64,000 bases of DNA, from assembly GCF_006874625.1 (NCBI RefSeq), contig NZ_CP030034.1, forward strand, positions 3,720,001-3,784,000, read 5' to 3'. Below, one piece after another: positions 1 to 64,000 of this stretch. The notes beneath the pieces are model-generated. The model was not told where the DNA came from, did no database searches, and saw only the letters and a program-made list of their open reading frames with translations. Source of the stretch: Bdellovibrio sp. NC01 (GTDB lineage Bacteria > Bdellovibrionota > Bdellovibrionia > Bdellovibrionales > Bdellovibrionaceae). Positions within the stretch are counted from its first letter, which is position 1. Every line of letters starts with the position of its first letter. The translations under genes and the position numbers were made by a program.

Positions 1-282
1 GCCTGCTCCAAGAATCACATATTGAGTAATTCCGTGTTCTGCCTGTTCAGTCACAAGATCTTCGATGTAACGAGCGCGACCAACAATGCTTGCTCTATAA
101 CCGCGAGTCCATCCCGGAGCCATATCAGGACGTTGTCTCCAGCTATCATCGCTGCCAACTAGTTTTAAACCGACAGTATCATCAAGCACGTAAGGATATG
201 CATCGACTTGTGTGTGAAGTGCGCGCCACAAGGCTGTACGAACTGCGGTGTGATCAGGAATAGTTGCTTTATTGTCAGCCAT
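1..282 (-). CDS. Class I SAM-dependent methyltransferase, LCMT/PPM1-like (partial)
   Basis: Open to the left edge; only the first 94 residues are present, starting at an ATG at 282. The visible part has the pattern of the leucine-carboxyl-methyltransferase-like family (Pfam PF04072, TIGR00027): a TALWRALH stretch near residue 16, RPDM near residue 53, RASIVGRARYIEDL around 64-77 and the beginning of the SAM-binding strand, YVILGAG, at the cut end. Family members methylate small molecules or protein carboxyl ends; the substrate here is unknown. It lies downstream of katG on the same strand, but a terminator separates the two. Confidence 0.8.
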   Translation of the reverse strand, partial: MADNKATIPDHTAVRTALWRALHTQVDAYPYVLDDTVGLKLVGSDDSWRQRPDMAPGWTRGYRASIVGRARYIEDLVTEQAEHGITQYVILGAG

Positions 283-354
283 AAAAATCCTTTTCTAACG
301 ACACTCTCAAAATTAAATCATCCCGTTGTGATCGGCAATAAGATGCCAGACCAA

Positions 355-392
355 AAAAACAAAAGGCGATCAATTTGACCGCCTTTTGTTTT
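355..392 (-). terminator. Rho-independent terminator of katG
   Basis: A 10-bp perfect stem (ACAAAAGGCG at 359-368 pairing with CGCCTTTTGT at 380-389) with an 11-nt loop. On the minus strand it is followed by a run of T, just after the katG stop. It also has a short T-rich tail on the plus side. Confidence 0.8.
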
Positions 393-409
393 CTAATAAC
401 CATTTAATC

Positions 410-2623
<2,214 letters not shown>

Positions 2624-2708
2624 CTAGATATTTTATGTTTACGCATAAAATCTTCTGACCGAATACGCCTACTGCCCATTTGTATTTTATAACAATGTCA
2701 TCTCGCAG

Positions 2709-3449
2709 TTATATTGGTTTCTTCGTTGCGGCAATTAATAGAAACATGGGCCTGCGAATTTCATCGCTCCATTCAGGATGTTGCTTTAAGGTGTCCTCAG
2801 TCAAAGTGGGTTCAGCGATTTTATTAATTTCGAAGCCAGCTGACAGCAATGAATCTAAAATTGATGAAAAAGTGCGGTGATATTTAATCACATCATCCGC
2901 CAACCAGCTGGTATGGCGTTTTCCAATTTGATGATAGCCATCAACGGGCCAATGTTGAATTTTACCATTGATATCACGCGCCCAATCTTGTTCTTTTCGG
3001 GCCGTGAAAACGGGATGCTCGGTCGAAAAAACAAATTTGCCGCCATTTTTTAAGATGCGCTGAATTGTCTTACAAACACGGTCAAAATCTTCGACATAAT
3101 GGAATGCGAGTGAACTAAATACCAAATCAAACTCGGCATCTTTGAATGAGATATCCTCGATGGCACCTTGTATATACTCGACACCATCAAGGCCATTTTC
3201 TTGGCGCGCTTTTTCTAACATTTTGAAAGAAAGGTCTAACCCGATGACATGTGCCGCACCATTCTCTTTCAAATATCGGCAGTGCCATCCGTAACCACAG
3301 CCAAGATCTAAAACCTTAAGCCCTTTTAAATCGGGAAGAAGCTTTTTGAGCTCAGGCCATTCGTTAGCCGCGACTAGTCCCATCTTTGAGCGTGGAAGTT
3401 CCGCGTATTTCGAAAAAAATTGTGAGTTGTCGTAAGCGTTCTGTTTCAT
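2709..3449 (-). CDS. Class I SAM-dependent methyltransferase
   Basis: A 246-residue methyltransferase of the UbiE/Methyltransf_11 type. Motif I is VLDLGCGYGWH near residues 45-55, followed by an acidic residue after the next strand (VIGLDLSFKML) and LVFSSLAFHYV as motif IV. The late region contains EHPVFTAR, often seen in small-molecule methyltransferases. It begins only 12 bp after the ECF41-type sigma gene on the same strand, so the two are probably co-transcribed and the enzyme is a plausible member of that sigma factor's regulon. The substrate is unknown. Confidence 0.85.
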   Translation of the reverse strand: MKQNAYDNSQFFSKYAELPRSKMGLVAANEWPELKKLLPDLKGLKVLDLGCGYGWHCRYLKENGAAHVIGLDLSFKMLEKARQENGLDGVEYIQGAIEDISFKDAEFDLVFSSLAFHYVEDFDRVCKTIQRILKNGGKFVFSTEHPVFTARKEQDWARDINGKIQHWPVDGYHQIGKRHTSWLADDVIKYHRTFSSILDSLLSAGFEINKIAEPTLTEDTLKQHPEWSDEIRRPMFLLIAATKKPI

Positions 3450-3461
3450 AAAAGAAGCTTA

Positions 3462-4349
3462 TCATATATTCGGAACTTTTACGTCGATATCATTTAAATC
3501 GTCTTGATTCATGATCACCCCGATTTCTGTGATTTTTCCGTCAGTGATTGTAAATGTAAATACGACGCGTGGTTTTTCGCCCGCGATCCAAGTTGCGCCC
3601 GCTTGACCATTGATAAGTGCCAACTGTGCCGCAACAGCGCGTCCCTTAAAGGTGTCTGCGATAACTGTCTTGCCGTGCAATTCTTTTGCGAATTGCGGAG
3701 CGCCACGATCTTTGTTAGCTGCTGCTGTCGTAATTGCCGTATCGTCTGCGCGCAAAATGATGTTCGGATCTAGTAATTGCAGCAAGCCTTCAAGATTCCC
3801 ACTGCGCGAGGCCGCAAGAAAAGCCGAAACGATCTTTTGATCGCTTTCTTTCTTTGATTCACTTTTAGCACCGCGAACTTTGGTACGTGCTCGACTCGCA
3901 AGCTGTCGGGTTGCGACTTCAGATTTATTTAACACGTTGGCAATTTGCTCAAACTCTATATCAAACAGGTCATGCAAAACGAAGGCAACACGTTCTGGTG
4001 GAGTTAAAGTTTCAAGAACAACAACCAACGCTGGCCCCATGGCATTTGCTAACAGAATTTCTTCTTCTGGGCTTTGAGTTGTGACAGCCTCTTCATAGCT
4101 AACAGGAATAGGTTCTTCTTTTCTGATTTTACGCGAACGAAGCATATCTAAACAGATGCGTGAAACGATTGTTGTCAGCCAGCCACCAAAATTATCAATG
4201 CTTTGTGTATCAGCGCGATTAACTCGGATCCAAGCTTCTTGAATGGCATCGTCTGCTTCTCCTTTCGAGCCCAACAAACGAAATGCAACACCTTCTAAGT
4301 GACTGCGACTTTCTTCAAATTTATTTAACAGCCAATAATTTTCACGCAT
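3462..4349 (-). CDS. ECF41-type RNA polymerase sigma factor with C-terminal SnoaL-like domain
   Basis: An extracytoplasmic-function sigma factor: sigma-2 region (GEADDAIQEAWIRV, then GGWLTTIVSRICLDML), sigma-4 region (LTPPERVAFVLHD, then EIANVLNKS-like helix-turn-helix and RQLASRAR), and about 110 extra residues with the SnoaL/NTF2-like fold that defines ECF41. In ECF41 this extension acts as a built-in regulator in place of an anti-sigma factor. A degenerate NPDKL-like motif (NQDDL) is near the C-terminus. The open frame reaches an ATG at 4385, but the ATG at 4349 has a strong ribosome site (GGTGGGAAG) and follows a predicted ECF41 promoter, so it is preferred (295 residues). Confidence 0.9.
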   Translation of the reverse strand: MRENYWLLNKFEESRSHLEGVAFRLLGSKGEADDAIQEAWIRVNRADTQSIDNFGGWLTTIVSRICLDMLRSRKIRKEEPIPVSYEEAVTTQSPEEEILLANAMGPALVVVLETLTPPERVAFVLHDLFDIEFEQIANVLNKSEVATRQLASRARTKVRGAKSESKKESDQKIVSAFLAASRSGNLEGLLQLLDPNIILRADDTAITTAAANKDRGAPQFAKELHGKTVIADTFKGRAVAAQLALINGQAGATWIAGEKPRVVFTFTITDGKITEIGVIMNQDDLNDIDVKVPNI

Positions 4350-4363
4350 TTTTTCTTCCCACC

Positions 4364-4390
4364 TGTCACATATTCTAAACTTCACTCGTC
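4364..4390 (+). promoter_or_regulatory. Candidate ECF41 promoter toward the YCII gene
   Basis: TGTCACA (4364-4370), a 16-bp spacer and CGTC (4387-4390), as read. This matches the published ECF41 promoter consensus exactly, and it points at the gene at 4481. It lies inside the 5' leader of the sigma gene. Confidence 0.75.
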
Positions 4391-4398
4391 ATATGCAT

Positions 4399-4425
4399 GA
4401 CGGATGAAGAAACCAAGTTGTGACA
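4399..4425 (-). promoter_or_regulatory. Candidate ECF41 promoter of the sigma gene itself (autoregulation)
   Basis: On the minus strand, TGTCACA (4425-4419), 16 bp, then CGTC (4402-4399). It mirrors the plus-strand promoter around a central ATATGCAT, so the two face each other. This implies that the sigma factor transcribes its own gene and the gene opposite. Confidence 0.75.
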
Positions 4426-4480
4426 ATAAATATATTGTCCTTTCCCAACCCGTCTAAGTCATTGAATAAAGGAGAAATAT

Positions 4481-4834
4481 ATGAAATTCGCACTTTTAAT
4501 CTATCAAGGCACAACACCAGTTCCTGGCACAGAAAAATGGAATACATTGTCTCAAGATGAACAAAAAGCGATCTATGCGGACTACGGAAAAATCAACAAT
4601 ACGCCAGGTGTAAAACCCGGAATGCCCTTAGGCGTGCCCTCCGCGGCGAAAACGGTCAAAGTTGTTGATGGCAAAATGACGGTTCAAGAAGGAACTTATT
4701 TAGCTGAGGGTGTTGCGGGTTGCTTTGAATTCGAAGCAGAAAATATAGAGGCAGCATTAAACCTTGCTGCACAAATTCCTGCTGCAAAACTTGGTGGATC
4801 CATTGAAGTCAGACCCATTGAAAAATATTGGTAA
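4481..4834 (+). CDS. YCII/DGPF-domain protein
   Basis: A 117-residue single-domain protein of the YCII-related (DGPF) family: it starts MKFALLIYQG, has the charged middle, and ends with GGSIEVRPIEKYW, the typical family ending. Proteins of this family are regularly encoded beside ECF sigma factors of the ECF41/42 groups. The ribosome site AAAGGAGA precedes the ATG. Its stop codon abuts the stop of the convergent gene at 4835. It is a likely target of the sigma factor at 3462. The biochemical role is unknown; family members have been discussed as small-molecule enzymes or binding proteins. Confidence 0.88.
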   Translation: MKFALLIYQGTTPVPGTEKWNTLSQDEQKAIYADYGKINNTPGVKPGMPLGVPSAAKTVKVVDGKMTVQEGTYLAEGVAGCFEFEAENIEAALNLAAQIPAAKLGGSIEVRPIEKYW

Positions 4835-5398
4835 CTATTCTTTAACACGAATCTTACGAATTAGCGGCGGGATCGCGAACATCAAAATCATAATGATGAT
4901 TGCGGTCCACGTGCCATCGCCCAGAATACTGTTGAGCCAGATCGTTGAAGCCATCACCACCCAGAAAAACATCATGTCACCGGCAATGGCGACAGCCCAA
5001 CCGGAAATAAAATTATGACCTTGTGCCAATGCGGCTGCTCTACCAGTCATCGGATCTACGCCAAATGCGATCAATACCAATAAGAATGGACCGGGATTGG
5101 GTCCGTAAGATGCGATGGTTTTATTTGTGACTGTTTTCATGTTCTCAATAAACTGAGTCAGAAATGCGGAACGTTTTGCGAGCTTCGCAAAAATCATCAT
5201 GATTGGCTCAAAAACAAACGCCAGCACAATGTCGGAAATAAGATAAAGAATCGACATCGCAATCCAGCCAATGCCCTTACTTTGAGCCAAGACCACTCCG
5301 GCAGGAATGCCCCCACCAATGGGAATCGTAAACAGAAGAAACACGTCCCATGATTTATGAAGTGAGCCAAAAGAAAAGGCGCTGGCAGATATACTCAT
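4835..5398 (-). CDS. Polytopic membrane protein, unknown function
   Basis: 187 residues with about five hydrophobic segments (roughly 17-38, 44-70, 102-118, 131-155 and 162-180) and short charged loops. The conserved-looking feature is the polar turn YGPNPGPFL before the third segment. I do not recognise the family. It is convergent with the YCII gene, with no intergenic bases, so the two probably share termination. Confidence 0.6.
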   Translation of the reverse strand: MSISASAFSFGSLHKSWDVFLLFTIPIGGGIPAGVVLAQSKGIGWIAMSILYLISDIVLAFVFEPIMMIFAKLAKRSAFLTQFIENMKTVTNKTIASYGPNPGPFLLVLIAFGVDPMTGRAAALAQGHNFISGWAVAIAGDMMFFWVVMASTIWLNSILGDGTWTAIIIMILMFAIPPLIRKIRVKE

Positions 5399-5493
5399 CG
5401 CCTCACTTTACCGAAATTGGCAAAGATTCCAAATGAATTTCTCTGTGAAGCGAGTACAATAAGATCAGGGCGTTCGCCTTAGGAAAAAGCATT

Positions 5494-6714
5494 ATGTTAA
5501 AGGCTCTTCGACAGCCACAACTTCTGCGTTTGTGGTTCGGGCAAGCATGTTCTTCAGTGGGTGATGAGATCTATCGTGTGGGTCTGACGTGGTTTGCCGT
5601 TGGCTTAATGGGAGCGAACACAGGTTACTTAGCTGCCGGACAAACTGCTGCGTTGATGCTTTTAAGTTTCATTGGTGGCAAGTGGGCCGATCAATGGCAT
5701 CCGCTGCGCACGATGGTCGGTGTTGATCTGTTACGTGCGGTCATCGTGCTTATTCCTGTGGTTGTTTCTTTCTTTATACCGTTGCCGCTGACAGTGTTAT
5801 GGGCGGTGGCTTTAACTTTATCGGCACTCAGCGCGTTCTTCGATCCTGCGACGCAAGCAACGATTCCGCTTCTTGCAAAAGATACTGAGACAATGCAAGC
5901 AACGAATGGTTTGATGGGCACAACGATTCGCATGGCGCGCATGGTGGGTCCTGCGATTGTTGGTCTTCTTTCGGCATTCATTCCGATGATTCACTTTTTC
6001 ACATTAGATGCGTTGACGTTTATCGTTTCGGCGTTATCAGTGAACTCGCTCAAAAAATCTATTCCGGCAAATTTAAATGAAGAGCAAACTCATCGCCCAA
6101 GTTTTATTAAAACCATCGCCTCAGGTTTTGAACTCGTGCGCGAAAAAACGGGAATGAGTTATATTTTCTTCACCAAAGCGATTACGACTGGCACGTGGAA
6201 TTTAGCTTTGATGATTGGCTTTCCATTATTGATCCACGAGATGACTCATGGAGATGCCAAAGCCTTCGGTCTTGTGATGGCTTCTTATGGTTTAGGAAAT
6301 TTTGCGGGATCTTTGTATTTCGGAAATCGCGCACGCAAAAGATTATTGTATCTGCTTTATTCAGGCTACATGTGGTTGGGATTGGGCTTTATGCTGATTG
6401 GCCTGGCGCCATCCATTTCACTTGTTATCATCGCAGCCGCGTTAGCAGGTCTTACGGGCCCAATGAACGATTTAGCTTTTATTGATTTAATGCAGAAAAA
6501 ATTCCCGGTGCGTGATTTAACTAAAGTCTTTCGTTTAAAAATGGCGGTCGAGTCAGCGGGAACCTTGTTCTTCACTTTGATTTCACCGCTGTTGATCAAA
6601 GGCCTGTCGGTGCGCACAGTAATTATCTTCTGTGGCGTAATTTGGGTCTTAAACGGCGTCGGAGGATTTGTCATACAAACCCTTTCCCCTGCGGCCTCAC
6701 GTGCAGAGGATTGA
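5494..6714 (+). CDS. MFS transporter
   Basis: A 406-residue major facilitator with about twelve hydrophobic segments. It starts with QPQLLRLWFGQACSSVGDEIY, a pattern common in MFS_3/enterobactin-exporter-like permeases, and the short cytoplasmic loop GGKWADQWHPLRTM occupies the usual motif-A position. Such proteins are usually drug or siderophore exporters, but the substrate cannot be read here. A weak ribosome site (TAGGAAAA) precedes the ATG. It is convergent with the gene at 6716, with one base between the stops. Confidence 0.85.
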   Translation: MLKALRQPQLLRLWFGQACSSVGDEIYRVGLTWFAVGLMGANTGYLAAGQTAALMLLSFIGGKWADQWHPLRTMVGVDLLRAVIVLIPVVVSFFIPLPLTVLWAVALTLSALSAFFDPATQATIPLLAKDTETMQATNGLMGTTIRMARMVGPAIVGLLSAFIPMIHFFTLDALTFIVSALSVNSLKKSIPANLNEEQTHRPSFIKTIASGFELVREKTGMSYIFFTKAITTGTWNLALMIGFPLLIHEMTHGDAKAFGLVMASYGLGNFAGSLYFGNRARKRLLYLLYSGYMWLGLGFMLIGLAPSISLVIIAAALAGLTGPMNDLAFIDLMQKKFPVRDLTKVFRLKMAVESAGTLFFTLISPLLIKGLSVRTVIIFCGVIWVLNGVGGFVIQTLSPAASRAED

Positions 6715-6715
6715 T

Positions 6716-8146
6716 TCACTTTACTGCGGGTTTACATAAACGAATTGTTTTTTCGGAACAATGAAAATTGCCCTGCAGTCGATGAGCAAAGTGCGTGTCG
6801 AGGAAAACTGGTTTCAATCCGATAGCTGTCAGCGATTGTGTTAAATCTTTTCTGAAACTCGTATTCACTGGATCTGGTAATAGATATTTATCTCCGAAAA
6901 CTTCCCCGTTACTTGGATTGGGAAATAACGACTGTGCAGATTCAATGCGCGGTTTAAAACCATGACGGATAGTCTGACGGATTTTACCAGCGAAATATTG
7001 CGGCACTTCGATGACATTCAAAGCACATTGCGGTCTATCCTTCTTCACTTGCGCCGTCAGATCTTTAATGAAGCCATCCATGCGTTCTTGCACATGATCC
7101 ATCGCCTTTTCATAATCTGAGTGCTCTTTAAAGAAATTTAGAAAATCTTTATTCTTAAATGAAAGACACGGAGCTAAATCCACATTTTGAGTGGCCTCGT
7201 CTGTAGGAAACGAGTCTTCAATCCAACGTGCCGTCGGAGTTTTTCGCTTCTTTCCCATCATACGCATACATAACATACGATAATAACGGCGATCTTCTAA
7301 TTGCACTAAGGCGTCTTCTTTGCGAAGGGGCTCGCCATTGTTATCGCGGAAATCAAAAAGCACATCGTCGGGATTTTCTTGCATCAACTTCTTTGCTTTG
7401 CGCGGACTTGCAATCATAATGGCCATGGGACATGACGATTCCGCACTCAATTTCACGACCGGTAAAGCCTTCACGACTTCATCAGCGTGCCCGACATTTA
7501 AAAATGATGTTGGTACTTTCATCACGGTCGCAGATCCACAGACCTGTTTGGCGATAGGCGCGAACTGGTCTTTCAAGTTGCTTGAACCTACAAGACACAA
7601 AGCACCCATCGCTAAGAAATTGCCACCATACTGCCCGCTCATTGCATCAGAACTCTTGGAATTGCTAAGCCCCGCACTGATGGTCGCGGATAACTCGGGC
7701 TTCATCGCACTGCTAAGAGCCTGAAGCAGTTTAACAGAATCAAAATTGCCATTATATTTCAGCAGCGGACGCAAAATCGGCGCACCACTTTTTGAATCAA
7801 ACTGAACAACCCATGGATCCTGCATCCAATTTGTTGATGGCACTTTGCTGATTCTTTGTAGTCTCTTCTTTTGCTCTTCGGAAAGATTCTTTTGCAATGC
7901 CGCGAAGTTATTCTTCTTAGCGATCAACAAAACATGCATATTTGGATCTTGAAGAACCTCAGGGATGACCTTCGTAAGCAAGCTCATCTTGTCTTCTAGA
8001 TAGCCTTGATTTGCAGCATCTGACATGACAATAAATTTTGCGGGATAAGACTCGTCTAAAATAGAAATCCCCGCAGGACAAACAGGCAATGGTTCTGAAT
8101 ATGCCTGACCAGCAATTGCAAAAATAAGAATAAGCCACTTCAACAT
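6716..8146 (-). CDS. Secreted protein-arginine deiminase (PAD)-like enzyme
   Basis: 476 residues with a Sec signal peptide (about residues 1-17). The body aligns by eye with the catalytic domain of protein-arginine deiminases (PF03068), which convert peptidyl-arginine to citrulline. NWMQDPW (Asp110) corresponds to the WIQDE motif; YGGNFLAMG to the glycine-rich GNLE region; NVGHADEV (His220, Asp222) to the GHVDEF motif; and FLDTHFAHRLQGNFHC (Cys463) to the human ending around HGEVHC with the nucleophilic cysteine. All four catalytic positions are present. It starts 6 bp after the ArsR-type regulator at 8153 and is probably co-transcribed with it. Export suggests it acts in the periplasm or on prey proteins (inference). 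Confidence 0.8.
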   Translation of the reverse strand: MLKWLILIFAIAGQAYSEPLPVCPAGISILDESYPAKFIVMSDAANQGYLEDKMSLLTKVIPEVLQDPNMHVLLIAKKNNFAALQKNLSEEQKKRLQRISKVPSTNWMQDPWVVQFDSKSGAPILRPLLKYNGNFDSVKLLQALSSAMKPELSATISAGLSNSKSSDAMSGQYGGNFLAMGALCLVGSSNLKDQFAPIAKQVCGSATVMKVPTSFLNVGHADEVVKALPVVKLSAESSCPMAIMIASPRKAKKLMQENPDDVLFDFRDNNGEPLRKEDALVQLEDRRYYRMLCMRMMGKKRKTPTARWIEDSFPTDEATQNVDLAPCLSFKNKDFLNFFKEHSDYEKAMDHVQERMDGFIKDLTAQVKKDRPQCALNVIEVPQYFAGKIRQTIRHGFKPRIESAQSLFPNPSNGEVFGDKYLLPDPVNTSFRKDLTQSLTAIGLKPVFLDTHFAHRLQGNFHCSEKTIRLCKPAVK

Positions 8147-8152
8147 AGGTCC

Positions 8153-8467
8153 CTATTCGCAAAAAATCTTATATAACGATCTTATCAGCTCAAGAACTCT
8201 TTTATCTACTATCTTATAGTAGACTTGTTTTCCATCGCGTTGCGCCTCTACCAGTCCTTCTAAACGCATACTCTTTAAGAATTGAGAAACTGCAGATTGA
8301 GAAGCGCCACAGGCTTCTTCTATCTCGCCTACAGATTTTTCACCGCTGGCCAGACTACAGAGTATTAACATCCTTTGGGGATGTGAAAGCTGCTTCATTA
8401 AGGCTGCAACTTCTTCACTTTTTTGTCTCATTTCGGACAGGACTTTTGGGTCACCTTGCTTTTTCAT
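8153..8467 (-). CDS. ArsR-family persulfide-sensing repressor, BigR/SqrR-like
   Basis: 104 residues with a winged helix (SVGEIEEACGASQSAVSQFLKSMR, about 45-68, then beta-wing GKQVYYKI). Cys37 sits in LILCSL and Cys103 in the last residues, KIFCE. The 66-residue spacing is that of the redox cysteine pair of SqrR/BigR, which forms a polysulfide bridge and releases DNA when sulfide or persulfide accumulates. A third cysteine is at 53. The gene is divergent from a sulfur operon, and an AT-rich palindrome lies between them, immediately upstream of its own start codon. It probably represses both directions. The PAD-like gene follows in the same orientation. Confidence 0.88.
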   Translation of the reverse strand: MKKQGDPKVLSEMRQKSEEVAALMKQLSHPQRMLILCSLASGEKSVGEIEEACGASQSAVSQFLKSMRLEGLVEAQRDGKQVYYKIVDKRVLELIRSLYKIFCE

Positions 8468-8468
8468 A

Positions 8469-8485
8469 TTATTATATTATAATAA
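8469..8485. promoter_or_regulatory. Candidate BigR/SqrR operator
   Basis: A perfect inverted repeat, TTATTATA-T-TATAATAA, between the divergent regulator and rhodanese operon. It begins two bases upstream of the regulator's start codon. The AT-rich character fits known BigR-type boxes. Confidence 0.65.
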
Positions 8486-8513
8486 CATAAAGTGTCAGTC
8501 AAGGAGAATAACC

Positions 8514-8849
8514 ATGAACACGAATGGCATCCCAGAAATAGCCCCTCAGGAACTCGCCGCCATAATGGACAAAGTAACGCTTATAGATGTGCGCCAACCA
8601 GAAGAATTCGTCGGCGAATTATCACATATTCCCAAAGCTCAACTAGTCCCATTAGGACAGGCGTTGGATACATATCTAACAAATCACAAAAACAAAGATG
8701 AACAGATTGTCTTCGTTTGTCGTAGCGGAGCCCGCTCGGGAAGAGCAACTACGCAGAGTATGGAATTGGGCTTCACCAACACGATCAATCTTCAAGGCGG
8801 CATGATCTTGTGGAACAACCTGAATTTGCCTGTCGCGGGAGGAAAATAA
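8514..8849 (+). CDS. Rhodanese-domain sulfurtransferase
   Basis: A 111-residue single rhodanese domain. The active-site loop is VCRSGARSGRA with Cys69, the sulfane-sulfur carrier. LIDVRQPEEF is the usual N-terminal CH2A motif, and the LQGGMILWNN ending is typical. It would move sulfur between persulfides and thiol or thiosulfate acceptors in the cytoplasm. It is the first gene of the five-gene sulfur operon, with an AAGGAG ribosome site, and its stop overlaps the next start as TAATG. Confidence 0.93.
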   Translation: MNTNGIPEIAPQELAAIMDKVTLIDVRQPEEFVGELSHIPKAQLVPLGQALDTYLTNHKNKDEQIVFVCRSGARSGRATTQSMELGFTNTINLQGGMILWNNLNLPVAGGK

Positions 8850-9280
8850 TGGACCCGTCTTTAGTTCTTTATCCTTTACTAGGAGGCGCAATCATAGGTG
8901 TCGCCGTCACGTTGATGCTGCTGTTTAACGGACGAGTTACTGGCATTAGCGGAATAGTTTCTTCTGCGATATCAACCAGAAGCTCGGATAACATGTGGCG
9001 ATGGGCATTTCTTATCGGTCTTACTATTGGTGGCGTCATCATTCACCTTCTTCATCCTGATCTGCTAACAAATTTATCAAACCGCAATTTCTTGCAGATC
9101 ATTATCGCCGGGGTTCTTGTGGGCTATGGAACCGTCATGGGCAGTGGTTGCACCAGTGGCCATGGAGTCTGCGGAATCAGCCGTTTCTCGATAAGATCTT
9201 TAATTGCTACTGCTACCTTTATACTATTCGGATTTCTTGCGGTCACAGCTTTGCGATTTTTAAATGGAGGCGCGCTATGA
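8849..9280 (+). CDS. YeeE/YedE-family sulfur transporter, first half
   Basis: 143 residues with four hydrophobic segments and the family signature MGSGCTSGHGVCG around residues 95-107, which holds conserved cysteines. Full-length YeeE/YedE (TsuA, SoxT-like) takes up thiosulfate-type sulfur compounds; here the protein is split into two adjacent genes, as is common. The ATG at 8849 is chosen because GGAGGAAAATA precedes it and it overlaps the rhodanese stop. The stop overlaps the next start as ATGA, pointing to translational coupling and a stoichiometric pair. Confidence 0.88.
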   Translation: MDPSLVLYPLLGGAIIGVAVTLMLLFNGRVTGISGIVSSAISTRSSDNMWRWAFLIGLTIGGVIIHLLHPDLLTNLSNRNFLQIIIAGVLVGYGTVMGSGCTSGHGVCGISRFSIRSLIATATFILFGFLAVTALRFLNGGAL

Positions 9281-9711
9281 AAAATACCCAACAAAGTTTC
9301 GTCGCATTTATAGTGGGCCTACTCTTCGCTTTTGGGCTAGCACTTTCAGGAATGACTCAACCTCAAAAGGTCATCGGCTTTCTTGATCCGTGGAACTGGA
9401 ATCCATCTTTGCTATTTGTGATGATTGGTGCAATCGGCGTTCACGTCATTAGTTATCCGATCGTTAAGAAACGAGCGTCACCACTTTTAGATACAAAATG
9501 GCACGTGCCAACACGAAAAGACATTACCGCACGATTGCTGCTCGGTTCGTTATTATTCGGAATTGGTTGGGGGTTGGGCGGCTATTGCCCCGGACCAGGC
9601 ATTACTTCTATAGCAAGCGGTGATATGCGCGCAGTCTTTTTTGTCGGCGCCATGCTTGTTGGTATGTTGCTATTCAAAAAAACTGAACCTCTCTTAAAGC
9701 TCAAGGAGTAA
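9277..9711 (+). CDS. YeeE/YedE-family sulfur transporter, second half (DUF6691-like)
   Basis: 144 residues, hydrophobic, with the second-half signature GWGLGGYCPGPGI near residues 100-113 containing the conserved cysteine. It pairs with the preceding gene to form a full inverted-repeat channel. The ATG at 9277 overlaps the upstream TGA, and GGAGG lies at a suitable distance. An open frame extends upstream in the same phase, but it runs antiparallel in meaning to the first half and is not translated in all likelihood. Confidence 0.87.
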   Translation: MKNTQQSFVAFIVGLLFAFGLALSGMTQPQKVIGFLDPWNWNPSLLFVMIGAIGVHVISYPIVKKRASPLLDTKWHVPTRKDITARLLLGSLLFGIGWGLGGYCPGPGITSIASGDMRAVFFVGAMLVGMLLFKKTEPLLKLKE

Positions 9712-9716
9712 CAAAC

Positions 9717-10520
9717 ATGGCAACTTTCGGATTGATCGCAAGTTTTCTGATGGGAATCATTCTGGGCTTAATGGGGGGCGGCGGATCGATATTAACTGTT
9801 CCCATTTTGGTTTATCTTTTTAATATCACTCCGACAATCGCAACCGGATATTCGCTTTTCGTTGTCGGAATTACAGCGCTAGTTGGCAGTTTTATGTATA
9901 TTCGAAAAGGAGATTTCGATTTTAAGGTCGGAATGGCCTTTGCGATACCCAGTGTGATTGGTGTTAATCTATCGCGTGGTTTAGTTATCCCCTTTATTCC
10001 TGACACGATATTTAGTTTCGGATTTCTTGAATTAACCAAAGAGATCCTTGTGATGATCGTGTTCGCAGTCCTTATGATCGCGGCATCTTACTCGATGATT
10101 AAAAGAAGAAAAGCCAACCCACCTTCTTCGAAAAACGAGCATTGGCGCATCATTCTTGTCGCAACTCAAGGTTTCGTTGTCGGATTGATTGCAGGTTTCG
10201 TCGGGGCTGGTGGAGGTTTTCTGATTATACCTGCCCTTGTTCTGCTGGCCGGTCTAACAATGAGAGTTGCCATTGGAACTTCGTTAACAATTATCGCCCT
10301 GCAATCTCTAATCGGCTTCGGTGGAGATATTTTACGGGGGAGCATTGTTGATTGGAAGCTCCTAGGTTTGATTGCTGGCACCGCGATGATCGGAATCGTT
10401 GCCGGCTCGCGTATCGCCCATAAAATAAATGAACAAAAGCTGAAAGTTTCATTCGGATGGTTCGTCTTAATTATTGGAGCAACCATCTTGCTTGAACAAC
10501 TTCGTCACATTTCGATGTAG
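9717..10520 (+). CDS. TauE/SafE-family sulfite/sulfonate exporter
   Basis: 267 residues with about eight hydrophobic segments. Two glycine-rich repeats, LGLMGGGGSILTVP near the N-terminus and GFVGAGGGFLIIP in the second half, are the paired signature of the TauE/SafE family (PF01925). In sulfide-oxidation operons these proteins export sulfite made by persulfide dioxygenase, and such a gene is next in this operon. A ribosome site (AAGGAG) lies upstream of the ATG. Confidence 0.92.
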   Translation: MATFGLIASFLMGIILGLMGGGGSILTVPILVYLFNITPTIATGYSLFVVGITALVGSFMYIRKGDFDFKVGMAFAIPSVIGVNLSRGLVIPFIPDTIFSFGFLELTKEILVMIVFAVLMIAASYSMIKRRKANPPSSKNEHWRIILVATQGFVVGLIAGFVGAGGGFLIIPALVLLAGLTMRVAIGTSLTIIALQSLIGFGGDILRGSIVDWKLLGLIAGTAMIGIVAGSRIAHKINEQKLKVSFGWFVLIIGATILLEQLRHISM

Positions 10521-10536
10521 ATAACAGGAGATTTTT

Positions 10537-11394
10537 ATGATTCAAATCAAAGAATTTTTCGATAAAAATACATGGACCCTTACTTACGTCGTATGGGATG
10601 AAAACACCAAAGACGCCATCGTCATTGATCCGGTTATGGATTATGATTCCGCAGCTTCTAAAATCAGTGATGTTTCAGCTCAAGCTGTTATCGAATTTGT
10701 GCGCGCCCACGAATTACGTCTGCACTTCATTCTTGAAACTCACGCTCATGCCGATCATCTTAGTGGCTCTCAGATAATTAAAAGAGCCTTCCCAGAAGCG
10801 CAGATCGCAATTGGCGAAAAGATCACAAAGGTTCAGGAAATCTTTAAAGGCGTCTTTGGCTTGCCGGAAGAGTTTAAAACTGACGGCTCGCAGTTTGATC
10901 GCCTTATTAAAGATGGGGAAGAATTTTTAGCGGGCTCTATTAAAATCAAAACCTTTTTTACTCCAGGCCATACACCGGCTTGCGCTTCCTACTACATTGA
11001 TGGAAATGTTTTCGTTGGTGATGCTTTATTTATGCCCGATTACGGCACGGGTCGCTGTGATTTTCCCGCTGGCAGTGCGACAGATTTGTATCGCTCCGTT
11101 CACGGAAGAATCTATGAGCTACCAGAGGACACGAAGGTGTACACAGGACACGATTACCTTCCCAACGGTCGCGCGCTAAAATTTATGTCGACCATCGCTG
11201 AAGAGAAAAAGGAAAACATTCAACTTAAAGGAACTACGGCACTCGAGGACTTCGTTAAGCTAAGAAACGAAAGAGATCGCACCCTCGCAGCACCAAAGCT
11301 TTTGTTGCCTTCAGTGCAGGTGAACATCGATGCCGGAAATCTTCCGCCCGCTGATCAAAACGGCAAGCGCTACCTGCGTATTCCCATCAGTTAA
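10537..11394 (+). CDS. Metallo-beta-lactamase-fold persulfide dioxygenase (Blh/ETHE1-like)
   Basis: 285 residues. Metal ligands are visible in ETHAHADH (His69, His71, Asp73, His74), FTPGHTPACASYY (second histidine) and GDALFMPDYGTGRCDFP, followed by TGHDY. ETHE1-type enzymes use one iron to oxidise glutathione persulfide to sulfite. The long C-terminal part after the TGHDY motif resembles the Blh subtype associated with BigR. It is the last gene of the sulfur operon, and sulfite produced could leave by the TauE-like exporter. No sulfide:quinone oxidoreductase gene is present in the operon. Bases 11400-11418 form a short GGAGGG/CCCTCC hairpin without a T-run. Confidence 0.9.
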   Translation: MIQIKEFFDKNTWTLTYVVWDENTKDAIVIDPVMDYDSAASKISDVSAQAVIEFVRAHELRLHFILETHAHADHLSGSQIIKRAFPEAQIAIGEKITKVQEIFKGVFGLPEEFKTDGSQFDRLIKDGEEFLAGSIKIKTFFTPGHTPACASYYIDGNVFVGDALFMPDYGTGRCDFPAGSATDLYRSVHGRIYELPEDTKVYTGHDYLPNGRALKFMSTIAEEKKENIQLKGTTALEDFVKLRNERDRTLAAPKLLLPSVQVNIDAGNLPPADQNGKRYLRIPIS

Positions 11395-11461
11395 AAGGTG
11401 GAGGGAAACTTGCCCTCCCTCCCCTATTGACAGTTTCATCTTTTTACCGGGAAATCTAAGT

Positions 11462-11884
11462 ATGAATTCAGCAAAAGATTTTCCAGAAAAATATGCTCGT
11501 GCCGTTAGAAATTCCAATGTCGAAGAATTCGCAAGTCTCTATGACGACGATGTTCGCATTTTTGATATGTGGGACGAGTGGAGCATGCGGGGACGTGATT
11601 CTGTTATTGTGATGGCCAAAGAATGGTTTGGCTCCCTTGGCGATGAACACGTCGTAGTTACTTTTTCTGATATCGAGATTACGGAAAATGCCGAACTAGC
11701 AATTCTTACTTGTTTTGTTCGTTTTGCAGGACATGCGGCGGATGGAACACGGCTGCGTTTTTTAGATGAACGCATGACTGTGAATTTTCGCAAGAATAAT
11801 TCTGGCGAATGGAAAGTCATTCATCAGCATACGTCTGTACCGATCGAATCGAACGGGATGAAGCCAATTCACAAACGACTTTAA
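11462..11884 (+). CDS. SnoaL/DUF4440-like NTF2-fold protein
   Basis: 140 residues starting MNSAKDFPEKYARAV. An NTF2-like fold is suggested by the N-terminal helix, the VEEFASLYDDDVRIFDMW strand, and the late WKVIHQHTSVPI, which is characteristic of the DUF4440/SnoaL-3 group. No catalytic residues can be assigned. The open frame begins earlier, but those codons overlap the upstream gene's 3' end, so the ATG at 11462 is preferred. It is probably a stand-alone gene. Confidence 0.75.
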   Translation: MNSAKDFPEKYARAVRNSNVEEFASLYDDDVRIFDMWDEWSMRGRDSVIVMAKEWFGSLGDEHVVVTFSDIEITENAELAILTCFVRFAGHAADGTRLRFLDERMTVNFRKNNSGEWKVIHQHTSVPIESNGMKPIHKRL

Positions 11885-11890
11885 TTTGAA

Positions 11891-11955
11891 CTGTATCTTA
11901 ACCTGACAATTTCAAATCTCTTGAGCGTGCGACAGTTTTTTATGAACCTCTTGGA
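11891..11955 (+). promoter_or_regulatory. Conserved 5' region shared with the paralogue at 23090
   Basis: The 65 bases before this gene's ATG align without gaps to bases 23025-23089 before the paralogue. Identical blocks are CTGTATCTT, TTCAAATC, CTTGAGCGTG and TTTATGA. It probably holds the promoter and a shared operator. It includes a five-codon ORF (11942-11959) whose TGA overlaps the gene's ATG. Confidence 0.6.
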
Positions 11956-13140
11956 ATGAACAACTTGCGCGCCCTAGCAGCATTGTGTTTTTTGTTTCTC
12001 TTCGTGTGTGAAGCGAAAGCCTATCCCGATTTCATCGCGTATGGATACAGCTCGTGTCTAACTTGTCATTACAATGGCAATGGTGGCGGGCCTCTTAACG
12101 ATTACGGCCGCGCCTTATGGTCTGCGGAAATTGCTTCTCGCGCATTTTATCCTAAATCCATGACTGATGAACAAATCGCAGCGCAATCAGGATTCTTTGG
12201 CTCTTTACAAACTCCGTTGTGGTTGCGTCCACATATCAAATACCGTGGGTTAAATGACTGGGTTAACCCCGGCGGCTCTAACGCCGAATCTACATGGCTG
12301 CAAATGCAAGCCGAAGCCGGCCTTACCGTGCAAGTTGATGAAGAGGGAAAATATTTGGCGACTGCCACATGGGGACACGTTGTTGATCCCGCAAAATATG
12401 GTCAAGGCACTGAAGGTCTCGATCGTTTCATGGCAACAGAATACTACATCCGAGTCGAAGCCGTGAAAACATGGTGGCTTTACGTTGGAATGATGGAAAA
12501 GGTGTTTGGTATCCGCAATATCAATCATACCTCTTACCAGCGGACGTATCAGGGCTTCAACGTTCAGAATGATACTTCCGATGGCAATGCTTACTCTCAA
12601 GGAATCATTCTGCAAAAGATCGAAGACAAGTGGGACGCTTCATTGAATTACTTTTTCGGCAACCCTTACGATCAATCCACTTTTAAACAAAAAGGAATTT
12701 CATTATCAGGAGAATTCGAGATCGCAGAAAAGAAGCGTCTTGGTGCTTCCTTTATGACAGAAAAAAGCGACGTGCTGGAAAAAAACCTACTCGCGATTTT
12801 TTATCGACAAGGATTATCGAAAGGATCTTCCTTAATGCTTGAAGGTGGGCTTATCAAAGACAAACCCGACGGTGGTGATGATGCGGTTGGAAGTTACGAA
12901 ATGTTGCAAACTCTGGTCGAGCTAACGCGTGGATACAACATCGAAGCCTCCGTAGAACACTACAACAAAGAGTTTAAATCGACTTCACCAGATAATTGGA
13001 AATGGATGGTGGGACTTCTTGCATTCCCGTTGCCGCGATTGGAACTGCGTTTTGATCTTGTGAATGAAAGACAGCTTTCAAGTCAATCCAGCCAAGACGA
13101 TACTTGGCAAATTCAAGGACAAGTGCATGTGTCTTTATAA
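11956..13140 (+). CDS. Exported beta-rich protein with N-terminal c-type haem motif
   Basis: 394 residues with a signal peptide (about 1-22). Just after it, CLTCHYN gives one CxxCH haem attachment site, within about 70 residues that look like a small cytochrome c domain. The remainder is a run of alternating hydrophobic/polar strands with many aromatic residues (for example SLNYFFGNPY, MLEGGLIKD, FRFDLVNERQ-like), ending in WQIQGQVHVSL, so an outer-membrane barrel is likely. A close paralogue at 23090 lacks the haem region. The next gene overlaps its end by 14 bases, suggesting co-expression. No family name is certain. Confidence 0.75.
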   Translation: MNNLRALAALCFLFLFVCEAKAYPDFIAYGYSSCLTCHYNGNGGGPLNDYGRALWSAEIASRAFYPKSMTDEQIAAQSGFFGSLQTPLWLRPHIKYRGLNDWVNPGGSNAESTWLQMQAEAGLTVQVDEEGKYLATATWGHVVDPAKYGQGTEGLDRFMATEYYIRVEAVKTWWLYVGMMEKVFGIRNINHTSYQRTYQGFNVQNDTSDGNAYSQGIILQKIEDKWDASLNYFFGNPYDQSTFKQKGISLSGEFEIAEKKRLGASFMTEKSDVLEKNLLAIFYRQGLSKGSSLMLEGGLIKDKPDGGDDAVGSYEMLQTLVELTRGYNIEASVEHYNKEFKSTSPDNWKWMVGLLAFPLPRLELRFDLVNERQLSSQSSQDDTWQIQGQVHVSL

Positions 13141-13729
13141 ATTCATTCTATTCTTTGTGATCAATGTCTTTGTCATGACGGCGCATGCGCAAGAGCAAGT
13201 TGTACACCGCCGACCCGCACAAGCCTTAATGGCAAATCATTTTCGCGTGGAAGTTTCTTATATCAGCTGGAAAGAGTTTGCTGATGTGGAACCAGCCGCT
13301 ACCCAACCTAAAACCTATAGCGATTTTATCGGCAACGCTTTGACTGGTGAATACGAACACTACTTTCTTCCACGCTGGGGCGCTGTCGCTGAAGGAAGTT
13401 TAATGTTTGGACAAGCAAACCTGGGCGCGATTCCAAATTATCAAGCTGGAAACGTGCGCTGGTGGGGAATTCGCGCCTCTTACCGCGGGGTTTATCGCTT
13501 TTCCACACAAGTCGCTTCATCAGCCGGAGTACTTGTCTTAAATCGCCAAATCGACTATCCATCGCAAACTGGTGTCACCGACGTAAAGTCGGGAGCGCAA
13601 GTGAACTATGGCCTTATTGCGGATCTAACTTATCAGCTCACACCAAGTTGGTTGATTCGCCAAGAAATCGGAGGACTTTTTGTGAAAGCCTCCACACTAT
13701 GGTCAATTGGATTAGGGTATCGATTTTAA
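13127..13729 (+). CDS. Secreted/outer-membrane beta-barrel-like protein, unknown
   Basis: 200 residues: signal peptide (MCLYKFILFFVINVFVMTAHA, cleavage after about 21), then alternating strand patterns with aromatic ends and a final GLGYRF, a typical outer-membrane C-terminal signature ending in phenylalanine. The ATG at 13127 overlaps the end of the upstream haem-motif gene by 14 bases, so the two are likely translated together. It is convergent with the YceI-like gene, and their stop codons overlap. Confidence 0.7.
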   Translation: MCLYKFILFFVINVFVMTAHAQEQVVHRRPAQALMANHFRVEVSYISWKEFADVEPAATQPKTYSDFIGNALTGEYEHYFLPRWGAVAEGSLMFGQANLGAIPNYQAGNVRWWGIRASYRGVYRFSTQVASSAGVLVLNRQIDYPSQTGVTDVKSGAQVNYGLIADLTYQLTPSWLIRQEIGGLFVKASTLWSIGLGYRF

Positions 13730-14208
13730 TTTTGCTTAACCGGAACTGTCACTAGCAAGTTTACTTCGTCAGAAACACCTACACCCATGTACTTAATGCC
13801 ATCAATTTTATAATCCGAAAGTTTCAAAGGAAACTGTGCCACTAAATTAGATCCTTCAAGTTTATAACTGCCTTGAATTTTGTGATCAATCCCGCGAATG
13901 CGTAAAACACCTTCGCCCTTGCCGTCTTTTCCTGTCGCGGAAACCAAAACAGCGTCAGGATATTTTTCTACATCCAAGTGTTTTTTTGTGTGTTCATCAC
14001 GCAGTGATACGCCCGTTTGGATACCTTTTAGATTCACCACAATATTGTGCGCTTCGAAGTGATCTGCTTTCTTTTCAGCAAAACCTTTTACATCTGATGT
14101 TTTTACTTTGAATGAACCCGCTGGGCGTAAACTGACATCCACAACCGCCATTTGCGCAAAACTCAATGACGAAAATAGTAACGAAGCAGTGACTAAAATA
14201 ATTTTCAT
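13726..14208 (-). CDS. YceI-like periplasmic lipid-binding protein
   Basis: 160 residues with a signal peptide (about 1-18). The pattern GSFKVKTSDVKGFAEKKADHFEAHNIVVNLKGIQTGV... and the later GVLRIRGIDHKIQGSYK fit the YceI lipocalin-like barrel, whose members bind isoprenoid chains in the periplasm. The open frame extends to 14310, but the ATG at 14208 has AAAGGA seven bases upstream and directly begins the signal peptide, so it is preferred. Confidence 0.75.
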   Translation of the reverse strand: MKIILVTASLLFSSLSFAQMAVVDVSLRPAGSFKVKTSDVKGFAEKKADHFEAHNIVVNLKGIQTGVSLRDEHTKKHLDVEKYPDAVLVSATGKDGKGEGVLRIRGIDHKIQGSYKLEGSNLVAQFPLKLSDYKIDGIKYMGVGVSDEVNLLVTVPVKQN

Positions 14209-14461
14209 AGAACAATCCTTTGCTCTTTCAGAGCGATTCTTCGTCAATGCTACTCTTGAGACGAGATGAATTTCTACTCGCATTAAAAATATGAGAGAAC
14301 TCATCTTCACTTTGAAAACCTCAACCTTTTGCTAAGTTCATAGACGCAGTTGATGGCTTCAACAATTTGTCGAAGTCTAGATTGCGTTAATTCTCTCGGA
14401 GATAGCATGTTCCTTGCTATACTTCCTTTCAATATCAGTCACCGATAGCGGAAAGATTTTT

Positions 14462-15220
14462 ATGAATTTGAAATATCTATTTACGCTGACAAGCTGTCTT
14501 GTAATGACTGCAGCTTGTTCGCAAGGTCCTTTAAGCTCGAACTGGCAAAGCAGTTCTTCCACTCAATCTAATAGCTCGCAAAGTTTGACGAATCCTTACA
14601 CTGACCAGGCTTTGACGATTCTGCAAACGAACTGTTCATCTTGTCACGGTACCACTGGTGGTTCCGGCAATGTCTATGGTCTAAGCGATATTTCCCATAT
14701 GGTTTCAGCGGGCTTGATCGTTCCAGGTAATCCCAATCAATCGCTACTGTACAACGAGATTGTCAGTAATTCGATGCCTCCGGGAAACCCGCTTAGCACG
14801 ACCGATCGGCAAGTTATTCAAGAATGGATTGCGGGTGTGAATAGCGGCGGGGACAATAATAACAGTGGCGTGACTCCGACTCCGACGCCAACACCGTCTC
14901 CGTCTCCGTCTCCTTCTCCCACTCCACTACCAACACCAACGCCAAGTCCTACACCTGCGCCTACGCCGACTCCTACAAATCCAAACGCAACCTACTCGTA
15001 TATCAGTAAAAATATTTTGCAAGTAAGCTGTACGGGTTGTCACAGTAGCCTTAAGACTTACAGTGGCACTATGAAATATGTTTCGGCTAAAAACCCTGGG
15101 GCAAGCACCTTATATACAGAGGTGAATTCCGGCGCCATGCCACGAGGTTCAAGCAAACTTAGCAGTGCTTCGATCAAGGCAATTAAAGACTGGATTACAG
15201 CTGGCGCTGCAAATAACTAA
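14462..15220 (+). CDS. Di-haem cytochrome c-like lipoprotein with Pro/Thr linker
   Basis: 252 residues. A lipoprotein signal ends at TAAC (Cys19). The first cytochrome-like domain has CSSCHG (Cys58-His62) and a downstream SMPPG that could supply the methionine ligand. A linker of about 40 residues, made almost wholly of Pro with Thr or Ser, follows. A second domain has CTGCHS near residue 198 and AMPRGS as its likely methionine. The layout suggests a membrane-anchored electron-transfer protein with two independent c-type domains. The linker DNA (about 14873-14985) is a degenerate CCN-ACN repeat and may vary in length between strains. The ATG at 14462 starts the signal. Confidence 0.85.
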   Translation: MNLKYLFTLTSCLVMTAACSQGPLSSNWQSSSSTQSNSSQSLTNPYTDQALTILQTNCSSCHGTTGGSGNVYGLSDISHMVSAGLIVPGNPNQSLLYNEIVSNSMPPGNPLSTTDRQVIQEWIAGVNSGGDNNNSGVTPTPTPTPSPSPSPSPTPLPTPTPSPTPAPTPTPTNPNATYSYISKNILQVSCTGCHSSLKTYSGTMKYVSAKNPGASTLYTEVNSGAMPRGSSKLSSASIKAIKDWITAGAANN

Positions 15221-15235
15221 GATCTTGGGCTGCGC

Positions 15236-15679
15236 TTAGCCCAAATATTCCGGAAACAACGGAAGGCCTCTGCGCAAGCGCTCTTTGGCCTTTTCACTAA
15301 TTTTGTGATTGTCGTTTTTAATAAGACCCATCAAGCGTGGAATAAGTCGTGCTTCCGATTTTGGATCGTATTTTTCACTCCACACCATCATCTCAAATAA
15401 GATTGGAATAAGATCTAAACCCTTCTCGGTCAGCATGTATTGGCTGCGACGGGCATCTGCAGGATCGACGATCTTTTGCAGAACGTGCTCTGCTTCTAAG
15501 TGCTCTAGACGAGTCGCCAGGATATTGGTTGCAAATCCCTCTTCGGATTTCAGAAATTCGCCGTAGGTGCTTTTCCCGCGAAAAACGATGTCTCGTAACA
15601 CCAATAATGTCCACTTGTCCCCAAAAGCTTCCAAAACGAAATTAATGGGACAGTGGGAGCGCAATTTTTTCCTACTCAT
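15236..15679 (-). CDS. HxlR-family transcriptional regulator
   Basis: 147 residues. A single cysteine in SHCPINFVLEAFGDKWTLLVLRDI is the typical N-terminal signature of HxlR/YodB proteins; the winged helix follows (FATNILATRLEHLEAEHVLQKI). It is divergent from the EthD-like gene, with a perfect 11-bp inverted repeat between them. It probably represses itself and the EthD gene in response to electrophiles or another ligand, as family members do (inference). Confidence 0.9.
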   Translation of the reverse strand: MSRKKLRSHCPINFVLEAFGDKWTLLVLRDIVFRGKSTYGEFLKSEEGFATNILATRLEHLEAEHVLQKIVDPADARRSQYMLTEKGLDLIPILFEMMVWSEKYDPKSEARLIPRLMGLIKNDNHKISEKAKERLRRGLPLFPEYLG

Positions 15680-15694
15680 TGATACATTTTAGCA

Positions 15695-15719
15695 ATTCAC
15701 TTGCATTTTGCAAGTGAAT
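15695..15719. promoter_or_regulatory. Candidate HxlR operator
   Basis: Perfect inverted repeat: ATTCACTTGCA, TTT spacer, TGCAAGTGAAT. It lies between the divergent HxlR and EthD-like genes. Confidence 0.75.
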
Positions 15720-15749
15720 ATCGAATCCTGGTTCAAACGTGAGGTTTCA

Positions 15750-16067
15750 ATGGCAAAGATGCTGGTGATCTACAAGACTCCAAAGGATATCGAGGCTTTC
15801 GAAAAGCACTACTGGGACATTCACATTCCCTTAGCTAAAAACCTTCCCGGACTGAGACGCTATGAAGTCAGCCGTGGCCCCATCGCCGTTGTCTCTGGCG
15901 ATAAAAATACTTATCTGATTGCGACTCTTTACTTTGATTCTATGTCAGCACTCAAAGAAGCTTTTGCTTCCGAATGCGGTCAAGCCTGCGCCAAAGATCG
16001 CAGAATCCTTGCGCCGAATGACGAAGACGTACAAATGTTTCTTATTGGTGAAAGCGTTGATGCTTAG
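15750..16067 (+). CDS. EthD-family dimeric ferredoxin-like protein
   Basis: 105 residues: MAKMLVIYKTPKDIEAFEKHYWDIHIPLAKNLPGLRRYEV carries the EthD pattern, with HxxxH (HYWDIH) and the PGLRRYE motif. EthD proteins accompany ring-cleaving or ether-degrading enzymes, and several act as small heme-free oxygenases or binders. The ATG at 15750 has GAGG upstream. It is divergent from the HxlR regulator, its probable controller. Confidence 0.85.
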   Translation: MAKMLVIYKTPKDIEAFEKHYWDIHIPLAKNLPGLRRYEVSRGPIAVVSGDKNTYLIATLYFDSMSALKEAFASECGQACAKDRRILAPNDEDVQMFLIGESVDA

Positions 16068-16122
16068 ACTTTTTTAACCGACAGTTCTTAAATTTACTTC
16101 TACCTAACCAGAAAGAGATCTT

Positions 16123-16857
16123 ATGAAAAATATTTTTTGCGCTTTTCTAATTCTTGCTTCTGTTTCATCTGCTTACGCCGCTGACGCTATTGATACGGCG
16201 CTTGCCAGCCCTACTCGTCCTGCCGAAGATAAAAAGGTTGATGAGAATCGTCATCCCCGCGAGCTTCTGCAGTTTGCACAAATTAAATCAGGTGACACGG
16301 TTGTGGATTTTATTCCGGGCAAAGGATACTTCACTCGTTTATTCACTTCGCTTGTGGGTCCCAAAGGTCATGTCATTGCTTACGTACCAAAAGAGTTAGA
16401 AAGTTCTCCTTACAAAATCGTTGAAGGCGCTCAAGGCGCTGTCGCTGGAGCAAAAAATGCCGAAGTGAAGGTGACTCCGATCCTGGAAGCGCCAGCTACA
16501 AACGTCGACGTTATTTGGACTTCGCAGAACTATCACGATTTACATGTTAAAAGCCTTTTCCCGAAACTCGATGTCATTGCTGCAAACAAAGTTCTTTTCA
16601 AAATGTTGAAACCTGGTGGGCACTTGATCATCGTTGATCACGTGGCCCCTGCTGGTACTGACGATGCAGGAGTTGAAAAGTTGCACCGTATTGATCCCGC
16701 AGTCGTGCGTAAAGAAGTTGAAGCAGTAGGATTCGTTTTCGACGGCGAATCGAAAACTTTAGAAAGAAAAGAAGATCATAAACTCAATGTCTTCGATCCC
16801 GCTATTCGTGGCAAAACGGATCAGTTCGCGTATCGTTTCGTGAAGCCTAAGAAATAG
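16123..16857 (+). CDS. Exported class I methyltransferase-fold protein
   Basis: 244 residues with a signal peptide (about 1-20, ending SSAYA). A Rossmann methyltransferase fold is visible: VVDFIPGKGYFTRLF is the SAM motif I variant, IIVDHVAPAG is the strand after motif IV, and RIDPAVVRKEVEAVGF matches the late helix. Signal-bearing methyltransferase-like proteins of this type are known in proteobacteria, but a periplasmic source of SAM is not, so the true activity is unclear. Confidence 0.8.
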   Translation: MKNIFCAFLILASVSSAYAADAIDTALASPTRPAEDKKVDENRHPRELLQFAQIKSGDTVVDFIPGKGYFTRLFTSLVGPKGHVIAYVPKELESSPYKIVEGAQGAVAGAKNAEVKVTPILEAPATNVDVIWTSQNYHDLHVKSLFPKLDVIAANKVLFKMLKPGGHLIIVDHVAPAGTDDAGVEKLHRIDPAVVRKEVEAVGFVFDGESKTLERKEDHKLNVFDPAIRGKTDQFAYRFVKPKK

Positions 16858-16913
16858 ATTTTGTTATTCAAAGAATTACCGGCACTTCCTGACATAAAAA
16901 GAAAAGAGGAACC

Positions 16914-17372
16914 ATGAGTTCATTGGAAACAAATAAGGATCAAGATTATAGGACCTCGATCGTCGTTAACAAAACTCCGGCAGAAGTTTATGAAGCGATC
17001 AAAAATGTTAAAGGCTGGTGGATTGGCACTGTTCAAGGTGATGCGAACGAAGTAGGTTCAGAGTTCAACTATCGTTATAAGCACTATCACAACACCACTC
17101 AAAAAGTGACGGAGCTTACTCCGAACAAAAGAATTGTTTGGCGTGTTACGGAAGCTGATATCGAAAGTCCTATTCGTGACGAATGGAAAGGGACTCATAT
17201 TATTTTTGAGATTCTTCCTAAGGGCACCGAAACCGAAGTGAAGTTCACACATCAGGGGCTAACGCCAAAGTTTGTCTGCTATAAAGATTGTTCGGGTGGC
17301 TGGGATTTCTTTATCTCAAAGAGCTTAAAGAACTTCATCGACAATGGACAAGGCATTGATCCTGGTTTCTAA
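16914..17372 (+). CDS. SRPBCC/AHSA1-domain protein
   Basis: 152 residues with the AHSA1-like START fold: [23 protein letters not shown] at the N-terminus and [32 protein letters not shown] at the end, a common ending of this family. Such proteins bind hydrophobic ligands and are often paired with an ArsR-type repressor, as here with the gene at 17444. The ribosome site is AAAAGAGGAACC before the ATG. Confidence 0.88.
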
Positions 17373-17443
17373 ATACAATGCACCGTTTGCGCAATGGGCG
17401 TCGTGACTGGACAGAACACATGCTTTTCGAGTATGATGTTCCC

Positions 17444-17743
17444 ATGACGACGTCCAAAGCAGTTCGCTTAACAGACAAACAGTTCGAACAAATCGGCAAA
17501 GCCCTTGCCGAGCCTCGTCGTTATATGATCTTAAAACAAATCGGCTCTTGTAAGAATGACGGCACAATGTCGTGCAGTGCTTTACAAGAAGAGCACGATA
17601 TTAGCGCCGCGACTCTTTCCCATCATATTAAAGAGCTTGAAACCGCAGGTCTGGTCGAGATCACACGCGAAGGTAAGTTCATGCGCATGTCTATTCAGCG
17701 TGACGTTTTACATGCTTATCTTGATAAGCTTTCAAAGATTTAG
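17444..17743 (+). CDS. ArsR-family helix-turn-helix regulator
   Basis: About 99 residues. A winged helix is clear: [14 protein letters not shown], then [20 protein letters not shown] and the wing GKFMRMSI. No metal-binding CxC motif is obvious, although two cysteines lie in the loop between helices 2 and 3. Paired with the upstream AHSA1-like gene, it resembles the common ArsR/AHSA1 pairs. The start is uncertain: in-frame ATGs occur at 17378, 17420 and 17444, none with a strong ribosome site. The last is chosen from the usual family length. Confidence 0.8.
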
Positions 17744-17838
17744 GCCGATTCTTAGCACCCTGAAATTCATAAAGCCTGTAAACAGCTAAAAAATTTTAGC
17801 CTGTATCTATTCGTTTCCCTTAGGGATTTTCATGACAC

Positions 17839-17862
17839 TTCGATAATTATCTAACTGTCGAA
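17839..17862. promoter_or_regulatory. Palindromic operator A upstream of SDR gene
   Basis: A 24-bp imperfect palindrome, beginning TTCGATAATTA and ending TGTCGAA. It lies just before a TTGACA -35 box (17863-17868). It is repeated as operator B 43 bp downstream, and the related site at 19498 lies beside a TetR gene. Confidence 0.65.
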
Positions 17863-17890
17863 TTGACAAAGATTTTTTCATTTCGATACT
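17863..17890 (+). promoter_or_regulatory. Candidate sigma-70 promoter of SDR gene
   Basis: TTGACA (17863-17868), 16 bp, GATACT (17885-17890). Operator A abuts the -35 box, and operator B covers the -10 box, an arrangement expected for steric repression. Confidence 0.55.
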
Positions 17891-17905
17891 TATCTAAGTG
17901 TCGAA
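17882..17905. promoter_or_regulatory. Palindromic operator B upstream of SDR gene
   Basis: A 24-bp palindrome, TTCGATACTTA followed by the near-complementary TAAGTGTCGAA. It covers the predicted -10 box. It is the same motif as operator A. Confidence 0.65.
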
Positions 17906-17949
17906 CAATAAAACCCCGGGATATTCCGGGCTTTCAATGGAGTTCTAAG

Positions 17950-18699
17950 GTGAAAAAATTAAATGGGAAAGTGGCGATCGTAACGGGAGCCTCTAAAGGT
18001 ATTGGCGCTGCTATCGCAAAAGAATATGCAGCAAATGGTGCTTCTGTGGTCGTGAACTATGCTTCAAGCAAAGAAGACGCTGACCGTGTCGTTAAAGAGA
18101 TTATTGCTAACGACGGTAAAGCCATCGCCGTTCAAGGTAGCGTTGCAAACGCAGGTGACGTTAAAAGAATTTTTGAACAAGCAAAACAAGCTTTCGGCAA
18201 ACTTGATATCTTAGTTAACAATGCGGGCATTTATAAGTTCGGCACTATCGAAGAAGTCACTGAGGAAGAATTCCATCGCCAGTTCAATACCAACGTTTTA
18301 GGCATTCTGCTTTCTACTCGTGAAGCTGTGAAATACTTCTCGAAAGAAGGTGGCAGCATTATCAACGTTAGCTCTGTCGTCAGCACAAGTCCTTTGCCAG
18401 GAACTGCAATCTATGCTGCGACAAAAGGTGCCGTTGATACGATGACAATCGGTTTGGCTCGCGAACTTGCTGGTCGCAACATCCGTGTGAATAACATTGC
18501 TCCGGGTGGTGTAGAAACTGAAGGCTCTATCACTTTGGGTATGATCGGTAGTGATATGGAAAAACAAATCGTTGCGCAAACTCCATTGGGCCGTATCGGT
18601 CAACCGAACGACATCGCTAAAATCGCATTGTTCTTAGCTTCTGATGATTCAGGCTGGGTGACAGGCGAACGCATTCAAGGCTCTGGCGGTCTTCGCTAA
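17950..18699 (+). CDS. Short-chain dehydrogenase/reductase (classical SDR)
   Basis: 249 residues of the classical FabG-like SDR fold. The cofactor motif is VTGASKGIGAA, with VNNAGIY, catalytic Ser in INVSSVVS, and YAATKGA as YxxxK. The ending is GERIQGSGG. The reaction is an NAD(P)H-dependent carbonyl reduction on an unknown substrate. The frame is open further upstream, but a GTG at 17950 has GGAG seven bases before it and starts the conserved domain, so it is preferred. It is controlled by two palindromic operators, probably bound by the TetR at 18835. Confidence 0.9.
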   Translation: MKKLNGKVAIVTGASKGIGAAIAKEYAANGASVVVNYASSKEDADRVVKEIIANDGKAIAVQGSVANAGDVKRIFEQAKQAFGKLDILVNNAGIYKFGTIEEVTEEEFHRQFNTNVLGILLSTREAVKYFSKEGGSIINVSSVVSTSPLPGTAIYAATKGAVDTMTIGLARELAGRNIRVNNIAPGGVETEGSITLGMIGSDMEKQIVAQTPLGRIGQPNDIAKIALFLASDDSGWVTGERIQGSGGLR

Positions 18700-18731
18700 G
18701 TCTTCGTCAATTTTTCCGAGAGGAGGTTCAA

Positions 18732-18860
18732 GTGGAACATTTAAGTAGCGATAACATGATGGTCTTTTTGCTCGCTGGGTTTTCCGGTTTGAACCTCTTT
18801 AAGGGTGCTATGACTTATATGCGCAGACGATTTTCTATGCTTTTAACGCAGGCAAAATAA
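18732..18860 (+). CDS. Possible small membrane peptide (42 aa)
   Basis: A short GTG-started frame behind an excellent ribosome site (GAGAGGAGG). It encodes a hydrophobic stretch (MMVFLLAGFSGLNLF) followed by a basic end (YMRRRFSMLLTQAK). The ribosome site (GAGGTTCAA, 18723-18731) is perfectly complementary to TTGAACCTC at 18789-18797 inside the frame, so a hairpin could hide it. The 3' end overlaps the convergent TetR gene by 26 bases. It could instead be only a structured 3' region of the SDR transcript. Confidence 0.35.
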   Translation: MEHLSSDNMMVFLLAGFSGLNLFKGAMTYMRRRFSMLLTQAK

Positions 18861-19485
18861 TCTGGTCCAAAATTTTTCCATAATACACTTTCGTGAACAT
18901 CGTTCTTTGGAAATTTGTTTTGTATGCAGTCATTGCTTCAATGATCTCGCAGGCAAGATCGATGTTCGCGTTTTTTGAAAGCTCTCCGCGTGCGATCGCC
19001 CTTTGCATCAGTGTGCGATTCGCATTCGTCCATGGAGAGAAAATTCCCGCCATCGCCTCATCCGCATTCTTTTGATGTTCTGAAAAGAAAGAACCTAAGC
19101 CTGAAAGGACACGGATTTTTCTGTGACCATGTTCAGACGAATAAGGTTTTACGATCGCCAACAGATCCTCTTTCAAATTTCCAGAATCCGGTAAGTGTTC
19201 AATGTCGACTGAACCTTTACTCATGAAGATTAAAGCATCACGTACAAGTTCAGGCTTTGACGGCCAACGACGATAGAGTGTCGCTTTGCCCGATTTCGCG
19301 CGCGCTGCAACCATATCCATCGTCATGCTGTCGAAACCTTTCTCTGCCAAGATATCGAGCGTGGATTCTAAGATTGTCTCATCCAGCTTGGGATCGCGTT
19401 TGCGACCCAACACTGCTGCCTTTTTTGCAGACTTTTTAGCAGATATCTTCTTTTTTGACTTCTCTATCTTCTTGTTATCACTCAT
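18835..19485 (-). CDS. TetR/AcrR-family regulator
   Basis: 216 residues. A lysine-rich N-terminal tail of about 27 residues (repeated KKISAKKSAKKA-type) precedes the helix-turn-helix (ILESTLDILAEKGFDSMTMDMVAARAKSGKATLYRRWPSK, about 38-78), then an alpha-helical ligand domain. The basic tail is unusual and may add non-specific DNA binding. The gene lies between two SDR genes. A palindrome related to operators A and B sits 12 bases before its start, so it is the most likely repressor of both SDR genes and of itself. Confidence 0.9.
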   Translation of the reverse strand: MSDNKKIEKSKKKISAKKSAKKAAVLGRKRDPKLDETILESTLDILAEKGFDSMTMDMVAARAKSGKATLYRRWPSKPELVRDALIFMSKGSVDIEHLPDSGNLKEDLLAIVKPYSSEHGHRKIRVLSGLGSFFSEHQKNADEAMAGIFSPWTNANRTLMQRAIARGELSKNANIDLACEIIEAMTAYKTNFQRTMFTKVYYGKILDQIILPALKA

Positions 19486-19497
19486 AGAATCACCATA

Positions 19498-19520
19498 TTC
19501 GATACTAATTAGTTCCGGAA
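19498..19520. promoter_or_regulatory. Third related operator between TetR and SDR genes
   Basis: TTCGATACTAATTAG followed by TTCCGGAA. It shares the TTCGATACT half-site with operators A and B and has a central ACTAATTAGT palindrome, with the half-sites two bases closer together. It lies in the divergent tetR/SDR intergenic region. Confidence 0.5.
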
Positions 19521-19592
19521 CTTGAAAGTCTCGTAATTATGTGTTTTAATCTAAATGTGTTCGGCATTTAAATTCTACAAGGAGTATAGCAC

Positions 19593-20345
19593 ATGAAAAC
19601 AGTATTAATCACGGGTTGCTCATCTGGTTTCGGGCTGGAAACAGCAAAATATTTCCTCGAACGCGGTTGGAAGGTCATTGCGACAATGCGCACACCGCGC
19701 GAAGACGTCCTTCCCCGCTCTGAAAATCTGCGTATTCTTGCTCTTGATGTCAGCAAAGAAGACAGCATTCGTAAAGCTATTGCTGAAGCAGGCCCCATTG
19801 ATGCGTTAGTTAACAATGCGGGTATCGGCATGTTGAGTCCGCTAGAAGGAACTTCTTTGGAGTCGATCCGTGAAGTATTCGACACAAACACCATCGGCAC
19901 CATTGCGATGACTCAAGCAGTTCTTCCACAATTTCGCGAACGCAAAAGCGGTGTGATCGTGAACGTCACGTCAACTGTGACAGTGAAATCATTGCCACTG
20001 CTTGCGGTTTATACGGCAAGTAAAGCTGCGATCAATGCCTTTACTGAATCAGTCGCTCTGGAACTGGCTCCGTTTAATGTACGCGCGCGTTTGGTATTGC
20101 CAGGCCTTGCCCCACAAACAAGTTTTGCAGCAAATGCGAAAGAGCGTATGGGCACTGGGCCCGCGGCCTACAATGATTTAGTTCAACAAGTGATGGCGGG
20201 TTTCGCTAATATCACGGGGCCGATTACTCACGCTAACGACGTCGCAGAACAAATCTGGAAAGTCGTAACAGAGCCGTCAGCTCCGATGCGCAATCCAGCA
20301 GGTGAAGACGCTGTGATGTGGGCGAAAGAGACAAAGTTTATTTAA
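19593..20345 (+). CDS. Short-chain dehydrogenase/reductase
   Basis: 250 residues, SDR type, similar to the 17-beta-hydroxysteroid/retinol dehydrogenase-like oxidoreductases common in proteobacteria. The cofactor motif is ITGCSSGFG, followed by VNNAGIG, VNVTSTVT and YTASKAA (Tyr-Lys pair). AAGGAG precedes the ATG. It is divergent from the TetR gene and convergent with the AraC gene (8-base overlap). The substrate is unknown. Confidence 0.9.
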   Translation: MKTVLITGCSSGFGLETAKYFLERGWKVIATMRTPREDVLPRSENLRILALDVSKEDSIRKAIAEAGPIDALVNNAGIGMLSPLEGTSLESIREVFDTNTIGTIAMTQAVLPQFRERKSGVIVNVTSTVTVKSLPLLAVYTASKAAINAFTESVALELAPFNVRARLVLPGLAPQTSFAANAKERMGTGPAAYNDLVQQVMAGFANITGPITHANDVAEQIWKVVTEPSAPMRNPAGEDAVMWAKETKFI

Positions 20346-21261
20346 GAACGCTTTGTCTTTGATATTGCCCCGGACGACATTTAATCACGCGCTTGAAAGC
20401 AACGCTGAAAGCGCTTTCCGATTCATAACCGATAGCTTCCGCAACGGAAGAGACATTTTGTCCTTCCGTGCGAAGTAGGTCACAAGCAATCTGCATTCGC
20501 CAGTTCGTCAGATAATCCAACGGCGAAATTCCAACTTTCTTTTTAAACGCTAATGCAAAACCGGAACGTGAAAGACCGGCTACTTCTGCTAAACTTTCTA
20601 ACGACCATGGTTCTTGATATTGCGAATGCATTTTATCAAAAACTTTTGAAAGCTGCGGATCAGAAATCGCAAAGAGCCAGTTTTGTTGTTTCTTGTTTGA
20701 AGTCTCTAGGTAAATGCGCAGAATTTGCAACAGCATGATCGGTGTTAAGTGATTCAGGATCAGTCCTCGTCCTGGATTTTTTCCGAAGAACTCTGCTTTA
20801 AATCTTTCTACACTCCAACGTAAAACAGCCGCTTGATCTGAATTGCCATCGACGTGAATCCACGTTGGTAAGCCTTCGAATAACACTTTTGGCAAATGTC
20901 CTTCGAATTCAAAGTGAGTTCCTATCGACAGCATCTCTCCACCACCATTGATGGTCATCACGCCGCCTGTTTTTGTCTTATGCAGATCCTCCATGCGAAT
21001 TCTTTTTTTCGCATCAAGGTCGGAGCCGATAATCAGCGGCTTCTTTCCAGTCAACAAAACACAATCACCCGCTTTGACATGGATAGCTTTTGATTTTCCA
21101 TCCCCAACGAAATAGCGATCGCCTTTCAAAACGACTTGTAATTTGAAACCTCCAAACGTGGAGTTTTCAACCACCCACTTTCCCGCAGTATCCAGAATTC
21201 CTGCAGCAGAAGATTTAAGGCGCATTTTCATTAAAACATCAGAGAGTGTGTCAGATTCCAT
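20338..21261 (-). CDS. AraC-family regulator with cupin N-terminal domain
   Basis: 307 residues. The N-terminal half matches the AraC cupin_6 type (GDCVLLTGKKPLIIG, later SIGTHFEFEG and PTWIHVDG). The C-terminal half has two helix-turn-helices (WSLESLAEVAGLSRSGFALAFKKKVGISPLDYL and SSVAEAIGYESESAFSVAFKRVIKCRPGQY). It is divergent from the SDR gene at 21378, its probable target, a common arrangement for this subfamily. Confidence 0.92.
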   Translation of the reverse strand: MESDTLSDVLMKMRLKSSAAGILDTAGKWVVENSTFGGFKLQVVLKGDRYFVGDGKSKAIHVKAGDCVLLTGKKPLIIGSDLDAKKRIRMEDLHKTKTGGVMTINGGGEMLSIGTHFEFEGHLPKVLFEGLPTWIHVDGNSDQAAVLRWSVERFKAEFFGKNPGRGLILNHLTPIMLLQILRIYLETSNKKQQNWLFAISDPQLSKVFDKMHSQYQEPWSLESLAEVAGLSRSGFALAFKKKVGISPLDYLTNWRMQIACDLLRTEGQNVSSVAEAIGYESESAFSVAFKRVIKCRPGQYQRQSVLK

Positions 21262-21377
21262 GCACTAGACTATATCGCATAAAATATGGATTTGATAGCA
21301 TAGAAAGGCTAGTTCCGACTTGATACACTGGACTTAATCGCAGGTCCGATATCTGCATTCAGACACAGGAGATATCT

Positions 21378-22271
21378 ATGAAAGTATTCGTCACTGGCGC
21401 AACCGGCTTCATCGGTTCACGCGTTACTAAAGAGCTCATTCAAGGCGGACATCAAGTCATTGGCCTGACTCGTTCTGATGAAGGAGCCAAAACATTAACG
21501 TCTCTTGGTGCGACACCATTTCGCGGGACTCTGGATAATCCTGAAAGCCTTCGTGCTGGAGCTGTGGAATCTGATGGTGTGATCCACTGTGCATTTGATC
21601 ACGACTTTTCAAATTTCGCCGCGAACTGCGAAAAAGATAAAGCGAACATCAAAGTGTTAGCGGATGCTTTGAAAGGTTCAAATCGTCCTTTGGTCATTAC
21701 TTCAGGAGTTGGCATCGGCAGCCAAGGTGGTGGCAAGCCCGCACTGGAAGATATTTTTGATGAACATCATCCGAACCCACGCATTGCTTCTGAATATGCA
21801 GCTCAAGCGGCGTTAGAGTTAGGTGTGAATGTTTCCGTCATGCGTTTACCGCAGGTTCACGATACTGTGAAACAAGGATTGGTCAGTCCCTTGGTTCAAT
21901 TAGCGCGCGAGAAAAAAGTCTCTGCTTATATTGAGGGTGCTAATAATCGTTGGGCGGCGGCTCATGTTTTAGATGTGGCACACTTGTACAGACTTGCTTT
22001 TGAACGAGCAGAAAAAGGTGCGCGCTATAATGCCGTCGCAGAAGAAGGGGTTTCAGTAAAACAAATCGCAGAAACCATCGGTAAAGGTTTGAATATTCCG
22101 ACAGTTGGTTTGTCGATGAAAGAAGCCGAAGCCCACTTTGGTTGGATGTTCATGTTTGCAGGCTTAGATCTGCCAGCTTCGAGTGAAAAGACCCGCAGAG
22201 TTTTGAATTGGAATCCTACGGGACCGGATTTGATAACTGATTTACGGAACATGGATTATTCGAAAGTTTAG
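21378..22271 (+). CDS. Atypical (extended) SDR, NAD-dependent epimerase-like
   Basis: 297 residues. TGATGFIGS is the extended-SDR nucleotide motif, and VITSGVGIGSQGGG lies where the active-site serine is expected. The usual YxxxK is not obvious; EYAAQAAL may supply the position. The fold matches the NAD-dependent epimerase/dehydratase-like family often annotated as SDR. An AGGAGAT ribosome site precedes the ATG. Divergent from the AraC regulator. Confidence 0.87.
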   Translation: MKVFVTGATGFIGSRVTKELIQGGHQVIGLTRSDEGAKTLTSLGATPFRGTLDNPESLRAGAVESDGVIHCAFDHDFSNFAANCEKDKANIKVLADALKGSNRPLVITSGVGIGSQGGGKPALEDIFDEHHPNPRIASEYAAQAALELGVNVSVMRLPQVHDTVKQGLVSPLVQLAREKKVSAYIEGANNRWAAAHVLDVAHLYRLAFERAEKGARYNAVAEEGVSVKQIAETIGKGLNIPTVGLSMKEAEAHFGWMFMFAGLDLPASSEKTRRVLNWNPTGPDLITDLRNMDYSKV

Positions 22272-22295
22272 TTTTCTGATTCAAGTGCGCAGGAA

Positions 22296-22910
22296 TTACT
22301 TCTTGCGCACGAATTTCATTCTGCGGAAATAAAGCATGCGATTGTTCGCAGGCATTTCGTAATCGTTGATAAGTTCAAAATCATTCTTCGTCATTGCTGC
22401 GAAAACGTCTTCAAAATTTCTGATGCCACTTTGTGGATCGTTTTCTTTTAATGACTTATCGAATTCTTCATTACTTGGTGTTGTGAATTTGCCGTTGTAG
22501 TTAAATGGGCCATAGATCAAAACTTTATCGCCTTGTTCTAAACGTGCGCTGATCAACTTCATAAAGGTCTTACATTCCTTCCACGACATAATGTGGAACG
22601 TATTGATCGTAAGAATCACATTGAATGTGCGAATCGGAAAATCATCTTCACCGACTTTCAACTTAAACGGCGTCGCGATGTTCGGAACATTTGCTTGCTT
22701 AATACGCTCACGCAACATCGAAAGGTTTTCTGCAACCTCGGTCGGTTGCCATTCAATCTTTGGAAAAAATGGTGCAAGGTAAACTGCGTGCTGGCCCGTT
22801 CCCGAACCCACTTCAAGAAGACGATGATCGTCGGGGCGAAGAACTTTTTTAAGTACTTCAAGAATCGGTTCTTTATTGCGATCGGCAGCGGCAGAAAAAG
22901 GCAAATCCAT
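22296..22910 (-). CDS. DUF938 methyltransferase-fold protein
   Basis: 204 residues of the DUF938 family: FSAAADRNKEPILEVL at the N-terminus, LLEVGSGTGQHAVYLAPFFP as motif I and NTFHIMSWKECKTFM in the middle are family landmarks. Members are SAM-dependent methyltransferase-like, with no settled substrate. A GTGCGCA...TGCGCAC hairpin spans its 3' end (22285-22310), shared with the convergent SDR gene. Confidence 0.9.
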   Translation of the reverse strand: MDLPFSAAADRNKEPILEVLKKVLRPDDHRLLEVGSGTGQHAVYLAPFFPKIEWQPTEVAENLSMLRERIKQANVPNIATPFKLKVGEDDFPIRTFNVILTINTFHIMSWKECKTFMKLISARLEQGDKVLIYGPFNYNGKFTTPSNEEFDKSLKENDPQSGIRNFEDVFAAMTKNDFELINDYEMPANNRMLYFRRMKFVRKK

Positions 22911-23024
22911 TTACTATCCTAACAAGATGTTTTGCCGTTGATTGTATAGAATCAACCCAGAAAGCCAAGTCACAAAGTTCCTTTTGAATAGTTTTTCAAC
23001 ATGGGAATTTTGCATAAGCCAACG

Positions 23025-23089
23025 CTGTATCTTGGCTAAGAAAATTCAAATCCCTTGAGCGTGTTATCGAGATTTATGACGCTCAAAGG
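23025..23089 (+). promoter_or_regulatory. Conserved 5' region, twin of 11891-11955
   Basis: A gap-free match to the upstream region of the paralogue at 11956, including a five-codon ORF at 23076-23093 (M-T-L-K-G, stop TGA) whose stop overlaps the ATG of the main gene as ATGA. Confidence 0.6.
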
Positions 23090-24121
23090 ATGAGATTAAT
23101 ACGATTCGTGGCGTTCGCGCTTCTTTTCTTTATCTCTTCTCAGTTGTGGGCTTCTGCCGACTCCGTTGGCGATGATTCCGACTCGATTAGCGACGAGCAA
23201 GAGACTGAGTATTTAGATCTCAATGGTAATTTACAGTCTGGACAATGGCTCATCCCACATGTCACTTATCGAGGTCTTAACTTCTGGGAGTACTCAAGTG
23301 GTCCTGCTAACGATTCAAGTTTGCAACAGATGCAGGCCGAAGCCGGTTTCACTGCGCAAATCGACAAAGAAGGAAAGTATCTTGCAGCCGTTGCGTGGGA
23401 ACAAGACGCTACGACGGAATATTATCTACGCCTCGAAGCGGATAAAACGTGGGCTCTATATGCAGGACTGATGAAAAAAGTTTTTGGCATTCGCAACATC
23501 GATCACACTTCTTATCAAAGCACCTACCAAGGATTTAATCTTGAAAATGACACTTCAGATGGCAGTGTTTTTTCAGAAGGTTTTATTCTGCAAAAAACGG
23601 AAGATAAGTGGGAAGCATCACTTAATTATTTTTTCGGCAATCCCTACGAAGCATCATCGCTTAAACAAAAAGGCCTATCCGTTTCTGGCGAATTTGAAAT
23701 TGCAGAGAAAAAAAGATTAGGTGCCTCCATCATGACCGAGAAAAGCGACGTCCTTGAAAAAAACTTGCTCGCTGTCTTTTACCGTCAGGATTTATCAAAG
23801 GGCTCAACCGTTATGCTTGAAGGAGGACTCGTTAAAGATAAGACAGCAGATGATGGCGAAGTAACTGTCGGTAGTTACGAAATGCTTCAGACGTTGGTGG
23901 AACTCACGCGAGGCTATAGTGTTGAAGCCTCTTTGGAACATTATAATACAGAATTTGATTCCACTTCGCCTGATAATTGGAAATGGAGAGTAGGAGTTAT
24001 CGCCTCTCCCCGTCCGAATTTAGTTCTGAAGTTTGATGTTGTGAATGAGCGGCAGATATCGAGTCTTACGACTCAAGAGGATGACTGGCAAGTTCAAGGG
24101 CAAGTGACTGTTGCCCTTTAA
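23090..24121 (+). CDS. Exported beta-rich protein, paralogue lacking the haem motif
   Basis: 343 residues. Signal peptide (about 1-22), then a short acidic segment (DSVGDDSDSISDEQETEYLD) in place of the haem domain of the 11956 protein. From RGLNFWEYS onward it aligns with that protein almost throughout, including FGIRN(I)DHTSYQ, LNYFFGNPY, MTEKSDVLEKNLLA and GSYEMLQTLVELTRGY, with one internal deletion of about 16 residues. It ends WQVQGQVTVAL. The function is unknown; an outer-membrane barrel is likely. The pair is a duplication followed by loss or gain of the electron-transfer domain. Confidence 0.75.
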   Translation: MRLIRFVAFALLFFISSQLWASADSVGDDSDSISDEQETEYLDLNGNLQSGQWLIPHVTYRGLNFWEYSSGPANDSSLQQMQAEAGFTAQIDKEGKYLAAVAWEQDATTEYYLRLEADKTWALYAGLMKKVFGIRNIDHTSYQSTYQGFNLENDTSDGSVFSEGFILQKTEDKWEASLNYFFGNPYEASSLKQKGLSVSGEFEIAEKKRLGASIMTEKSDVLEKNLLAVFYRQDLSKGSTVMLEGGLVKDKTADDGEVTVGSYEMLQTLVELTRGYSVEASLEHYNTEFDSTSPDNWKWRVGVIASPRPNLVLKFDVVNERQISSLTTQEDDWQVQGQVTVAL

Positions 24122-24136
24122 ATGAAAACTGGCGCT

Positions 24137-25066
24137 TTAAAACTCTTTCTGATCAAGGAAGTCGACAAAGTTTTCACCACAAAGCTCTGGGTACTGAAAC
24201 AAAAATCCATGTCCTGAATCAGGATAAAGAACCAATTGTGCCTTTGGTGCTATCTGAAACAAGTTATAGGAATTGATCGTCGGCATGCGAATATCATCTT
24301 TTCCGTTCGCAATCAGAATGGAATTTTTCACGGTGCTCATACGTTTATCAGGACTTGCAGTTTGAGTTCCCCAATCTTGTCGAGCGATCGCTTGCGCCTT
24401 CACAGCTTGCATTGAAACTGGTTTATCCAAATCAGATTTTCTGATTTTAATTCTTTCCAAGTACTGACGACCTAGCTTTTGACTAGAAGGAGTTTGAGCA
24501 AAAAACGCATAGAGAATATCATCATCGGTAAATTCTTTTTTCGTGCTGACCGATTTAGATTTTTCTGACAAATCATTGACGCCAACACCGCCCCTGGCGC
24601 TTGAGCCCGCAATGATGGCCTTTCTGATCAGATCATTGTGGCGAATGAGCAATTCTTGCGCAATGGCGCCACCAATCGAAAATCCTAAAAGATCGACCTT
24701 ACTGAACCCAAGAGCTTTAATAATAAGAGCGGCGTCATCCGCCATTTCTGCAAATGATTCGGGCGCATTTCCACTAGACAGTCCTACACCACGATTATCA
24801 AACGCAATCACCTGGCGATTTTTAGCAAGAATATCTAGCAACGTCGGATCCCAACCATCCATATTACCGCGAGTGTGCATCAGTAAGAAGATCGGCGTCC
24901 CCGTTCCCGATGTTGAACCATACATGCGGTAGGCGATCTTCGAACCATTCACCTCGACATACTTGGTTTTAGCGTTCACGTAAGAGTCCGCCCACGACGT
25001 CATTGAGGTTAAAACCGTAACTACGACAATAAGCAAATTTTTGGTATTAAGAATGATTGATTTCAT
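24137..25066 (-). CDS. Exported alpha/beta hydrolase
   Basis: 309 residues with a signal peptide (about 1-26, ending SWA). Alpha/beta hydrolase fold: oxyanion region LLMHTRGNMDGWDP, nucleophile elbow GFSIGGA (Ser about 132), acid in NGKDDIRMP and catalytic histidine in DSGHGFLF. The substrate is unknown; esterase or haloperoxidase-like activity is possible. It is divergent from the EamA gene across an 18-bp perfect palindrome. Confidence 0.9.
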   Translation of the reverse strand: MKSIILNTKNLLIVVVTVLTSMTSWADSYVNAKTKYVEVNGSKIAYRMYGSTSGTGTPIFLLMHTRGNMDGWDPTLLDILAKNRQVIAFDNRGVGLSSGNAPESFAEMADDAALIIKALGFSKVDLLGFSIGGAIAQELLIRHNDLIRKAIIAGSSARGGVGVNDLSEKSKSVSTKKEFTDDDILYAFFAQTPSSQKLGRQYLERIKIRKSDLDKPVSMQAVKAQAIARQDWGTQTASPDKRMSTVKNSILIANGKDDIRMPTINSYNLFQIAPKAQLVLYPDSGHGFLFQYPELCGENFVDFLDQKEF

Positions 25067-25068
25067 AT

Positions 25069-25086
25069 ATGATGTATATACATCAT
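25069..25086. promoter_or_regulatory. Perfect palindrome, candidate MarR operator
   Basis: ATGATGTATATACATCAT, fully self-complementary. It fills the 18-bp gap between divergent genes and covers the first two bases of the start codon of the gene at 25085. The MarR gene at 25987, in the same operon, is the likely binder. Confidence 0.7.
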
Positions 25087-25990
25087 GAGAAGTAATAACA
25101 AAACGTTAAATTATAACTATGTCGTATACTGGTTTTTAGGCTTGCTCTGGGGCACTAATTTTCTCTTCATGAAAATGGCCGTTCAAGTCATTCAACCGGC
25201 GCAAGTTGCTTTGCTGCGAATTATCTTCGGTATGGTGCCGATCATTGCCTTTGGTTTAATTAATAAATCTCTAAAGCTCGAGCATCTTCGCCACTCTCGG
25301 CATTTTCTCGCTATGGGTCTTTTGGCAGTAGTCGTTCCTTACTTGGGATTTATTAAAGGAACACAACTTTTGGCATCAGGTGCCGCTGGTGCGATCAGCG
25401 GAATCATTCCCCTTATGACAGCACTGTTTGCGGCTCTATTTCTGCCAACTGATCGCATGAATTCTAAAAAGTTTATTGGACTGCTTTTAGGATTTATCGG
25501 CGTGGCATTCATTGCGCATCTGGATCGTTTGTTTAACTACTCTGCCTATGATGCCGCTTATGGTGCTGGATATATGCTTCTTGGTTCACTTGGATATGCA
25601 GCTGCGATGATTTATGCGCGGAAATTTATTACGCCGCTGAACTTAAGCTCGCTCGCGTTAGCTTGTTATCAAATCATAGCGGCCGCCATCGTACTTTCCC
25701 TAGTGGTGCCCATGCGTGGAGCCGAAATCATTCTTCAACACCCGCAAGCCTTTCTTGCGACAAGTGTTGGCTTAGGATTTTTAGGCACCGGACTTGCCTT
25801 TGTTTTATACTACCGAATTATTGAAAAACTTGGCGCAGTGACAGCCTCATCTGTTTTCTATATTCCGCCAGTGATGGCTCTTATCATTGGAGCCCTGATT
25901 GCAAATGAAGAGATCGGACCCGCACAATACGCCGGAGCACTTATGATTCTTGTTGGAGTGTCATTGACAAGAAATGGAGATACAAAATGA
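25085..25990 (+). CDS. DMT-family (EamA) transporter
   Basis: 301 residues with about ten transmembrane segments and two EamA repeats; GLLWGTNFLFMKMA opens the first. Exports metabolites or drugs in general; the substrate is unknown. No ribosome site is visible before the ATG at 25085, which is almost fused to the operator palindrome, so the mRNA may be leaderless or the true start may differ. The stop overlaps the MarR start (ATGA). Confidence 0.88.
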   Translation: MRSNNKTLNYNYVVYWFLGLLWGTNFLFMKMAVQVIQPAQVALLRIIFGMVPIIAFGLINKSLKLEHLRHSRHFLAMGLLAVVVPYLGFIKGTQLLASGAAGAISGIIPLMTALFAALFLPTDRMNSKKFIGLLLGFIGVAFIAHLDRLFNYSAYDAAYGAGYMLLGSLGYAAAMIYARKFITPLNLSSLALACYQIIAAAIVLSLVVPMRGAEIILQHPQAFLATSVGLGFLGTGLAFVLYYRIIEKLGAVTASSVFYIPPVMALIIGALIANEEIGPAQYAGALMILVGVSLTRNGDTK

Positions 25991-26430
25991 AGAACAAATC
26001 ATCGCAAGAACTTGAACCGATTCAATGTGTCTGCACAAATATCAAAATGACTTCTCGAGCAGTGGGTCGTGCGTATGATGCCGCAGTTGAAGAAGCTGGT
26101 GTTAACGTTGTTCAGTACTCGATCTTGATTAATATTTCTCGCTATCAACCGATCGAACAAATGCGTCTAGCAGAACACTTGGATATGGAGCGCACCACTC
26201 TGTACCGAGCATTAGATGTCCTTGCAAGACGCAAGCTCGTGAAAATCAGCCCGGCCGACGGTCTTTCAAAAGTTGTCGAGCTGACAGAAAAAGGAAAAGA
26301 AGTCACAAAAGATGCCCAGAAAAAATGGAAGGGTCTGCATCAGGGTTTCATCGACAAGTTTGGGATGAAGCAGCTCGAACAGCTTAATGAACTTCTGCAG
26401 GATATTCGGAATCATTTTAAGGATGTTTAG
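25987..26430 (+). CDS. MarR-family regulator
   Basis: 147 residues: winged helix with MRLAEHLDMERTTLYRALDVLARRKLVKI and the wing after it, plus helices for dimerisation. CVC near the N-terminus could be redox active. Overlaps the EamA transporter by four bases, so the pair is an operon, probably autoregulated at the palindrome at 25069. Convergent with the next transporter gene (4-base overlap). Confidence 0.9.
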   Translation: MKNKSSQELEPIQCVCTNIKMTSRAVGRAYDAAVEEAGVNVVQYSILINISRYQPIEQMRLAEHLDMERTTLYRALDVLARRKLVKISPADGLSKVVELTEKGKEVTKDAQKKWKGLHQGFIDKFGMKQLEQLNELLQDIRNHFKDV

Positions 26431-27275
26431 GTTTTGAGGCTTTTGGCTTTAACTTTTAGGATTATTCCGGCGAATATCAGAAGACTTGAGATGATGAGTC
26501 TTTGGTGGATGGTTTCGCCAAGGAATAAGACTCCGCCGAATGCGGTGATTGCTGGGACGCTCAACTGTACGATCGCGGCTGTGCTTGTGATGAGATCTTT
26601 AAGAACATAATACCATAAGACGTAGCCGAAGCCGGAAGTAACTCCTCCTGAAAGAATCGCGAACATCCATCCATGTGGCGTTAGCTGTATTGGAAAAATA
26701 AGAGCTAAAATGCCGACCACTGGAACTGTCATCACGAAATTTCGTGCAGTCGCGTATATAGGGTTCGTATTTTTCTGTCCGATTAAAGAATAGAATCCCC
26801 ATGAACATCCTGCTATTGCCATGAAGGCGGCCGCGTGAAGTGGTGGTGTGTGAATTCCCGGTAGCAGTAAATATATTAAACCTGCCATCGCAAGTAAAAC
26901 TCCACACCACTGCAAGGGATTCATCTTTTGCTTCTTGAATAAAGAAGCCACGATCATTGTCAGCTGTACGCTGCCGAATAGAATCAGCGCGCCCGTACCT
27001 GCGCTGATCTGAACGTAGGATAAAGAAAAAAATAGCGCGTAAGAGAAAAGCATTATTGGCGCTGTGAATTTCAACAGTCGCGATTGTGAAGCTTCTGTTC
27101 TTCGGAACTTAATGAGGAAGAATAACAGAACAAGGGCACCGGAAAACAATCTAACCAACGTGAAGCTGACTGGATTGTTTTGGGGATCTTTTAAAGCGAG
27201 CCTGCAAAATATCGAGTTGGCGGCGAACGCCATCATCGTTAGTGCCGTTAGAATAAAAAGTTTTGGTGCTTTCAT
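26427..27275 (-). CDS. DMT-family (EamA) transporter
   Basis: 282 residues starting MKAPKLFILTALTMMAFAANSIFCRLAL, with about ten membrane segments and two EamA domains. The substrate is unknown. The open frame extends nearly 100 codons further, but these run through the GC-rich hairpin cluster and the tmRNA terminator and 3' end, so they are not coding. The start at 27275 has no strong ribosome site, and the gene should be regarded as start-uncertain. Confidence 0.87.
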   Translation of the reverse strand: MKAPKLFILTALTMMAFAANSIFCRLALKDPQNNPVSFTLVRLFSGALVLLFFLIKFRRTEASQSRLLKFTAPIMLFSYALFFSLSYVQISAGTGALILFGSVQLTMIVASLFKKQKMNPLQWCGVLLAMAGLIYLLLPGIHTPPLHAAAFMAIAGCSWGFYSLIGQKNTNPIYATARNFVMTVPVVGILALIFPIQLTPHGWMFAILSGGVTSGFGYVLWYYVLKDLITSTAAIVQLSVPAITAFGGVLFLGETIHQRLIISSLLIFAGIILKVKAKSLKT

Positions 27276-27352
27276 TTGTTGCGAGTTTATATCTTGCCTG
27301 ATCGGGCGTCTTGCTTCGGTCTTGGGTTGGTGTTGAGTTACATTTACTGGAA

Positions 27353-27480
27353 TGGGGCTCGAGGCGTCGTGCCTCTCGGGGCTTCGCCCTGCCTTCGGCA
27401 CCCTCGAGGGCGCATCGTGCGCCGTCGATGAACCCCGTTCGCAGTAGCGAACACGTACGAGTTCACTTCTCTCGGCTTCG
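27353..27480. repeat. GC-rich cluster of hairpins downstream of ssrA
   Basis: About 130 bases, much richer in G and C than the surroundings, containing five successive perfect or near-perfect short hairpins: GAGGC/GCCTC (27361-27375), GGGC/GCCC, TGCC/GGCA, GGCGCA/TGCGCC (about 27409-27423) and GTTCGC/GCGAAC (about 27437-27452). It lies between the tmRNA terminator and the EamA gene. No coding sense. Possibly a mobile palindromic unit or a structured RNA. Confidence 0.6.
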
Positions 27481-27492
27481 ACAGATAAAAAT

Positions 27493-27526
27493 AAAAAAAC
27501 CAACCCCGCTGGGTTGGTTTTTTTAT
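27493..27526 (-). terminator. Terminator of ssrA
   Basis: Nine-bp stem AACCAACCC/GGGTTGGTT (27498-27506 with 27511-27519), CGCT loop, T-run on both sides. It directly follows the tmRNA 3' end. Confidence 0.9.
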
Positions 27527-27533
27527 TTTTAAA

Positions 27534-27880
27534 TGGTGGAGGCGGGGGGAATTGAACCCCCGTCCGCAAGTGATCCGCGATAAGGCGCTACATACTTAGT
27601 TTCTGTTTTAAGTTGATCTTACGACTTCCAGAAACAAAATTCGTAAGACCCCACCCCCAGCTTTATTTAAGCTTCGTCGCTGGAGATAACCAACGAAGCC
27701 GAGATCCCTAAATGACGATCAATCCAAGAGCGGAATCACCTCAAGGTTGATCGTGCGAGCTAATTAAGCTGCAAGTGCGTAATCGTTGCCAATTACAAAA
27801 TGCACGTTTTTAACGAGGTCCTCATGCGCCCCGGTATGCTCCTTATGTTTCAGCACCCACGTCGAAGCCGGTACGCCCCC
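27534..27880 (-). ncRNA. ssrA: Transfer-messenger RNA (tmRNA)
   Basis: A 347-nt tmRNA. The 5' GGGGGCG pairs with the 3' CGCCTCC before ACCA (7 bp, with one G-U), and the T-arm GGTTCAATTCC is intact. The resume segment at 27764-27790 encodes GNDYALAA and a TAA stop; this adds a degradation tag to proteins on stalled ribosomes. The tag ends in ALAA, as usual. The tmRNA is one-piece, not permuted, and its CCA is genomically encoded. Confidence 0.97.
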
Positions 27881-28059
27881 AATGTGAATTCAAAACGACT
27901 GACTAACTTAACTTTAAAAGCGTAAACCACAATCAAAAATTCAGCACGTCAAAGCGCAAAATTTAAGCATGTTATGTTACAACGCCCTAACAGTACGCTA
28001 ACATAAGCAAGAGGCATTTCGCACCAAAAGGTCGAGATATCCACCATTTATGTGGGTCT

Positions 28060-28077
28060 TCCACAGAGTTATCCACA
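28060..28077. other. DnaA-box-like sequence upstream of tmRNA
   Basis: TTATCCACA (28069-28077) is a perfect DnaA-box consensus; TTCCACA (28059-28065) is a partial neighbour. It lies in the 299-bp space between ssrA and the TIGR02147 gene. No AT-rich unwinding element or box cluster accompanies it, so it is not called an origin. Confidence 0.35.
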
Positions 28078-28138
28078 TTGCGACCCAGAAAATGGGGCAA
28101 AAATGACACTAAAATTTAAGAATCTTAAATTAATATGA

Positions 28139-28165
28139 GAGGCTGTCGTGTTATCTGACAGCCTC
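28139..28165. terminator. Hairpin between ssrA and TIGR02147 gene
   Basis: GAGGCTGTC/GACAGCCTC with a 9-nt loop, immediately downstream of the gene at 28180. Its T-run is weak on both strands, so termination is only probable. Confidence 0.5.
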
Positions 28166-28179
28166 TTTAATGAGCAAAA

Positions 28180-29322
28180 TTAGCGGAAAAGATCAGCAGC
28201 AGACGCTGCCGTTGCGGCAAGAGAACTAACGTTTGAACCTTTGTTTGCAGCGGCTGGAGTTGCAGCAGTTGCAGGTGCAGTCGGAGCCGGAGTTTGAGCA
28301 ACAGGCATTTGCACCTCTGCTTGGACTTCAGCTTGAGCGACCTGAGTTTCAACGATCTCATCAACTTTAATATCGATAGCTGGTTGAATTACCGGAGTCA
28401 CTGCTACGCCGTCTGCTGCGTTTGTCACAGGGAACAATTGAATGTTCAACTGATACACACGCTCGCCTTTAGATTTCATACGCGCGATAGAGTTGTCTTT
28501 GTTGATCGACTTACGCATTTGGCGAAGCTTAAATTTGATTTCTTCAAATTCTGCTTTCGTCAAAGACATCGTCAATGTACCGAACTCGCGATCTGTCGGT
28601 TGATCTTGGTACAAAGACTCAAGACCCAAGTACATCAATTGCGATTGCAGTTTGCGCACAAGAGCCACTGGAATATCTTCCGGAGATTCAGTCAGGCTGC
28701 GTGCTTTCTTCAACTCCCCTGTCACTTCGTCACGACGAAGATCGCCAGAGTTCAGCAAAGACGCCAATGCATTTTCAATTTCATCTTCAGAAGCTTTGCC
28801 ACGAAGAAGTTTCTTCAACGCTGTGTTGTCGAATGAAACACCTTCTTGATCAACCATCGCATAGATAATCCATGCAACCCAGTTCGGAACTTTTTCGAAG
28901 CTCTTACGGTCGATCTCGCCTGTTTTCAATTTCACGCCCACACGGTGTTCGCTTAATTTTTTCAGGTACATATTGCGATCAGCAGGATCTGTCGCTTGAG
29001 TGAATTGCACAAGAAGACGGAATTCTTCAGTTTGCTCTTTATTGAAACCAAGAGCCTTACCGAATTTGCCGATCATATCGTCAGAAAGATTTCTTTTTCC
29101 TTCGATGATCATTTTCAAATAGTTCGGAGATTTGATGTTCGCCGCTGCAGAGAAAACAGCGTAGTTATAAGCTCTCAACGAACCTTTTGAAGATTGACGT
29201 TTGAACTTATAGAAATCTGCCAAGAACTGGCGGTAGTTCATATAATCAGACAAAACTGGTGGAACCAGCGAAGTCATTGAATTCTCTTTGCCTTTGCCAA
29301 ACTCTTGATGATTATTTTGCAT
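28180..29322 (-). CDS. TIGR02147-family regulator
   Basis: 380 residues. The N-terminal part DYMNYRQFLADFYKFKRQ, AANIKSPNYLKMIIEGKRNLS and GFNKEQTEEFRLLVQFTQA gives the pattern of TIGR02147/DUF4423 proteins, abundant in Bdellovibrio and Fibrobacter and thought to bind DNA through a helix-turn-helix near residues 55-80. The last 90 or so residues are Ala/Gln/Pro/Thr-rich and low complexity, which is unusual. GGGAGTG precedes the ATG. The physiological role is unknown. Confidence 0.88.
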   Translation of the reverse strand: MQNNHQEFGKGKENSMTSLVPPVLSDYMNYRQFLADFYKFKRQSSKGSLRAYNYAVFSAAANIKSPNYLKMIIEGKRNLSDDMIGKFGKALGFNKEQTEEFRLLVQFTQATDPADRNMYLKKLSEHRVGVKLKTGEIDRKSFEKVPNWVAWIIYAMVDQEGVSFDNTALKKLLRGKASEDEIENALASLLNSGDLRRDEVTGELKKARSLTESPEDIPVALVRKLQSQLMYLGLESLYQDQPTDREFGTLTMSLTKAEFEEIKFKLRQMRKSINKDNSIARMKSKGERVYQLNIQLFPVTNAADGVAVTPVIQPAIDIKVDEIVETQVAQAEVQAEVQMPVAQTPAPTAPATAATPAAANKGSNVSSLAATAASAADLFR

Positions 29323-29423
29323 AGAAATTCACTCCCTATTTACGCCTAAATATTCGACCTGATTTAAACGCCCAAAACAAGATAATTCCCGTAGCGCATG
29401 TCAGCTTTATTTTCGCAAGGCAT

Positions 29424-29455
29424 AAAAAAAGGGCCTCTGTCTCCAGAAGCCCTTT
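29424..29455 (-). terminator. Terminator of the gene at 29486
   Basis: GGGC-TCTG/CAGA-GCCC with a TCTC loop, flanked by A and T runs. On the minus strand seven T follow the stem. Confidence 0.85.
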
Positions 29456-29485
29456 CGGCAAAACCCCAGCAAGAGTTTTTAAGGA

Positions 29486-30430
29486 TTAACGACGTAGTCT
29501 TAATGTCACCCCGCGGATGTCCATGTCACCGCGTGTGCTCAACACGATGCTTGCAGCACTTTGGCCGATGACAGCATCTTGCGGAACAACAGTGTATCTT
29601 TGAACGTAGTTACCGATTTGCAAAGACTGACCTTGACCGAAGCTGTTGATCAAGACGTCGATGAAGCCAACTTGGTACAAAGCCGCTGCTTCGATTTCGA
29701 TCGCAGTGATTCTCATGCCACGGTATTGGTTCATGTTGATGTATGGAGAGATATCCAAACGATCGTTGCCCAACATTCTGCGTGCAACTGAAAGTGGAAC
29801 TGTGATTTCACGACCCCAGCCACCGCCATTGCCTGGAGGGTAACCACCACCATTTGGCGCCATGATGTTGATCACAACTGAATCAAGATCTACACCACCA
29901 GAAACTTGCAATTGAATGTCACGAACTTGACCGATTTCAGCACGGTAGCGTGGAACCAAAGTCACTGCACCACGTGGGCTGTAAGCATTTGCATCACGTT
30001 GACCGTTGATGATCAAAGCCACTTCTGAACGAGGCGAACTGCCAGAAGCATACACAGTAATAGATTGAACGATGTAACCATTGTAACCACGATCCAAGTT
30101 TGCCAAACGCAAGATTGGCAATTGTTCATTCATGATACGACGACGAACTTGGATAGAACGAGTTTCTTGACCGTTGCTTGGTTGAGTTGGGTAACCAGGG
30201 CCATAACCGCCACCTGGGTAGCCACCACCTTGATATCCACCGTTATCACCAGGAGCTGGAATTGGTGGAGGAACCGGTTGTTGAGGTTGTTGTGGAGGCA
30301 AAGGTTGAATGCCGCCTTGTGGAGGAGGTGTCTGACCGCCACCGCCCGGTACGATATAAGCTTTCGCTGTCGCCATTCCCAAAACTGTCGATAGTGCGAT
30401 TGCTAGAAAGATTTTATTTTTTAGAGCCAT
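29486..30430 (-). CDS. Exported Pro/Gly-rich protein with beta-sandwich repeats
   Basis: 314 residues: signal peptide (ending about residue 23, TAKA), a low-complexity proline/glutamine/glycine segment (about 25-85, with GGYQGGGYPGGGYG-like runs), then two similar beta-rich domains. The first runs from VRRRIMNEQLPILRLANLD, the second from VPLSVARRMLGNDRLDISPYINMN. Each contains a parallel phrase (IVQSITVYASG / GMRITAIEIEAAA) and a following VALIING / VGFIDVLINS. It is probably secreted or outer-membrane associated. The GGGGGACAGA ribosome site fixes the start at 30430 rather than the upstream in-frame codons. No family recognised. Confidence 0.75.
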   Translation of the reverse strand: MALKNKIFLAIALSTVLGMATAKAYIVPGGGGQTPPPQGGIQPLPPQQPQQPVPPPIPAPGDNGGYQGGGYPGGGYGPGYPTQPSNGQETRSIQVRRRIMNEQLPILRLANLDRGYNGYIVQSITVYASGSSPRSEVALIINGQRDANAYSPRGAVTLVPRYRAEIGQVRDIQLQVSGGVDLDSVVINIMAPNGGGYPPGNGGGWGREITVPLSVARRMLGNDRLDISPYINMNQYRGMRITAIEIEAAALYQVGFIDVLINSFGQGQSLQIGNYVQRYTVVPQDAVIGQSAASIVLSTRGDMDIRGVTLRLRR

Positions 30431-30550
30431 TCTGTCCCCCGATGGTTTAATAACGTTCCCGCTATCCCATAAAGCAATCAGCGTGCCTAACATTTTTTGG
30501 GCATTTAGGGTCACATTGCAACCGTTTCGGAGCTGTGAGGGCAAAAAAAA

Positions 30551-30578
30551 GAGCCCACAGCTTGGAGTCTGTGGGCTC
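30551..30578 (-). terminator. Terminator of the lipoprotein gene at 30630
   Basis: A 10-bp stem GAGCCCACAG/CTGTGGGCTC, 8-nt loop, with eight T following on the minus strand. Confidence 0.9.
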
Positions 30579-30629
30579 TGGGTAAATTCAAATACTGGGA
30601 GGAACCAATAATAGAATTAAACTCTGTTG

Positions 30630-32000
30630 TTATTTCAAGTTGTCATCAGTCAGATCAACCAAAGGTTTGATCTTTCTCATGAATGTCACTGTGAAAGCAT
30701 CTTGTGCGTAAGCTGAACGCTTTCTCATTTTCAAAGCAAGTTTCACTTGGCCCAAACCATTGTTTGCAACCATACGAGCATCGCCAATCCAATTTGCGTA
30801 ATTCAATTGTGATCTATCAAGGCTGATAAGATCCAAAGAATCATCTTGGTCTTTAGCAATTCTAGAAAGAGTGATGTTCACACCCGTACCCGCTTCAGGA
30901 GCAAGCAACGGACCCGAGAAACCAAGAAGTTCGTTGTTGTAGCCTTTCAAAGTCAAAGCAACACCTGAACGACCATTGATCACTTCAAACGAACTCATAC
31001 GAGCTTGTTTGATTTTGTTTTCAGAGTTCGCTTGCAAGATCGTGTTTCTGATGAATTCACGCATTTGCAAGTATTCTGGATTGTCAGAGTATTTACCTGG
31101 CAAAGAGAAATACAAATCAGCCGCAGAGTTTCTGAATACAACATTTACGATCGAGCTTGAACCTTGCGAACCCAATTTCAATCTTACGAATGTGTTCTCA
31201 CACAAACCATCAAGATCTAAACATTTGATTGTACCTTCAAGAGAACGTTGGCCTGTTGTTCTTTCACCGTTACCTGCGCGAACAGATTTCAATGCAGAAG
31301 AATAGCCGCCTTCGCTCATTGAGCCAGCAACGTTATAAACTTTAACGTCACGGCCTTCTTGGATTTTCAAAGTGACGATCGCATCACCTGACAAACCATC
31401 AACAGTCAATTTTGCAGAAAGAACTGAAGCGGCCGCATCCAAGTTTGCTTGGCGAGTGAATTGATCAACGCGCTCGTTACGAGCTCTTAGGAAATTTAAA
31501 AGTTCATCTGTTGCCGAAGACGTATAAACCAAACCGTCAGCAGTCACGCCGCCCGTCATACGTTTCGTCAAATTATCACGACCCACTTGTGATGCATCGT
31601 TTGAACGATAATCAGGTGGAAGTGGATTTGTTCCCAATGACGGAGACGGTTTCGTATCTGTCACAGGAGGAGGAAGTGGAGCTGGTGTGCTTGGGGCACT
31701 TGGTACACCTGGCGCTGGAGGAGCAGGTGGTTTTTGACCAGAACCTGGATTTGGAAGATCAGAATAATCCGGCAAAGGAAGTGGTGGTTCTGTATTGTTT
31801 TTGCCGTTTGAGTTTTGATCAGGATTAGAAAGACCGCCGCCGATTTCGCCGCCAGTTTGAGTTTCACCTTTGTTATTTGTCTCTGTGCCCTGTTTAGCAG
31901 GTGGAGTAAAAACGTCCTTTTTGCTACCGCATGCGGTAAGACTCATTGACGCCATCAAAGCAGCCGTAATTAATGTATGCTTGTTCAGCATTGGTAACAT
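30630..32000 (-). CDS. Large lipoprotein, unknown
   Basis: 456 residues. A lipoprotein signal with lipobox LTAC (Cys24), then about 110 residues of low-complexity Pro/Gly/Asn sequence, then a beta-rich body with repeated SEGGYSSALKS-like strands. I see no enzymatic motif. The ATG at 32000, with TTGGAGG before it, is preferred over the frame's first codon. It forms with 29486 a pair of secreted proteins transcribed in the same direction but separated by a terminator. Confidence 0.75.
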   Translation of the reverse strand: MLPMLNKHTLITAALMASMSLTACGSKKDVFTPPAKQGTETNNKGETQTGGEIGGGLSNPDQNSNGKNNTEPPLPLPDYSDLPNPGSGQKPPAPPAPGVPSAPSTPAPLPPPVTDTKPSPSLGTNPLPPDYRSNDASQVGRDNLTKRMTGGVTADGLVYTSSATDELLNFLRARNERVDQFTRQANLDAAASVLSAKLTVDGLSGDAIVTLKIQEGRDVKVYNVAGSMSEGGYSSALKSVRAGNGERTTGQRSLEGTIKCLDLDGLCENTFVRLKLGSQGSSSIVNVVFRNSAADLYFSLPGKYSDNPEYLQMREFIRNTILQANSENKIKQARMSSFEVINGRSGVALTLKGYNNELLGFSGPLLAPEAGTGVNITLSRIAKDQDDSLDLISLDRSQLNYANWIGDARMVANNGLGQVKLALKMRKRSAYAQDAFTVTFMRKIKPLVDLTDDNLK

Positions 32001-32123
32001 GAAAACCTCCAAGATTGGTTCGACAGAGGCAAATAGCAAGCCTCGGGCCAGTTTTCGTCACCCCTCATCAGTGCTTGTATTGCAATACAAGTCCGTTCTA
32101 CACTCCGGCTTGGAAGGATTTAC

Positions 32124-32816
32124 ATGCGTGTACAACAATTCGGCGAGCTTCTGCGTAGCCCTTCACTTCTAAAAAAGCATCTTTTAAAAGTCGGCGTCAG
32201 TGCCCTGATCATCGCGGCTTTGGCTGCGTATTTCTTTGATCAAAAGCTTTCGCAGTTCTTTGGCATTCCTGAAGTGCGTGATCAATGGCGTCCCATCGCC
32301 CGAGTCATCACGGATTTGGGTTTGTCTGACTATTATTTCGCAATTGCGATTTTAACGTGGGCTTTTTGTCGTTTTGTTGCGCCGAAAATTTCCGCGCTTC
32401 AAAAGTATTCTGCGAAGGTAGATTATTTCCGTCGTTGGGGATTGAATTTTCTGGTCGCACTTTTGGTTTCGGGCGCGATGACTCATATTATTAAATTTAC
32501 GGTGGGAAGACAGCGTCCCCATAAGACTCCGGATTTTGATCCGTTCGTTTTTATTCCGTTTAATCCTCACTGGCACTGGCACTCGTTTTCTTCTGGGCAT
32601 TCGCAAGTGATGTTTACTGCTGCAACGATGTTTAGTGTGGCGTTTCCGAAGATGCGTTGGCTGTGGATTCCAGTCGCGGTTATCGTGTGCGGTACACGCA
32701 TCGTGGTCCACGATCACTTCTTAAGTGATACGATCTTCGGGGCCTTCGTTGGTTACGCGGGATCTTTGCTTGCGATGAAATGGATGCAAGCTAAGAGTAA
32801 GAACGGCTTGTATTAA
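32124..32816 (+). CDS. PAP2-family membrane phosphatase
   Basis: 230 residues, six membrane segments. The three PAP2 motifs are KFTVGRQRP (C1), SFSSGHSQ (C2, with catalytic histidine) and RIVVHDHFLSD (C3). Members dephosphorylate undecaprenyl pyrophosphate, phosphatidic acid or phosphatidylglycerophosphate at the periplasmic face. Well spaced GGAAGGA ribosome site. Confidence 0.93.
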   Translation: MRVQQFGELLRSPSLLKKHLLKVGVSALIIAALAAYFFDQKLSQFFGIPEVRDQWRPIARVITDLGLSDYYFAIAILTWAFCRFVAPKISALQKYSAKVDYFRRWGLNFLVALLVSGAMTHIIKFTVGRQRPHKTPDFDPFVFIPFNPHWHWHSFSSGHSQVMFTAATMFSVAFPKMRWLWIPVAVIVCGTRIVVHDHFLSDTIFGAFVGYAGSLLAMKWMQAKSKNGLY

Positions 32817-32829
32817 AATAGATTTTCTT

Positions 32830-32857
32830 AAAGGACTCATCTTGAGTCCTTTTTTAT
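32830..32857 (+). terminator. Terminator after the PAP2 gene
   Basis: AAGGACTC/GAGTCCTT (32831-32838 with 32844-32851), 5-nt loop, followed by six or more T. Confidence 0.9.
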
Positions 32858-32864
32858 TTTCGAA

Positions 32865-33620
32865 CTATTTCTCTGACAGAAATTCCACTAGGTGCTGAGA
32901 TTGTTTCAGCGACGTCATCAGCTCTTGGTAGTTTTCAAGATGCTTTTCAACCAAGCCCCAGAATCTGTTGGAATGGTCCATGTGCTGCAAGTGTGCAAGT
33001 TCATGCACAACAACGTAGTCGATGATCTCTTGAGTAAATACGATTAAACGCCAATTCAGATTAATGATCTTTTTAGACGAACAACTGCCCCAGCGTGTTC
33101 GTTGTTCACGGAATTTCACTTGTGCGGGTTGCAAGCCCATTTGCTGCGACCAAAATTTCACACGCTCGCTTAAAAGTTTCACCGCTTCACGTTTATAGAA
33201 GTGACGGATTTCTTTTAGTGCCGTGGGATGTTCTTGCACGGGCGTATTGGCACTCCAGTCATTGCGGGGAATGTGCAAAAGTAATTCTTCGTCTGTCACT
33301 GACACGAAAGCTTTTTTATTTAAAGTGATGACGACCTTAAGCTTACGATCTTTACCCATGAACGGGAAGTCTTCGTAGGCTTTAATTTTCTTTTCCGGAA
33401 ACTGCTCTGCAAGATCGGCGAATTTTTCGAAGTTCTTTTCGATCCATTCTTTTTTGGCCATTAAGAAATCAACAATCACTTTTTGTGATGTCGATTTGCT
33501 AGCCATCACTTTAATGGGCTTGTTGGGATAAAGATAAATCGAGACAGAGCGACGGAAAGGGCGTCTGTGCACCTCTACCGGCCATTTAGCAAAAAGAAAA
33601 TGTTCCTTCTCTGTCTTCAT
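32865..33620 (-). CDS. YgjP-like M48-type metallopeptidase
   Basis: 251 residues. HELAHLQHMDHSNRFW is the zinc motif HExxH plus the third-histidine region of the YgjP/DUF45 group (WLM type). The RxTRWGSCSSKKxINLNWRL segment is diagnostic for the family. The substrate is unknown; in the cytoplasm it may be a DNA-protein cross-link or general peptidase. Confidence 0.9.
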   Translation of the reverse strand: MKTEKEHFLFAKWPVEVHRRPFRRSVSIYLYPNKPIKVMASKSTSQKVIVDFLMAKKEWIEKNFEKFADLAEQFPEKKIKAYEDFPFMGKDRKLKVVITLNKKAFVSVTDEELLLHIPRNDWSANTPVQEHPTALKEIRHFYKREAVKLLSERVKFWSQQMGLQPAQVKFREQRTRWGSCSSKKIINLNWRLIVFTQEIIDYVVVHELAHLQHMDHSNRFWGLVEKHLENYQELMTSLKQSQHLVEFLSEK

Positions 33621-33688
33621 CGCAAGAAAGAATGACTTACTGGGCTTCTAGTGGCAAGATTCAACGCATAGGTCACGTTTTTTAGTGG

Positions 33689-34672
33689 GTGAAAATGGAT
33701 AAAAACTCCTCTTTTTACAATCTAGATCCTGAGAAAGTTCTACGTTCTGCAGAGAACGCTGGCTTTTTTCCCACGGGAGAGTTCACCCAACTTAATTCCT
33801 ATGAGAACCGCGTTTTCGATATCAAGCTGGAAGAGCCCATCGAAAAAGGTTCGTACACTAAAAACGTTATCGCGAAATTCTATCGTCCCGGTCGTTGGAG
33901 CAAAGAGGCTATCTTAGAAGAGCACGAATTTCTTTTGTCTTTAAAGGGCGAAGGCATTCCTGCGGTAGCGCCGTTGTTTCAAGGACACGATTCGACGTTA
34001 AGTGAAGTTGATGGCATGTACGTCGCCTACTTCCCGAAAGTTTTGGGTCGTATGCCGCAAGAATTCTTAGGTGACGATTATAAAAAAGTCGGCCGCTTGA
34101 TGGCGCAAGTTCACAATGTGGGCGCGCGCAAGGAAGCTCCTCACCGTCCGGTGCTTGATACAAGTTATTATGGTGGTTGGGAGACTTTAGATAATTTGCA
34201 GGACTGGGTCACACCGGAATTGCGCAAACGCTATAACACCGCCGCTGAAGACATCCTTTATGCGATCGATGATAATTTCGATACGACGGAATTCATTCGT
34301 ATTCACGGTGACTGTCATAAAGGCAACTTACTAAATAACGGTCAGGAATTTTTCTTGGTCGACTTTGACGATTTTGTAAATGGTCCGGTGATCCAAGATT
34401 TCTGGATGCTTTTATCTGGCGATGAAGATGCGATTTCAGAAGAACGCGATTTAATTATCTCGGGCTATGAAGAGCTGCGTGAATTCCCCGATCATCAATG
34501 GTCGTGGATTCCAATGCTTCGTGGTCTGCGCATCTTAATGTATGCAGGCTGGATCGCGAAACGCTGGGATGATCCAAGCTTTCCGCGTCTATTCCCAGAG
34601 TTCAACACTTACCGCTATTGGGCGGAAGAAGTTGAAGCTCTGGAAAAGATCGCGTGGAAAATTAATCCCTAA
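33689..34672 (+). CDS. srkA: SrkA/YihE-like stress-response kinase
   Basis: 327 residues, aminoglycoside-phosphotransferase-like fold. Catalytic loop IHGDCHKGNLL and metal motif LVDFDDF; N-terminal YENRVFDIKLEE and VAKFYRPGRWSKEAILEEHEF match the SrkA/YihE family, which phosphorylates serine/threonine and opposes programmed death in E. coli. Start: GTG at 33689, or the ATG two codons later at 33695; the ribosome site is weak either way. Confidence 0.92.
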   Translation: MKMDKNSSFYNLDPEKVLRSAENAGFFPTGEFTQLNSYENRVFDIKLEEPIEKGSYTKNVIAKFYRPGRWSKEAILEEHEFLLSLKGEGIPAVAPLFQGHDSTLSEVDGMYVAYFPKVLGRMPQEFLGDDYKKVGRLMAQVHNVGARKEAPHRPVLDTSYYGGWETLDNLQDWVTPELRKRYNTAAEDILYAIDDNFDTTEFIRIHGDCHKGNLLNNGQEFFLVDFDDFVNGPVIQDFWMLLSGDEDAISEERDLIISGYEELREFPDHQWSWIPMLRGLRILMYAGWIAKRWDDPSFPRLFPEFNTYRYWAEEVEALEKIAWKINP

Positions 34673-35149
34673 TTATTGTTGAACACATTTAAGATCTTGA
34701 ACCGCAAGTGCGGCGCCGCCGATGCTTGCGCTTTTCACAACAACCGCGAAGTCATTTTCATAGTTTTGCGTAAAGCGTACAGAGAAATTCGCACTTGGAT
34801 CTTGAGTATTCGTCAAAGTCAAAAAGTGCACGACATCGACTCTGGTTGCGCTTGTCGTGTACTCCGCTTTTGCGCCCGCGACATCTGTGCTGCTTTCATA
34901 CCAGTAAGTCACATCACTTCCGCAATTTCTAGACGGGCAATGGCCTGCAACCGTTTTCGAATAAGAGTAGCTTGCGAAGTTTCCAGCTGCTTTATCATAT
35001 TTAAAATCAAGAGTTGCCCCCTGACCATCACAGTGAACTGTCCAGTTCACGCCAACAGGCTCAGTACCAAAACGCGTTCCCGTCCAAGCTGCGTTCGCAG
35101 AAGCTCCACCGATCAACATCGCCACTAGAGTAAGCATAGTCATTTTCAT
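34673..35149 (-). CDS. Small exported protein, unknown
   Basis: 158 residues: signal peptide (about 1-20, ending ANA), four mature cysteines in the positions expected for disulfides (VHCDGQG, HCPSRNCGS and LKCVQQ), and otherwise beta-rich sequence (TVAGHCPS, FSVRFTQNYEN). GAAAGGAC precedes the ATG. I do not recognise the family. Periplasmic or secreted. Confidence 0.65.
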   Translation of the reverse strand: MKMTMLTLVAMLIGGASANAAWTGTRFGTEPVGVNWTVHCDGQGATLDFKYDKAAGNFASYSYSKTVAGHCPSRNCGSDVTYWYESSTDVAGAKAEYTTSATRVDVVHFLTLTNTQDPSANFSVRFTQNYENDFAVVVKSASIGGAALAVQDLKCVQQ

Positions 35150-35242
35150 TTTTCTGTCCTTTCAGTTGTGTATTTCCATTTGTTTTTGTTCGTTCCCTCA
35201 GCACCACTAGACAAATTCGCGCGAAATTCTTCTAGTGTGCCG

Positions 35243-35281
35243 ACTTATCCACAGAGTTTTGCAAATCCGCTGTGGATAAGT
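35243..35281. other. Inverted pair of DnaA boxes
   Basis: ACTTATCCACAG (35243-35254) and its exact reverse complement CTGTGGATAAGT (35270-35281), separated by 15 bp. Each arm holds TTATCCACA, the strong DnaA-box consensus. It lies between two divergent genes (34673 and 35372). No T-run follows, so it is not an obvious terminator. Confidence 0.6.
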
Positions 35282-35371
35282 GAATCCGCTTGATCGCGTT
35301 TTTCGAAATCTTAAATATTCTGTAAAAAAGTATTTGTATAATTCATAAATATCACCTTATTATGATTTTAA

Positions 35372-36241
35372 ATGAGTTTACTGAGCCCTTCCCTAGAAGC
35401 TTTCTGGGCCGTCGTCCAAAAGGGCACGGTCCTGGAAGCTGCAAAAATGGTAAATCTCACCCAAACAGGGGTGACCCAAAGAATAAGAAGCTTGGAAAAG
35501 CAGCTTGGGGTCACCCTTTTTACTCGCTCTAGAAAAGGCATGCGCTTAACCAACGAAGGAGAATCGCTTCTTCGTTATGTGCAAGCGGCCCGTGATCTTG
35601 AAGGCGATACACTTGCAAAACTTTCCGGTAAAAAATCAGCGGCAACTATTGAAGTGTGTATCAGCGGCACATCGACATTGATGCGTTCACGCGTGATTCC
35701 GCGTGTAAGTGCAATTTTAAAAAAGCATCCGCAACTGCGCGTGCGTTTTGATTTAACGGAAGCAGATAATATTGTCGGCAAATTGAAAAACGGCTTCGCA
35801 CAACTTGCAGCGATGCCAGCGAATCAAGTGGGTCTTGAACTTGATTCAAAAATGCTTGCTCCAGAAAAATATATTTTAGTGGGACCGTCTTCATGGAAGA
35901 AGCGCTCGCTATCTGACATCTTAGAAAAAGAATGCATCATCGATCATGATCCCAGCGACATGGTGACGTTTGATCTTCTGAAAAAATATAAATTGAATAA
36001 GAAAGCCCGTCCGGAAAGACATTATGCGAACAACATCGATGCATTGACTTCGATGATTCAGCATGGAGCAGGTTATTCGGTTTTAACTGCGGAATATGCG
36101 CAGGATTTTATTAAAGATGGATCATTAATCGTACTTGATAAAACAATGTTCCTTGATGATCCCGTTGCGCTTGCTTGGTATCCGCGCAATGAAATGCCTT
36201 TGTACTTTAAAGATTTGATCGAAGCGATCACTAAGAAATAA
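35372..36241 (+). CDS. LysR-type transcriptional regulator
   Basis: 289 residues. N-terminal winged helix (VLEAAKMVNLTQTGVTQRIRSLEKQLGVTLFTRS), then the periplasmic-binding-protein-like co-inducer domain. The start ATG at 35372 has no clear ribosome site and an AT-rich region before it. The only neighbour on the same strand is a small ORF after an intergenic gap; the target is not evident. Confidence 0.9.
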   Translation: MSLLSPSLEAFWAVVQKGTVLEAAKMVNLTQTGVTQRIRSLEKQLGVTLFTRSRKGMRLTNEGESLLRYVQAARDLEGDTLAKLSGKKSAATIEVCISGTSTLMRSRVIPRVSAILKKHPQLRVRFDLTEADNIVGKLKNGFAQLAAMPANQVGLELDSKMLAPEKYILVGPSSWKKRSLSDILEKECIIDHDPSDMVTFDLLKKYKLNKKARPERHYANNIDALTSMIQHGAGYSVLTAEYAQDFIKDGSLIVLDKTMFLDDPVALAWYPRNEMPLYFKDLIEAITKK

Positions 36242-36401
36242 TTTTCTCTTATGATAGCCAACATTTTTACTTCGAAAATTCGGGAACGGTTCCAGCTTGG
36301 AACTAGCCACTGCAAAGAATTTTGCGCATTTCAAAAATTTTAGTTTACTTTTTCAGCACTCTCTCCGATATTAGAAATAACTCTAATGAAAGGAGGCCAT
36401 C

Positions 36402-36497
36402 ATGATTAACATTATGATTACAGCAAAAACAAATTCCGTCGGAATCCAACATCAACTCGGTATGGCCTCTGATCTGAATTTACCTATTTGCTTGTAA
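36402..36497 (+). CDS. Small ORF with strong ribosome site (31 aa)
   Basis: ATG at 36402 behind AAAGGAGG, one of the strongest ribosome sites in the window. It encodes M-I-N-I-M-I-T-A-K-T-N-S-V-G and so on, ending LPICL before TAA at 36495-36497. GAGGCCAT (36393-36400), overlapping the ribosome site, pairs exactly with ATGGCCTC at 36462-36469 in the frame, so a hairpin can block translation. It is possibly a regulatory leader peptide or a small protein. The next 240 bases (36498-36739) hold no convincing gene. Confidence 0.5.
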   Translation: MINIMITAKTNSVGIQHQLGMASDLNLPICL

Positions 36498-36739
36498 CGA
36501 TAAGCACTTCGGCTCTGTCGAAGGACTCATAAGATAAATCAAGATAAGCCACACAATTTGAATTTTTAAAAACATGCATTGGGCATTGTTACGTCTTGTA
36601 TTCGCGTTCATCGCGTTTCTAAACGTTTTCCGCGTCCAATTCACACGACATTTACAAATAACAACTCTCGCTGAAGCGTTTGATCCGCGGCCTTTGGGTC
36701 TTGCGTTCGGCGAGCATTATCCACCAGGAGGAACTCTAT

Positions 36740-37039
36740 ATGAACGCTCTATTGCGTAAGAAGAAGGTATGGGAATATAGGAACGAGCGAACTTTTTTGA
36801 GGCTCGTTGAAACCTCTGCGGATGTGACTGTTGAAAGCGCAAAGAAGGCCGGACAAATAACAAGCTTCCTCCTGTTTTTGGTGTATCGCACACCGAGGAT
36901 CTTGCTCGCCATCACAAGATGGACGTTTTTGAATCCACGTCTTCAGCGCTATTCATTACCAGGCACACCGGCAGAAGCCGTTGAACCTAATCTTCATTCA
37001 CTTGAAGCGAAGTTAAAGAACCCAATCTTGCTTCGCTAA
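36740..37039 (+). CDS. Small membrane-associated protein, unknown
   Basis: 99 residues: basic N-terminus (MNALLRKKKVWEYRNERTF), a hydrophobic region with two possible membrane segments (ITSFLLFLVYRTPRILLAITRW), and a mixed C-terminus. AGGAGGA lies well placed before the ATG at 36740, so the shorter start is preferred over the open frame's earlier codons. No homologue is recognised. Confidence 0.6.
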   Translation: MNALLRKKKVWEYRNERTFLRLVETSADVTVESAKKAGQITSFLLFLVYRTPRILLAITRWTFLNPRLQRYSLPGTPAEAVEPNLHSLEAKLKNPILLR

Positions 37040-37042
37040 TTT

Positions 37043-37068
37043 GCGGGGGACATCGTTCCCCGCTTTTT
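37043..37068 (+). terminator. Terminator after the 36740 gene
   Basis: GCGGGG/CCCCGC (37043-37048 with 37058-37063), 9-nt loop, then TTTTTC. Confidence 0.85.
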
Positions 37069-37155
37069 CTTTTATATCGACACACTGAGGTATTGACTCT
37101 GCAACGGCTAAACGAAAAGCTTAAGTCTATTCATTTTGTTCACGGAGGATGCATC

Positions 37156-37635
37156 ATGAGAATTCTGCTTGTCGCCCTATTGGCTCTTTCAATCACAGCT
37201 TGCGAAGTTCAAGACGAACAAAAACAAGACGATCCAAATAACAGCACACTTGTGAATGAAACAAACTATGACGTTTGCGGCATCAGCCCGGCTCCTCACA
37301 CTATCGAAGGCGCGTGGATGATGAAACAAGCTCAAGGCGCTTTCAAATTTACAACTACTTATGTGATCGCAAACGGTTCAATCCAACTGATCAATGAATG
37401 CAACATGAACGGCTCGAAGTTGAAAGCAACAGCGATGGCGCCAGCTGCTTATGATTCAACGACTGTGCAGCCATTGCGTCCTGCTTACGATGAACAAAAA
37501 ATCGAAAATCCAAATTTCAAAATGACTTGTGAGGCAAGTTTGACCACACAACGTTTAAACTACTTCTTCGACGGGAATTGCTTAGTGCTAATGCAACCGG
37601 GTACGAACAACCGTATCACTCTGGTTCCGCAATAA
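37156..37635 (+). CDS. Small lipoprotein, paralogue 1
   Basis: 159 residues; lipobox ITAC (Cys17). An acidic low-complexity start is followed by a compact domain with NYDVCGI, TCEASLTTQRLNYFF and a VLMQPGTNNRITLVPQ end. It shares order and key residues (conserved cysteines in DxCG and xMTC) with the next gene. CGGAGG supports the ATG at 37156. No known family. Confidence 0.7.
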   Translation: MRILLVALLALSITACEVQDEQKQDDPNNSTLVNETNYDVCGISPAPHTIEGAWMMKQAQGAFKFTTTYVIANGSIQLINECNMNGSKLKATAMAPAAYDSTTVQPLRPAYDEQKIENPNFKMTCEASLTTQRLNYFFDGNCLVLMQPGTNNRITLVPQ

Positions 37636-37659
37636 TTTTCGTCTATTCAATTTAAATTC

Positions 37660-37692
37660 AAAAGGGCTGAGGTTTTCCTCGGCCCTTTTCTT
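37660..37692 (+). terminator. Terminator between the tandem lipoproteins
   Basis: AAAAGGGC(T)GAGG pairs with CTC(G)GCCCTTTT around a TTTTC loop, followed by CTTTTTT. Confidence 0.8.
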
Positions 37693-37795
37693 TTTTGAAA
37701 TCAACTCGACTGTTTCTTAATACTATCGCTGTTGACTCACATCCTTGCACGAATGAATCTGCCTGCGTCTTAAACTTTCTGATAAGGAGTTTTTT

Positions 37796-38335
37796 ATGAT
37801 GCGCTTGTTGTTAATCGGATCACTCGTCGCGACTGTAGCTGCGTGTTCACGCGGAGGTAGTAAGTCTTCCGAACCAACATCGCCACAAACTCCCATTGAA
37901 AATGCAAACTCGGAACAAAAAGCCGAAGAGCTCAACAAAGTCGTCAATCTGACAGACTATTCGATTTGTGGCGCCAAGGGGCCAGAACCAAAAATCGATT
38001 CGAGTTGGGAAATCTTGCAAACACAAAGCGGCTTCACTTCGCTATTGAGTTTTGTTGTCATGAAAGATGGTCTGCGTGTGATCAATGACTGTAATCTGCA
38101 CGGTCGCAACTTACAGGCGCGCATCACGGTGCCTGTGCGTTTGGGGAAAAGTTACTTCGAAACACTTAAGCCTGCTCAGGATCTAAAAACGATTAACGAA
38201 AAAGAGTTCCAGATGACTTGTTCCGTGGATCTGAAAGTAAATCGCTTTACTTACGCGTTCTATGGCCGTTGTTTGGAGCTTTCTCAGCCAGAGAGCGGCT
38301 TGTATATGCTGCTTGTACCGAAGATGCCCAATTAA
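37796..38335 (+). CDS. Small lipoprotein, paralogue 2
   Basis: 179 residues; lipobox VAAC (Cys17). A Ser/Pro/Glu spacer, then a domain parallel to that at 37156: DYSICGA, NDCNLHG, MTCSVDLKVNRFTYAFYG and LLVPK. The AAGGAG site lies six bases from the first ATG. Independent transcription is likely because of the terminator before it. The pair arose by tandem duplication and has diverged strongly. Confidence 0.7.
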   Translation: MMRLLLIGSLVATVAACSRGGSKSSEPTSPQTPIENANSEQKAEELNKVVNLTDYSICGAKGPEPKIDSSWEILQTQSGFTSLLSFVVMKDGLRVINDCNLHGRNLQARITVPVRLGKSYFETLKPAQDLKTINEKEFQMTCSVDLKVNRFTYAFYGRCLELSQPESGLYMLLVPKMPN

Positions 38336-38388
38336 CGCTGTGAAGCACGTGTTCTGAGCCGCGGCTTAAGGTCAGAAAGGCCGTGAAA

Positions 38389-38405
38389 TCCTTTGTCACA
38401 AAGGA
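38389..38405. promoter_or_regulatory. Palindrome upstream of icd
   Basis: TCCTTTGT-C-ACAAAGGA, perfect apart from the central base, 48 bases before the icd start. A candidate operator. Confidence 0.5.
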
Positions 38406-38452
38406 CCCTTCGTCTTATATTTTCCAGGCATATAAAACGTAAAGGAACGGCT

Positions 38453-39682
38453 ATGAAAAAAATCAAAGTTGCAAATCCCGTCGTTGAACTTGACGGCGAT
38501 GAAATGACAAGAATCATCTGGAAATTCATTAAAGAAAAATTGATCCTTCCATACCTTGAAATCGATATTAAGTATTTCGACTTGGGCATGGAACATCGTG
38601 ACGCTACAAACGACCAAGTTACTGTTGATTCTGCTGAAGCAATCAAAAAGTACAACGTTGGTATCAAATGCGCGACGATCACTCCAGACGAAGCTCGCGT
38701 TAAAGAGTTCAACTTGAAACAAATGTGGAAATCACCAAACGGCACTATCCGTAACATCTTGGATGGTACAGTTTTCCGTGAACCAATCATTTGCAAAAAC
38801 GTTCCTCGCTTGGTTCCTAACTGGACAGCACCAATCTGTATCGGTCGTCACGCATTCGGTGACCAATACCGTGCAACAGATTTCGTGACTAAAGGTAAAG
38901 GTAAATTGACTGTGACTTTCCAACCTGAAAACGGTGGCGAAACTCAAACTTATGAAGTGTTCAACTTCAAAGGCGACGGTGTTGCATTGACTATGTACAA
39001 CACTGACGAGTCAATCAAAGGCTTTGCTCACTCTTGCTTCAACATGGCTCTTCAAAAGAAATGGCCTTTGTACCTTTCAACTAAGAACACAATCTTGAAA
39101 AAGTACGATGGTCGCTTCAAAGACATCTTCGAAGAAATCTACCAAAAAGAATTCAAAGCGAAATTCGATGCAGCTGGCATCACTTACGAACATCGTTTGA
39201 TCGACGACATGGTTGCTTCTGCTTTGAAATGGAATGGTAACTTCGTATGGGCTTGTAAGAACTACGATGGTGACGTTCAGTCAGATACAGTTGCACAAGG
39301 TTTCGGTTCTTTGGGTCTAATGACTTCAGTTCTAGTAACTCCAGATGGTAAAACAATGGAAGCTGAAGCAGCTCACGGTACAGTGACTCGTCACTACCGT
39401 CAGCACCAACAAGGTAAACCGACTTCGACAAATCCAATCGCGTCTATCTTCGCGTGGACTCGTGGTCTTGAGCACCGTGGTAACTTGGATGGCAACACTG
39501 AACTAGTTAAATTCGCTCAAACTTTGGAAAAAGTTTGCGTTGAAACAGTTGAAGCTGGCTTCATGACTAAGGACCTTGCTGTTTGCATTTACGGCGACAA
39601 AGTTCCTGCCGATAAATACATGAACACAGAGCCGTTCTTGAACAAACTTGATGAGAACTTGAAAAAAGCTCTTTCAATGTAA
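38453..39682 (+). CDS. icd: NADP-dependent isocitrate dehydrogenase, eukaryotic-type
   Basis: 409 residues of the dimeric (type II) [21 protein letters not shown] at the N-terminus, [23 protein letters not shown] with the substrate-binding Ser/Arg residues, and [28 protein letters not shown] with the metal ligands. It decarboxylates isocitrate to 2-oxoglutarate in the citric acid cycle. The ATG at 38453 with AAAGGAACGG is chosen over the frame's earlier codons. A strong terminator follows. Confidence 0.96.
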
Positions 39683-39711
39683 CTTTTAAAAATCATTTTG
39701 GTTTTCACGGA

Positions 39712-39740
39712 AAGCCTCGAGGAAACTCGAGGCTTTTTTT
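39712..39740. terminator. Terminator of icd (bidirectional)
   Basis: AAGCCTCGAG/CTCGAGGCTT with a GAAA loop (39712-39735), followed by a T-run. It also serves the convergent gene at 39742. Confidence 0.9.
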
Positions 39741-39741
39741 A

Positions 39742-40821
39742 TTAGCAGCGCGGAGCTGAGCCACCGCACGCGATTTGTTCTTCAGTCTCTTTCAATTTAA
39801 AGACATTTTCGATGCGTGTTTTATTTGTGAAGTAATACGCTTTTTCTGAATCATCAGAATCTTGAATCGTGCACAGCCAATTCAATGACTGCACAACCTT
39901 CTGCATTTTCACTTTTGCATCTGTGACTGATTTCAATTGGCGCATCAACACGCGTGTCGCCCAGATATCTGCATTCGCTTCTTGCTGGCGGCTTTTGAAA
40001 TATTCAGCACTCTTGTTTGGCAATGTGTTTTGTTGGCAAGCATAAGCGTCGTCTGATGCCAAACCTTTGAATTGCATTTGGTGAGTCAGCTCGTGCGCCA
40101 ACAAGAATACCAAACGTTGAATACGCTCTTCCTTCGCTTTGCCTGCACCACGCAACAATGTGCCTGGGCACATGAAAATAACGCCATTCGGGCCTCCGTT
40201 AGGAAGGTTTGAATAAGTGAACTCTTTCTGGCCAGAACCTGTGCACGCTGACGCTACTAAAACTGAAACCGTCTCTTTGCCAAGATATTCGTTCTCAAAT
40301 ACTTCAGTGATCGGCATTACAACCGTTGTGTTCAATGCGCCGATGTAGGTTTTCTTATTTTCATCACTTAACTTCGATTGCTCAACTTCTGAAATCAAAA
40401 GTTTGCGTGCAAGCTCGGTCGCTTCAATCACGTCTTTATCGTAATCGTAAATAGTGCGATACGCTTTGTCGGCAAGAAGTAGTAAGTCGTTTTTAACTTT
40501 AGTTTTGTTCAACTCTGCTGACAGTTGATCAAGCGCTGAATCAGTGCCATCAAAATTTTGTGGCAGCGTTGGATACTTCTTACGAAGCTCTGCGATCGCT
40601 GAAGTTAATCCTTCTTTTTTAATTTTATCGCCCATCACTGACGTCACGTCTACACAGACGGCTTGCGCTGGACTTTTGCACATGTAAGTGTGAACGTCCT
40701 GATCTTTTAATGTCGCGTTTTTTAGAACGTTATTTGTCAGATGCACATCTGTTTTTCGAGGAGCACAGGCAGCAAAGCCCACTATCACTGCTACAGCCAA
40801 TAAATAATTTTGTGTCTTCAT
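39742..40821 (-). CDS. Lipoprotein zinc peptidase (HExxH, gluzincin type)
   Basis: 359 residues; lipobox FAAC (Cys19). Zinc motif HELTHQMQF, with the likely third ligand in the downstream QQEANADIWA (ExxxD). Many cysteines in the mature part (for example YMCKSP, FMCPG, WLCTIQD). Gluzincin-like but not assignable to a named family by eye. Divergent from the long fibre gene at 41004. Exported and outer-membrane anchored, so a role in prey or fibre processing is possible (inference). Confidence 0.8.
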   Translation of the reverse strand: MKTQNYLLAVAVIVGFAACAPRKTDVHLTNNVLKNATLKDQDVHTYMCKSPAQAVCVDVTSVMGDKIKKEGLTSAIAELRKKYPTLPQNFDGTDSALDQLSAELNKTKVKNDLLLLADKAYRTIYDYDKDVIEATELARKLLISEVEQSKLSDENKKTYIGALNTTVVMPITEVFENEYLGKETVSVLVASACTGSGQKEFTYSNLPNGGPNGVIFMCPGTLLRGAGKAKEERIQRLVFLLAHELTHQMQFKGLASDDAYACQQNTLPNKSAEYFKSRQQEANADIWATRVLMRQLKSVTDAKVKMQKVVQSLNWLCTIQDSDDSEKAYYFTNKTRIENVFKLKETEEQIACGGSAPRC

Positions 40822-41003
40822 TGTTTATATTCCTCACATCTGTGCGCCCAAAACGTCATTATCTTGCACGGAAGTGCATTCTCGCGTTCTGGACGTTCTT
40901 AGGAATAGAAAAGCAATCGAGGTGCCAAAGCAGTGTTTCATTTTGGAGCACTTTCCAACTGGCTAGACTTCAGAGAAACCATCAAGATTCCGTTAAGTTA
41001 GGT

Positions 41004-44000
41004 ATGCTTTTTCAAACTCGTGTACGTACCTACAATAAGCAAATCTTGATTTTCTTTATCTTGTTTTTAACAAGCGTTTTGGCGTTTGCGTCCCCTGCTC
41101 AACTTACTTATCAAGGTCGAATTTTAAAAACAGATGGTACTCCCCTTGAGTACGCAAACGTTTCGTTTTTATTTCAAATCACTGATCCCGCTGGTAGCTG
41201 CGTAATTTATCAAGAACAAGTCACTGGTTACAGCATGGTGAATTCTGGTGGTGTGTTCGATGTTCCAATTGGCAATGGCACAATTCAATTTCCATTAAGT
41301 GGTACTGCAAGTGTTCTTGATGCTTTCAATAACTCTTCTACTTTCGATTGCGGTGTGTGTGCTTCATCGGGCTCGACATATTCTTGCTCTGTGGGCTCCA
41401 GCACTTATGCCGCTACGGTCGGAGCGACACGTAAGTTGCGTGTTTCTTTTTACGATGGTTCAGGTTGGAAAACGATTTCTCCTGATTCTGTGATTCGTTC
41501 CGTTCCTTATGCTGCGTACTCGATGTCAGCGCAAAAATTGGGAACAAATTCTGCGAGTGATTTTCTTTTAAAAACAGGAATTCCGGTTTGTTCGAGTGGT
41601 ACGTTCCTAGTGTGGGATGGAACTGCTTTAAGTTGTGGTGGCGTGTCTGGTGCTTCGGGCGGTACGGTTACAAATGTTAGTTCAAGCAACTCATACATCA
41701 CGATTACGAATCCAACTTCGACTCCCCAACTGACTTTGAATGTTGGTACCGCTGCAAACACTGTTGCTGCTGGTAATGACTCGCGCCTTGTGAATGCATT
41801 GCAAACCGGTGCGACGGCGGGTGGTGATCTTTCGGGAAGTTATCCAAATCCGACGCTTGCGAAAATCAATGGCACTTCAATTTCAATTGCCTCTTTAGCT
41901 TTAGCGAATGTTTTGAAATACAACGGCACAAGTTGGATTAATGCCTCTTTATCGACTGCGGATCTAACGGATGCTTCTGGCTTAGTGAAAGCTTCGCAAA
42001 TGCCAGCGAACTGTTCTGCGAATCAGACTTTAACATTCTCAAGCCCAACCGGAACTTGGACATGTTCGAATATTTCAATCACTGGTTCTGCATTTGGTTC
42101 GCAAGCGCAAAACTTAGTATTGGCTTCTCCGAATGGTTCTGCGGGCAATCCCACATTCCGTGCGATTTCTGCTGGTGATTTACCGACTGTTGGTACGGCA
42201 GGAACTTATCGTTCTGTGACGACGGATGCATATGGTCGTGTGACTGGTGGTACGAATCCTACGACTGCTGGTGCAGCTGGCTTAACTGACGTGTTTGTGA
42301 ATGGTGGTAATGCGTTTAGTGGAACTGCGAAATTGGGAACAACTGATGCGAATTCGCTGAATGTTGTTACCAATAATACCACGCGCATGACAGTGTTAAG
42401 TACGGGCGAGATTGGTATCGGTACAGCGACACCTCAATATCCATTCGACGTGGTTGTTAATAACAATCCTGCGACATTTACTGGAAGTTTTGCAACGACG
42501 GGTTCAGATGCGAACAGTACGAGAACTTTGAATGTTCTGAATGAACACACCACAACAGTGAATGGAAACAACTTTGTTCAAGCTTTAAAATCATCAAGTG
42601 CGCCAGTCATTGCCAACGGAATTACGGAGTCAGGCAATAGTCTTGCGACATGGTCGGCGGCATTTAGAAATAATCGCGGCACTGGAGATAACGGGACGCT
42701 AGGCACATTGATGTCCCACTACATTCAGTACGGTCATAACAATGTCGACGCTGCCGCAACACCGGTAACCACAAACGTGTATGGTTTGCAGCTTCAACCT
42801 TATATTCGTACGGGAACAGTTACGAATTTCTACGATATTTATATTTCAGCAGATGCAACTGGTGGTACCGCGACAAATCGTTGGGGTATTTATCAGCAAG
42901 GCACTTCAAACAACTACCTTGGTGGTAAATTAGGTATCGGCACGACTCCGACTGTATCGTTGGATCTTGGCTCACGCACTGATGCCGTTCGTTTACCTGC
43001 TGGTACAACAGCACAACAACCAACGGGTGCGAATGGTATGCTTCGCTACAATACCTCTACAAATTTAGCAGAGGTTTATCAAAACGGCGCTTGGGTAAGT
43101 TTAACGACTTCTGCGGGTGGTTCTAATGTCACAACGAATTCTTCTGGTGCAGTAACTGTCGCTGCCGGTGGTACAAATCAAAACGTCACGTTGCAGGCTT
43201 CAGGCACTGGTGTTGTGACTTCTCCAAGTGTTTTGACTTTAACTGGTGGTCAAGCTTCTGCTTCGACATCTTCAGGTGCACTGGTTGTCAGTGGTGGTGT
43301 TGGCGTTAGTGGCAACATCAACGCCGGCGGCAACCTTGCGGTTGGCGGAATGACGTGGGCATCGGGATTCCGTGCAGCTATGGGTGCGCCGAATGCTGCT
43401 GATAGTTCTACGAACGGTATTGCTTTTGGTAACGATGGCGACACGGGTATCTTCAATCCAGGCTCTAACTCTGCCAGTGGTACTTTGGCGTTTTATAGCA
43501 ATAACGTTGAAGCAATGCGAATCGCAAATGGTATGGTGGGCATCGGCAACACAACCATGAAAGAAGCTTTGGATGTTACCGGTGCCATCACTTCCACTCA
43601 AGGTCTGCGTATTAATGCTTACAATGATGGAGCATGGAAACAAAAAACTGCGGGCTACAGCGCCGTCATTTATCAAGATAACAGCAATGGCAGTTTGAGT
43701 TTTTCTAACTCTTCGGCAAGTGTCGCTGCTGATGCGGTGGCTTCTCTTTCAACTAAGATGCTTATTAATAGTTCTGGCTATGTTGGTATCGGGACAACAA
43801 ATCCATCATCAAACTTGCAAGTCATTGGATCGACAACAACGAATGCTGGTAGTTTAATTTCAGGTGGCTACTCGACAAATCCTGCTTCGAGTTCAACGAC
43901 AGGAACGTGGGCCATGAATCTGACGAATACTTATTCGAAAGATGGTTTGGACGTAACTGCCAGCGGAATTCGTGGTGGTGAGGTTGCAGCGATTAATGCC

Positions 44001-45632
44001 TCAACATCAAATGTAAATATGCTTTATGGTTTGGTCGGTGTTACGACAAACACAAGCTCTGGTAGCGTTGATACAAGTTATGGTGTTTTAGGTAGCGGCC
44101 GTAACGCCGGTTCGGGAACTGTCACAAACGCTTATGGTGTCGTTGCGAATACAACAGTTTCTGGTACGGGACCAATCACGAATGCGTATGGTGTTTACGT
44201 TGCTTCCATGCAGGGTACAAATAAGTGGGCGTTCTATGCGAACGATCCTGCTCCTTCTTACTTAAAAGGTAACTTGGGTATTGGGACGACAACGCCTTCT
44301 TATGCATTAGACATTCAGGGTTCTGTCAGCGGAGCAAGTTTGCTTCGCTCTACAAATGCCCCAAGCGGGCCTGATCTTTATTTACAAAAAGATCGTGGTG
44401 CTGTGGGTGCTCCTGTTGTCGCGCAAAGTGGTGATGCTTTAGGTAACATCAGCTTCCGTGGTTATGATGGCTCTGCTTATATTCGTGGTGCTTTGATTCA
44501 AAGTTTAATTTCAGCGGCTCCGGCTGCTGGGTCATTGAAAGCTTCTCTTGCTTTCCACACAAACAACGGCGCCGGTGATGCGACTGAAAGAATGCGTATT
44601 GATTCTGCGGGTAACGTGGGTATCGGTACAACATCTCCGAATTCTGCGTTGGATGTGCGAAACTCAACTGCTGCCAACGGAACTGCAGCCTTAGCTTTCA
44701 ATGCTGGCGTCGGCACTGATGGCACACTGGGATCTCTCAATGTTCAACTATGGGGTACTCCTTCTGCAACAGCGGCTAGCCGCTATGCTGGGATTGTCGC
44801 TGGCGATGCCGGGGGCGTTCGTCCACTTATTCTGAATATGGCTACCAATGGAACTCAAGGGGCCGTTGGTATCGGCACGACAGCTCCGCAAGCGACGCTA
44901 GACGTACGCAGCTATATCCAAGTCAAAGCAGCAGCTTCAGCTTATGACACTGGAATTTTCTTGAAAGCAAACGGTGTCACGGGCTCTGACAATCGCTTTT
45001 TGATTCGCACTTCACCTGATGCTGGTAAGTTAGGTCAATTTGAAATTGTTCGGTTCGACCCTGCCGCCGGGGCAGAGATTGATCGTACTCAATATCAGTT
45101 GAACGGTAACTGGGTCTTCCCACAGAACATCACTTCGAGCGGTTGCGTTTACTATAATGGTGGTCAGATTGGTAACTGTGCTTCCGATCAGCGCATTAAA
45201 GAAAATGTGCGCACATTTGATGTTGGGCTTGATGCTCTTCTTGGAATTCACCCTGTGAACTTCACTTACAACGGTCTTGCGGAATTGCCGAATGATGGAA
45301 AAGTTCAATTGGGTGTGATCGCGCAGGATTTGGAAAAAACAGCGCCTTCACTTGTAAAACGCAAAATGGTGAAACTGAACCCAGATGATAAAGAAAAAAC
45401 CGAAATCAAAACTGTTGATTACGGTGCGTTTACTTATGTCATCATCAATGCAGTGAAAGATTTGTACGCGCGATGGTTTAGCGACAGCCAAGCTGTGCAT
45501 CGCGAGATCGCTTCGCTGAAAGAAGAAAACGCAAAAATCAAATTGGAAAATTCTGAAGTGAAAGCAGAAAGCCAAATGATGAAGGCCTATCTTTGTCAGA
45601 AAGACCCGTCTGCTCCGTTCTGCAAAAAATAA
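41004..45632 (+). CDS. Mosaic adhesive fibre protein 1, phage-tail-fibre-like, C-terminal S74 chaperone
   Basis: 1542 residues. A signal peptide (about 1-29) is followed by an N-terminal domain beginning LTYQGRILKTDGTPL (also in fibre 2 at 54931). The middle is fibre-like, with repeated GIGT-x-P-x-x-x-L-D-V phrases (about seven) and GDLSGSYPNPTLAKINGTS-like repeats. The end holds an S74 endosialidase chaperone domain: Ser1394-Asp-Gln-Arg-Ile-Lys1399 supplies the Ser/Lys dyad for self-cleavage, followed by DYGAFTYVIINAVKDLYAR. After it lies a heptad coiled coil (IASLKEENAKIKLEN). S74 domains trimerise fibres and release themselves. The layout corresponds to Bdellovibrio MAT fibres, which recognise prey. 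The start at 41004 places the signal correctly; the longer frame overlaps the divergent peptidase gene. Confidence 0.85.
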   Translation: MLFQTRVRTYNKQILIFFILFLTSVLAFASPAQLTYQGRILKTDGTPLEYANVSFLFQITDPAGSCVIYQEQVTGYSMVNSGGVFDVPIGNGTIQFPLSGTASVLDAFNNSSTFDCGVCASSGSTYSCSVGSSTYAATVGATRKLRVSFYDGSGWKTISPDSVIRSVPYAAYSMSAQKLGTNSASDFLLKTGIPVCSSGTFLVWDGTALSCGGVSGASGGTVTNVSSSNSYITITNPTSTPQLTLNVGTAANTVAAGNDSRLVNALQTGATAGGDLSGSYPNPTLAKINGTSISIASLALANVLKYNGTSWINASLSTADLTDASGLVKASQMPANCSANQTLTFSSPTGTWTCSNISITGSAFGSQAQNLVLASPNGSAGNPTFRAISAGDLPTVGTAGTYRSVTTDAYGRVTGGTNPTTAGAAGLTDVFVNGGNAFSGTAKLGTTDANSLNVVTNNTTRMTVLSTGEIGIGTATPQYPFDVVVNNNPATFTGSFATTGSDANSTRTLNVLNEHTTTVNGNNFVQALKSSSAPVIANGITESGNSLATWSAAFRNNRGTGDNGTLGTLMSHYIQYGHNNVDAAATPVTTNVYGLQLQPYIRTGTVTNFYDIYISADATGGTATNRWGIYQQGTSNNYLGGKLGIGTTPTVSLDLGSRTDAVRLPAGTTAQQPTGANGMLRYNTSTNLAEVYQNGAWVSLTTSAGGSNVTTNSSGAVTVAAGGTNQNVTLQASGTGVVTSPSVLTLTGGQASASTSSGALVVSGGVGVSGNINAGGNLAVGGMTWASGFRAAMGAPNAADSSTNGIAFGNDGDTGIFNPGSNSASGTLAFYSNNVEAMRIANGMVGIGNTTMKEALDVTGAITSTQGLRINAYNDGAWKQKTAGYSAVIYQDNSNGSLSFSNSSASVAADAVASLSTKMLINSSGYVGIGTTNPSSNLQVIGSTTTNAGSLISGGYSTNPASSSTTGTWAMNLTNTYSKDGLDVTASGIRGGEVAAINASTSNVNMLYGLVGVTTNTSSGSVDTSYGVLGSGRNAGSGTVTNAYGVVANTTVSGTGPITNAYGVYVASMQGTNKWAFYANDPAPSYLKGNLGIGTTTPSYALDIQGSVSGASLLRSTNAPSGPDLYLQKDRGAVGAPVVAQSGDALGNISFRGYDGSAYIRGALIQSLISAAPAAGSLKASLAFHTNNGAGDATERMRIDSAGNVGIGTTSPNSALDVRNSTAANGTAALAFNAGVGTDGTLGSLNVQLWGTPSATAASRYAGIVAGDAGGVRPLILNMATNGTQGAVGIGTTAPQATLDVRSYIQVKAAASAYDTGIFLKANGVTGSDNRFLIRTSPDAGKLGQFEIVRFDPAAGAEIDRTQYQLNGNWVFPQNITSSGCVYYNGGQIGNCASDQRIKENVRTFDVGLDALLGIHPVNFTYNGLAELPNDGKVQLGVIAQDLEKTAPSLVKRKMVKLNPDDKEKTEIKTVDYGAFTYVIINAVKDLYARWFSDSQAVHREIASLKEENAKIKLENSEVKAESQMMKAYLCQKDPSAPFCKK

Positions 45633-46529
45633 TTATTTCTGGAGTTCCGCGATCAAACGATCATTCATTTCGCGGTACTCTGGAGAAACGCCTGCCTTGA
45701 TATCTTCTTTTGCTAATTTCATAATCGCATTTAGAATCTTGTCGGCGTAAACGCGCGCCTGGTCGCGGTTTTCAGGCCACATGTTTTTACCAATCCACGC
45801 ACGCACGAACGCAAGCTTTGCATGTTCTTCACTTAACTGATTTTCGTAACGCATGCTTGGTTCATGATCGAAATCGCGAAGGCTGATGTAGTTGAATTCT
45901 TCTTTCGACATGGCGTCGTAATAAAGTGCCTGCACCATCGCACTTTTGCTATCGTACTGATAAACAGCTATTACATCGGCAAAAAATTCTGAGTACGCAG
46001 AAAGATAGTTTACGAAATCAGCGTAGTTTGTGACTTTGGCAATTTCTTTATTTGCTTCATCGACTTTGCTGTACGGAACTTGCTTGCGATAGTACGCCTC
46101 TTTCACGTTCGAAAGATTTGCTAAATCTTTTGCGAGTTCTGTGAATTGTGGAAATTCTTTTTTTACTCTTTCGTGAAAAATCGAATGACCGTATTCATGT
46201 GCGGCAGCGGTTACAACATTCGCGCGTGGGACCGGATATTCTTGACCATAACGACCGTAAAAAATCATGCGATACGGAAGTTCAATCATGTGACCCAAAT
46301 CAAAAGCCGCATTATCGGATTCAGTTCCGATCACGAGTGTGACGTTGGGGCCACCGAAGGTTTCTTTGATTTCGTTGAAAACGTGCGACAGATCTTCCGC
46401 AAATTCACAGTCGTCATAATCCAAAAAAATGACGTCAGAAGTGGAAGGTTTTAGGTCTTTGCAAACCGATGCTTGGGCAAGTGAACCCGTCAAAACGAAC
46501 CCAAACAGAACGAGCGCCAGGCTTTTCAT
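45633..46529 (-). CDS. Exported HExxH metallopeptidase
   Basis: 298 residues with a signal peptide (about 1-20). Zinc motif HEYGHSIFHE (His111, Glu112, His115) with SEFFADVIA about 80 residues later supplying the third ligand (ExxxD gluzincin pattern). Convergent with fibre 1, with no spacing. The mature protein is probably periplasmic or secreted. The family is not named with confidence; a zincin with a peptidase role is a safe reading. Confidence 0.8.
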   Translation of the reverse strand: MKSLALVLFGFVLTGSLAQASVCKDLKPSTSDVIFLDYDDCEFAEDLSHVFNEIKETFGGPNVTLVIGTESDNAAFDLGHMIELPYRMIFYGRYGQEYPVPRANVVTAAAHEYGHSIFHERVKKEFPQFTELAKDLANLSNVKEAYYRKQVPYSKVDEANKEIAKVTNYADFVNYLSAYSEFFADVIAVYQYDSKSAMVQALYYDAMSKEEFNYISLRDFDHEPSMRYENQLSEEHAKLAFVRAWIGKNMWPENRDQARVYADKILNAIMKLAKEDIKAGVSPEYREMNDRLIAELQK

Positions 46530-46667
46530 AAATGGTCCTTTGAAATAAAACTATCGATTTAATACGCGAAAGCTAATCTATTGATATAGAACGGTATTTT
46601 CCAAACAAACTTGCGTAATGGAAGTCTTTTTAGGGCTGATTAAAAAATAGGCAATCTACTCGAGGGA

Positions 46668-47393
46668 TTAACTGCGCAAAGGCTGATGCAGGAACTTTTT
46701 AGTTTCCTCGTAAGCGCGGGCGATCGCTTGCGGGCCATTATGAAAATTGCCCGGACCTGTGGGCGGTAAGTTTTGAATTTTTAAGATGTGACCATCACGC
46801 TTATTCACGGAACTGACCGTTTGTTCAAACCAGTCGCTGAATTTTCCCGAAGGCAACCAGTGCCCTAAAACAGTTTCGTCTTTCGCAATCCCCGTCCATC
46901 CCATTTTGTCTTTGATGCCACCATCCCAATAATGATGTTTGCCAATTTTCACAGGATGAAAATAAATCGGCATCGAACATGAAGCGCGCACCACCGTCGA
47001 CAACGGACCCTCGCTGAAGATTTCTGTTTTTCTTTTCAAAATGTTGTAAGTCGCAATTCTCAGAGGGAATTTGAGGTTTTTAAAATCGTCGTGCACATAT
47101 TTTTTCAACGTACTTTCGAACGCCTCGCCTTTCAAAACTCCAAGTCCTACGGAAGGATCGAAATAATTCGTGCGGTTGAGTTGCAGAAACTCTTTTTCCA
47201 TTTCTTGTGGAGTCATGCCCGAAGCCAAACACGCAGCGACGATCGCACCAGCACTTGAACCCGTCAGCATTTTTGGTTTTAAGCCTTCGTCAAAAACGGC
47301 TTTCACAAAACCACAATGAGCGAAAAATCCGAAGTATCCTGAGCTTAACGACAGGACAAAATCTTTCTGATTTAGCTTTTCGATCAAGGTCAT
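46668..47393 (-). CDS. Patatin-like phospholipase
   Basis: 241 residues. Nucleophile motif TGSSAGAIVAA (GxSxG) near residue 43 and the dyad aspartate in WDGGIKDKM, with an oxyanion SSGYFGFFAHCG near the N-terminus. No signal peptide. Acts as a lipid acyl hydrolase; patatins can be secreted by other routes in predators. The gene faces away from the SRP RNA. Confidence 0.9.
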   Translation of the reverse strand: MTLIEKLNQKDFVLSLSSGYFGFFAHCGFVKAVFDEGLKPKMLTGSSAGAIVAACLASGMTPQEMEKEFLQLNRTNYFDPSVGLGVLKGEAFESTLKKYVHDDFKNLKFPLRIATYNILKRKTEIFSEGPLSTVVRASCSMPIYFHPVKIGKHHYWDGGIKDKMGWTGIAKDETVLGHWLPSGKFSDWFEQTVSSVNKRDGHILKIQNLPPTGPGNFHNGPQAIARAYEETKKFLHQPLRS

Positions 47394-47480
47394 TTTCGGC
47401 CTCCGCGAACTAACTCTAACATAATGGACCTCATGTAAGCTAACTCCTCGAAAATCCTACAAATGACGCACCATGGGCCT

Positions 47481-47527
47481 AAAAAAGTGCCAGGCACTTT
47501 CGCGGAAAAAGTGGCAGGCACCTTTTC
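47481..47527. repeat. Paired palindromic repeats containing GTGCCAGGCAC
   Basis: AAAGTGCCAGGCACTTT (47484-47500, perfect apart from its central base) and AAAGTGGCAGGCACCTTT (about 47508-47525, imperfect), both within the leader between patatin and SRP RNA. They resemble REP-like palindromes. Unknown function. Confidence 0.6.
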
Positions 47528-47584
47528 TCTGTTTTTGCGGTGAGTTATTGCATGAATTGAGGGGGGTGATGGGGTACACCCCTG

Positions 47585-47686
47585 AGTGGCCGGGTCCCAT
47601 ACAATAGCACTCTTGACGAAACCCGCTAGGTCCGGAAGGAAGCAACGGCACTCGAGGGACTATGTGATATGGGGTGCTCGGCCACT
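47585..47686 (+). ncRNA. ffs: 4.5S signal recognition particle RNA
   Basis: About 102 nt. The conserved domain-IV core AGGTCCGGAAGGAAGCAACGG is present, closed by AGTGGCCG/CGGCCACT at the two ends. Binds Ffh for co-translational targeting. A T-rich stretch (TTTGTTTTTTC) follows, then dnaX begins 24 bases later. Confidence 0.95.
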
Positions 47687-47710
47687 TTGTTTTTTCTCGA
47701 GGGGTAAATC

Positions 47711-49492
47711 GTGTCCTATCAGGTGATTGCGCGCAAATGGCGTCCACAATCTTTCACTGACGTTGTCGGACAGAATCATATTACCCAAACTCTGACGAAT
47801 GCTCTTAAAAACGGTCGTTTGCCTCATGCGCTTTTATTCACGGGACCTCGTGGTACCGGCAAAACTTCTTCTGCGCGTATCTTGGCAAAAGCCCTTCGTT
47901 GTCCAAATGCAGTGAACTTCGTTCCGTGTAACGTCTGTGACTCGTGCCGCGAAATCGCGTCGGGTTCTAGCGTTGACGTGATCGAGATCGACGGTGCATC
48001 GAACAACGGTGTCGACTCTATTCGTGAGCTTCGTGAAACTGTCGCGTTCATGCCGACAAGTGGAAAATACAAAGTCTACATCATCGACGAAGTGCACATG
48101 TTATCTACAAGTGCCTTCAATGCGTTGTTAAAAACTTTGGAAGAACCACCGGCGCATGTTGTGTTCATCATGGCGACAACAGAGGTTCATAAAATCCCGC
48201 AAACGATTTTGTCTCGTTGCCAACGTTTCGATTTCCGCCGCATCTCTACCCGTCAAATCACGGAACGCTTGAAATTGATCTGCGATCAAGATGGCGTGCA
48301 AGCTGATGAAGACGCGTTGTGGGTTGTAGCTCGTCAAGGTGACGGTTCAATGCGTGACTCGCAAAGTTTGCTTGATCAAGTGATCACTTTTGCGAATGGT
48401 CCGCTGACTCGTGAAAACGTTGTTGAAATTCTGGGTCTGACAGATCGTGCTTTGTTGTTTGATACAATGAGCGCGTTGGTGGCTCGTGATTCTCAAGCGG
48501 TTTTGCGTGTGATCGAAAGAATTTCTCATGCGGGCTTTGAGCCGCACTTATTCTCGCAAGATTTGCTGGAAATGATCCGCAACTTGTTGCTGGTGAAAGT
48601 TTCTGAAAAACAAGCGACATCAATTTTAGAAATGCCGGATTCAGAGTTGCAAGCTTTGAACGATATGGCAGCCCAAGCTTCTGAAGAAGACATTCACATG
48701 CTCTTCGACATGGCGCTAAAAGGTGGCGCGGATATTCCACGTGCGCAAGATCCTCGAATTGTTCTTGAAGTTGTACTGCTGCGTATGGCTTCGGCTCCGA
48801 AACTGACTGATCTGAAAAGTCTGTTGCAAGGTGGAAGTGTTTCGTCGAGCCCTCACAGCGCAGGTGGTGCCCGGCCTTACGTTCCGCCGGTAGCTCCCCC
48901 TGTTAAAGGTCACCAGCGTTTAAAAGAATCGCAAAATGTTCCTGAAGTTCCTGCGGGACTTGATGCCATGAAAAAAGCCATGGAGCAAAAGCCTGCAGTG
49001 AAACACGAAGCACCGAAAGTTGAAGCTGCGAAACCGGCTCCGGCACCAGAAGCTCCGAAAGTGGCGACTGGCAACACGCCTTCAGAAAAATGGGTCCACT
49101 TTGTCGAATTGTTACGACAAGACGACGCGTTGTTTGCAGCCAAGATCGAAAACCTTCTATTCGTGAAAGAGGAAGGCAAATTAGTCAGCCTGGGAGTGCC
49201 ACCGAAATTGGTATTTCTGAAAGAACAAATGGCTGACACTCAGGTGCGTAAAAAGCTGCAAGGATTTATTGATTCGTACTGGGGTGCTGGGTATTCTTTT
49301 GAAGTATTAATGAAGGGCGATCACACGGGCGAATCTGCGCAGGCATTGCAACAAAAGAAAGTGCAAATGGCTGAAGATGAAATCCGTACGAAGATCACCG
49401 AGAATCCTATGGTGAAGACGGCTCAAGAAGTTTTCAAAGGCCAGATCAAATCCATAGTTGAAACTAAAGATAATAAAACTGTTAAGCATTAG
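47711..49492 (+). CDS. dnaX: DNA polymerase III subunit tau/gamma
   Basis: 593 residues with a GTG start (SD GAGGGGT). Clamp-loader ATPase: Walker A GPRGTGKTS, zinc cysteines in CPNAVNFVPCNVCDSC, DEVHMLSTSAFNALLKTLEEPP and the SRC box. The C-terminal half after about residue 360 has an Ala/Pro-rich linker and a tau-specific domain. First gene of a dnaX-ybaB-recR-mglA cluster. No canonical A-AAA-AAG frameshift heptamer was seen. Confidence 0.96.
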   Translation: MSYQVIARKWRPQSFTDVVGQNHITQTLTNALKNGRLPHALLFTGPRGTGKTSSARILAKALRCPNAVNFVPCNVCDSCREIASGSSVDVIEIDGASNNGVDSIRELRETVAFMPTSGKYKVYIIDEVHMLSTSAFNALLKTLEEPPAHVVFIMATTEVHKIPQTILSRCQRFDFRRISTRQITERLKLICDQDGVQADEDALWVVARQGDGSMRDSQSLLDQVITFANGPLTRENVVEILGLTDRALLFDTMSALVARDSQAVLRVIERISHAGFEPHLFSQDLLEMIRNLLLVKVSEKQATSILEMPDSELQALNDMAAQASEEDIHMLFDMALKGGADIPRAQDPRIVLEVVLLRMASAPKLTDLKSLLQGGSVSSSPHSAGGARPYVPPVAPPVKGHQRLKESQNVPEVPAGLDAMKKAMEQKPAVKHEAPKVEAAKPAPAPEAPKVATGNTPSEKWVHFVELLRQDDALFAAKIENLLFVKEEGKLVSLGVPPKLVFLKEQMADTQVRKKLQGFIDSYWGAGYSFEVLMKGDHTGESAQALQQKKVQMAEDEIRTKITENPMVKTAQEVFKGQIKSIVETKDNKTVKH

Positions 49493-49501
49493 GAGTATTT
49501 T

Positions 49502-49825
49502 ATGAAGGGTATGCCAGGCGGAATGGCCCAATTGATGAAGCAAGCAAACCAAATGCAAATGCGCATGAAAAAAGCGCAAGAAGAGCTTGCTGCGAAAGAA
49601 TACGAAGCCTCTACAGGTGGCGGCGCAGTTAAAGTAAAAGTTAACGGCGACCATATGATGCTTTCTTTGACAATTGACCCAGAAGTTTTGAAAGCTGGCG
49701 ACGTTGAGATGCTTCAAGACATGATCCTTTCTGCAACGAACGAAGCAGTTAAAACAGCTCGTGATACATCTGCAAAAGAGATGGAAAAAATCACTGGCGG
49801 CATGAACATCCCAGGATTGTTCTAA
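49502..49825 (+). CDS. YbaB/EbfC-family nucleoid-associated protein
   Basis: 107 residues: MAQLMKQANQMQMRMKKAQEELAAKEYEASTGGGAVKVKVNGD is the classical YbaB/EbfC pattern of a helix followed by the beta-sheet; LTIDPEVL continues it. Binds DNA as a dimer. Located between dnaX and recR, as in most bacteria. AGGAG ribosome site. Confidence 0.95.
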   Translation: MKGMPGGMAQLMKQANQMQMRMKKAQEELAAKEYEASTGGGAVKVKVNGDHMMLSLTIDPEVLKAGDVEMLQDMILSATNEAVKTARDTSAKEMEKITGGMNIPGLF

Positions 49826-49829
49826 TCCG

Positions 49830-50444
49830 ATGTTACACATTAGCGCTCTCGAGAAATTAGTCCACGAATTGAGTCGTCTGCCTGGTATCGGGCCGAAGAC
49901 GGCGCAGCGTTTGGCTTATTTCATTCTTAAATCTGAAGCTGAGTTTCCTGCGAAACTGAGCGAAGCTTTGATGCGAGTGCGCGCCGAAGTTCACGAGTGT
50001 CCTCGTTGCTTCAACTTTACCGATCAAGATCTTTGCCGCTATTGCGAAGATCCTTCTCGTGCGGATGACAGTTTGTGTGTGGTTGAAGAACCCGCTGACA
50101 TCATCCGTATCGAATCATCTGGTGCGTTCCGTGGCCGTTATCATGTGTTGCATGGTGCGATCTCTCCATTGGAAGGCATTGGTCCCCAAGATTTGAAAAT
50201 CCAAGAGTTGCTTACTCGCGTGAACGATGGCCTTGAAGGTAACGGTCCTGCGATTAAAGAAATTATCTTAGCTTTGGATGCCGATCTTGAGGGCGATACG
50301 ACAATTTTGTACCTAGCTAAGCATCTTCAGGGCAAAGGCTTGAAATTATCTCGCATTGCTCATGGAGTTCCTATTGGCAGCGACATCGATTTCATAGATG
50401 ATAGAACTATGGGTCGTGCCCTGCAAAATAGAGTGGAGCTGTAA
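49830..50444 (+). CDS. recR: Recombination mediator RecR
   Basis: 204 residues. Helix-hairpin-helix LPGIGPKTAQRLAYFIL, zinc finger CPRCFNFTDQDLCRYC, and Toprim motifs (VVEEPADII; EIILALDADLEGDTT). Acts with RecO to load RecA onto gaps. Its stop TAA shares an A with the next ATG (TAATG). Confidence 0.97.
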   Translation: MLHISALEKLVHELSRLPGIGPKTAQRLAYFILKSEAEFPAKLSEALMRVRAEVHECPRCFNFTDQDLCRYCEDPSRADDSLCVVEEPADIIRIESSGAFRGRYHVLHGAISPLEGIGPQDLKIQELLTRVNDGLEGNGPAIKEIILALDADLEGDTTILYLAKHLQGKGLKLSRIAHGVPIGSDIDFIDDRTMGRALQNRVEL

Positions 50445-51037
50445 TGTCCTTTATTAACTACAACGCTAAAGAAATTCACTGCAAAGTCGTGTATTACGGC
50501 CCGTCATTGGGTGGTAAAACGACGAACATTCAGTGGGTTTATCAAAAAACGGCTGAGGATCAAAAATCCAAGCTTGTGGCGTTGAACACAGACATTGAGC
50601 GCACTCTGTTCTTTGACTTCTTGCCATTGAACGTGGGTGATATCCGCGGTTTCAAAACTCGCTTCCATCTTTATACGGTTCCAGGTCAGGTTGTTTACGA
50701 TGCTTCTCGTAAGTTGATCTTGAAGGGTCTTGATGGCGTTATTTTCGTAGCGGACTCACAAATCGAACGTATGGACGAAAACTTGGAATCTCTTCGCAAT
50801 TTGGAACGCAACCTTGAACAACAAGGTTACGACATTCGCGAAATTCCTTTGATTATGCAGTACAATAAGCGCGATTTGCCAAATGTCGCTTCATTGGCAG
50901 AGCTTCGTAGCGCCCTAAACCCTTACAATGCTCCTGAAATTGAAGGCTGCGCTTCTGAAGGCCGTGGCGTTTTCGAGTCATTGAAGACGGTTTCTAAATC
51001 AATCATCAACGTTCTAAAAGGCGGAACGACTCTTTAG
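50444..51037 (+). CDS. mglA: MglA-like small Ras-family GTPase
   Basis: 197 residues. P-loop YGPSLGGKTTN, with switch-I region and VPGQVVYDASRKLILKGLDGVIFVADS, then NKRDLP (guanine specificity). MglA sets cell polarity in myxobacteria and in Bdellovibrio controls type IV pilus-dependent prey invasion. Like other MglA proteins it lacks the canonical glutamine of Ras. GGAG precedes the ATG. Translationally coupled to recR. Confidence 0.95.
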   Translation: MSFINYNAKEIHCKVVYYGPSLGGKTTNIQWVYQKTAEDQKSKLVALNTDIERTLFFDFLPLNVGDIRGFKTRFHLYTVPGQVVYDASRKLILKGLDGVIFVADSQIERMDENLESLRNLERNLEQQGYDIREIPLIMQYNKRDLPNVASLAELRSALNPYNAPEIEGCASEGRGVFESLKTVSKSIINVLKGGTTL

Positions 51038-51185
51038 GAGTCCTTCCTAGCCTGAAATATCTCTCATTTTCCCTCTGAAAATTAGGTTACGACCTATGGA
51101 TGGTTATGCTATAGGTGTTCGCGAAATTTAAGGTTATGCTTAAGTTTAAATGTAAAGACCGCTGCAGGTCTTTAGAGGTTCGAAA

Positions 51186-52151
51186 ATGAGTTACGATATT
51201 GCTGCCGATATTCAACGCCTGAAAAAAGAAAAGAACGCCGTCGTTCTTGCGCACTACTATGAAGATGGCGACATCCAAGATGTTGCTGATCACGTAGGTG
51301 ACAGTTTCTTTCTTGCGAAGAAAGGTCAGGAAGTAAAAGAGCAAGTGATCTTGCTTGCCGGTGTTGTGTTCATGGCTGAATCCGTGAAGATCATGAATCC
51401 AAATAAAACGGTTTTGGTTCCAGATATGGAAGCAAGCTGTTCACTAGTTAAGGGCGCGCCTTACGAAAAGTATCTTGCGTGGAGACGCCAACATCCCGAC
51501 GGCATCGCTGTGACTTACATCAACTCAAGTACGGAAGTGAAATCGATCTCTGACGTGATTATCACTTCTTCAAACGCCCAACAGATCATTGAATCGATTC
51601 CAAAAGATCGCAAGATTCTTTTTGGACCGGATCAACACTTGGGTCGTTGGTTGTCTAAAAAATTAAATCGTCCGTTTGAATTGTGGCAAGGTGCCTGTGA
51701 AGTGCACGTGCTATTCAACGCCAAACGCTTGTATGAATTGATTCAACAACATCCCGATGCTGTCGTTATCGCGCATCCAGAATGTGATGAATCCGTTCTG
51801 CAATACGCAAGCGTGATTGGTTCAACTTCACGCTTACTTGAAGAAGTGCAAAAAAATCCCGCGAAGAAATTCATCGTTGCGACGGAAACGGGTATTTTCC
51901 ATCAAATGCAAAAACTTCGTCCGGATGTAGAGTTGATTCAAGCTCCGGTTTTGGATGCAGGTTGTTCATGCAACAACTGCCCCTACATGAAGATGAACAA
52001 CATGGAAAAAATCAAACACGCTTTAGAGACTTTGAATCCAGCGATTTCATTGGATGAAACTTTGCGTGTAAAAGCGCAAACATCTTTGAATCGCATGATG
52101 GACATCACAAGCGGTAAGCCTGTGCAATGGCCGACTGAATTTACTGTTTAA
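51186..52151 (+). CDS. nadA: Quinolinate synthase NadA
   Basis: 321 residues. HYYEDGDIQDVADHVGDSF and PNKTVLVPDMEASCSL in the first domain, AHPECDESV and ATETGIFHQMQ in the second, and DAGCSCNNCPYMKMN near the end. The cysteines (in EASCSL, HPECDE and the CSCNNC motif) ligate the [4Fe-4S] cluster. Condenses iminoaspartate with dihydroxyacetone phosphate in NAD synthesis. AGAGG ribosome site. Confidence 0.96.
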   Translation: MSYDIAADIQRLKKEKNAVVLAHYYEDGDIQDVADHVGDSFFLAKKGQEVKEQVILLAGVVFMAESVKIMNPNKTVLVPDMEASCSLVKGAPYEKYLAWRRQHPDGIAVTYINSSTEVKSISDVIITSSNAQQIIESIPKDRKILFGPDQHLGRWLSKKLNRPFELWQGACEVHVLFNAKRLYELIQQHPDAVVIAHPECDESVLQYASVIGSTSRLLEEVQKNPAKKFIVATETGIFHQMQKLRPDVELIQAPVLDAGCSCNNCPYMKMNNMEKIKHALETLNPAISLDETLRVKAQTSLNRMMDITSGKPVQWPTEFTV

Positions 52152-52169
52152 CTTTTAAAGGGCTCTGAC

Positions 52170-52703
52170 ATGCATATTACAGAAGACATGTTAGAGTCCT
52201 TTCGTAAAATCCTGAACTCCCCGTCTTTGCAAATTTATGCAGAAACAAACTGGGGTAGTCACAATCCTGAACACCGCACTTTAATTCACGAAAAATTGAA
52301 TGCCTTAAAGTCTGCCGATCCTGCGCTACATACATCCGTATCGCACACGAATGGTTTAGGAGTTATCGCCGCCTGTTCATCCCCGATTGGCGTTGATGCA
52401 GAATTAACAGCCCGAGTTTTACCGGCGATCATAGCCCGCGTTTCTAGCCCCGAAGAACTCAGCCAGGCTCCAAATGCCGCCAGCCTGTGGTCGGCGAAAG
52501 AAGCCACGTTTAAAGCGCTTAAAAGCTATGAACAGCCGTCGGTGGTTTCAAAGATTTCTATAGGGGAATGGCAAAATATTGCTTCTCAATTTGAGACATT
52601 CCGACTCATGAATGCTTCTATCTTCGGATCTCCCTCTAGTGGCGTTGGTGTCGTCACTCATCTTCCGCATCACACACTCAGCTTTTTTGTTTTTTGCTCT
52701 TAA
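52170..52703 (+). CDS. 4'-phosphopantetheinyl transferase-like protein
   Basis: 177 residues. GVDAEL and SLWSAKEATFKALKSYE match the two signature motifs of the AcpS/Sfp superfamily (Mg-binding Asp and the W-[SA]-x-K-E-A motif). The length suits an AcpS-type or short Sfp-type enzyme that loads pantetheine on carrier proteins. Downstream of nadA on the same strand, with 18 bases between them. Confidence 0.8.
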   Translation: MHITEDMLESFRKILNSPSLQIYAETNWGSHNPEHRTLIHEKLNALKSADPALHTSVSHTNGLGVIAACSSPIGVDAELTARVLPAIIARVSSPEELSQAPNAASLWSAKEATFKALKSYEQPSVVSKISIGEWQNIASQFETFRLMNASIFGSPSSGVGVVTHLPHHTLSFFVFCS

Positions 52704-52772
52704 CTTTGGTCGAGTCCTGCCGATCAGTTTATTAAGCACGTTGTTACGAGCGGAACTTAAGGCAGGTGAAAA

Positions 52773-53165
52773 ATGGGAAGTACAAATACCAACAAGCGAG
52801 TGGCTCCAAGGAAAGAAGTCTCTCCCATTCATGTATCTTATCTAACTTCATTGGACGATTTTGCGAAGATCGCAAAAGACTGTGAGATCGTAGAAGCTTC
52901 TTCAACAGGTTTGCTTCTTTTGATCACACGTGAAGATTTGATTCCTTCAGCTCTTCGAAAAAATTTGAACTTGGATTGTCTGATTGGTGATCGCGTGTTC
53001 ATGCACTTAGAAGAGATGAACTTGGAAGTTTCTGGTGTGATCACTCGCACGCAGCTTCTAGGTAAGAAAGGCTTCTATGTCGCTGTTGATTATAGCGATG
53101 AAGCCCCTCAATACTGGCGTGAATGTCTGATGGATCTTCTTCCGACTCCAGGCGAACTGGATTAG
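52773..53165 (+). CDS. PilZ-domain protein
   Basis: 130 residues. The N-terminal RVAPRKEV (RxxxR-like) and later IVEASSTGLLLLI (D/NxSxxG-like) correspond to the two c-di-GMP motifs; the second begins with Glu instead of Asp/Asn. Remainder is a small beta-barrel (IGDRVFMHLEE, EVSGVITRTQ). Probable c-di-GMP effector or relic. Not visibly linked to a partner. Confidence 0.8.
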   Translation: MGSTNTNKRVAPRKEVSPIHVSYLTSLDDFAKIAKDCEIVEASSTGLLLLITREDLIPSALRKNLNLDCLIGDRVFMHLEEMNLEVSGVITRTQLLGKKGFYVAVDYSDEAPQYWRECLMDLLPTPGELD

Positions 53166-53168
53166 AAA

Positions 53169-53804
53169 TTAAAGATCTACGAATTCTGGCAATCCTTTTT
53201 CTGAAACAAGCACGATTGAATAGTGCGGAGGAAGGAACCAGCTAATCGCTTCTGCAATCCCCTGATGTTCTTTCTGAGGGGGATTGCCGATAGACTCCAA
53301 CGACACGGCTAAATCATAATGCTTGCGATCTTGGCTCATCACAAGGATGCGTGGACGCAAGACACTCTGATCACGGAAAAATTCTTTTACAATGTTACGA
53401 ACGTACTGAGGTAGATATTGCGGCGACGGTGGACCGGCGTGCAATTTCTGACCTTCGTTGATTTGCAAGGCACCCACTGGGGCAGCATCAGCATTTTGAT
53501 AGAACAAACCTGTTTCGCGGAAATTCCAAATCATACCGTAAGTGAAAACGTAGTCTGGATATTCCTTCATCGGATTTACAACCAGGCCCACGCCTTTTGT
53601 TGCAAGCCACGCCATGATTTTTTGCGCAGGCTCTGTCGCCTCTTCAGAAGTTTCAGTCAAAAGATAAGGCCAACCATCCGGGCCTTGTTGAGGAGCTTCA
53701 TTGATAAGTTTCAAGTTGCCCTTAGAAATCGCCATAAAGAAATCGATTTCCCACTGGTGATCGCGTTGCTCTTCAGGAACTTTTACTAACTCATTCAATG
53801 TCAT
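53169..53804 (-). CDS. Conserved-looking cytoplasmic protein, unknown
   Basis: 211 residues with no signal or membrane segment. It has a regular helix-strand pattern with INEAPQQGPDGWPYLLTE and VVNPMKEYPDYVFTYGMIWNF. I do not recognise a family. The ATG at 53804, behind CGAGG, is preferred over the TTG six codons earlier. Convergent with the PilZ gene, three bases apart. A strong terminator lies immediately before it, so its own promoter must lie in a short stretch. Confidence 0.6.
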   Translation of the reverse strand: MTLNELVKVPEEQRDHQWEIDFFMAISKGNLKLINEAPQQGPDGWPYLLTETSEEATEPAQKIMAWLATKGVGLVVNPMKEYPDYVFTYGMIWNFRETGLFYQNADAAPVGALQINEGQKLHAGPPSPQYLPQYVRNIVKEFFRDQSVLRPRILVMSQDRKHYDLAVSLESIGNPPQKEHQGIAEAISWFLPPHYSIVLVSEKGLPEFVDL

Positions 53805-53826
53805 CTGGTACCTCGGGGCCAAAATA

Positions 53827-53859
53827 AAAAAGGCTAAGCCTTTGAAGCTTAGCCTTTTT
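53827..53859 (-). terminator. Terminator of the L,D-transpeptidase gene
   Basis: AAAAAGGCTAAGC/GCTTAGCCTTTTT with a 7-nt loop; T-run on both strands. It lies between the 53898 and 53169 genes. Confidence 0.9.
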
Positions 53860-53897
53860 CCTATGCCCGTTTTAGAGCGGGGTCAAGACGCGAAGGA

Positions 53898-54641
53898 CTA
53901 GTATTCCTCTACGATCACGATTGTTTTCCAACCGTTTTTGTATTGAGGACGACCGTATTGGTCTACAGTTTGTTGACCCGTTCTAGAGTCAATTACAGGT
54001 ACTTGACCTTGATCGGCAGCCAAAACCGCGTTGTGGATTTGGATGATTTGATCTTGGTTAACACGAACGCAACCAGAAGAAGCGCGTGAACCCAAAGCCG
54101 CGATACCAGCAGCCTCGCCACCAATTAAATCTGGTGGTACTTGGTGAAGAGCCAAACCGTGAACGTCATTAAAGAAGATCGCGTAAGGCATTTGCACTTT
54201 GCTTTCGCCAGATTTGTAGTTTTCATCCATAACGCGAGTCACGCCATAGAAACCACGAAGAGTGTGTCTCCAATGAGATTCCGTCGTGCCTTTTTGGTTG
54301 AACACTTTACGGAAGATACCTTTGAAAGTGCTGATGTATTCAACGTCTTCACGACCCGTAGATACTTTCGTCGTCAAAACCAATTGACGGTTGATGTACA
54401 AACGAGCTGTTTGCGCCATCGGACCACGAGCTGCTTTATTAACAACAACTACGTTTGTGAATTGGTTAATCGCAAGCTCACCACGAAGGTAAGCTTCTTC
54501 ATCAAAGATGTGTCCAGCTGGAGCTTCAAAAGGTTTTTCAACCATCAAGCGTGCTTCAAGCTCTGCTTGAGTCTCTGCTTTTGCAGTGTGAGGCGCAGAG
54601 AAAGCGGCAGTCACGGCAAGGACCGCAATAAGTAGTTTCAT
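53898..54641 (-). CDS. L,D-transpeptidase (YkuD)
   Basis: 247 residues; signal peptide (about 1-22). HGLALHQVP and GSRASSGCVRVNQDQI supply the HxxxSxGC(V/I)R(M/L/V) catalytic signature, with Cys in SSGC. Forms 3-3 cross-links in peptidoglycan or attaches lipoproteins. In Bdellovibrio, L,D-transpeptidases also strengthen the prey wall during invasion. Start at 54641 with AAGGAG. Divergent from fibre 2. Confidence 0.95.
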   Translation of the reverse strand: MKLLIAVLAVTAAFSAPHTAKAETQAELEARLMVEKPFEAPAGHIFDEEAYLRGELAINQFTNVVVVNKAARGPMAQTARLYINRQLVLTTKVSTGREDVEYISTFKGIFRKVFNQKGTTESHWRHTLRGFYGVTRVMDENYKSGESKVQMPYAIFFNDVHGLALHQVPPDLIGGEAAGIAALGSRASSGCVRVNQDQIIQIHNAVLAADQGQVPVIDSRTGQQTVDQYGRPQYKNGWKTIVIVEEY

Positions 54642-54930
54642 TAGTTTCTCCTTCATAAACATATTCGTGTATTAAACAATCGACGTAGTTTTAGCAAAAA
54701 TACGGGGCTGCCGCCCTAGAATAAGAAAATGATGTAAGCATTATCGAAGTGTCGTTTTTTTGTTCAGTCTGGGAATAACGAGGTGCTCTTGCCGATGAAC
54801 CTGTTTTTAGAGCAATAAATTTGCAATGTTGCTCACTTTTCTCTCCTAAAAATCACGGGATTCCGAAGAGTTAACCAGAATGCTTTCGCCCCCATTTTAA
54901 TCCGTTTCGGAATGGCTGTAAGGAGACGAA

Positions 54931-57900
54931 GTGAGAGCTCAAAAGCTAAAACTACCAATTGTTATTTTTGTGGCAAGCCTTGTCGGCTGGTCGGCTCTGG
55001 CTGCGACTTCGACGGCTTCGACGAATTCTTTGACCTATCAAGGGCGCATCCTTAAATCTGATGGCACCCCCCTGCAGCACAATAACGTAAGCTTTCTTAT
55101 TAAGGTCATGGACCCTTCCGGTCAGTGCGTGATTTACCAAGAACAGGACAATGGCATAGACATGACCAATTCTAATGGTGTGTTTGATCTTGCGATTGGT
55201 AACGGATCTGTTCAATACATCACGGGCGCTGGTGCTACGACAATCACTGACGTTTTCAACAACAGCATCTCTTACACTTGCGGTTCTTGCACAAGCAGTG
55301 GCAACAGTTATACATGTTCAGCGAACGGTTCGCCGTATACCCCCCTTGCAAATGACGGACGTCTTTTGCGAGTAAGTTTTTATGACGGCACAGGTTGGAA
55401 GACGATTACTCCTGATAATGAAATTCGCAGTGTGCCTTTTGCGAGTTATGCGAACTCTGCACAAAAACTAGGTTCACATCCTGCAACAGATTTTGTTTTG
55501 AAAACGCAAGTGAATGGCGCCACTTCATGTGCTGCTGGCCAATTCTTAACTTGGGATGGTTCGCAAATGACGTGCGCTGGAGTGTCTGGCGCAAGCGGCG
55601 GCACTGTTACGAGCATCACGGCCGGCACAGGTTTATCTGGTGGCACGATCACAACAACAGGAACGATTTCACTTGGTACATCGGGTGTGACTGCTGGCAC
55701 TTATGGTTCGGCGACTCAAGTTCCGGTTCTTTCGGTTGATAACTATGGTCGCGTCACTGCTGCTAGCAGCACCACAATTTCTGGTGTTGCTCCTGCCGGC
55801 AGTGCAACGGGAGATCTTGGTGGCAACTATCCAGCTCCGACTGTGAATGGGCTGAATGGTACGCCACTTGCGATCACTTCACTGACAAACGGAAATTTTT
55901 TGAAATACAACGGCACAAGCTGGGTCAATTCTAGCATCGCTCAAAGTGATGTGTCTGGATTGTCTTCAACGCTTTCTGGTTATTTACCGCAAGCGACATT
56001 CAATTCATACGTGGCAAGTGCATCGTGCTCTTCGGCGCAAACAATGTACTGGAATTCTGTTTCAGGAAATTTTGCGTGTCAGAATATTTTAGTCAGCGGT
56101 TTCACTGGCAGTTTATCAGGTGACGTCACTGGCACCCAAGGCGCAACAGTTGTCGGAGCTTTACAAGGTAAAGCGGTCGCCACAACAGCGCCAAGTACGA
56201 ACCAAGTTTTGCAATTTAATGGTACACAGTGGGCACCAGCCACTTTACCTGCAGGCAACAGCGGCACTGTGACTTCTGTTTCAGTTGTTTCAGCAAATGG
56301 TCTTGCGGGTTCCGTTTCCAATGCTGGCACGACACCAGCGTTGACTCTTTCAACGACAGTATCGGGCTTAGTGAAAGGCAACGGCACAGCGTTTTCGGCG
56401 GCCGGGGCTGCGGATGTGACTGGCACACTTGGGTATACTCCAGTCAATAAAGCTGGCGATACCGTAAGTGGTGATCTGACGTTCGCTGCGAATAAAGGCG
56501 ATATTTTCACAGCAGGTTCTGGCACGAACACTGTGACTTTAGCGGGTCCTACAGGCGCGATCGGCACGAGTTATTCTTTACGCTTGCCGACTTCTGTTGC
56601 TGGCTCTGCAGGACAAGCTCTTGTTTCTGATACTTCAGGAAATCTTTCGTGGGCAACGATTCCCACGGCAGTTAATGCCATCACGAATTTAACTGGCGAC
56701 GTGACTGCAAATGGTCCTGGTTCTGTCGCAGCGACCGTTACGAAAGTGAATGGCGTTGCTTACGGCACTAGTCCCGCAACAAACACAGTTCCTGTTGTGA
56801 CTGGCGCCAACACCATCACTTACCAACAACTTCCGAATGCAGCTTTAGCAAACAGCAGTATCACGATCGGAACGACGGCAATTAATCTAGGTGCAAGTTC
56901 GACAACCTTGAGTGGTCTTACTTCAGTGACTGCAAATACATTTGCAGCTGGTTCTGCAGGCGCAACAAGTGGTTCCGTTGATATTGCGAACGGCAATGCT
57001 AGCGGCGCTTTGGTTTCGGTGAAAAATAATTCCGCAACATCAGCATATAATTTCAACTTGCCTGCGACCGCAGGAACTTCGGGTTACGTTTTGACTTCTG
57101 GTGGTGGTGGTTCCAACGCAATGACGTGGACTCAATTGGGTCCTTTGGCAACGAACACAACAGCGTTTTCTAATTTCAGTGCGATGGCTACTGATGGATC
57201 AGGAAATTTAAAATCCGTTGCAGGTTCCACTTCCGGTTCAATGTTGAATTGGACCGTCACAGGTCCCGCATGGACGACGGCTGCTTATCCAAATAGTACA
57301 ACAGCAAATCAATTGCTTTATTCTTCGGCGAACAATGTTGTCGGTGGTCTTACAACTGCGAACAATGCGATTCTTACGACAAACGGTTCTGGTGTGCCGT
57401 CGTTCACGGCAGCGTCTGGTGACGTGTTTACACAATACGCTCTTCTTGCAGGACGTTCGAGTGGACAAACTCTTGCCGGAGGAACAGCTGCGAGTGAAAC
57501 GTTAACACTGAAAGGCACAAGTAACGCCGGCAACGGTTATGTGCTGATCAATCCTTCTGGTGGCAACGTTGGTATCGGTACATCAACACCGGGTGTGCCT
57601 CTTGAGGTGAATGGAAATATCATTGCCGGAAGATCGACTTCAACGCGTGTGCAGTTGTCAGGTACTGGTGGTTCTGCTGCGATCTCTGAAGTTTATGCGG
57701 GATATTCGAATCCACATTGGAATATTGGTCGTGATGCGATCAGTGCTTCAAGCCCGGCACTGGTGCTGAATCCAATTCCGGGCACTTCTTCATCTGCGGT
57801 CTCTGGAGTTGCTGTCGGTTCGACGACAACGAAGACTCTGCAACTCTTTACAAGTAATGGTACTGCGTTGACTGAACGTATGCGTATTGATGGCAACGGT

Positions 57901-58788
57901 TACGTCGGTATCGGCACAACGAATCCGACTGCGCCGTTAGACTTTCAAGGATCTGTAGCAACGTTCTCGCAAACAAGATCTGTGGCAAGTGCGGCGGCTC
58001 CTGATATTTATCTTAATAAAGATCGTGGTACTGTCGGCACTCCTGCCGCCATTCAAAATGGCGATGCTTTAGGTAATATCAGTTTCAAGGGCTATGATGG
58101 CTCTGCTTACACTCGTGGTGCTTTGATCCAAGCTGTGGCTATGGCTGCTCCTGGTACAAATCAAATGACAGCGGATTTGCGCTTATTAACTAATAACGGC
58201 GGCAGTGATGCGACAGAAACAATGCGCTTAACGGCTGCGGGTAACGTTGGTATCGGCACGGGTTCACCGGCTACAAAATTAGATGTGAATGGTGGTATTC
58301 GTCCTGGTTCTGTGACGACAGGTGCATCGTGTGCAGGAAATGGCGAAGGAACTTTTGCTTACGATCCGACGACACATGCACCCGTGTATTGTTCAAACTC
58401 GGGAGTATGGACTCCGATCGGTAGCAGCGGTATTTCAAGTTGCCCATCTGGCTTCACACTGGTTGGTCCTATCGGTGGCGCAAATAGTTTCTGCGTGTCT
58501 TCAGCGCCAGAGACTGCAACAACATACTGGAGCGCTTGGACAACTTGCGCTGGAAAAAATACGGGCGGCCGCGGTTACGCGCGAATGTGTTCAACAGGCG
58601 ACTGGATTGTAGCTTGTAACAATGGAGGAATTTCAGGATTCTCGACAGTGCTACAATGGGTGCAAGACTCGTCGGCTTACGATATGGCGGCTTACAACTC
58701 GGCTCTTTTGGTGGGTAACGGATCTTGCTCAGGTGTTGGCGTCGACACGACGACGAACAACAATAGCTTCCGCTGCTGCTTCCATTAG
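54931..58788 (+). CDS. Mosaic adhesive fibre protein 2, Cys-rich C-terminal tip
   Basis: 1285 residues, GTG start behind AAGGAG. Signal peptide (about 1-25). N-terminal domain LTYQGRILKSDGTPLQHNNVSFL shared with fibre 1, then a long Gly/Ser/Thr-rich fibre with repeated GIGTxxP-x-x-x-L-x-V and GDxxGNYPAP-type phrases. Near residue 1020 comes the module APDIYLNKDRGTVG...GNISFKGYDGSAYTRGALIQ, nearly identical to one in fibre 1. The C-terminal 160 residues differ entirely from the S74 end of fibre 1: ten cysteines, GTFAYDPTTHAP, TYWSAWTTC, WVQDSSAYDMAA. This is probably the receptor-binding tip. Consistent with MAT fibres that exchange tips. Confidence 0.83.
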   Translation: MRAQKLKLPIVIFVASLVGWSALAATSTASTNSLTYQGRILKSDGTPLQHNNVSFLIKVMDPSGQCVIYQEQDNGIDMTNSNGVFDLAIGNGSVQYITGAGATTITDVFNNSISYTCGSCTSSGNSYTCSANGSPYTPLANDGRLLRVSFYDGTGWKTITPDNEIRSVPFASYANSAQKLGSHPATDFVLKTQVNGATSCAAGQFLTWDGSQMTCAGVSGASGGTVTSITAGTGLSGGTITTTGTISLGTSGVTAGTYGSATQVPVLSVDNYGRVTAASSTTISGVAPAGSATGDLGGNYPAPTVNGLNGTPLAITSLTNGNFLKYNGTSWVNSSIAQSDVSGLSSTLSGYLPQATFNSYVASASCSSAQTMYWNSVSGNFACQNILVSGFTGSLSGDVTGTQGATVVGALQGKAVATTAPSTNQVLQFNGTQWAPATLPAGNSGTVTSVSVVSANGLAGSVSNAGTTPALTLSTTVSGLVKGNGTAFSAAGAADVTGTLGYTPVNKAGDTVSGDLTFAANKGDIFTAGSGTNTVTLAGPTGAIGTSYSLRLPTSVAGSAGQALVSDTSGNLSWATIPTAVNAITNLTGDVTANGPGSVAATVTKVNGVAYGTSPATNTVPVVTGANTITYQQLPNAALANSSITIGTTAINLGASSTTLSGLTSVTANTFAAGSAGATSGSVDIANGNASGALVSVKNNSATSAYNFNLPATAGTSGYVLTSGGGGSNAMTWTQLGPLATNTTAFSNFSAMATDGSGNLKSVAGSTSGSMLNWTVTGPAWTTAAYPNSTTANQLLYSSANNVVGGLTTANNAILTTNGSGVPSFTAASGDVFTQYALLAGRSSGQTLAGGTAASETLTLKGTSNAGNGYVLINPSGGNVGIGTSTPGVPLEVNGNIIAGRSTSTRVQLSGTGGSAAISEVYAGYSNPHWNIGRDAISASSPALVLNPIPGTSSSAVSGVAVGSTTTKTLQLFTSNGTALTERMRIDGNGYVGIGTTNPTAPLDFQGSVATFSQTRSVASAAAPDIYLNKDRGTVGTPAAIQNGDALGNISFKGYDGSAYTRGALIQAVAMAAPGTNQMTADLRLLTNNGGSDATETMRLTAAGNVGIGTGSPATKLDVNGGIRPGSVTTGASCAGNGEGTFAYDPTTHAPVYCSNSGVWTPIGSSGISSCPSGFTLVGPIGGANSFCVSSAPETATTYWSAWTTCAGKNTGGRGYARMCSTGDWIVACNNGGISGFSTVLQWVQDSSAYDMAAYNSALLVGNGSCSGVGVDTTTNNNSFRCCFH

Positions 58789-58824
58789 GAGTTTGGCAAT
58801 TCGCAGATTTCGACTTTCTTACGG

Positions 58825-58850
58825 GCTCTGTTTGTTTGCAGAGCTTTTCC
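58825..58850 (+). terminator. Terminator after fibre 2
   Basis: GCTCTG/CAGAGC (58825-58830 with 58839-58844), 8-nt loop, then TTTTCC. Confidence 0.75.
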
Positions 58851-58915
58851 TTCTATTCATAATTTGCACGACACCTGAAGAGATTCTTAAGAAAATCTCT
58901 ATCAAGGGAGAAATT

Positions 58916-60424
58916 ATGAAGTCAGCTAAAGGATGCATTGTTCTTGCCGGTTTATTATTTTTAAATTTCGAAGCTTCTGCATTGCCAGACACAAAAAACA
59001 CTGCGAAACCACCCGCTTCAGGACGAATAGAAAAAGACAGCCTTGGTGATAAACAGCTGCCAGCGGATGCCTATTACGGCGTACAAACTGCGCGCGCCTT
59101 AGAGAACTTTCAAATATCGGGGACAAAAATCAATCAATATCCCGAATTCATAAACGCCTTGGCCATCGTCAAACTTGCCTCTGCGCGAGCCAACAAACAA
59201 CTAGGTGTGATGAAGGCGGATCGCTTATCAGCAATTGAAAAAGCCGTTGAAGATGTTCGCGCAAATAAATATCACGATCAGTTTGTGGTGGATTGGTTTC
59301 AAGGTGGTGCTGGAACTTCGACCAACATGAACGTCAATGAAGTCTTAGCGAATATTGGCTTAGAAAAAATGGGACACAAGAAAGGAGAATACCAATATCT
59401 TCATCCTTTAGATGATTTAAATCAGTCACAATCCACTAATGACGTTTATCCAACGGCGATCAAGCTCGCTTTATTAATGAGAAGTGACAAGCTGATTGGC
59501 GAATTAAAGAATCTAGCAGCTGCTTTTAGAACAAAAGGAAATCAGTTTTTAGAAATCACGAAAATGGGCCGCACCGAAATGCAAGACGCCGTCCCAATGA
59601 CAGTTGGCCAAGAATTTCATGCGTTCGCGGCTGGTATCGAATCAGAAATTGAATTCTTAAAGGACGCGGAAAAACAGCTTTATACTGTGAACATGGGTGC
59701 TTCCGCCATTGGCAGCGGTATCAACGTTCCGAAGGGTTATCCGAAAGCTGTGGCGTCGCAGTTAGCGAAGTTAGTGAATAAACCCATTGTGCCCGCGAAA
59801 GATTTATTCACAGGCACGTGGGATCAACAAAGTTTCGTCGCTTATTCTTCAGCGATGAAAAGCACAGCCGTAAAGCTTTCAAAAATTGCGAGTGATTTGA
59901 TTTTACTCGCTTCAGGTCCACGCGCTGGTTTATTCGAAATCAATCTGCCCGCAATGCAACCGGGTTCTTCCATCATGCCAGGCAAAGTGAATCCAGTAAT
60001 TCCAGAATTAATTAACGTGATCGCGTTTAAAGTTATGGGCAACGACACGAGTATCACAGTGGCAGCCCACGCTGGACAACTGCAACTGAACGCCTATGAA
60101 CCCGTCGAAGTTGTGGCTTTGCTGGAATCGCAAACGCTCTTACTAAATGGTGCCAATACATTTAACACGAAATGTATTTCGGGAATTACGGTGAACGAAA
60201 AAGTTCTGGAAAAAAATATTGAATCAACGGTTGGTATCGTCACAGCGCTGAACCCTATCATTGGCTACGAAAAATCAGCGGCCTTAGCTAAAGAGGCCTA
60301 CAAAAGTGGTAAAGGTATATTAGAGATTATCCGCGAACAAAAAATTCTAAGTGAAGCACAAATCAAGGAGTTATTAGATCCAGCGAAACTGACGAACTTA
60401 AATAAAGAAAGTTATAAAAGATAA
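58916..60424 (+). CDS. aspA: Aspartate ammonia-lyase with signal peptide
   Basis: 502 residues. The signature GSSIMPGKVNP (fumarase/aspartase superfamily) is present, with DYxxPxxAYYGVQTxRALENF-like at the start (PADAYYGVQTARALENFQIS), TNMNVNEVLAN, NDVYPTA and the TEMQDAVP region. Aspartase makes fumarate and ammonia from aspartate. The first 23 residues, KSAKGCIVLAGLLFLNFEASA, form a typical Sec signal, which is unusual because known aspartases are cytoplasmic tetramers. The ATG at 58916 follows AAGGGAG; the earlier frame crosses the fibre end and is not used. Terminator before it. Confidence 0.92.
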   Translation: MKSAKGCIVLAGLLFLNFEASALPDTKNTAKPPASGRIEKDSLGDKQLPADAYYGVQTARALENFQISGTKINQYPEFINALAIVKLASARANKQLGVMKADRLSAIEKAVEDVRANKYHDQFVVDWFQGGAGTSTNMNVNEVLANIGLEKMGHKKGEYQYLHPLDDLNQSQSTNDVYPTAIKLALLMRSDKLIGELKNLAAAFRTKGNQFLEITKMGRTEMQDAVPMTVGQEFHAFAAGIESEIEFLKDAEKQLYTVNMGASAIGSGINVPKGYPKAVASQLAKLVNKPIVPAKDLFTGTWDQQSFVAYSSAMKSTAVKLSKIASDLILLASGPRAGLFEINLPAMQPGSSIMPGKVNPVIPELINVIAFKVMGNDTSITVAAHAGQLQLNAYEPVEVVALLESQTLLLNGANTFNTKCISGITVNEKVLEKNIESTVGIVTALNPIIGYEKSAALAKEAYKSGKGILEIIREQKILSEAQIKELLDPAKLTNLNKESYKR

Positions 60425-60473
60425 CTACTCAAGAGCAGCTCACTCGACGTTGAGCTGCTCCACCATAAGCGCA

Positions 60474-60878
60474 CTATGATCGCGTTTGCATGAAAAGTCC
60501 CAGACGATCCATTGTCTGCCAGTGTCCCGAGACCTTACCGTTCTTAATTTGATAGACGGTCTGACCAGCGAAGGTCAGCTTTTTCTTCGTGGCAGGAATG
60601 CCAGGCAAATCACCAAGCTGGGTGCCTTCTGCACTCCAAACAACTGCGACACGATCGCCTTCTTCGATAAGCTGAGAAACCGAAAACTTCAGATCAGGAA
60701 ATGCTTTTCGCGAAAACTGCACACGTGTTTTGTATGTGTCTTTGTCGAGCGTCTTTCCTTCCCAGCCATCACCCGGATCACTAAAGATCGTGTACCATTC
60801 AGAAATCAGGTCATCGAATTTTTTAGGGTCGTCTTGATTCCACGCTTGGTACAAATTTTCTATGAGTTTCTTATTCAT
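60474..60878 (-). CDS. SnoaL-like/ester cyclase domain protein
   Basis: 134 residues starting MNKKLIENLYQAWNQ. NTF2-like fold; ISEWYTIFSDPGDGW and the late LTFAGQTVYQIKNGKVSGHWQTMDRLGLF are typical of SnoaL-like polyketide-cyclase homologues, though DPGDGWEGK is unusual. Activity unknown. The frame extends upstream to 60980, but the conserved start is at 60878. Two palindromic operators lie 80 to 120 bases upstream. Confidence 0.8.
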   Translation of the reverse strand: MNKKLIENLYQAWNQDDPKKFDDLISEWYTIFSDPGDGWEGKTLDKDTYKTRVQFSRKAFPDLKFSVSQLIEEGDRVAVVWSAEGTQLGDLPGIPATKKKLTFAGQTVYQIKNGKVSGHWQTMDRLGLFMQTRS

Positions 60879-60957
60879 TTTATTTCTCACTTTCAAAAAT
60901 GTTTCGGTGGCTTTCTTAAGCGGACACCAAATCTTCCACCCGTTTCCTGCATGAATT

Positions 60958-61005
60958 AATATTACCCGGGTATAATTCAAAAATCAATATTACCCGGGTA
61001 AAATA
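60958..61005. promoter_or_regulatory. Twin palindromic operators TTACCCGGGTAA
   Basis: TTACCCGGGTAT (60962-60973) and TTACCCGGGTAA (60990-61001), each in an AATATTACCCGGGTA context, centres 28 bp apart (nearly three turns). Candidate control for the SnoaL-like gene. No regulator gene is adjacent. Confidence 0.7.
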
Positions 61006-61117
61006 TGCTCTAATGATCCAAAGACCTAAAAAGCCAAAGGAATTCAAAAGGCTACAAAGCCAGACGAATGAGACAGCCTGAAAATAATTTGATTGGAGAT
61101 AAGGTGTAGAAACAAAA

Positions 61118-61138
61118 AAACCGCCTGATGGGCGGTTT
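61118..61138 (-). terminator. Terminator downstream of tRNA-Val
   Basis: AAACCGCC/GGCGGTTT with a TGATG loop; T-run follows on the minus strand. Confidence 0.85.
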
Positions 61139-61172
61139 TGATTTCGATAGAGCCAATTTTCTAAGTGAAAAT

Positions 61173-61248
61173 TGGTAGGGAGTACAGGATTCGAACCTGC
61201 GACATCCACCTTGTAAGGGTGGCGCTCTACCAACTGAGCTAACTCCCT
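61173..61248 (-). tRNA. tRNA-Val (anticodon TAC)
   Basis: 76 nt including encoded CCA. Acceptor stem AGGGAGT/ACTCCCT, D-arm GCTC..GAGC, anticodon stem CCACC/GGTGG with loop CTTACAA (anticodon TAC, reads GUA and related codons), and T-arm GGTTCGAATCC. Same direction as the genes at 61313 and 61928. Confidence 0.97.
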
Positions 61249-61312
61249 ATCGTTGGAAGGACCCATGTGTAACAAGAGTCCTACCTTCTTTGCAATCTAT
61301 TTTTTTACTTTT

Positions 61313-61918
61313 TTAATTTTTTGCATCTTGGATGCAAGTTTTTTGGGTCATTTGCGAGGAAACCTTAATGATTTGCATATGAACCATGTCATCAAGGTTT
61401 TGCTGATCCATCTCGCCCATAGATAGAACGATCATCGACTCTGTATAAACATTGCCTTGAAGTGGCGGCAATGGAGAATCAGAGCGTTTGAACGCTGTCA
61501 GGCTCAAGCGGTATGTTTTACCGTTCGATTTGCGAGTCATCTGTGCATAAACCAAGGCACCTTTGCCAAGGCCTTTCGTTCCAGTTTCTACGCCGACGCC
61601 TCTGCCGATTTCTTGGCAAGTTGAACCGTCGATTTGCGTAACCTTGATTTGGTTACGGCCGTTTTTCTGCTGAACGACTTTGAAGATGAAGTAAGAAGTG
61701 TAGTCTTCTTGTTCAACTTTCCAAGTTCCTTGGATGTCCAACCATGGGAATGGCTGAGCCAAGCTCCACGGCCAGTGAGTCCAACGATCATCACCAGCAG
61801 GCATTACGTGTTCTTCGTCAGCTTGTGAAGAAGAAGATGATGCTTGATAAGTTGAGTAAGCTTTAGCGGAGCTTACGTTCACAAAAATAAAAAGTGCTGC
61901 TAAAATGTGACGAAACAT
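61313..61918 (-). CDS. Exported protein, unknown
   Basis: 201 residues; signal peptide (about 1-20, ending AKA), a serine-rich segment (YQASSSSSQADEEH), then a beta-rich body with LDIQGTWKVEQEDYTSYFIFKV and a C-terminal helix. Two cysteines. No known family. The ribosome site (GGGGGG) lies over the stop codon of the preceding gene (61928), nine bases apart, so it is translationally coupled to that regulator and may be its output. Confidence 0.7.
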   Translation of the reverse strand: MFRHILAALFIFVNVSSAKAYSTYQASSSSSQADEEHVMPAGDDRWTHWPWSLAQPFPWLDIQGTWKVEQEDYTSYFIFKVVQQKNGRNQIKVTQIDGSTCQEIGRGVGVETGTKGLGKGALVYAQMTRKSNGKTYRLSLTAFKRSDSPLPPLQGNVYTESMIVLSMGEMDQQNLDDMVHMQIIKVSSQMTQKTCIQDAKN

Positions 61919-61927
61919 GAATCCCCC

Positions 61928-63031
61928 CTAGTGCTCGAAATGAACTCGAGCCGCTTTATTCATGTAGTATCCGTTTTTGGCTCTGAAAATATACTTTGGT
62001 TTTTCGTAATCAGGTTCAATCAACTTACGCAAACGTTTGATCGTCACGTAAATCTTATTGTCGTGAATAGCTGGATCATATGGTTGCTTCCAAACATTCT
62101 CGACCAAGAATTCCTTCGAATAAATTTGGCCTTGGTTCGTAACGAACAGGCGCAAAAGATCCAAAAGAATGAACTGATTTTTAAAGTCAATGCGACCGAT
62201 TTTCTTTTCGATAACCGCGTGGTTTGCTTCATCGAAAATAAGATCGAAGTTAGATTGAGTTTCGCCGCCGATCTTGTCAGCCAAAGTTTTGGCCATACGA
62301 GCAGTTCTGCGGTGATTCTCTTGATCGATAGAGCGCAAAGCAAGAGTGATATAAGTTCTTGCCATGTCTTTATCGCCGATTTCGAAATAAGTGTCTGCCA
62401 AGGCACCCATCAAAACGTTGCTCATAACGACGTTACGAGTTTCGCGGATGATGTCGTAAGCACGCCACAAGATCTCAATCGTCTCGTCGTACTTTTTCAT
62501 TTGTTTCAAGATGTCAGCGTTCAACAACAATGACGAAGCTTGAAGTTCTGGCATTTGGTAAACTTGGAAGAAGACCTGAAGATTGTAGATCTCTTTCAAA
62601 GCGTCAGACTGACGACCGATTTTTGGGTGAGAATAGCACATCGCAAGACCAAAGATCGCGTGGCAGATGTCTTCCTTGCTGTCAGAAGCAAGAGCGATAG
62701 CCAATGCTTTCTGCAAGTAATCCATCGCTGTATCCAATTGGCCTTTGTAAGAAGCGCACACTGCGAGTGTGTAGTAAGTCTTAGAGTTAAGCTCGAAGCC
62801 TTCTTTCAAAACCAAATCTTGGAGTTTTTCTTTGGTAGAGTTGATGTCTTCAAATTGCTCGCGCTCGGCAAAAATACGCAGCAACAAGTTCATGCACTTG
62901 AGGTATTGGGAGAAATTTTTCTCAGCGAAATAGCCGTCAGAAGCCTCGCGGAGGTGGTCTATTGCCGGACCAAATTCTCCACGATCGCTGTACAGCTTGC
63001 CGAGCTCAAAAGCGCGATCGAATTGATTCAT
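61928..63031 (-). CDS. TPR protein with C-terminal OmpR/PhoB-type DNA-binding domain
   Basis: 367 residues. The N-terminal 230 or so residues form TPR-like helical repeats (AFELGKLYSDRGEFGPAIDHLREAS; TYYTLAVCASYKGQLDTAMDYLQKALAIA; ALADTYFEIGDKDMARTYITLAL). The last 100 residues form a winged helix with YSKEFLVENVWKQPYDPAIHDNKIYVTIKRLRKLIE and YIFRAKNGYYMN, the OmpR/PhoB motif with its wing. No receiver domain is present, so the TPR part probably senses a protein partner or signal. First gene of a two-gene operon. Confidence 0.88.
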   Translation of the reverse strand: MNQFDRAFELGKLYSDRGEFGPAIDHLREASDGYFAEKNFSQYLKCMNLLLRIFAEREQFEDINSTKEKLQDLVLKEGFELNSKTYYTLAVCASYKGQLDTAMDYLQKALAIALASDSKEDICHAIFGLAMCYSHPKIGRQSDALKEIYNLQVFFQVYQMPELQASSLLLNADILKQMKKYDETIEILWRAYDIIRETRNVVMSNVLMGALADTYFEIGDKDMARTYITLALRSIDQENHRRTARMAKTLADKIGGETQSNFDLIFDEANHAVIEKKIGRIDFKNQFILLDLLRLFVTNQGQIYSKEFLVENVWKQPYDPAIHDNKIYVTIKRLRKLIEPDYEKPKYIFRAKNGYYMNKAARVHFEH

Positions 63032-63211
63032 AAGATATTAAAACTCCAAAACAAAATCTAAATTACTCGCAGGGGTTCGATTTCTGTCAGATTGTCAGGA
63101 ATACGTCAACGTAAGACGCGGGCAGTTGCTTATTTAATGAGCAACATAGGAATCAATTTCAGTAATTTAATGAAAGCCCCTGCCAGAGAGGCTTTGCTGG
63201 GGTGAGTTATT

Positions 63212-64000
63212 CTAACTCCAGCTCAGAAAAATCGCGCCGAGGCCAACAGTTAGGGCGCCGATGATCTGCACTCTTGTTAAAGACTCTTTAAGAAAAAACG
63301 AAAACAGGATCGCAAAAAAGATCGAAGAGTTGCGCAGGGAAATCGCAAAACCCGGTGCTGAAACTTGCAGGCCGTACAAAAAAATCACGAACGACAAAAA
63401 AGAAAAAACACCGACAGCGAAAATTCCTTTCTTCTGTTCACGCCACACTTTCTTCACACGCGCACTTGGTTTTCTTCCAAGCGCTAGCAACAAGAACGGC
63501 CACGAGATCACCATCGCCACCGCAAATAAACTGCGTGGCTCGGCACCGTGATGAAGTGCTTTGTGATAACTTAAGTGATAACCGGCAATACAAACGGCAC
63601 ACACCCATGACCACGGAACCCGCTGCCACAGAGGCTTTTCAACAGGAACGCCTTGATCATCTGTATTTCGTGTAGAAACAGACGAACCAATATTTAACAA
63701 CAATAAGCCGGCAAAGATCACCCCGGCACCAGTCATTTGCAGCAGTGTTGCCGTTTCGCCAAAAAACAATGTTGAGAAAATCCATACGACCAACATCGCT
63801 CCGCCACGCATGATCGCGTAAGCGCGCCCCAAATTATTCTGCGTTAAAGCTTTAGACAGGGTCAGCAGGTAAGTTCCCTCAAAAACTCCCGCAAGAATCG
63901 CCCAAATGATCGGTTCACCGGGCAAAAAAACTTGCGACTGCAAAACCATGGCAGCTGCGACGATGTTACTGACTGACATCGCTAAAAACAAAAATGCCTC
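63212..64000 (-). CDS. DMT-family (EamA) transporter, partial at the right edge
   Basis: The frame is open to the window edge; 262 codons are visible, the N-terminal membrane segment being cut off. About nine hydrophobic segments, with GGAMLVVWIFSTLFFGE and ISLRNSSIFFAILFSFFLKESLTRVQIIGA as the EamA-type ends of each half. Substrate unknown. The TTG at 63991 is not a start; translation continues left into sequence outside the window. Confidence 0.88.
   Translation of the reverse strand, partial: EAFLFLAMSVSNIVAAAMVLQSQVFLPGEPIIWAILAGVFEGTYLLTLSKALTQNNLGRAYAIMRGGAMLVVWIFSTLFFGETATLLQMTGAGVIFAGLLLLNIGSSVSTRNTDDQGVPVEKPLWQRVPWSWVCAVCIAGYHLSYHKALHHGAEPRSLFAVAMVISWPFLLLALGRKPSARVKKVWREQKKGIFAVGVFSFLSFVIFLYGLQVSAPGFAISLRNSSIFFAILFSFFLKESLTRVQIIGALTVGLGAIFLSWS

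Follow-up and report, generated by a model that had tools for sequence, protein, structure and literature searches.

Facing ECF promoters at a conserved spacing form a probable bidirectional promoter in a sister clade of the ECF41 sigma factors

Between a SnoaL-tailed ECF sigma factor gene and a YCII-related (DGPF-like) gene, in the 64-kb stretch of DNA that was analysed here as a whole (the window), two ECF-type promoters stand face to face in a 62-bp element, with their -10 motifs turned inward and 8 bp between them. We consider that this element is probably a bidirectional promoter of two interlocked halves, on which RNA polymerase with the neighbouring sigma factor works in one or the other orientation, never both together. 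The two motifs, their fixed geometry, its conservation, its restriction to one sigma clade and the swapping of the target gene can all be read from the sequences compared below; the start sites, the recognition by this sigma factor and the exclusion of one polymerase by another are predictions built on them. The features concerned are as follows.

3462-4349, - strand: ECF sigma factor, 295 aa, with sigma2, sigma4 and a SnoaL-like C-terminal domain
4364-4390, + strand: target-side promoter, with -35 TGTCACA at 4364-4370, a spacer of 16 and -10 CGTC at 4387-4390
4391-4398: gap between both -10 motifs, 8 bp, ATATGCAT
4399-4425, - strand: sigma-side promoter (putative autoregulation), with -35 TGTCACA at 4425-4419, a spacer of 16 and -10 CGTC at 4402-4399
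4390, - strand: predicted start G of the sigma gene, by symmetry; it pairs with the final C of the facing -10
4399, + strand: predicted start G of the target gene; it pairs with the final C of the facing -10
4481-4834, + strand: presumed target, a YCII-related (DGPF-like) protein, 117 aa (Pfam YCII, E=7.8e-5)

Both copies of TGTCACA-N16-CGTC are exact matches, on the + strand at 4364-4390 (TGTCACATATTCTAAACTTCACTCGTC) and on the - strand at 4399-4425 (TGTCACAACTTGGTTTCTTCATCCGTC). An earlier note on this DNA had reported one copy per strand, facing each other, and these are indeed the only two matches in the 64-kb window, even with spacers of 14-18 allowed; shuffled window sequence gave a mean of 0.18 matches and never reached two. 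The description of the pair as perfectly mirrored holds in part: the mirror symmetry consists of the -35 and -10 motifs plus CGTCAT/ATGACG, and it does not extend to the spacers, which are identical at 7 of 16 positions, or to the centre of the element, which is not palindromic. Across the 3.98-Mb genome, again with spacers of 14-18, there were 10 matches versus 5 for a reversed control pattern. The genome scan for other TGTCACA-N16-CGTC sites that the note had proposed yielded two more matches with a spacer of 16, one inside a gyrA-like reading frame and the other without an evident target gene start beside it; both look like chance, and a larger regulon in the same genome was rejected. Chance as the origin of the facing pair itself was excluded by the shuffles, by a multi-genome scan and by a sample of loci chosen by protein (both described below). 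A scan of the region for sigma70-type promoters and terminators showed no signal relevant to the element that exceeded shuffled sequence.

Each promoter is directed at one of the flanking genes, and its -35 sits in the leader of the opposite gene. The sigma factor matched Pfam Sigma70_r2 (1.3e-12) and Sigma70_r4_2 (3.6e-9), both above cut-offs, and its tail aligned with SnoaL_2 over the full length of the model at 22.3 bits (cut-off 27). It scored 238 bits with the SigJ model PRK09636 (below the cut-off of 271), and the closest solved structure was that of Mycobacterium tuberculosis SigJ (PDB 5xe7, E=3.7e-40, full-length alignment). The presumed target scored 23.5 bits with Pfam YCII (cut-off 24), and a YCII-related gene adjoins the sigma gene in four same-genus loci and in two further loci, L150 and L130. 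Around this gene pair, the - strand also carries a class I methyltransferase gene (2709-3449), which starts 12 bp past the sigma gene and which the promoter at 4399-4425 may transcribe along with it; a katG-like catalase-peroxidase gene (410-2611, - strand) lies nearby on one side, and genes for an ArsR-type regulator, a rhodanese-like protein and a YeeE-like membrane protein (8153-9280, judged by eye) lie on the other.

The spacing of the pair recurred at every depth of comparison. Four genomes of the same genus, the window's included, hold a close relative of the sigma factor (the other three at about 53% identity), and the facing 62-bp pair with 8 bp between the -10s was present in 4 of 4, though the spacers differ and one locus (L012) has TGTCACG, not TGTCACA, as its target-side -35. 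The genus also has more remote sigma paralogues (L014, L015 and L016; about 30%), whose loci carry the motif twice, back to back, with 20-23 bp between the -35s. Beyond the genus, we scanned about 85,000 species genomes for perfect motifs in facing promoters at any gap of 0-30 bp and obtained at least 119 facing pairs. Among the matches listed, which are rich in Actinomycetota and Rhizobium, the gap was 8 in 114 of 119 and otherwise 9 (three loci), 11 (one) or 12 (one), and nearly all of these matches directly adjoin a related sigma gene. One species with an exact element is Rhizobium johnstonii 3841 (locus L046). The pairs listed came from Actinomycetota, Pseudomonadota, Acidobacteriota, Chloroflexota, Verrucomicrobiota and others, including two MAGs, one deltaproteobacterial (filed under Myxococcota) and one of candidate division FCPU426; counting the phylum of the window itself, a gap of 8 occurs in at least eight phyla.

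A second sample was assembled by sigma protein search and not by motif (86 loci, with uneven taxonomic coverage, for which the search took in 198 genomes of Actinomycetota and 121 from the order that contains Rhizobium altiplani, the source of locus L034), and pairs in it were counted at a tolerant motif score of 19 or more. Facing pairs had a gap of 8 in 13 loci (four of them from the window's genus) and a gap of 9 in 12, with one locus each at 4, 12, 16, 32 and 53; back-to-back pairs had gaps scattered from 0 to 41, and at the same score roughly 0.5 pair of either kind was left per sample once the sequence had been shuffled. The idea that the gap is always 8 was softened, gap 9 being common in this sample. 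At gap 9 the -10 is often GGTC or TGTC; at gap 8 it is nearly always CGTC on both sides.

What is held constant can be told from a logo of 73 non-redundant elements, in which the information lies in the two -35s, the two -10s and the A following each CGTC. The flanking A...T (CGTCA...TGACG) stood at 86% for A and 78% for T, the inner six gap bases carried at most 0.22 bit, and the 40 unspecified positions of the element averaged 39% identity between copies. The gene opposite the sigma gene also changes: in the frames scanned it was CMD (31), NAD-binding/NmrA/epimerase (12), glyoxalase (7) or PNPOx (6), with YCII, DoxX and a few others besides, at least six target families in all. As far as these elements tell, it is the length of the gap and not its sequence that is conserved, apart from the flanking A...T. 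Because the gap stays constant while sequence and targets change, the pattern argues for selection on geometry and not for recent descent, and the symmetric 62-bp unit between the sigma gene and the DGPF/YCII-like gene, as first proposed from the window alone, is well supported by this conservation.

Two ordinary, independent ECF promoters could also have come to face each other by accident in a short intergenic region, with a spacing that was inherited and never selected. Common descent does contribute, in that all pairs at 8 or 9 bp fall in one deep sigma clade, but the spacers have diverged as far as 39% identity on average and the targets are swapped, yet the gap remains 8 or 9 across at least eight phyla, and back-to-back pairs of the identical motif show scattered spacing; we regard independent promoters as unlikely. 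The same repeat might be an operator for a dimeric regulator, instead of or besides a promoter pair, and an inverted repeat with fixed spacing is what operators often are. However, the conserved letters of the 73 elements are those of the ECF -35 and -10 plus one flanking base, the centre and the spacers hold little information, and experiments in other species support the motif as a promoter (PMC3426412, PMC3616915), which leaves an operator a quite improbable reading.

The facing layout is also bounded by the phylogeny of the sigma factors. A tree of 141 sigma factors placed every locus with gap 8 or 9 in a single deep clade with 114 members (support 100), and the remaining 27 included no such locus. 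These 27 carry WLPEP and/or DGGG, the canonical ECF41 signatures (a WLPEP-like motif in 25 of 27), and 113 of the 114 are without both. WLPEP in the sigma2-sigma4 linker is a signature of ECF41 (PMC3426412), and SigJ (5xe7) has it. The window sigma factor has no WLPEP, and RADDT and NQDDL stand at the DGGG and NPDKL places; the label ECF41 that had been given to its promoters calls for correction, and by its protein signatures and its place in the tree the sigma factor belongs to a sister clade of canonical ECF41, not to ECF41 proper. Both window copies match the ECF41 promoter TGTCACA-N16-CGTC, and the neighbouring gene is YCII-related, not a carboxymuconolactone decarboxylase, oxidoreductase or epimerase gene, although many relatives within the clade do adjoin genes of these kinds. 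When loci were sampled by protein, facing pairs at 8 or 9 bp were present in 20 of 44 sister-clade loci versus 0 of 50 canonical ECF41 loci (Fisher P 1.3e-8, with shared ancestry ignored), which makes the layout a property of the sister clade and not of the motif. Further canonical ECF41 loci had back-to-back pairs with gaps of 6-24 bp, and a facing 8/9 pair in none. That the motif itself forces the facing layout was rejected, since canonical ECF41 loci carry the identical motif back to back with variable gaps.

SnoaL-tailed ECF groups besides ECF41 include ECF56, ECF205, ECF294 and ECF295, which are named in the excerpts consulted of PMC8999054 and PMC7730460, and the window's clade may be one of them. 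The likeness lies in a SnoaL-like tail without the NPDKL/WLPEP pair of ECF41, as reported for the ECF56 member SigG1 (PMC7730460, in part), and facing promoters are not mentioned for any of the four groups in those excerpts of the two papers.

The distance between the promoters takes on a possible meaning when transcription starts are placed on the element. In Sinorhizobium meliloti, a mapped start lies 9 nt downstream of the CGTC of the identical motif (PMC3616915), and the sequence there reads CGTC-ATGGTGTC-G, that is, a start G(+1) after C(-1); starts with the motif in Bacillus licheniformis and Rhodobacter sphaeroides are also G (PMC3426412). Among 41 unpaired promoters, a pyrimidine-purine step was most frequent at offset 9 (49%), and at gap 9 the matching G lies at offset 10. 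From the sequence and the start mapped in another species, we predict that transcription in the window begins at 4399 (+) and 4390 (-). With a gap of 8 bp, the G at which each transcript starts would then belong to the last C:G pair of the facing -10. TGACG would act twice, in one direction as the pyrimidine(-1)/purine(+1) initiator and in the other, read as CGTCA, as the -10, a double role that would explain why only gaps 8 and 9 are common. GACG at the start as a trait of single promoters too was rejected (2 of 51 only). With the melted regions taken as -11 to +2, they span 4388-4400 and 4401-4389, that is, the same stretch, and both directions would open the same 13-14 bp. Inverted repeats can also encode RNA hairpins, and the repeat could in principle be an RNA structure or attenuator in a leader; with starts predicted at 4390 and 4399, however, neither transcript would hold both arms, an Rfam search of the element gave no match at gathering scores, and we judge this explanation extremely unlikely.

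On the interlocked bidirectional promoter, as we picture it, the holoenzyme would dock in either of two mirror orientations on the 62-bp element, rightward docking giving the YCII/DGPF-like mRNA and leftward docking the sigma mRNA (positive autoregulation), presumably through direct recognition by the neighbouring sigma factor. Because the footprints would coincide, with predicted starts about 9 bp apart, only a single polymerase could hold the element at any time, and the geometry makes mutual exclusion of two polymerases probable. A departing polymerase would run across the opposite promoter, and the transcripts would diverge without overlap. The sigma factor and its target would likely be induced together from one site, in a ratio set by relative promoter strength, and the built-in competition would likely limit runaway autoregulation.

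How far such competition acts can be judged by analogy. In Escherichia coli, the two directions of bidirectional promoters do not compete at basal expression; competition sets in only upon strong activation of one of them, and it lowers noise (PMC12825309). We would expect the same competition and lower noise here at high sigma activity; because the E. coli promoters are uncompetitive at basal expression, competition between the two directions may have little effect in vivo. The either/or choice between autoregulation and the DGPF gene that the earlier note had envisaged is plausible as alternate use of the element, but as a switch it sits poorly with analogues that compete only under strong one-way activation (PMC12825309). 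The geometry of the bidirectional promoter might also be kept for efficient initiation, either -10 providing the start base and initiator of its partner, with mutual exclusion as a by-product without regulatory use, and we would give this account somewhat less than an even chance. The allowed gaps of 8 and 9 fit the narrow range of start positions after a -10, and the account agrees with the lack of competition at basal levels in E. coli (PMC12825309). Against it, canonical ECF41 promoters, with the identical motif, manage without the facing layout, which efficiency by itself would thus not require. A bolder and rather doubtful extension of the competing bidirectional promoter is that the whole ECF clade, in at least eight phyla, is wired via one obligately self-competing promoter, under selection for each initiation to yield either additional sigma factor or additional effector, fixing their ratio and damping the autoregulatory loop without an anti-sigma factor.

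Facing sigma70 promoters exist in E. coli at argECBH and bioABFCD, where divergent transcripts cross each other's promoter and a repressor operator lies between the promoters. The window element differs from these in having no operator signal and in its predicted use of one alternative sigma factor for both directions. It resembles the sigma70 bidirectional promoters of Warman et al. (2021 and 2026; PMC10268837, PMC12825309), which are pseudo-symmetric DNA on which polymerase takes two orientations, one at a time, with a fixed start-to-start distance and a start base that is a conserved promoter base of the other direction; the window element is likewise pseudo-symmetric, with promoter elements on both strands. 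In the sigma70 type (PMC10268837, PMC12825309), the -10s overlap and the starts are mostly 18 bp apart, whereas the window element consists of two full ECF promoters, has its -10s 8 bp apart and its predicted starts about 9 bp apart, and is flanked by a gene on each side. With ECF41 as described by Wecke et al. 2012 (PMC3426412), the window locus shares the identical -35, spacer and -10, a probable SnoaL-type C-terminal extension of the sigma factor and a presumed target in the gene next door. Their tables already include divergent ECF41 loci in which the motif precedes either gene (36 and 41 of 55), and facing or overlapping geometry is not described in the text of that paper as searched. Canonical ECF41 factors have WLPEP, which the window sigma factor and its clade lack, and the canonical divergent loci compared here have their promoters back to back with variable spacing.

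In the literature searched, mainly outside subscription papers, we found no description of such a facing ECF arrangement. The element is a clean example from nature of two promoters that each lend their parts to the other, in which the spacing takes one or two values and the rest drifts, and it makes open questions on bidirectional promoters (competition, fixed start spacing and noise) testable with one sigma factor and 62 bp of DNA. Protein signatures and promoter layout together tell this SnoaL-tailed sigma clade from canonical ECF41, and the element provides a sequence signature by which a sigma gene can be matched to its target, also where that target is of another family.

Several loci depart from the pattern. 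Loss of one copy in close relatives, which the earlier note had named as evidence that would count against the pair, was seen in 0 of 4 loci within the genus; L150, which comes from a different genus of the family, has this gene pair (sigma factor 55% and target 60% identical) with separated promoters, back to back and about 84 bp apart, one of them imperfect, which means that overlap is not required for the sigma/target gene pair. L130, from a Leptospirillum MAG, has a sigma factor 52% and a YCII target 62% identical to the window's, but a gap of 12, which suggests horizontal transfer and a gap that has since drifted. In a Blastocatellia MAG (L056, 660-1696), a perfect 62-bp facing element lies between CMD and DoxX-like genes, and a search for a related sigma gene found none in this MAG, whose contigs may be incomplete; the locus may represent either two outputs without autoregulation or an incomplete genome. 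Among the sister-clade loci sampled by protein, 24 of 44 had no recognisable pair at 8 or 9 bp.

Two minor observations concern the relatives. Kribbella pratensis (G293, locus L035) holds 14 sigma factors of this superfamily in one genome. In many facing elements (L034 and other Rhizobium), the sigma start codon touches or overlaps the -35 of the promoter for the target, which lies within 1 bp of it in 63 loci (by homology), and in L034 and other Rhizobium the spacer of the target promoter, on the other strand, reads as a Shine-Dalgarno sequence (GGAGGA) for the sigma gene.

What the first reader, a model, noticed from the sequence alone, without database searches (positions are those of the whole stretch)
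6716..8146. Exported protein-arginine-deiminase-like enzyme in a predator
Asp110, His220, Asp222 and Cys463 fall in the motifs of PAD catalytic residues, and the ending FAHRLQGNFHC matches the eukaryotic FxxHxxHGEVHC form. Bacterial members of PF03068 are uncommon. A secreted version could citrullinate or degrade arginine in prey proteins. The large spacing before the cysteine differs from human PAD.
Basis: partly seen in the sequence, partly recalled or inferred. Interest (0 to 1): 0.75.

Follow-up and report, generated by a model that had tools for sequence, protein, structure and literature searches.

The report
Exported one-domain predator peptidylarginine deiminase
A Bdellovibrio predator carries an exported, stripped-down relative of the human enzymes that turn protein arginine into citrulline; it keeps the catalytic residues but none of the known calcium-binding sites, and many of its relatives across the phylum sit beside a gene for a previously unnoticed small exported partner protein that this genome lacks.

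Summary
The 476-aa ORF at 6716-8146 (minus strand) has a signal peptide and D110, H220, D222 and C463. It does not hit Pfam PF03068 by itself, but 24 of 24 aligned relatives do. Their profile finds human PAD4 at 1e-30, and the predicted fold (pLDDT 85) matches the PAD4 catalytic domain (Z 32.5 over 331 residues). The four catalytic residues are invariant in 43 homologues.

Three things go beyond the finding. (1) This is a catalytic-domain-only PAD: PAD_N and PAD_M are absent, and so are their calcium sites. (2) The one calcium site usually kept by relatives (PAD4 E353/E411) is V113/L178 here, so no recognised calcium site remains. (3) PADs occur in 78 of 369 Bdellovibrionota genomes, and 28 genomes encode an undescribed exported four-cysteine protein directly beside the PAD gene. 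The window copy lacks it and lies 1.8 Mb from the usual locus, behind a persulfide-sensor-like ArsR gene.

Most likely it is a secreted, calcium-independent protein-arginine deiminase, probably active in the periplasm or bdelloplast. Activity and substrate are inferred. New variant of a known kind.

The parts
6716..8146 (-). PAD-like protein, 476 aa; catalytic-domain-only PAD
   Evidence: ORF; profile of relatives to PAD4 1e-30; AF2 model pLDDT 85, pTM 0.87; Foldseek PAD4 4.7e-16; VIA Z 32.5, residues 25-476 to PAD4 294-660
8096..8146 (-). Predicted Sec signal peptide, residues 1-17, likely cut after AYS
   Evidence: Sequence; hydrophobicity 2.62 over 10 residues and A-x-S site; pLDDT low there. 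No SignalP available
7817..7819 (-). D110, equivalent of PAD4 D350
   Evidence: Invariant in 43 of 43
7487..7489 (-). H220, equivalent of PAD4 H471
   Evidence: Invariant in 43 of 43; profile alignment to PAD4
7481..7483 (-). D222, equivalent of PAD4 D473
   Evidence: Invariant in 43 of 43
6758..6760 (-). C463, nucleophile, equivalent of PAD4 C645
   Evidence: Invariant in 43 of 43; profile alignment to PAD4
7808..7810 (-). V113 where most relatives and PAD4 (E353) have a calcium-site-1 acid
   Evidence: PAD4 ligands in PMC13023937
7613..7615 (-). L178 where 39 of 43 aligned homologues (E or D) and PAD4 (E411) have a calcium-site-1 acid
7157..7375 (-). Family-variable helical insert (residues 258-330) that explains the long H-to-C spacing
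8078..8080 (-). C23, probably disulfide-bonded to C471 (6734-6736)
   Evidence: Both lost together in distant homologues L021 and L030; C184/C203 also come and go together. Inference
8153..8467 (-). ArsR-family regulator directly upstream, 6 nt gap; cysteines placed as in BigR/SqrR sulfane-sulfur sensors
   Evidence: PF01022 2.4e-12; order. Co-transcription and ligand are inferred

Best explanation
The gene encodes an exported, catalytic-domain-only relative of the eukaryotic peptidylarginine deiminases. After Sec export and disulfide formation, C463 would attack the guanidinium carbon of an arginine held by D110 and D222. H220 would act as acid/base, ammonia would leave, and water would release citrulline. 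Without PAD_N, PAD_M or an intact calcium site 1, it would work without calcium. Its substrate is most likely peptidyl arginine in the periplasm, of the predator itself or of prey during growth in the bdelloplast. Shown here: homology, fold, catalytic residues, domain loss, loss of calcium ligands, signal-like N-terminus. Inferred: activity, calcium independence, substrate, place of action.
For: Profile of 25 relatives finds PAD1-4 and PAD6 at 1e-30 to 1e-15 and nothing else. 24 of 24 other members hit PF03068, best 5.9e-27. AF2 model pLDDT 85, pTM 0.87; PAD4 is the top fold at 4.7e-16 and Z 32.5, 331 residues, 2.8 A. Alignment range 25-476 to 294-660 leaves no room for PAD_N or PAD_M. Catalytic residues invariant in 43. 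Calcium-1 acids replaced by V113 and L178; the position of PAD4 E351 (calcium site 2) is P111. Paired conservation of non-catalytic cysteines fits an oxidising compartment.
Against: No activity data. The branch is long (1.94 changes per column), so relaxed constraint is possible. PAD4 R374, a substrate-backbone ligand (my recollection), has no clear counterpart in the profile alignment. In human PADs calcium binding is needed to form the active site, so its loss could mean inactivity. AF2 was run with a shallow 25-row alignment and contains no calcium.
Confidence: 0.62

Rival explanations
1. Degenerate pseudoenzyme: a copy that lost its calcium site and partner and now persists without deiminase activity, perhaps as a binding or structural protein (as PAD6 is in oocytes).
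For: Long branch; loss of both calcium-1 acids; no partner in the locus or genome; away from the canonical locus.
Against: All four catalytic residues, H462, N176, W107 and every conserved cysteine are kept; the ORF is intact with a good start and export signal.
Confidence: 0.2
2. A deiminase or related guanidino enzyme acting on small molecules (free arginine, agmatine, short peptides released in the bdelloplast) rather than on proteins.
For: The wider guanidine-modifying superfamily includes such enzymes (general knowledge); PAD4's substrate-backbone arginine R374 is not clearly conserved; the genome has no PF04371 agmatine/PPAD-type enzyme.
Against: Sequence and best fold matches are to protein-arginine deiminases.
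Confidence: 0.13
3. It works like the best explanation, but on the predator's own envelope proteins or under sulfide/persulfide stress, not on prey. The ArsR gene in front would switch it on together with the divergent sulfur genes. (Compatible with the best explanation's chemistry; a rival only about role.)
For: 6-nt gap behind an ArsR gene that faces rhodanese, YeeE/YedE-like, TauE and persulfide-dioxygenase-like genes.
Against: No other PAD locus inspected has this neighbourhood, and a contig with a similar ArsR and dioxygenase occurs in G019, a genome without PAD.
Confidence: 0.25

Closest known systems
Human PAD4 and vertebrate PAD1-3, PAD6 (three domains)
   Same: Catalytic-domain fold, D/H/D/C residues, HxxxGxxHC ending
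   Different: No PAD_N or PAD_M; exported; no recognised calcium site; extra disulfide-type cysteines and a helical insert; about 19% identity over aligned residues
Two-domain PADs of fungi, actinobacteria and other bacteria, and three-domain cyanobacterial PADs (Cummings et al., PMC8826395)
   Same: Bacterial PAD_C homologues with conserved catalytic residues
   Different: That paper reports a PAD_M domain and calcium sites 1 and 3 as conserved among homologues; here PAD_M is absent and site 1 is lost
Canonical Bdellovibrio PAD (HD100-sized genome G003, 1847311-1848972, 559 aa) and Bacteriovorax relatives
   Same: Exported, one domain, same catalytic and cysteine pattern, about 30% identity
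   Different: They keep calcium-1 acids and are followed by the small four-cysteine exported partner gene; the window copy has neither
Porphyromonas PPAD / agmatine deiminase (PF04371)
   Same: Secreted bacterial citrullinating enzyme; superfamily-level chemistry
   Different: Different family; no PF04371 match in this genome

Membership tests
PAD catalytic-domain (PAD_C) superfamily | Homology to PAD_C by sequence profile | tested here: met
   Profile A1 to PAD4 1e-30, only PADs found; 24 of 24 aligned relatives hit PF03068
PAD catalytic-domain (PAD_C) superfamily | Single sequence passes the PF03068 cut-off by itself (a detection threshold, not a defining trait) | tested here: not met
   No PF03068 match at E up to 10; the link runs through relatives that do pass, and through the fold
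PAD catalytic-domain (PAD_C) superfamily | PAD_C fold | tested here: met
   Z 32.5, 331 residues, 2.8 A to PAD4; Foldseek 4.7e-16
PAD catalytic-domain (PAD_C) superfamily | Catalytic Asp, His, Asp, Cys | tested here: met
   D110, H220, D222, C463, 43 of 43
PAD catalytic-domain (PAD_C) superfamily | Peptidyl-arginine deimination | not testable with these tools
   Needs purified protein
Calcium-regulated PADI (three- or two-domain) | PAD_M, with or without PAD_N | tested here: not met
   Residues 25-476 align to PAD4 294-660; only a signal peptide precedes them
Calcium-regulated PADI (three- or two-domain) | Calcium site 1 acids (PAD4 E353, E411) | tested here: not met
   V113 and L178 (ligands from PMC13023937)
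Calcium-regulated PADI (three- or two-domain) | Calcium site 2 (PAD4 E351 position) | tested here: not met
   P111; Y, S or other non-acidic residues in the relatives. D369 and N373 positions align poorly and were not judged
PPAD / agmatine deiminase, PF04371 | PF04371 match | tested here: not met
   None in the protein or the genome

The most novel reading that the evidence does not exclude
Predatory Bdellovibrionota use a secreted, calcium-independent, one-domain peptidylarginine deiminase to citrullinate proteins in the prey periplasm. In many relatives it is held in check, or assisted, by a co-translated exported beta-structured partner; the window species has dispensed with that partner and put the enzyme behind a sulfur-responsive regulator.
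Probability: 0.2. Interest if true: 0.85.

Novelty: new variant of a known kind. Interest (0 to 1): 0.6.

Why it matters
Citrullination by PADs is studied almost only in vertebrates, where active PADs need calcium. A minimal exported bacterial PAD without calcium sites would show what the catalytic domain needs by itself. It would also extend protein citrullination to predatory bacteria and offer a calcium-free tool enzyme. The linked partner family, found beside the PAD gene in 28 of the 31 genomes where its profile matched, is a directly testable candidate for a natural PAD inhibitor or helper.

Tried and rejected
Pfam on the window protein alone gave no PAD, so the finding would have looked unsupported without relatives. 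Close-relative scans of genome contigs and plasmids found nothing. A link between calcium-site loss and missing partner is suggestive by counts (4 of 16 against 0 of 27, Fisher p 0.015), but not once the tree is considered (sign test p about 0.25), so it is not claimed. The idea that the partner is a known inhibitor fold is unproven: its model (pLDDT 82, eight strands) gave only weak matches (best Foldseek E 0.058, best Z 7.8), no Pfam match and no significant PDB sequence match (best E 0.053). Whether the second partner type (A4) is homologous to the first is unclear (hhalign probability 32%). No paper on a Bdellovibrio PAD was found, nor a mention in the main texts of a predation proteome and a secretome review. 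A control rate of PADs in other phyla could not be measured with the same search, so the comparison with other bacteria rests on the published 0.76%.

Full report
What is there. The ORF 6716-8146 on the minus strand encodes 476 aa, beginning with a Sec-type signal peptide (MLKWLILIFAIAGQAYS|EP) and ending HRLQGNFHCSEKTIRLCKPAVK. The host genome is one 3,975,853-base contig. G003 and G009 of the same genus have the sizes I recall for B. bacteriovorus HD100 and Tiberius, and G010 has the same length as the strain kdesi chromosome found, so the genus is Bdellovibrio. The window species itself is not named by the tools.

Is it a PAD? By itself the protein matches no PAD model in Pfam, and phmmer sees PAD4 only at E 0.17. 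Relatives resolve this. Direct search finds homologues in 10 other genomes of the family at 26-39% identity. The PF03068 model finds PADs in 61 of 369 genomes of the phylum. Aligned together, 24 of 24 other members hit PF03068. The alignment's profile finds human PAD1-4 and PAD6, and nothing else, at 1e-30 to 1e-15. The AF2 model has mean pLDDT 85 and pTM 0.87. Foldseek ranks PAD4 first at 4.7e-16, and VIA-align gives Z 32.5, 331 residues, 2.8 A. D110, H220, D222 and C463, plus W107, N176, E223, C239, C374, N413, H455, G459 and H462, are identical in all 43 homologues compared.

Architecture. Model residues 25-476 align to PAD4 294-660; only the signal peptide lies before that. PAD_N and PAD_M, and calcium sites 3-5 with them, are absent. 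In most relatives the catalytic Asp also lies only 102-190 residues from the start, too near for a signal peptide plus a PAD_M of about 175 aa, so the Bdellovibrionota PADs look like a one-domain exported type. The published survey of PADs describes only three-domain and two-domain types and says calcium sites 1 and 3 are conserved in them (PMC8826395).

Calcium. PAD4 site 1 uses residue 349, E353 and E411; site 2 uses E351, D369 and N373 (PMC13023937). The aligned window residues are Q109, V113 and L178 for site 1, and P111 at the E351 position. Most relatives keep the acids at 113 and 178 (E or D at 178 in 39 of 43); the window protein, L027, L035 and L039 lack both. So no known PAD calcium site is left intact in this protein. 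That this makes it calcium-independent is inference; inactivity is the rival reading.

Cysteines. The protein has eight cysteines besides C463. C23 and C471 are both lost in L021 and L030, and C184 and C203 are present or absent together in distant homologues. This fits disulfides and an exported protein, but pairing was not measured.

A linked partner. In many relatives the PAD gene is followed, often with a 4-nt overlap (ATGA), by a gene for a small exported protein of 126-166 aa with four invariant cysteines and little else conserved. Across 369 genomes the partner profile matches 31. In 28 it lies within 140 bases of a PAD on the same strand, 26 downstream and 2 upstream. Of the other three, two look spurious (a short match with frame breaks, and a signal-peptide-only match) and one is on a short contig of an 84% complete genome. 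In the genus, 6 of 6 canonical PADs have it; at E 1e-4 none of the 18 other genomes does. Its model is an eight-stranded beta structure (pLDDT 82) with only weak structural matches and no family match. A more distant PAD clade has another downstream exported small protein of similar size (alignment A4). I think the partner is an inhibitor or folding helper of the exported PAD; this is inference from linkage only.

The window copy is an odd one. At the canonical locus (between a tsaE-like gene and a cysteine-desulfurase-like gene) this genome has an acetyltransferase-like ORF instead of PAD plus partner (L121; identity judged by eye). Its PAD sits about 1.84 Mb away. The stop codon lies one base from that of a convergent MFS gene, leaving no room for a partner, and no partner is found in the genome. 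In the tree it falls inside a clade of 13 mostly partner-bearing Bdellovibrionales PADs (support 97/99) on a long branch, so its exact place is unsure. Upstream, 6 nt away, is an ArsR-family gene facing rhodanese, YeeE/YedE-like, TauE and metallo-beta-lactamase (persulfide-dioxygenase-like) genes. The ArsR protein has cysteines at LILCSL and IFCE, as I recall for BigR/SqrR sensors (background: PMC5823870). Co-expression is plausible but untested.

Function. The best reading is a secreted arginine deiminase that needs no calcium, acting on peptidyl arginine in an envelope compartment. Action on prey is plausible from the lifestyle but has no direct evidence. No paper on a Bdellovibrio PAD was found.

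Confidence. Homology to the PAD catalytic domain, about 0.97. Exported, about 0.9. Active deiminase, about 0.7. Calcium-independent if active, about 0.75. Acts on prey, about 0.3.

Noticed in passing
L005:992-1486 (-) and equivalents beside PAD genes in 28 genomes: Undescribed exported protein family with four invariant cysteines and a predicted eight-stranded fold, encoded next to exported PAD genes (28 of 31 detections); absent from the window genome.
   Followed up: yes
L036:2700-3128 (+), L040, L025, L029, L037: A second type of small exported protein overlaps the PAD stop codon in a more distant PAD clade; homology to the first type is unclear (hhalign 32%).
   Followed up: partly
window 8153-11394: ArsR gene (BigR/SqrR-like cysteines) divergent from rhodanese, YeeE/YedE-like, TauE and metallo-beta-lactamase genes; the PAD gene is directly behind the ArsR gene, seen only in this genome among those inspected.
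   Followed up: partly
L121:7504-8085 (-): In the window genome an acetyltransferase-like ORF occupies the canonical PAD-partner locus; other PAD-less species have different single genes or nothing there (L122-L124), so the site looks like a variable spot.
   Followed up: partly
G126, G218, G040: G126 has at least four PAD loci, G218 has two close together, and G040 has PAD pieces with in-frame stops (a broken copy).
   Followed up: no
L088, L081: PADs of this family in MAGs labelled Nitrosovibrio and Proteobacteria; either transfer or mis-binned contigs.
   Followed up: no
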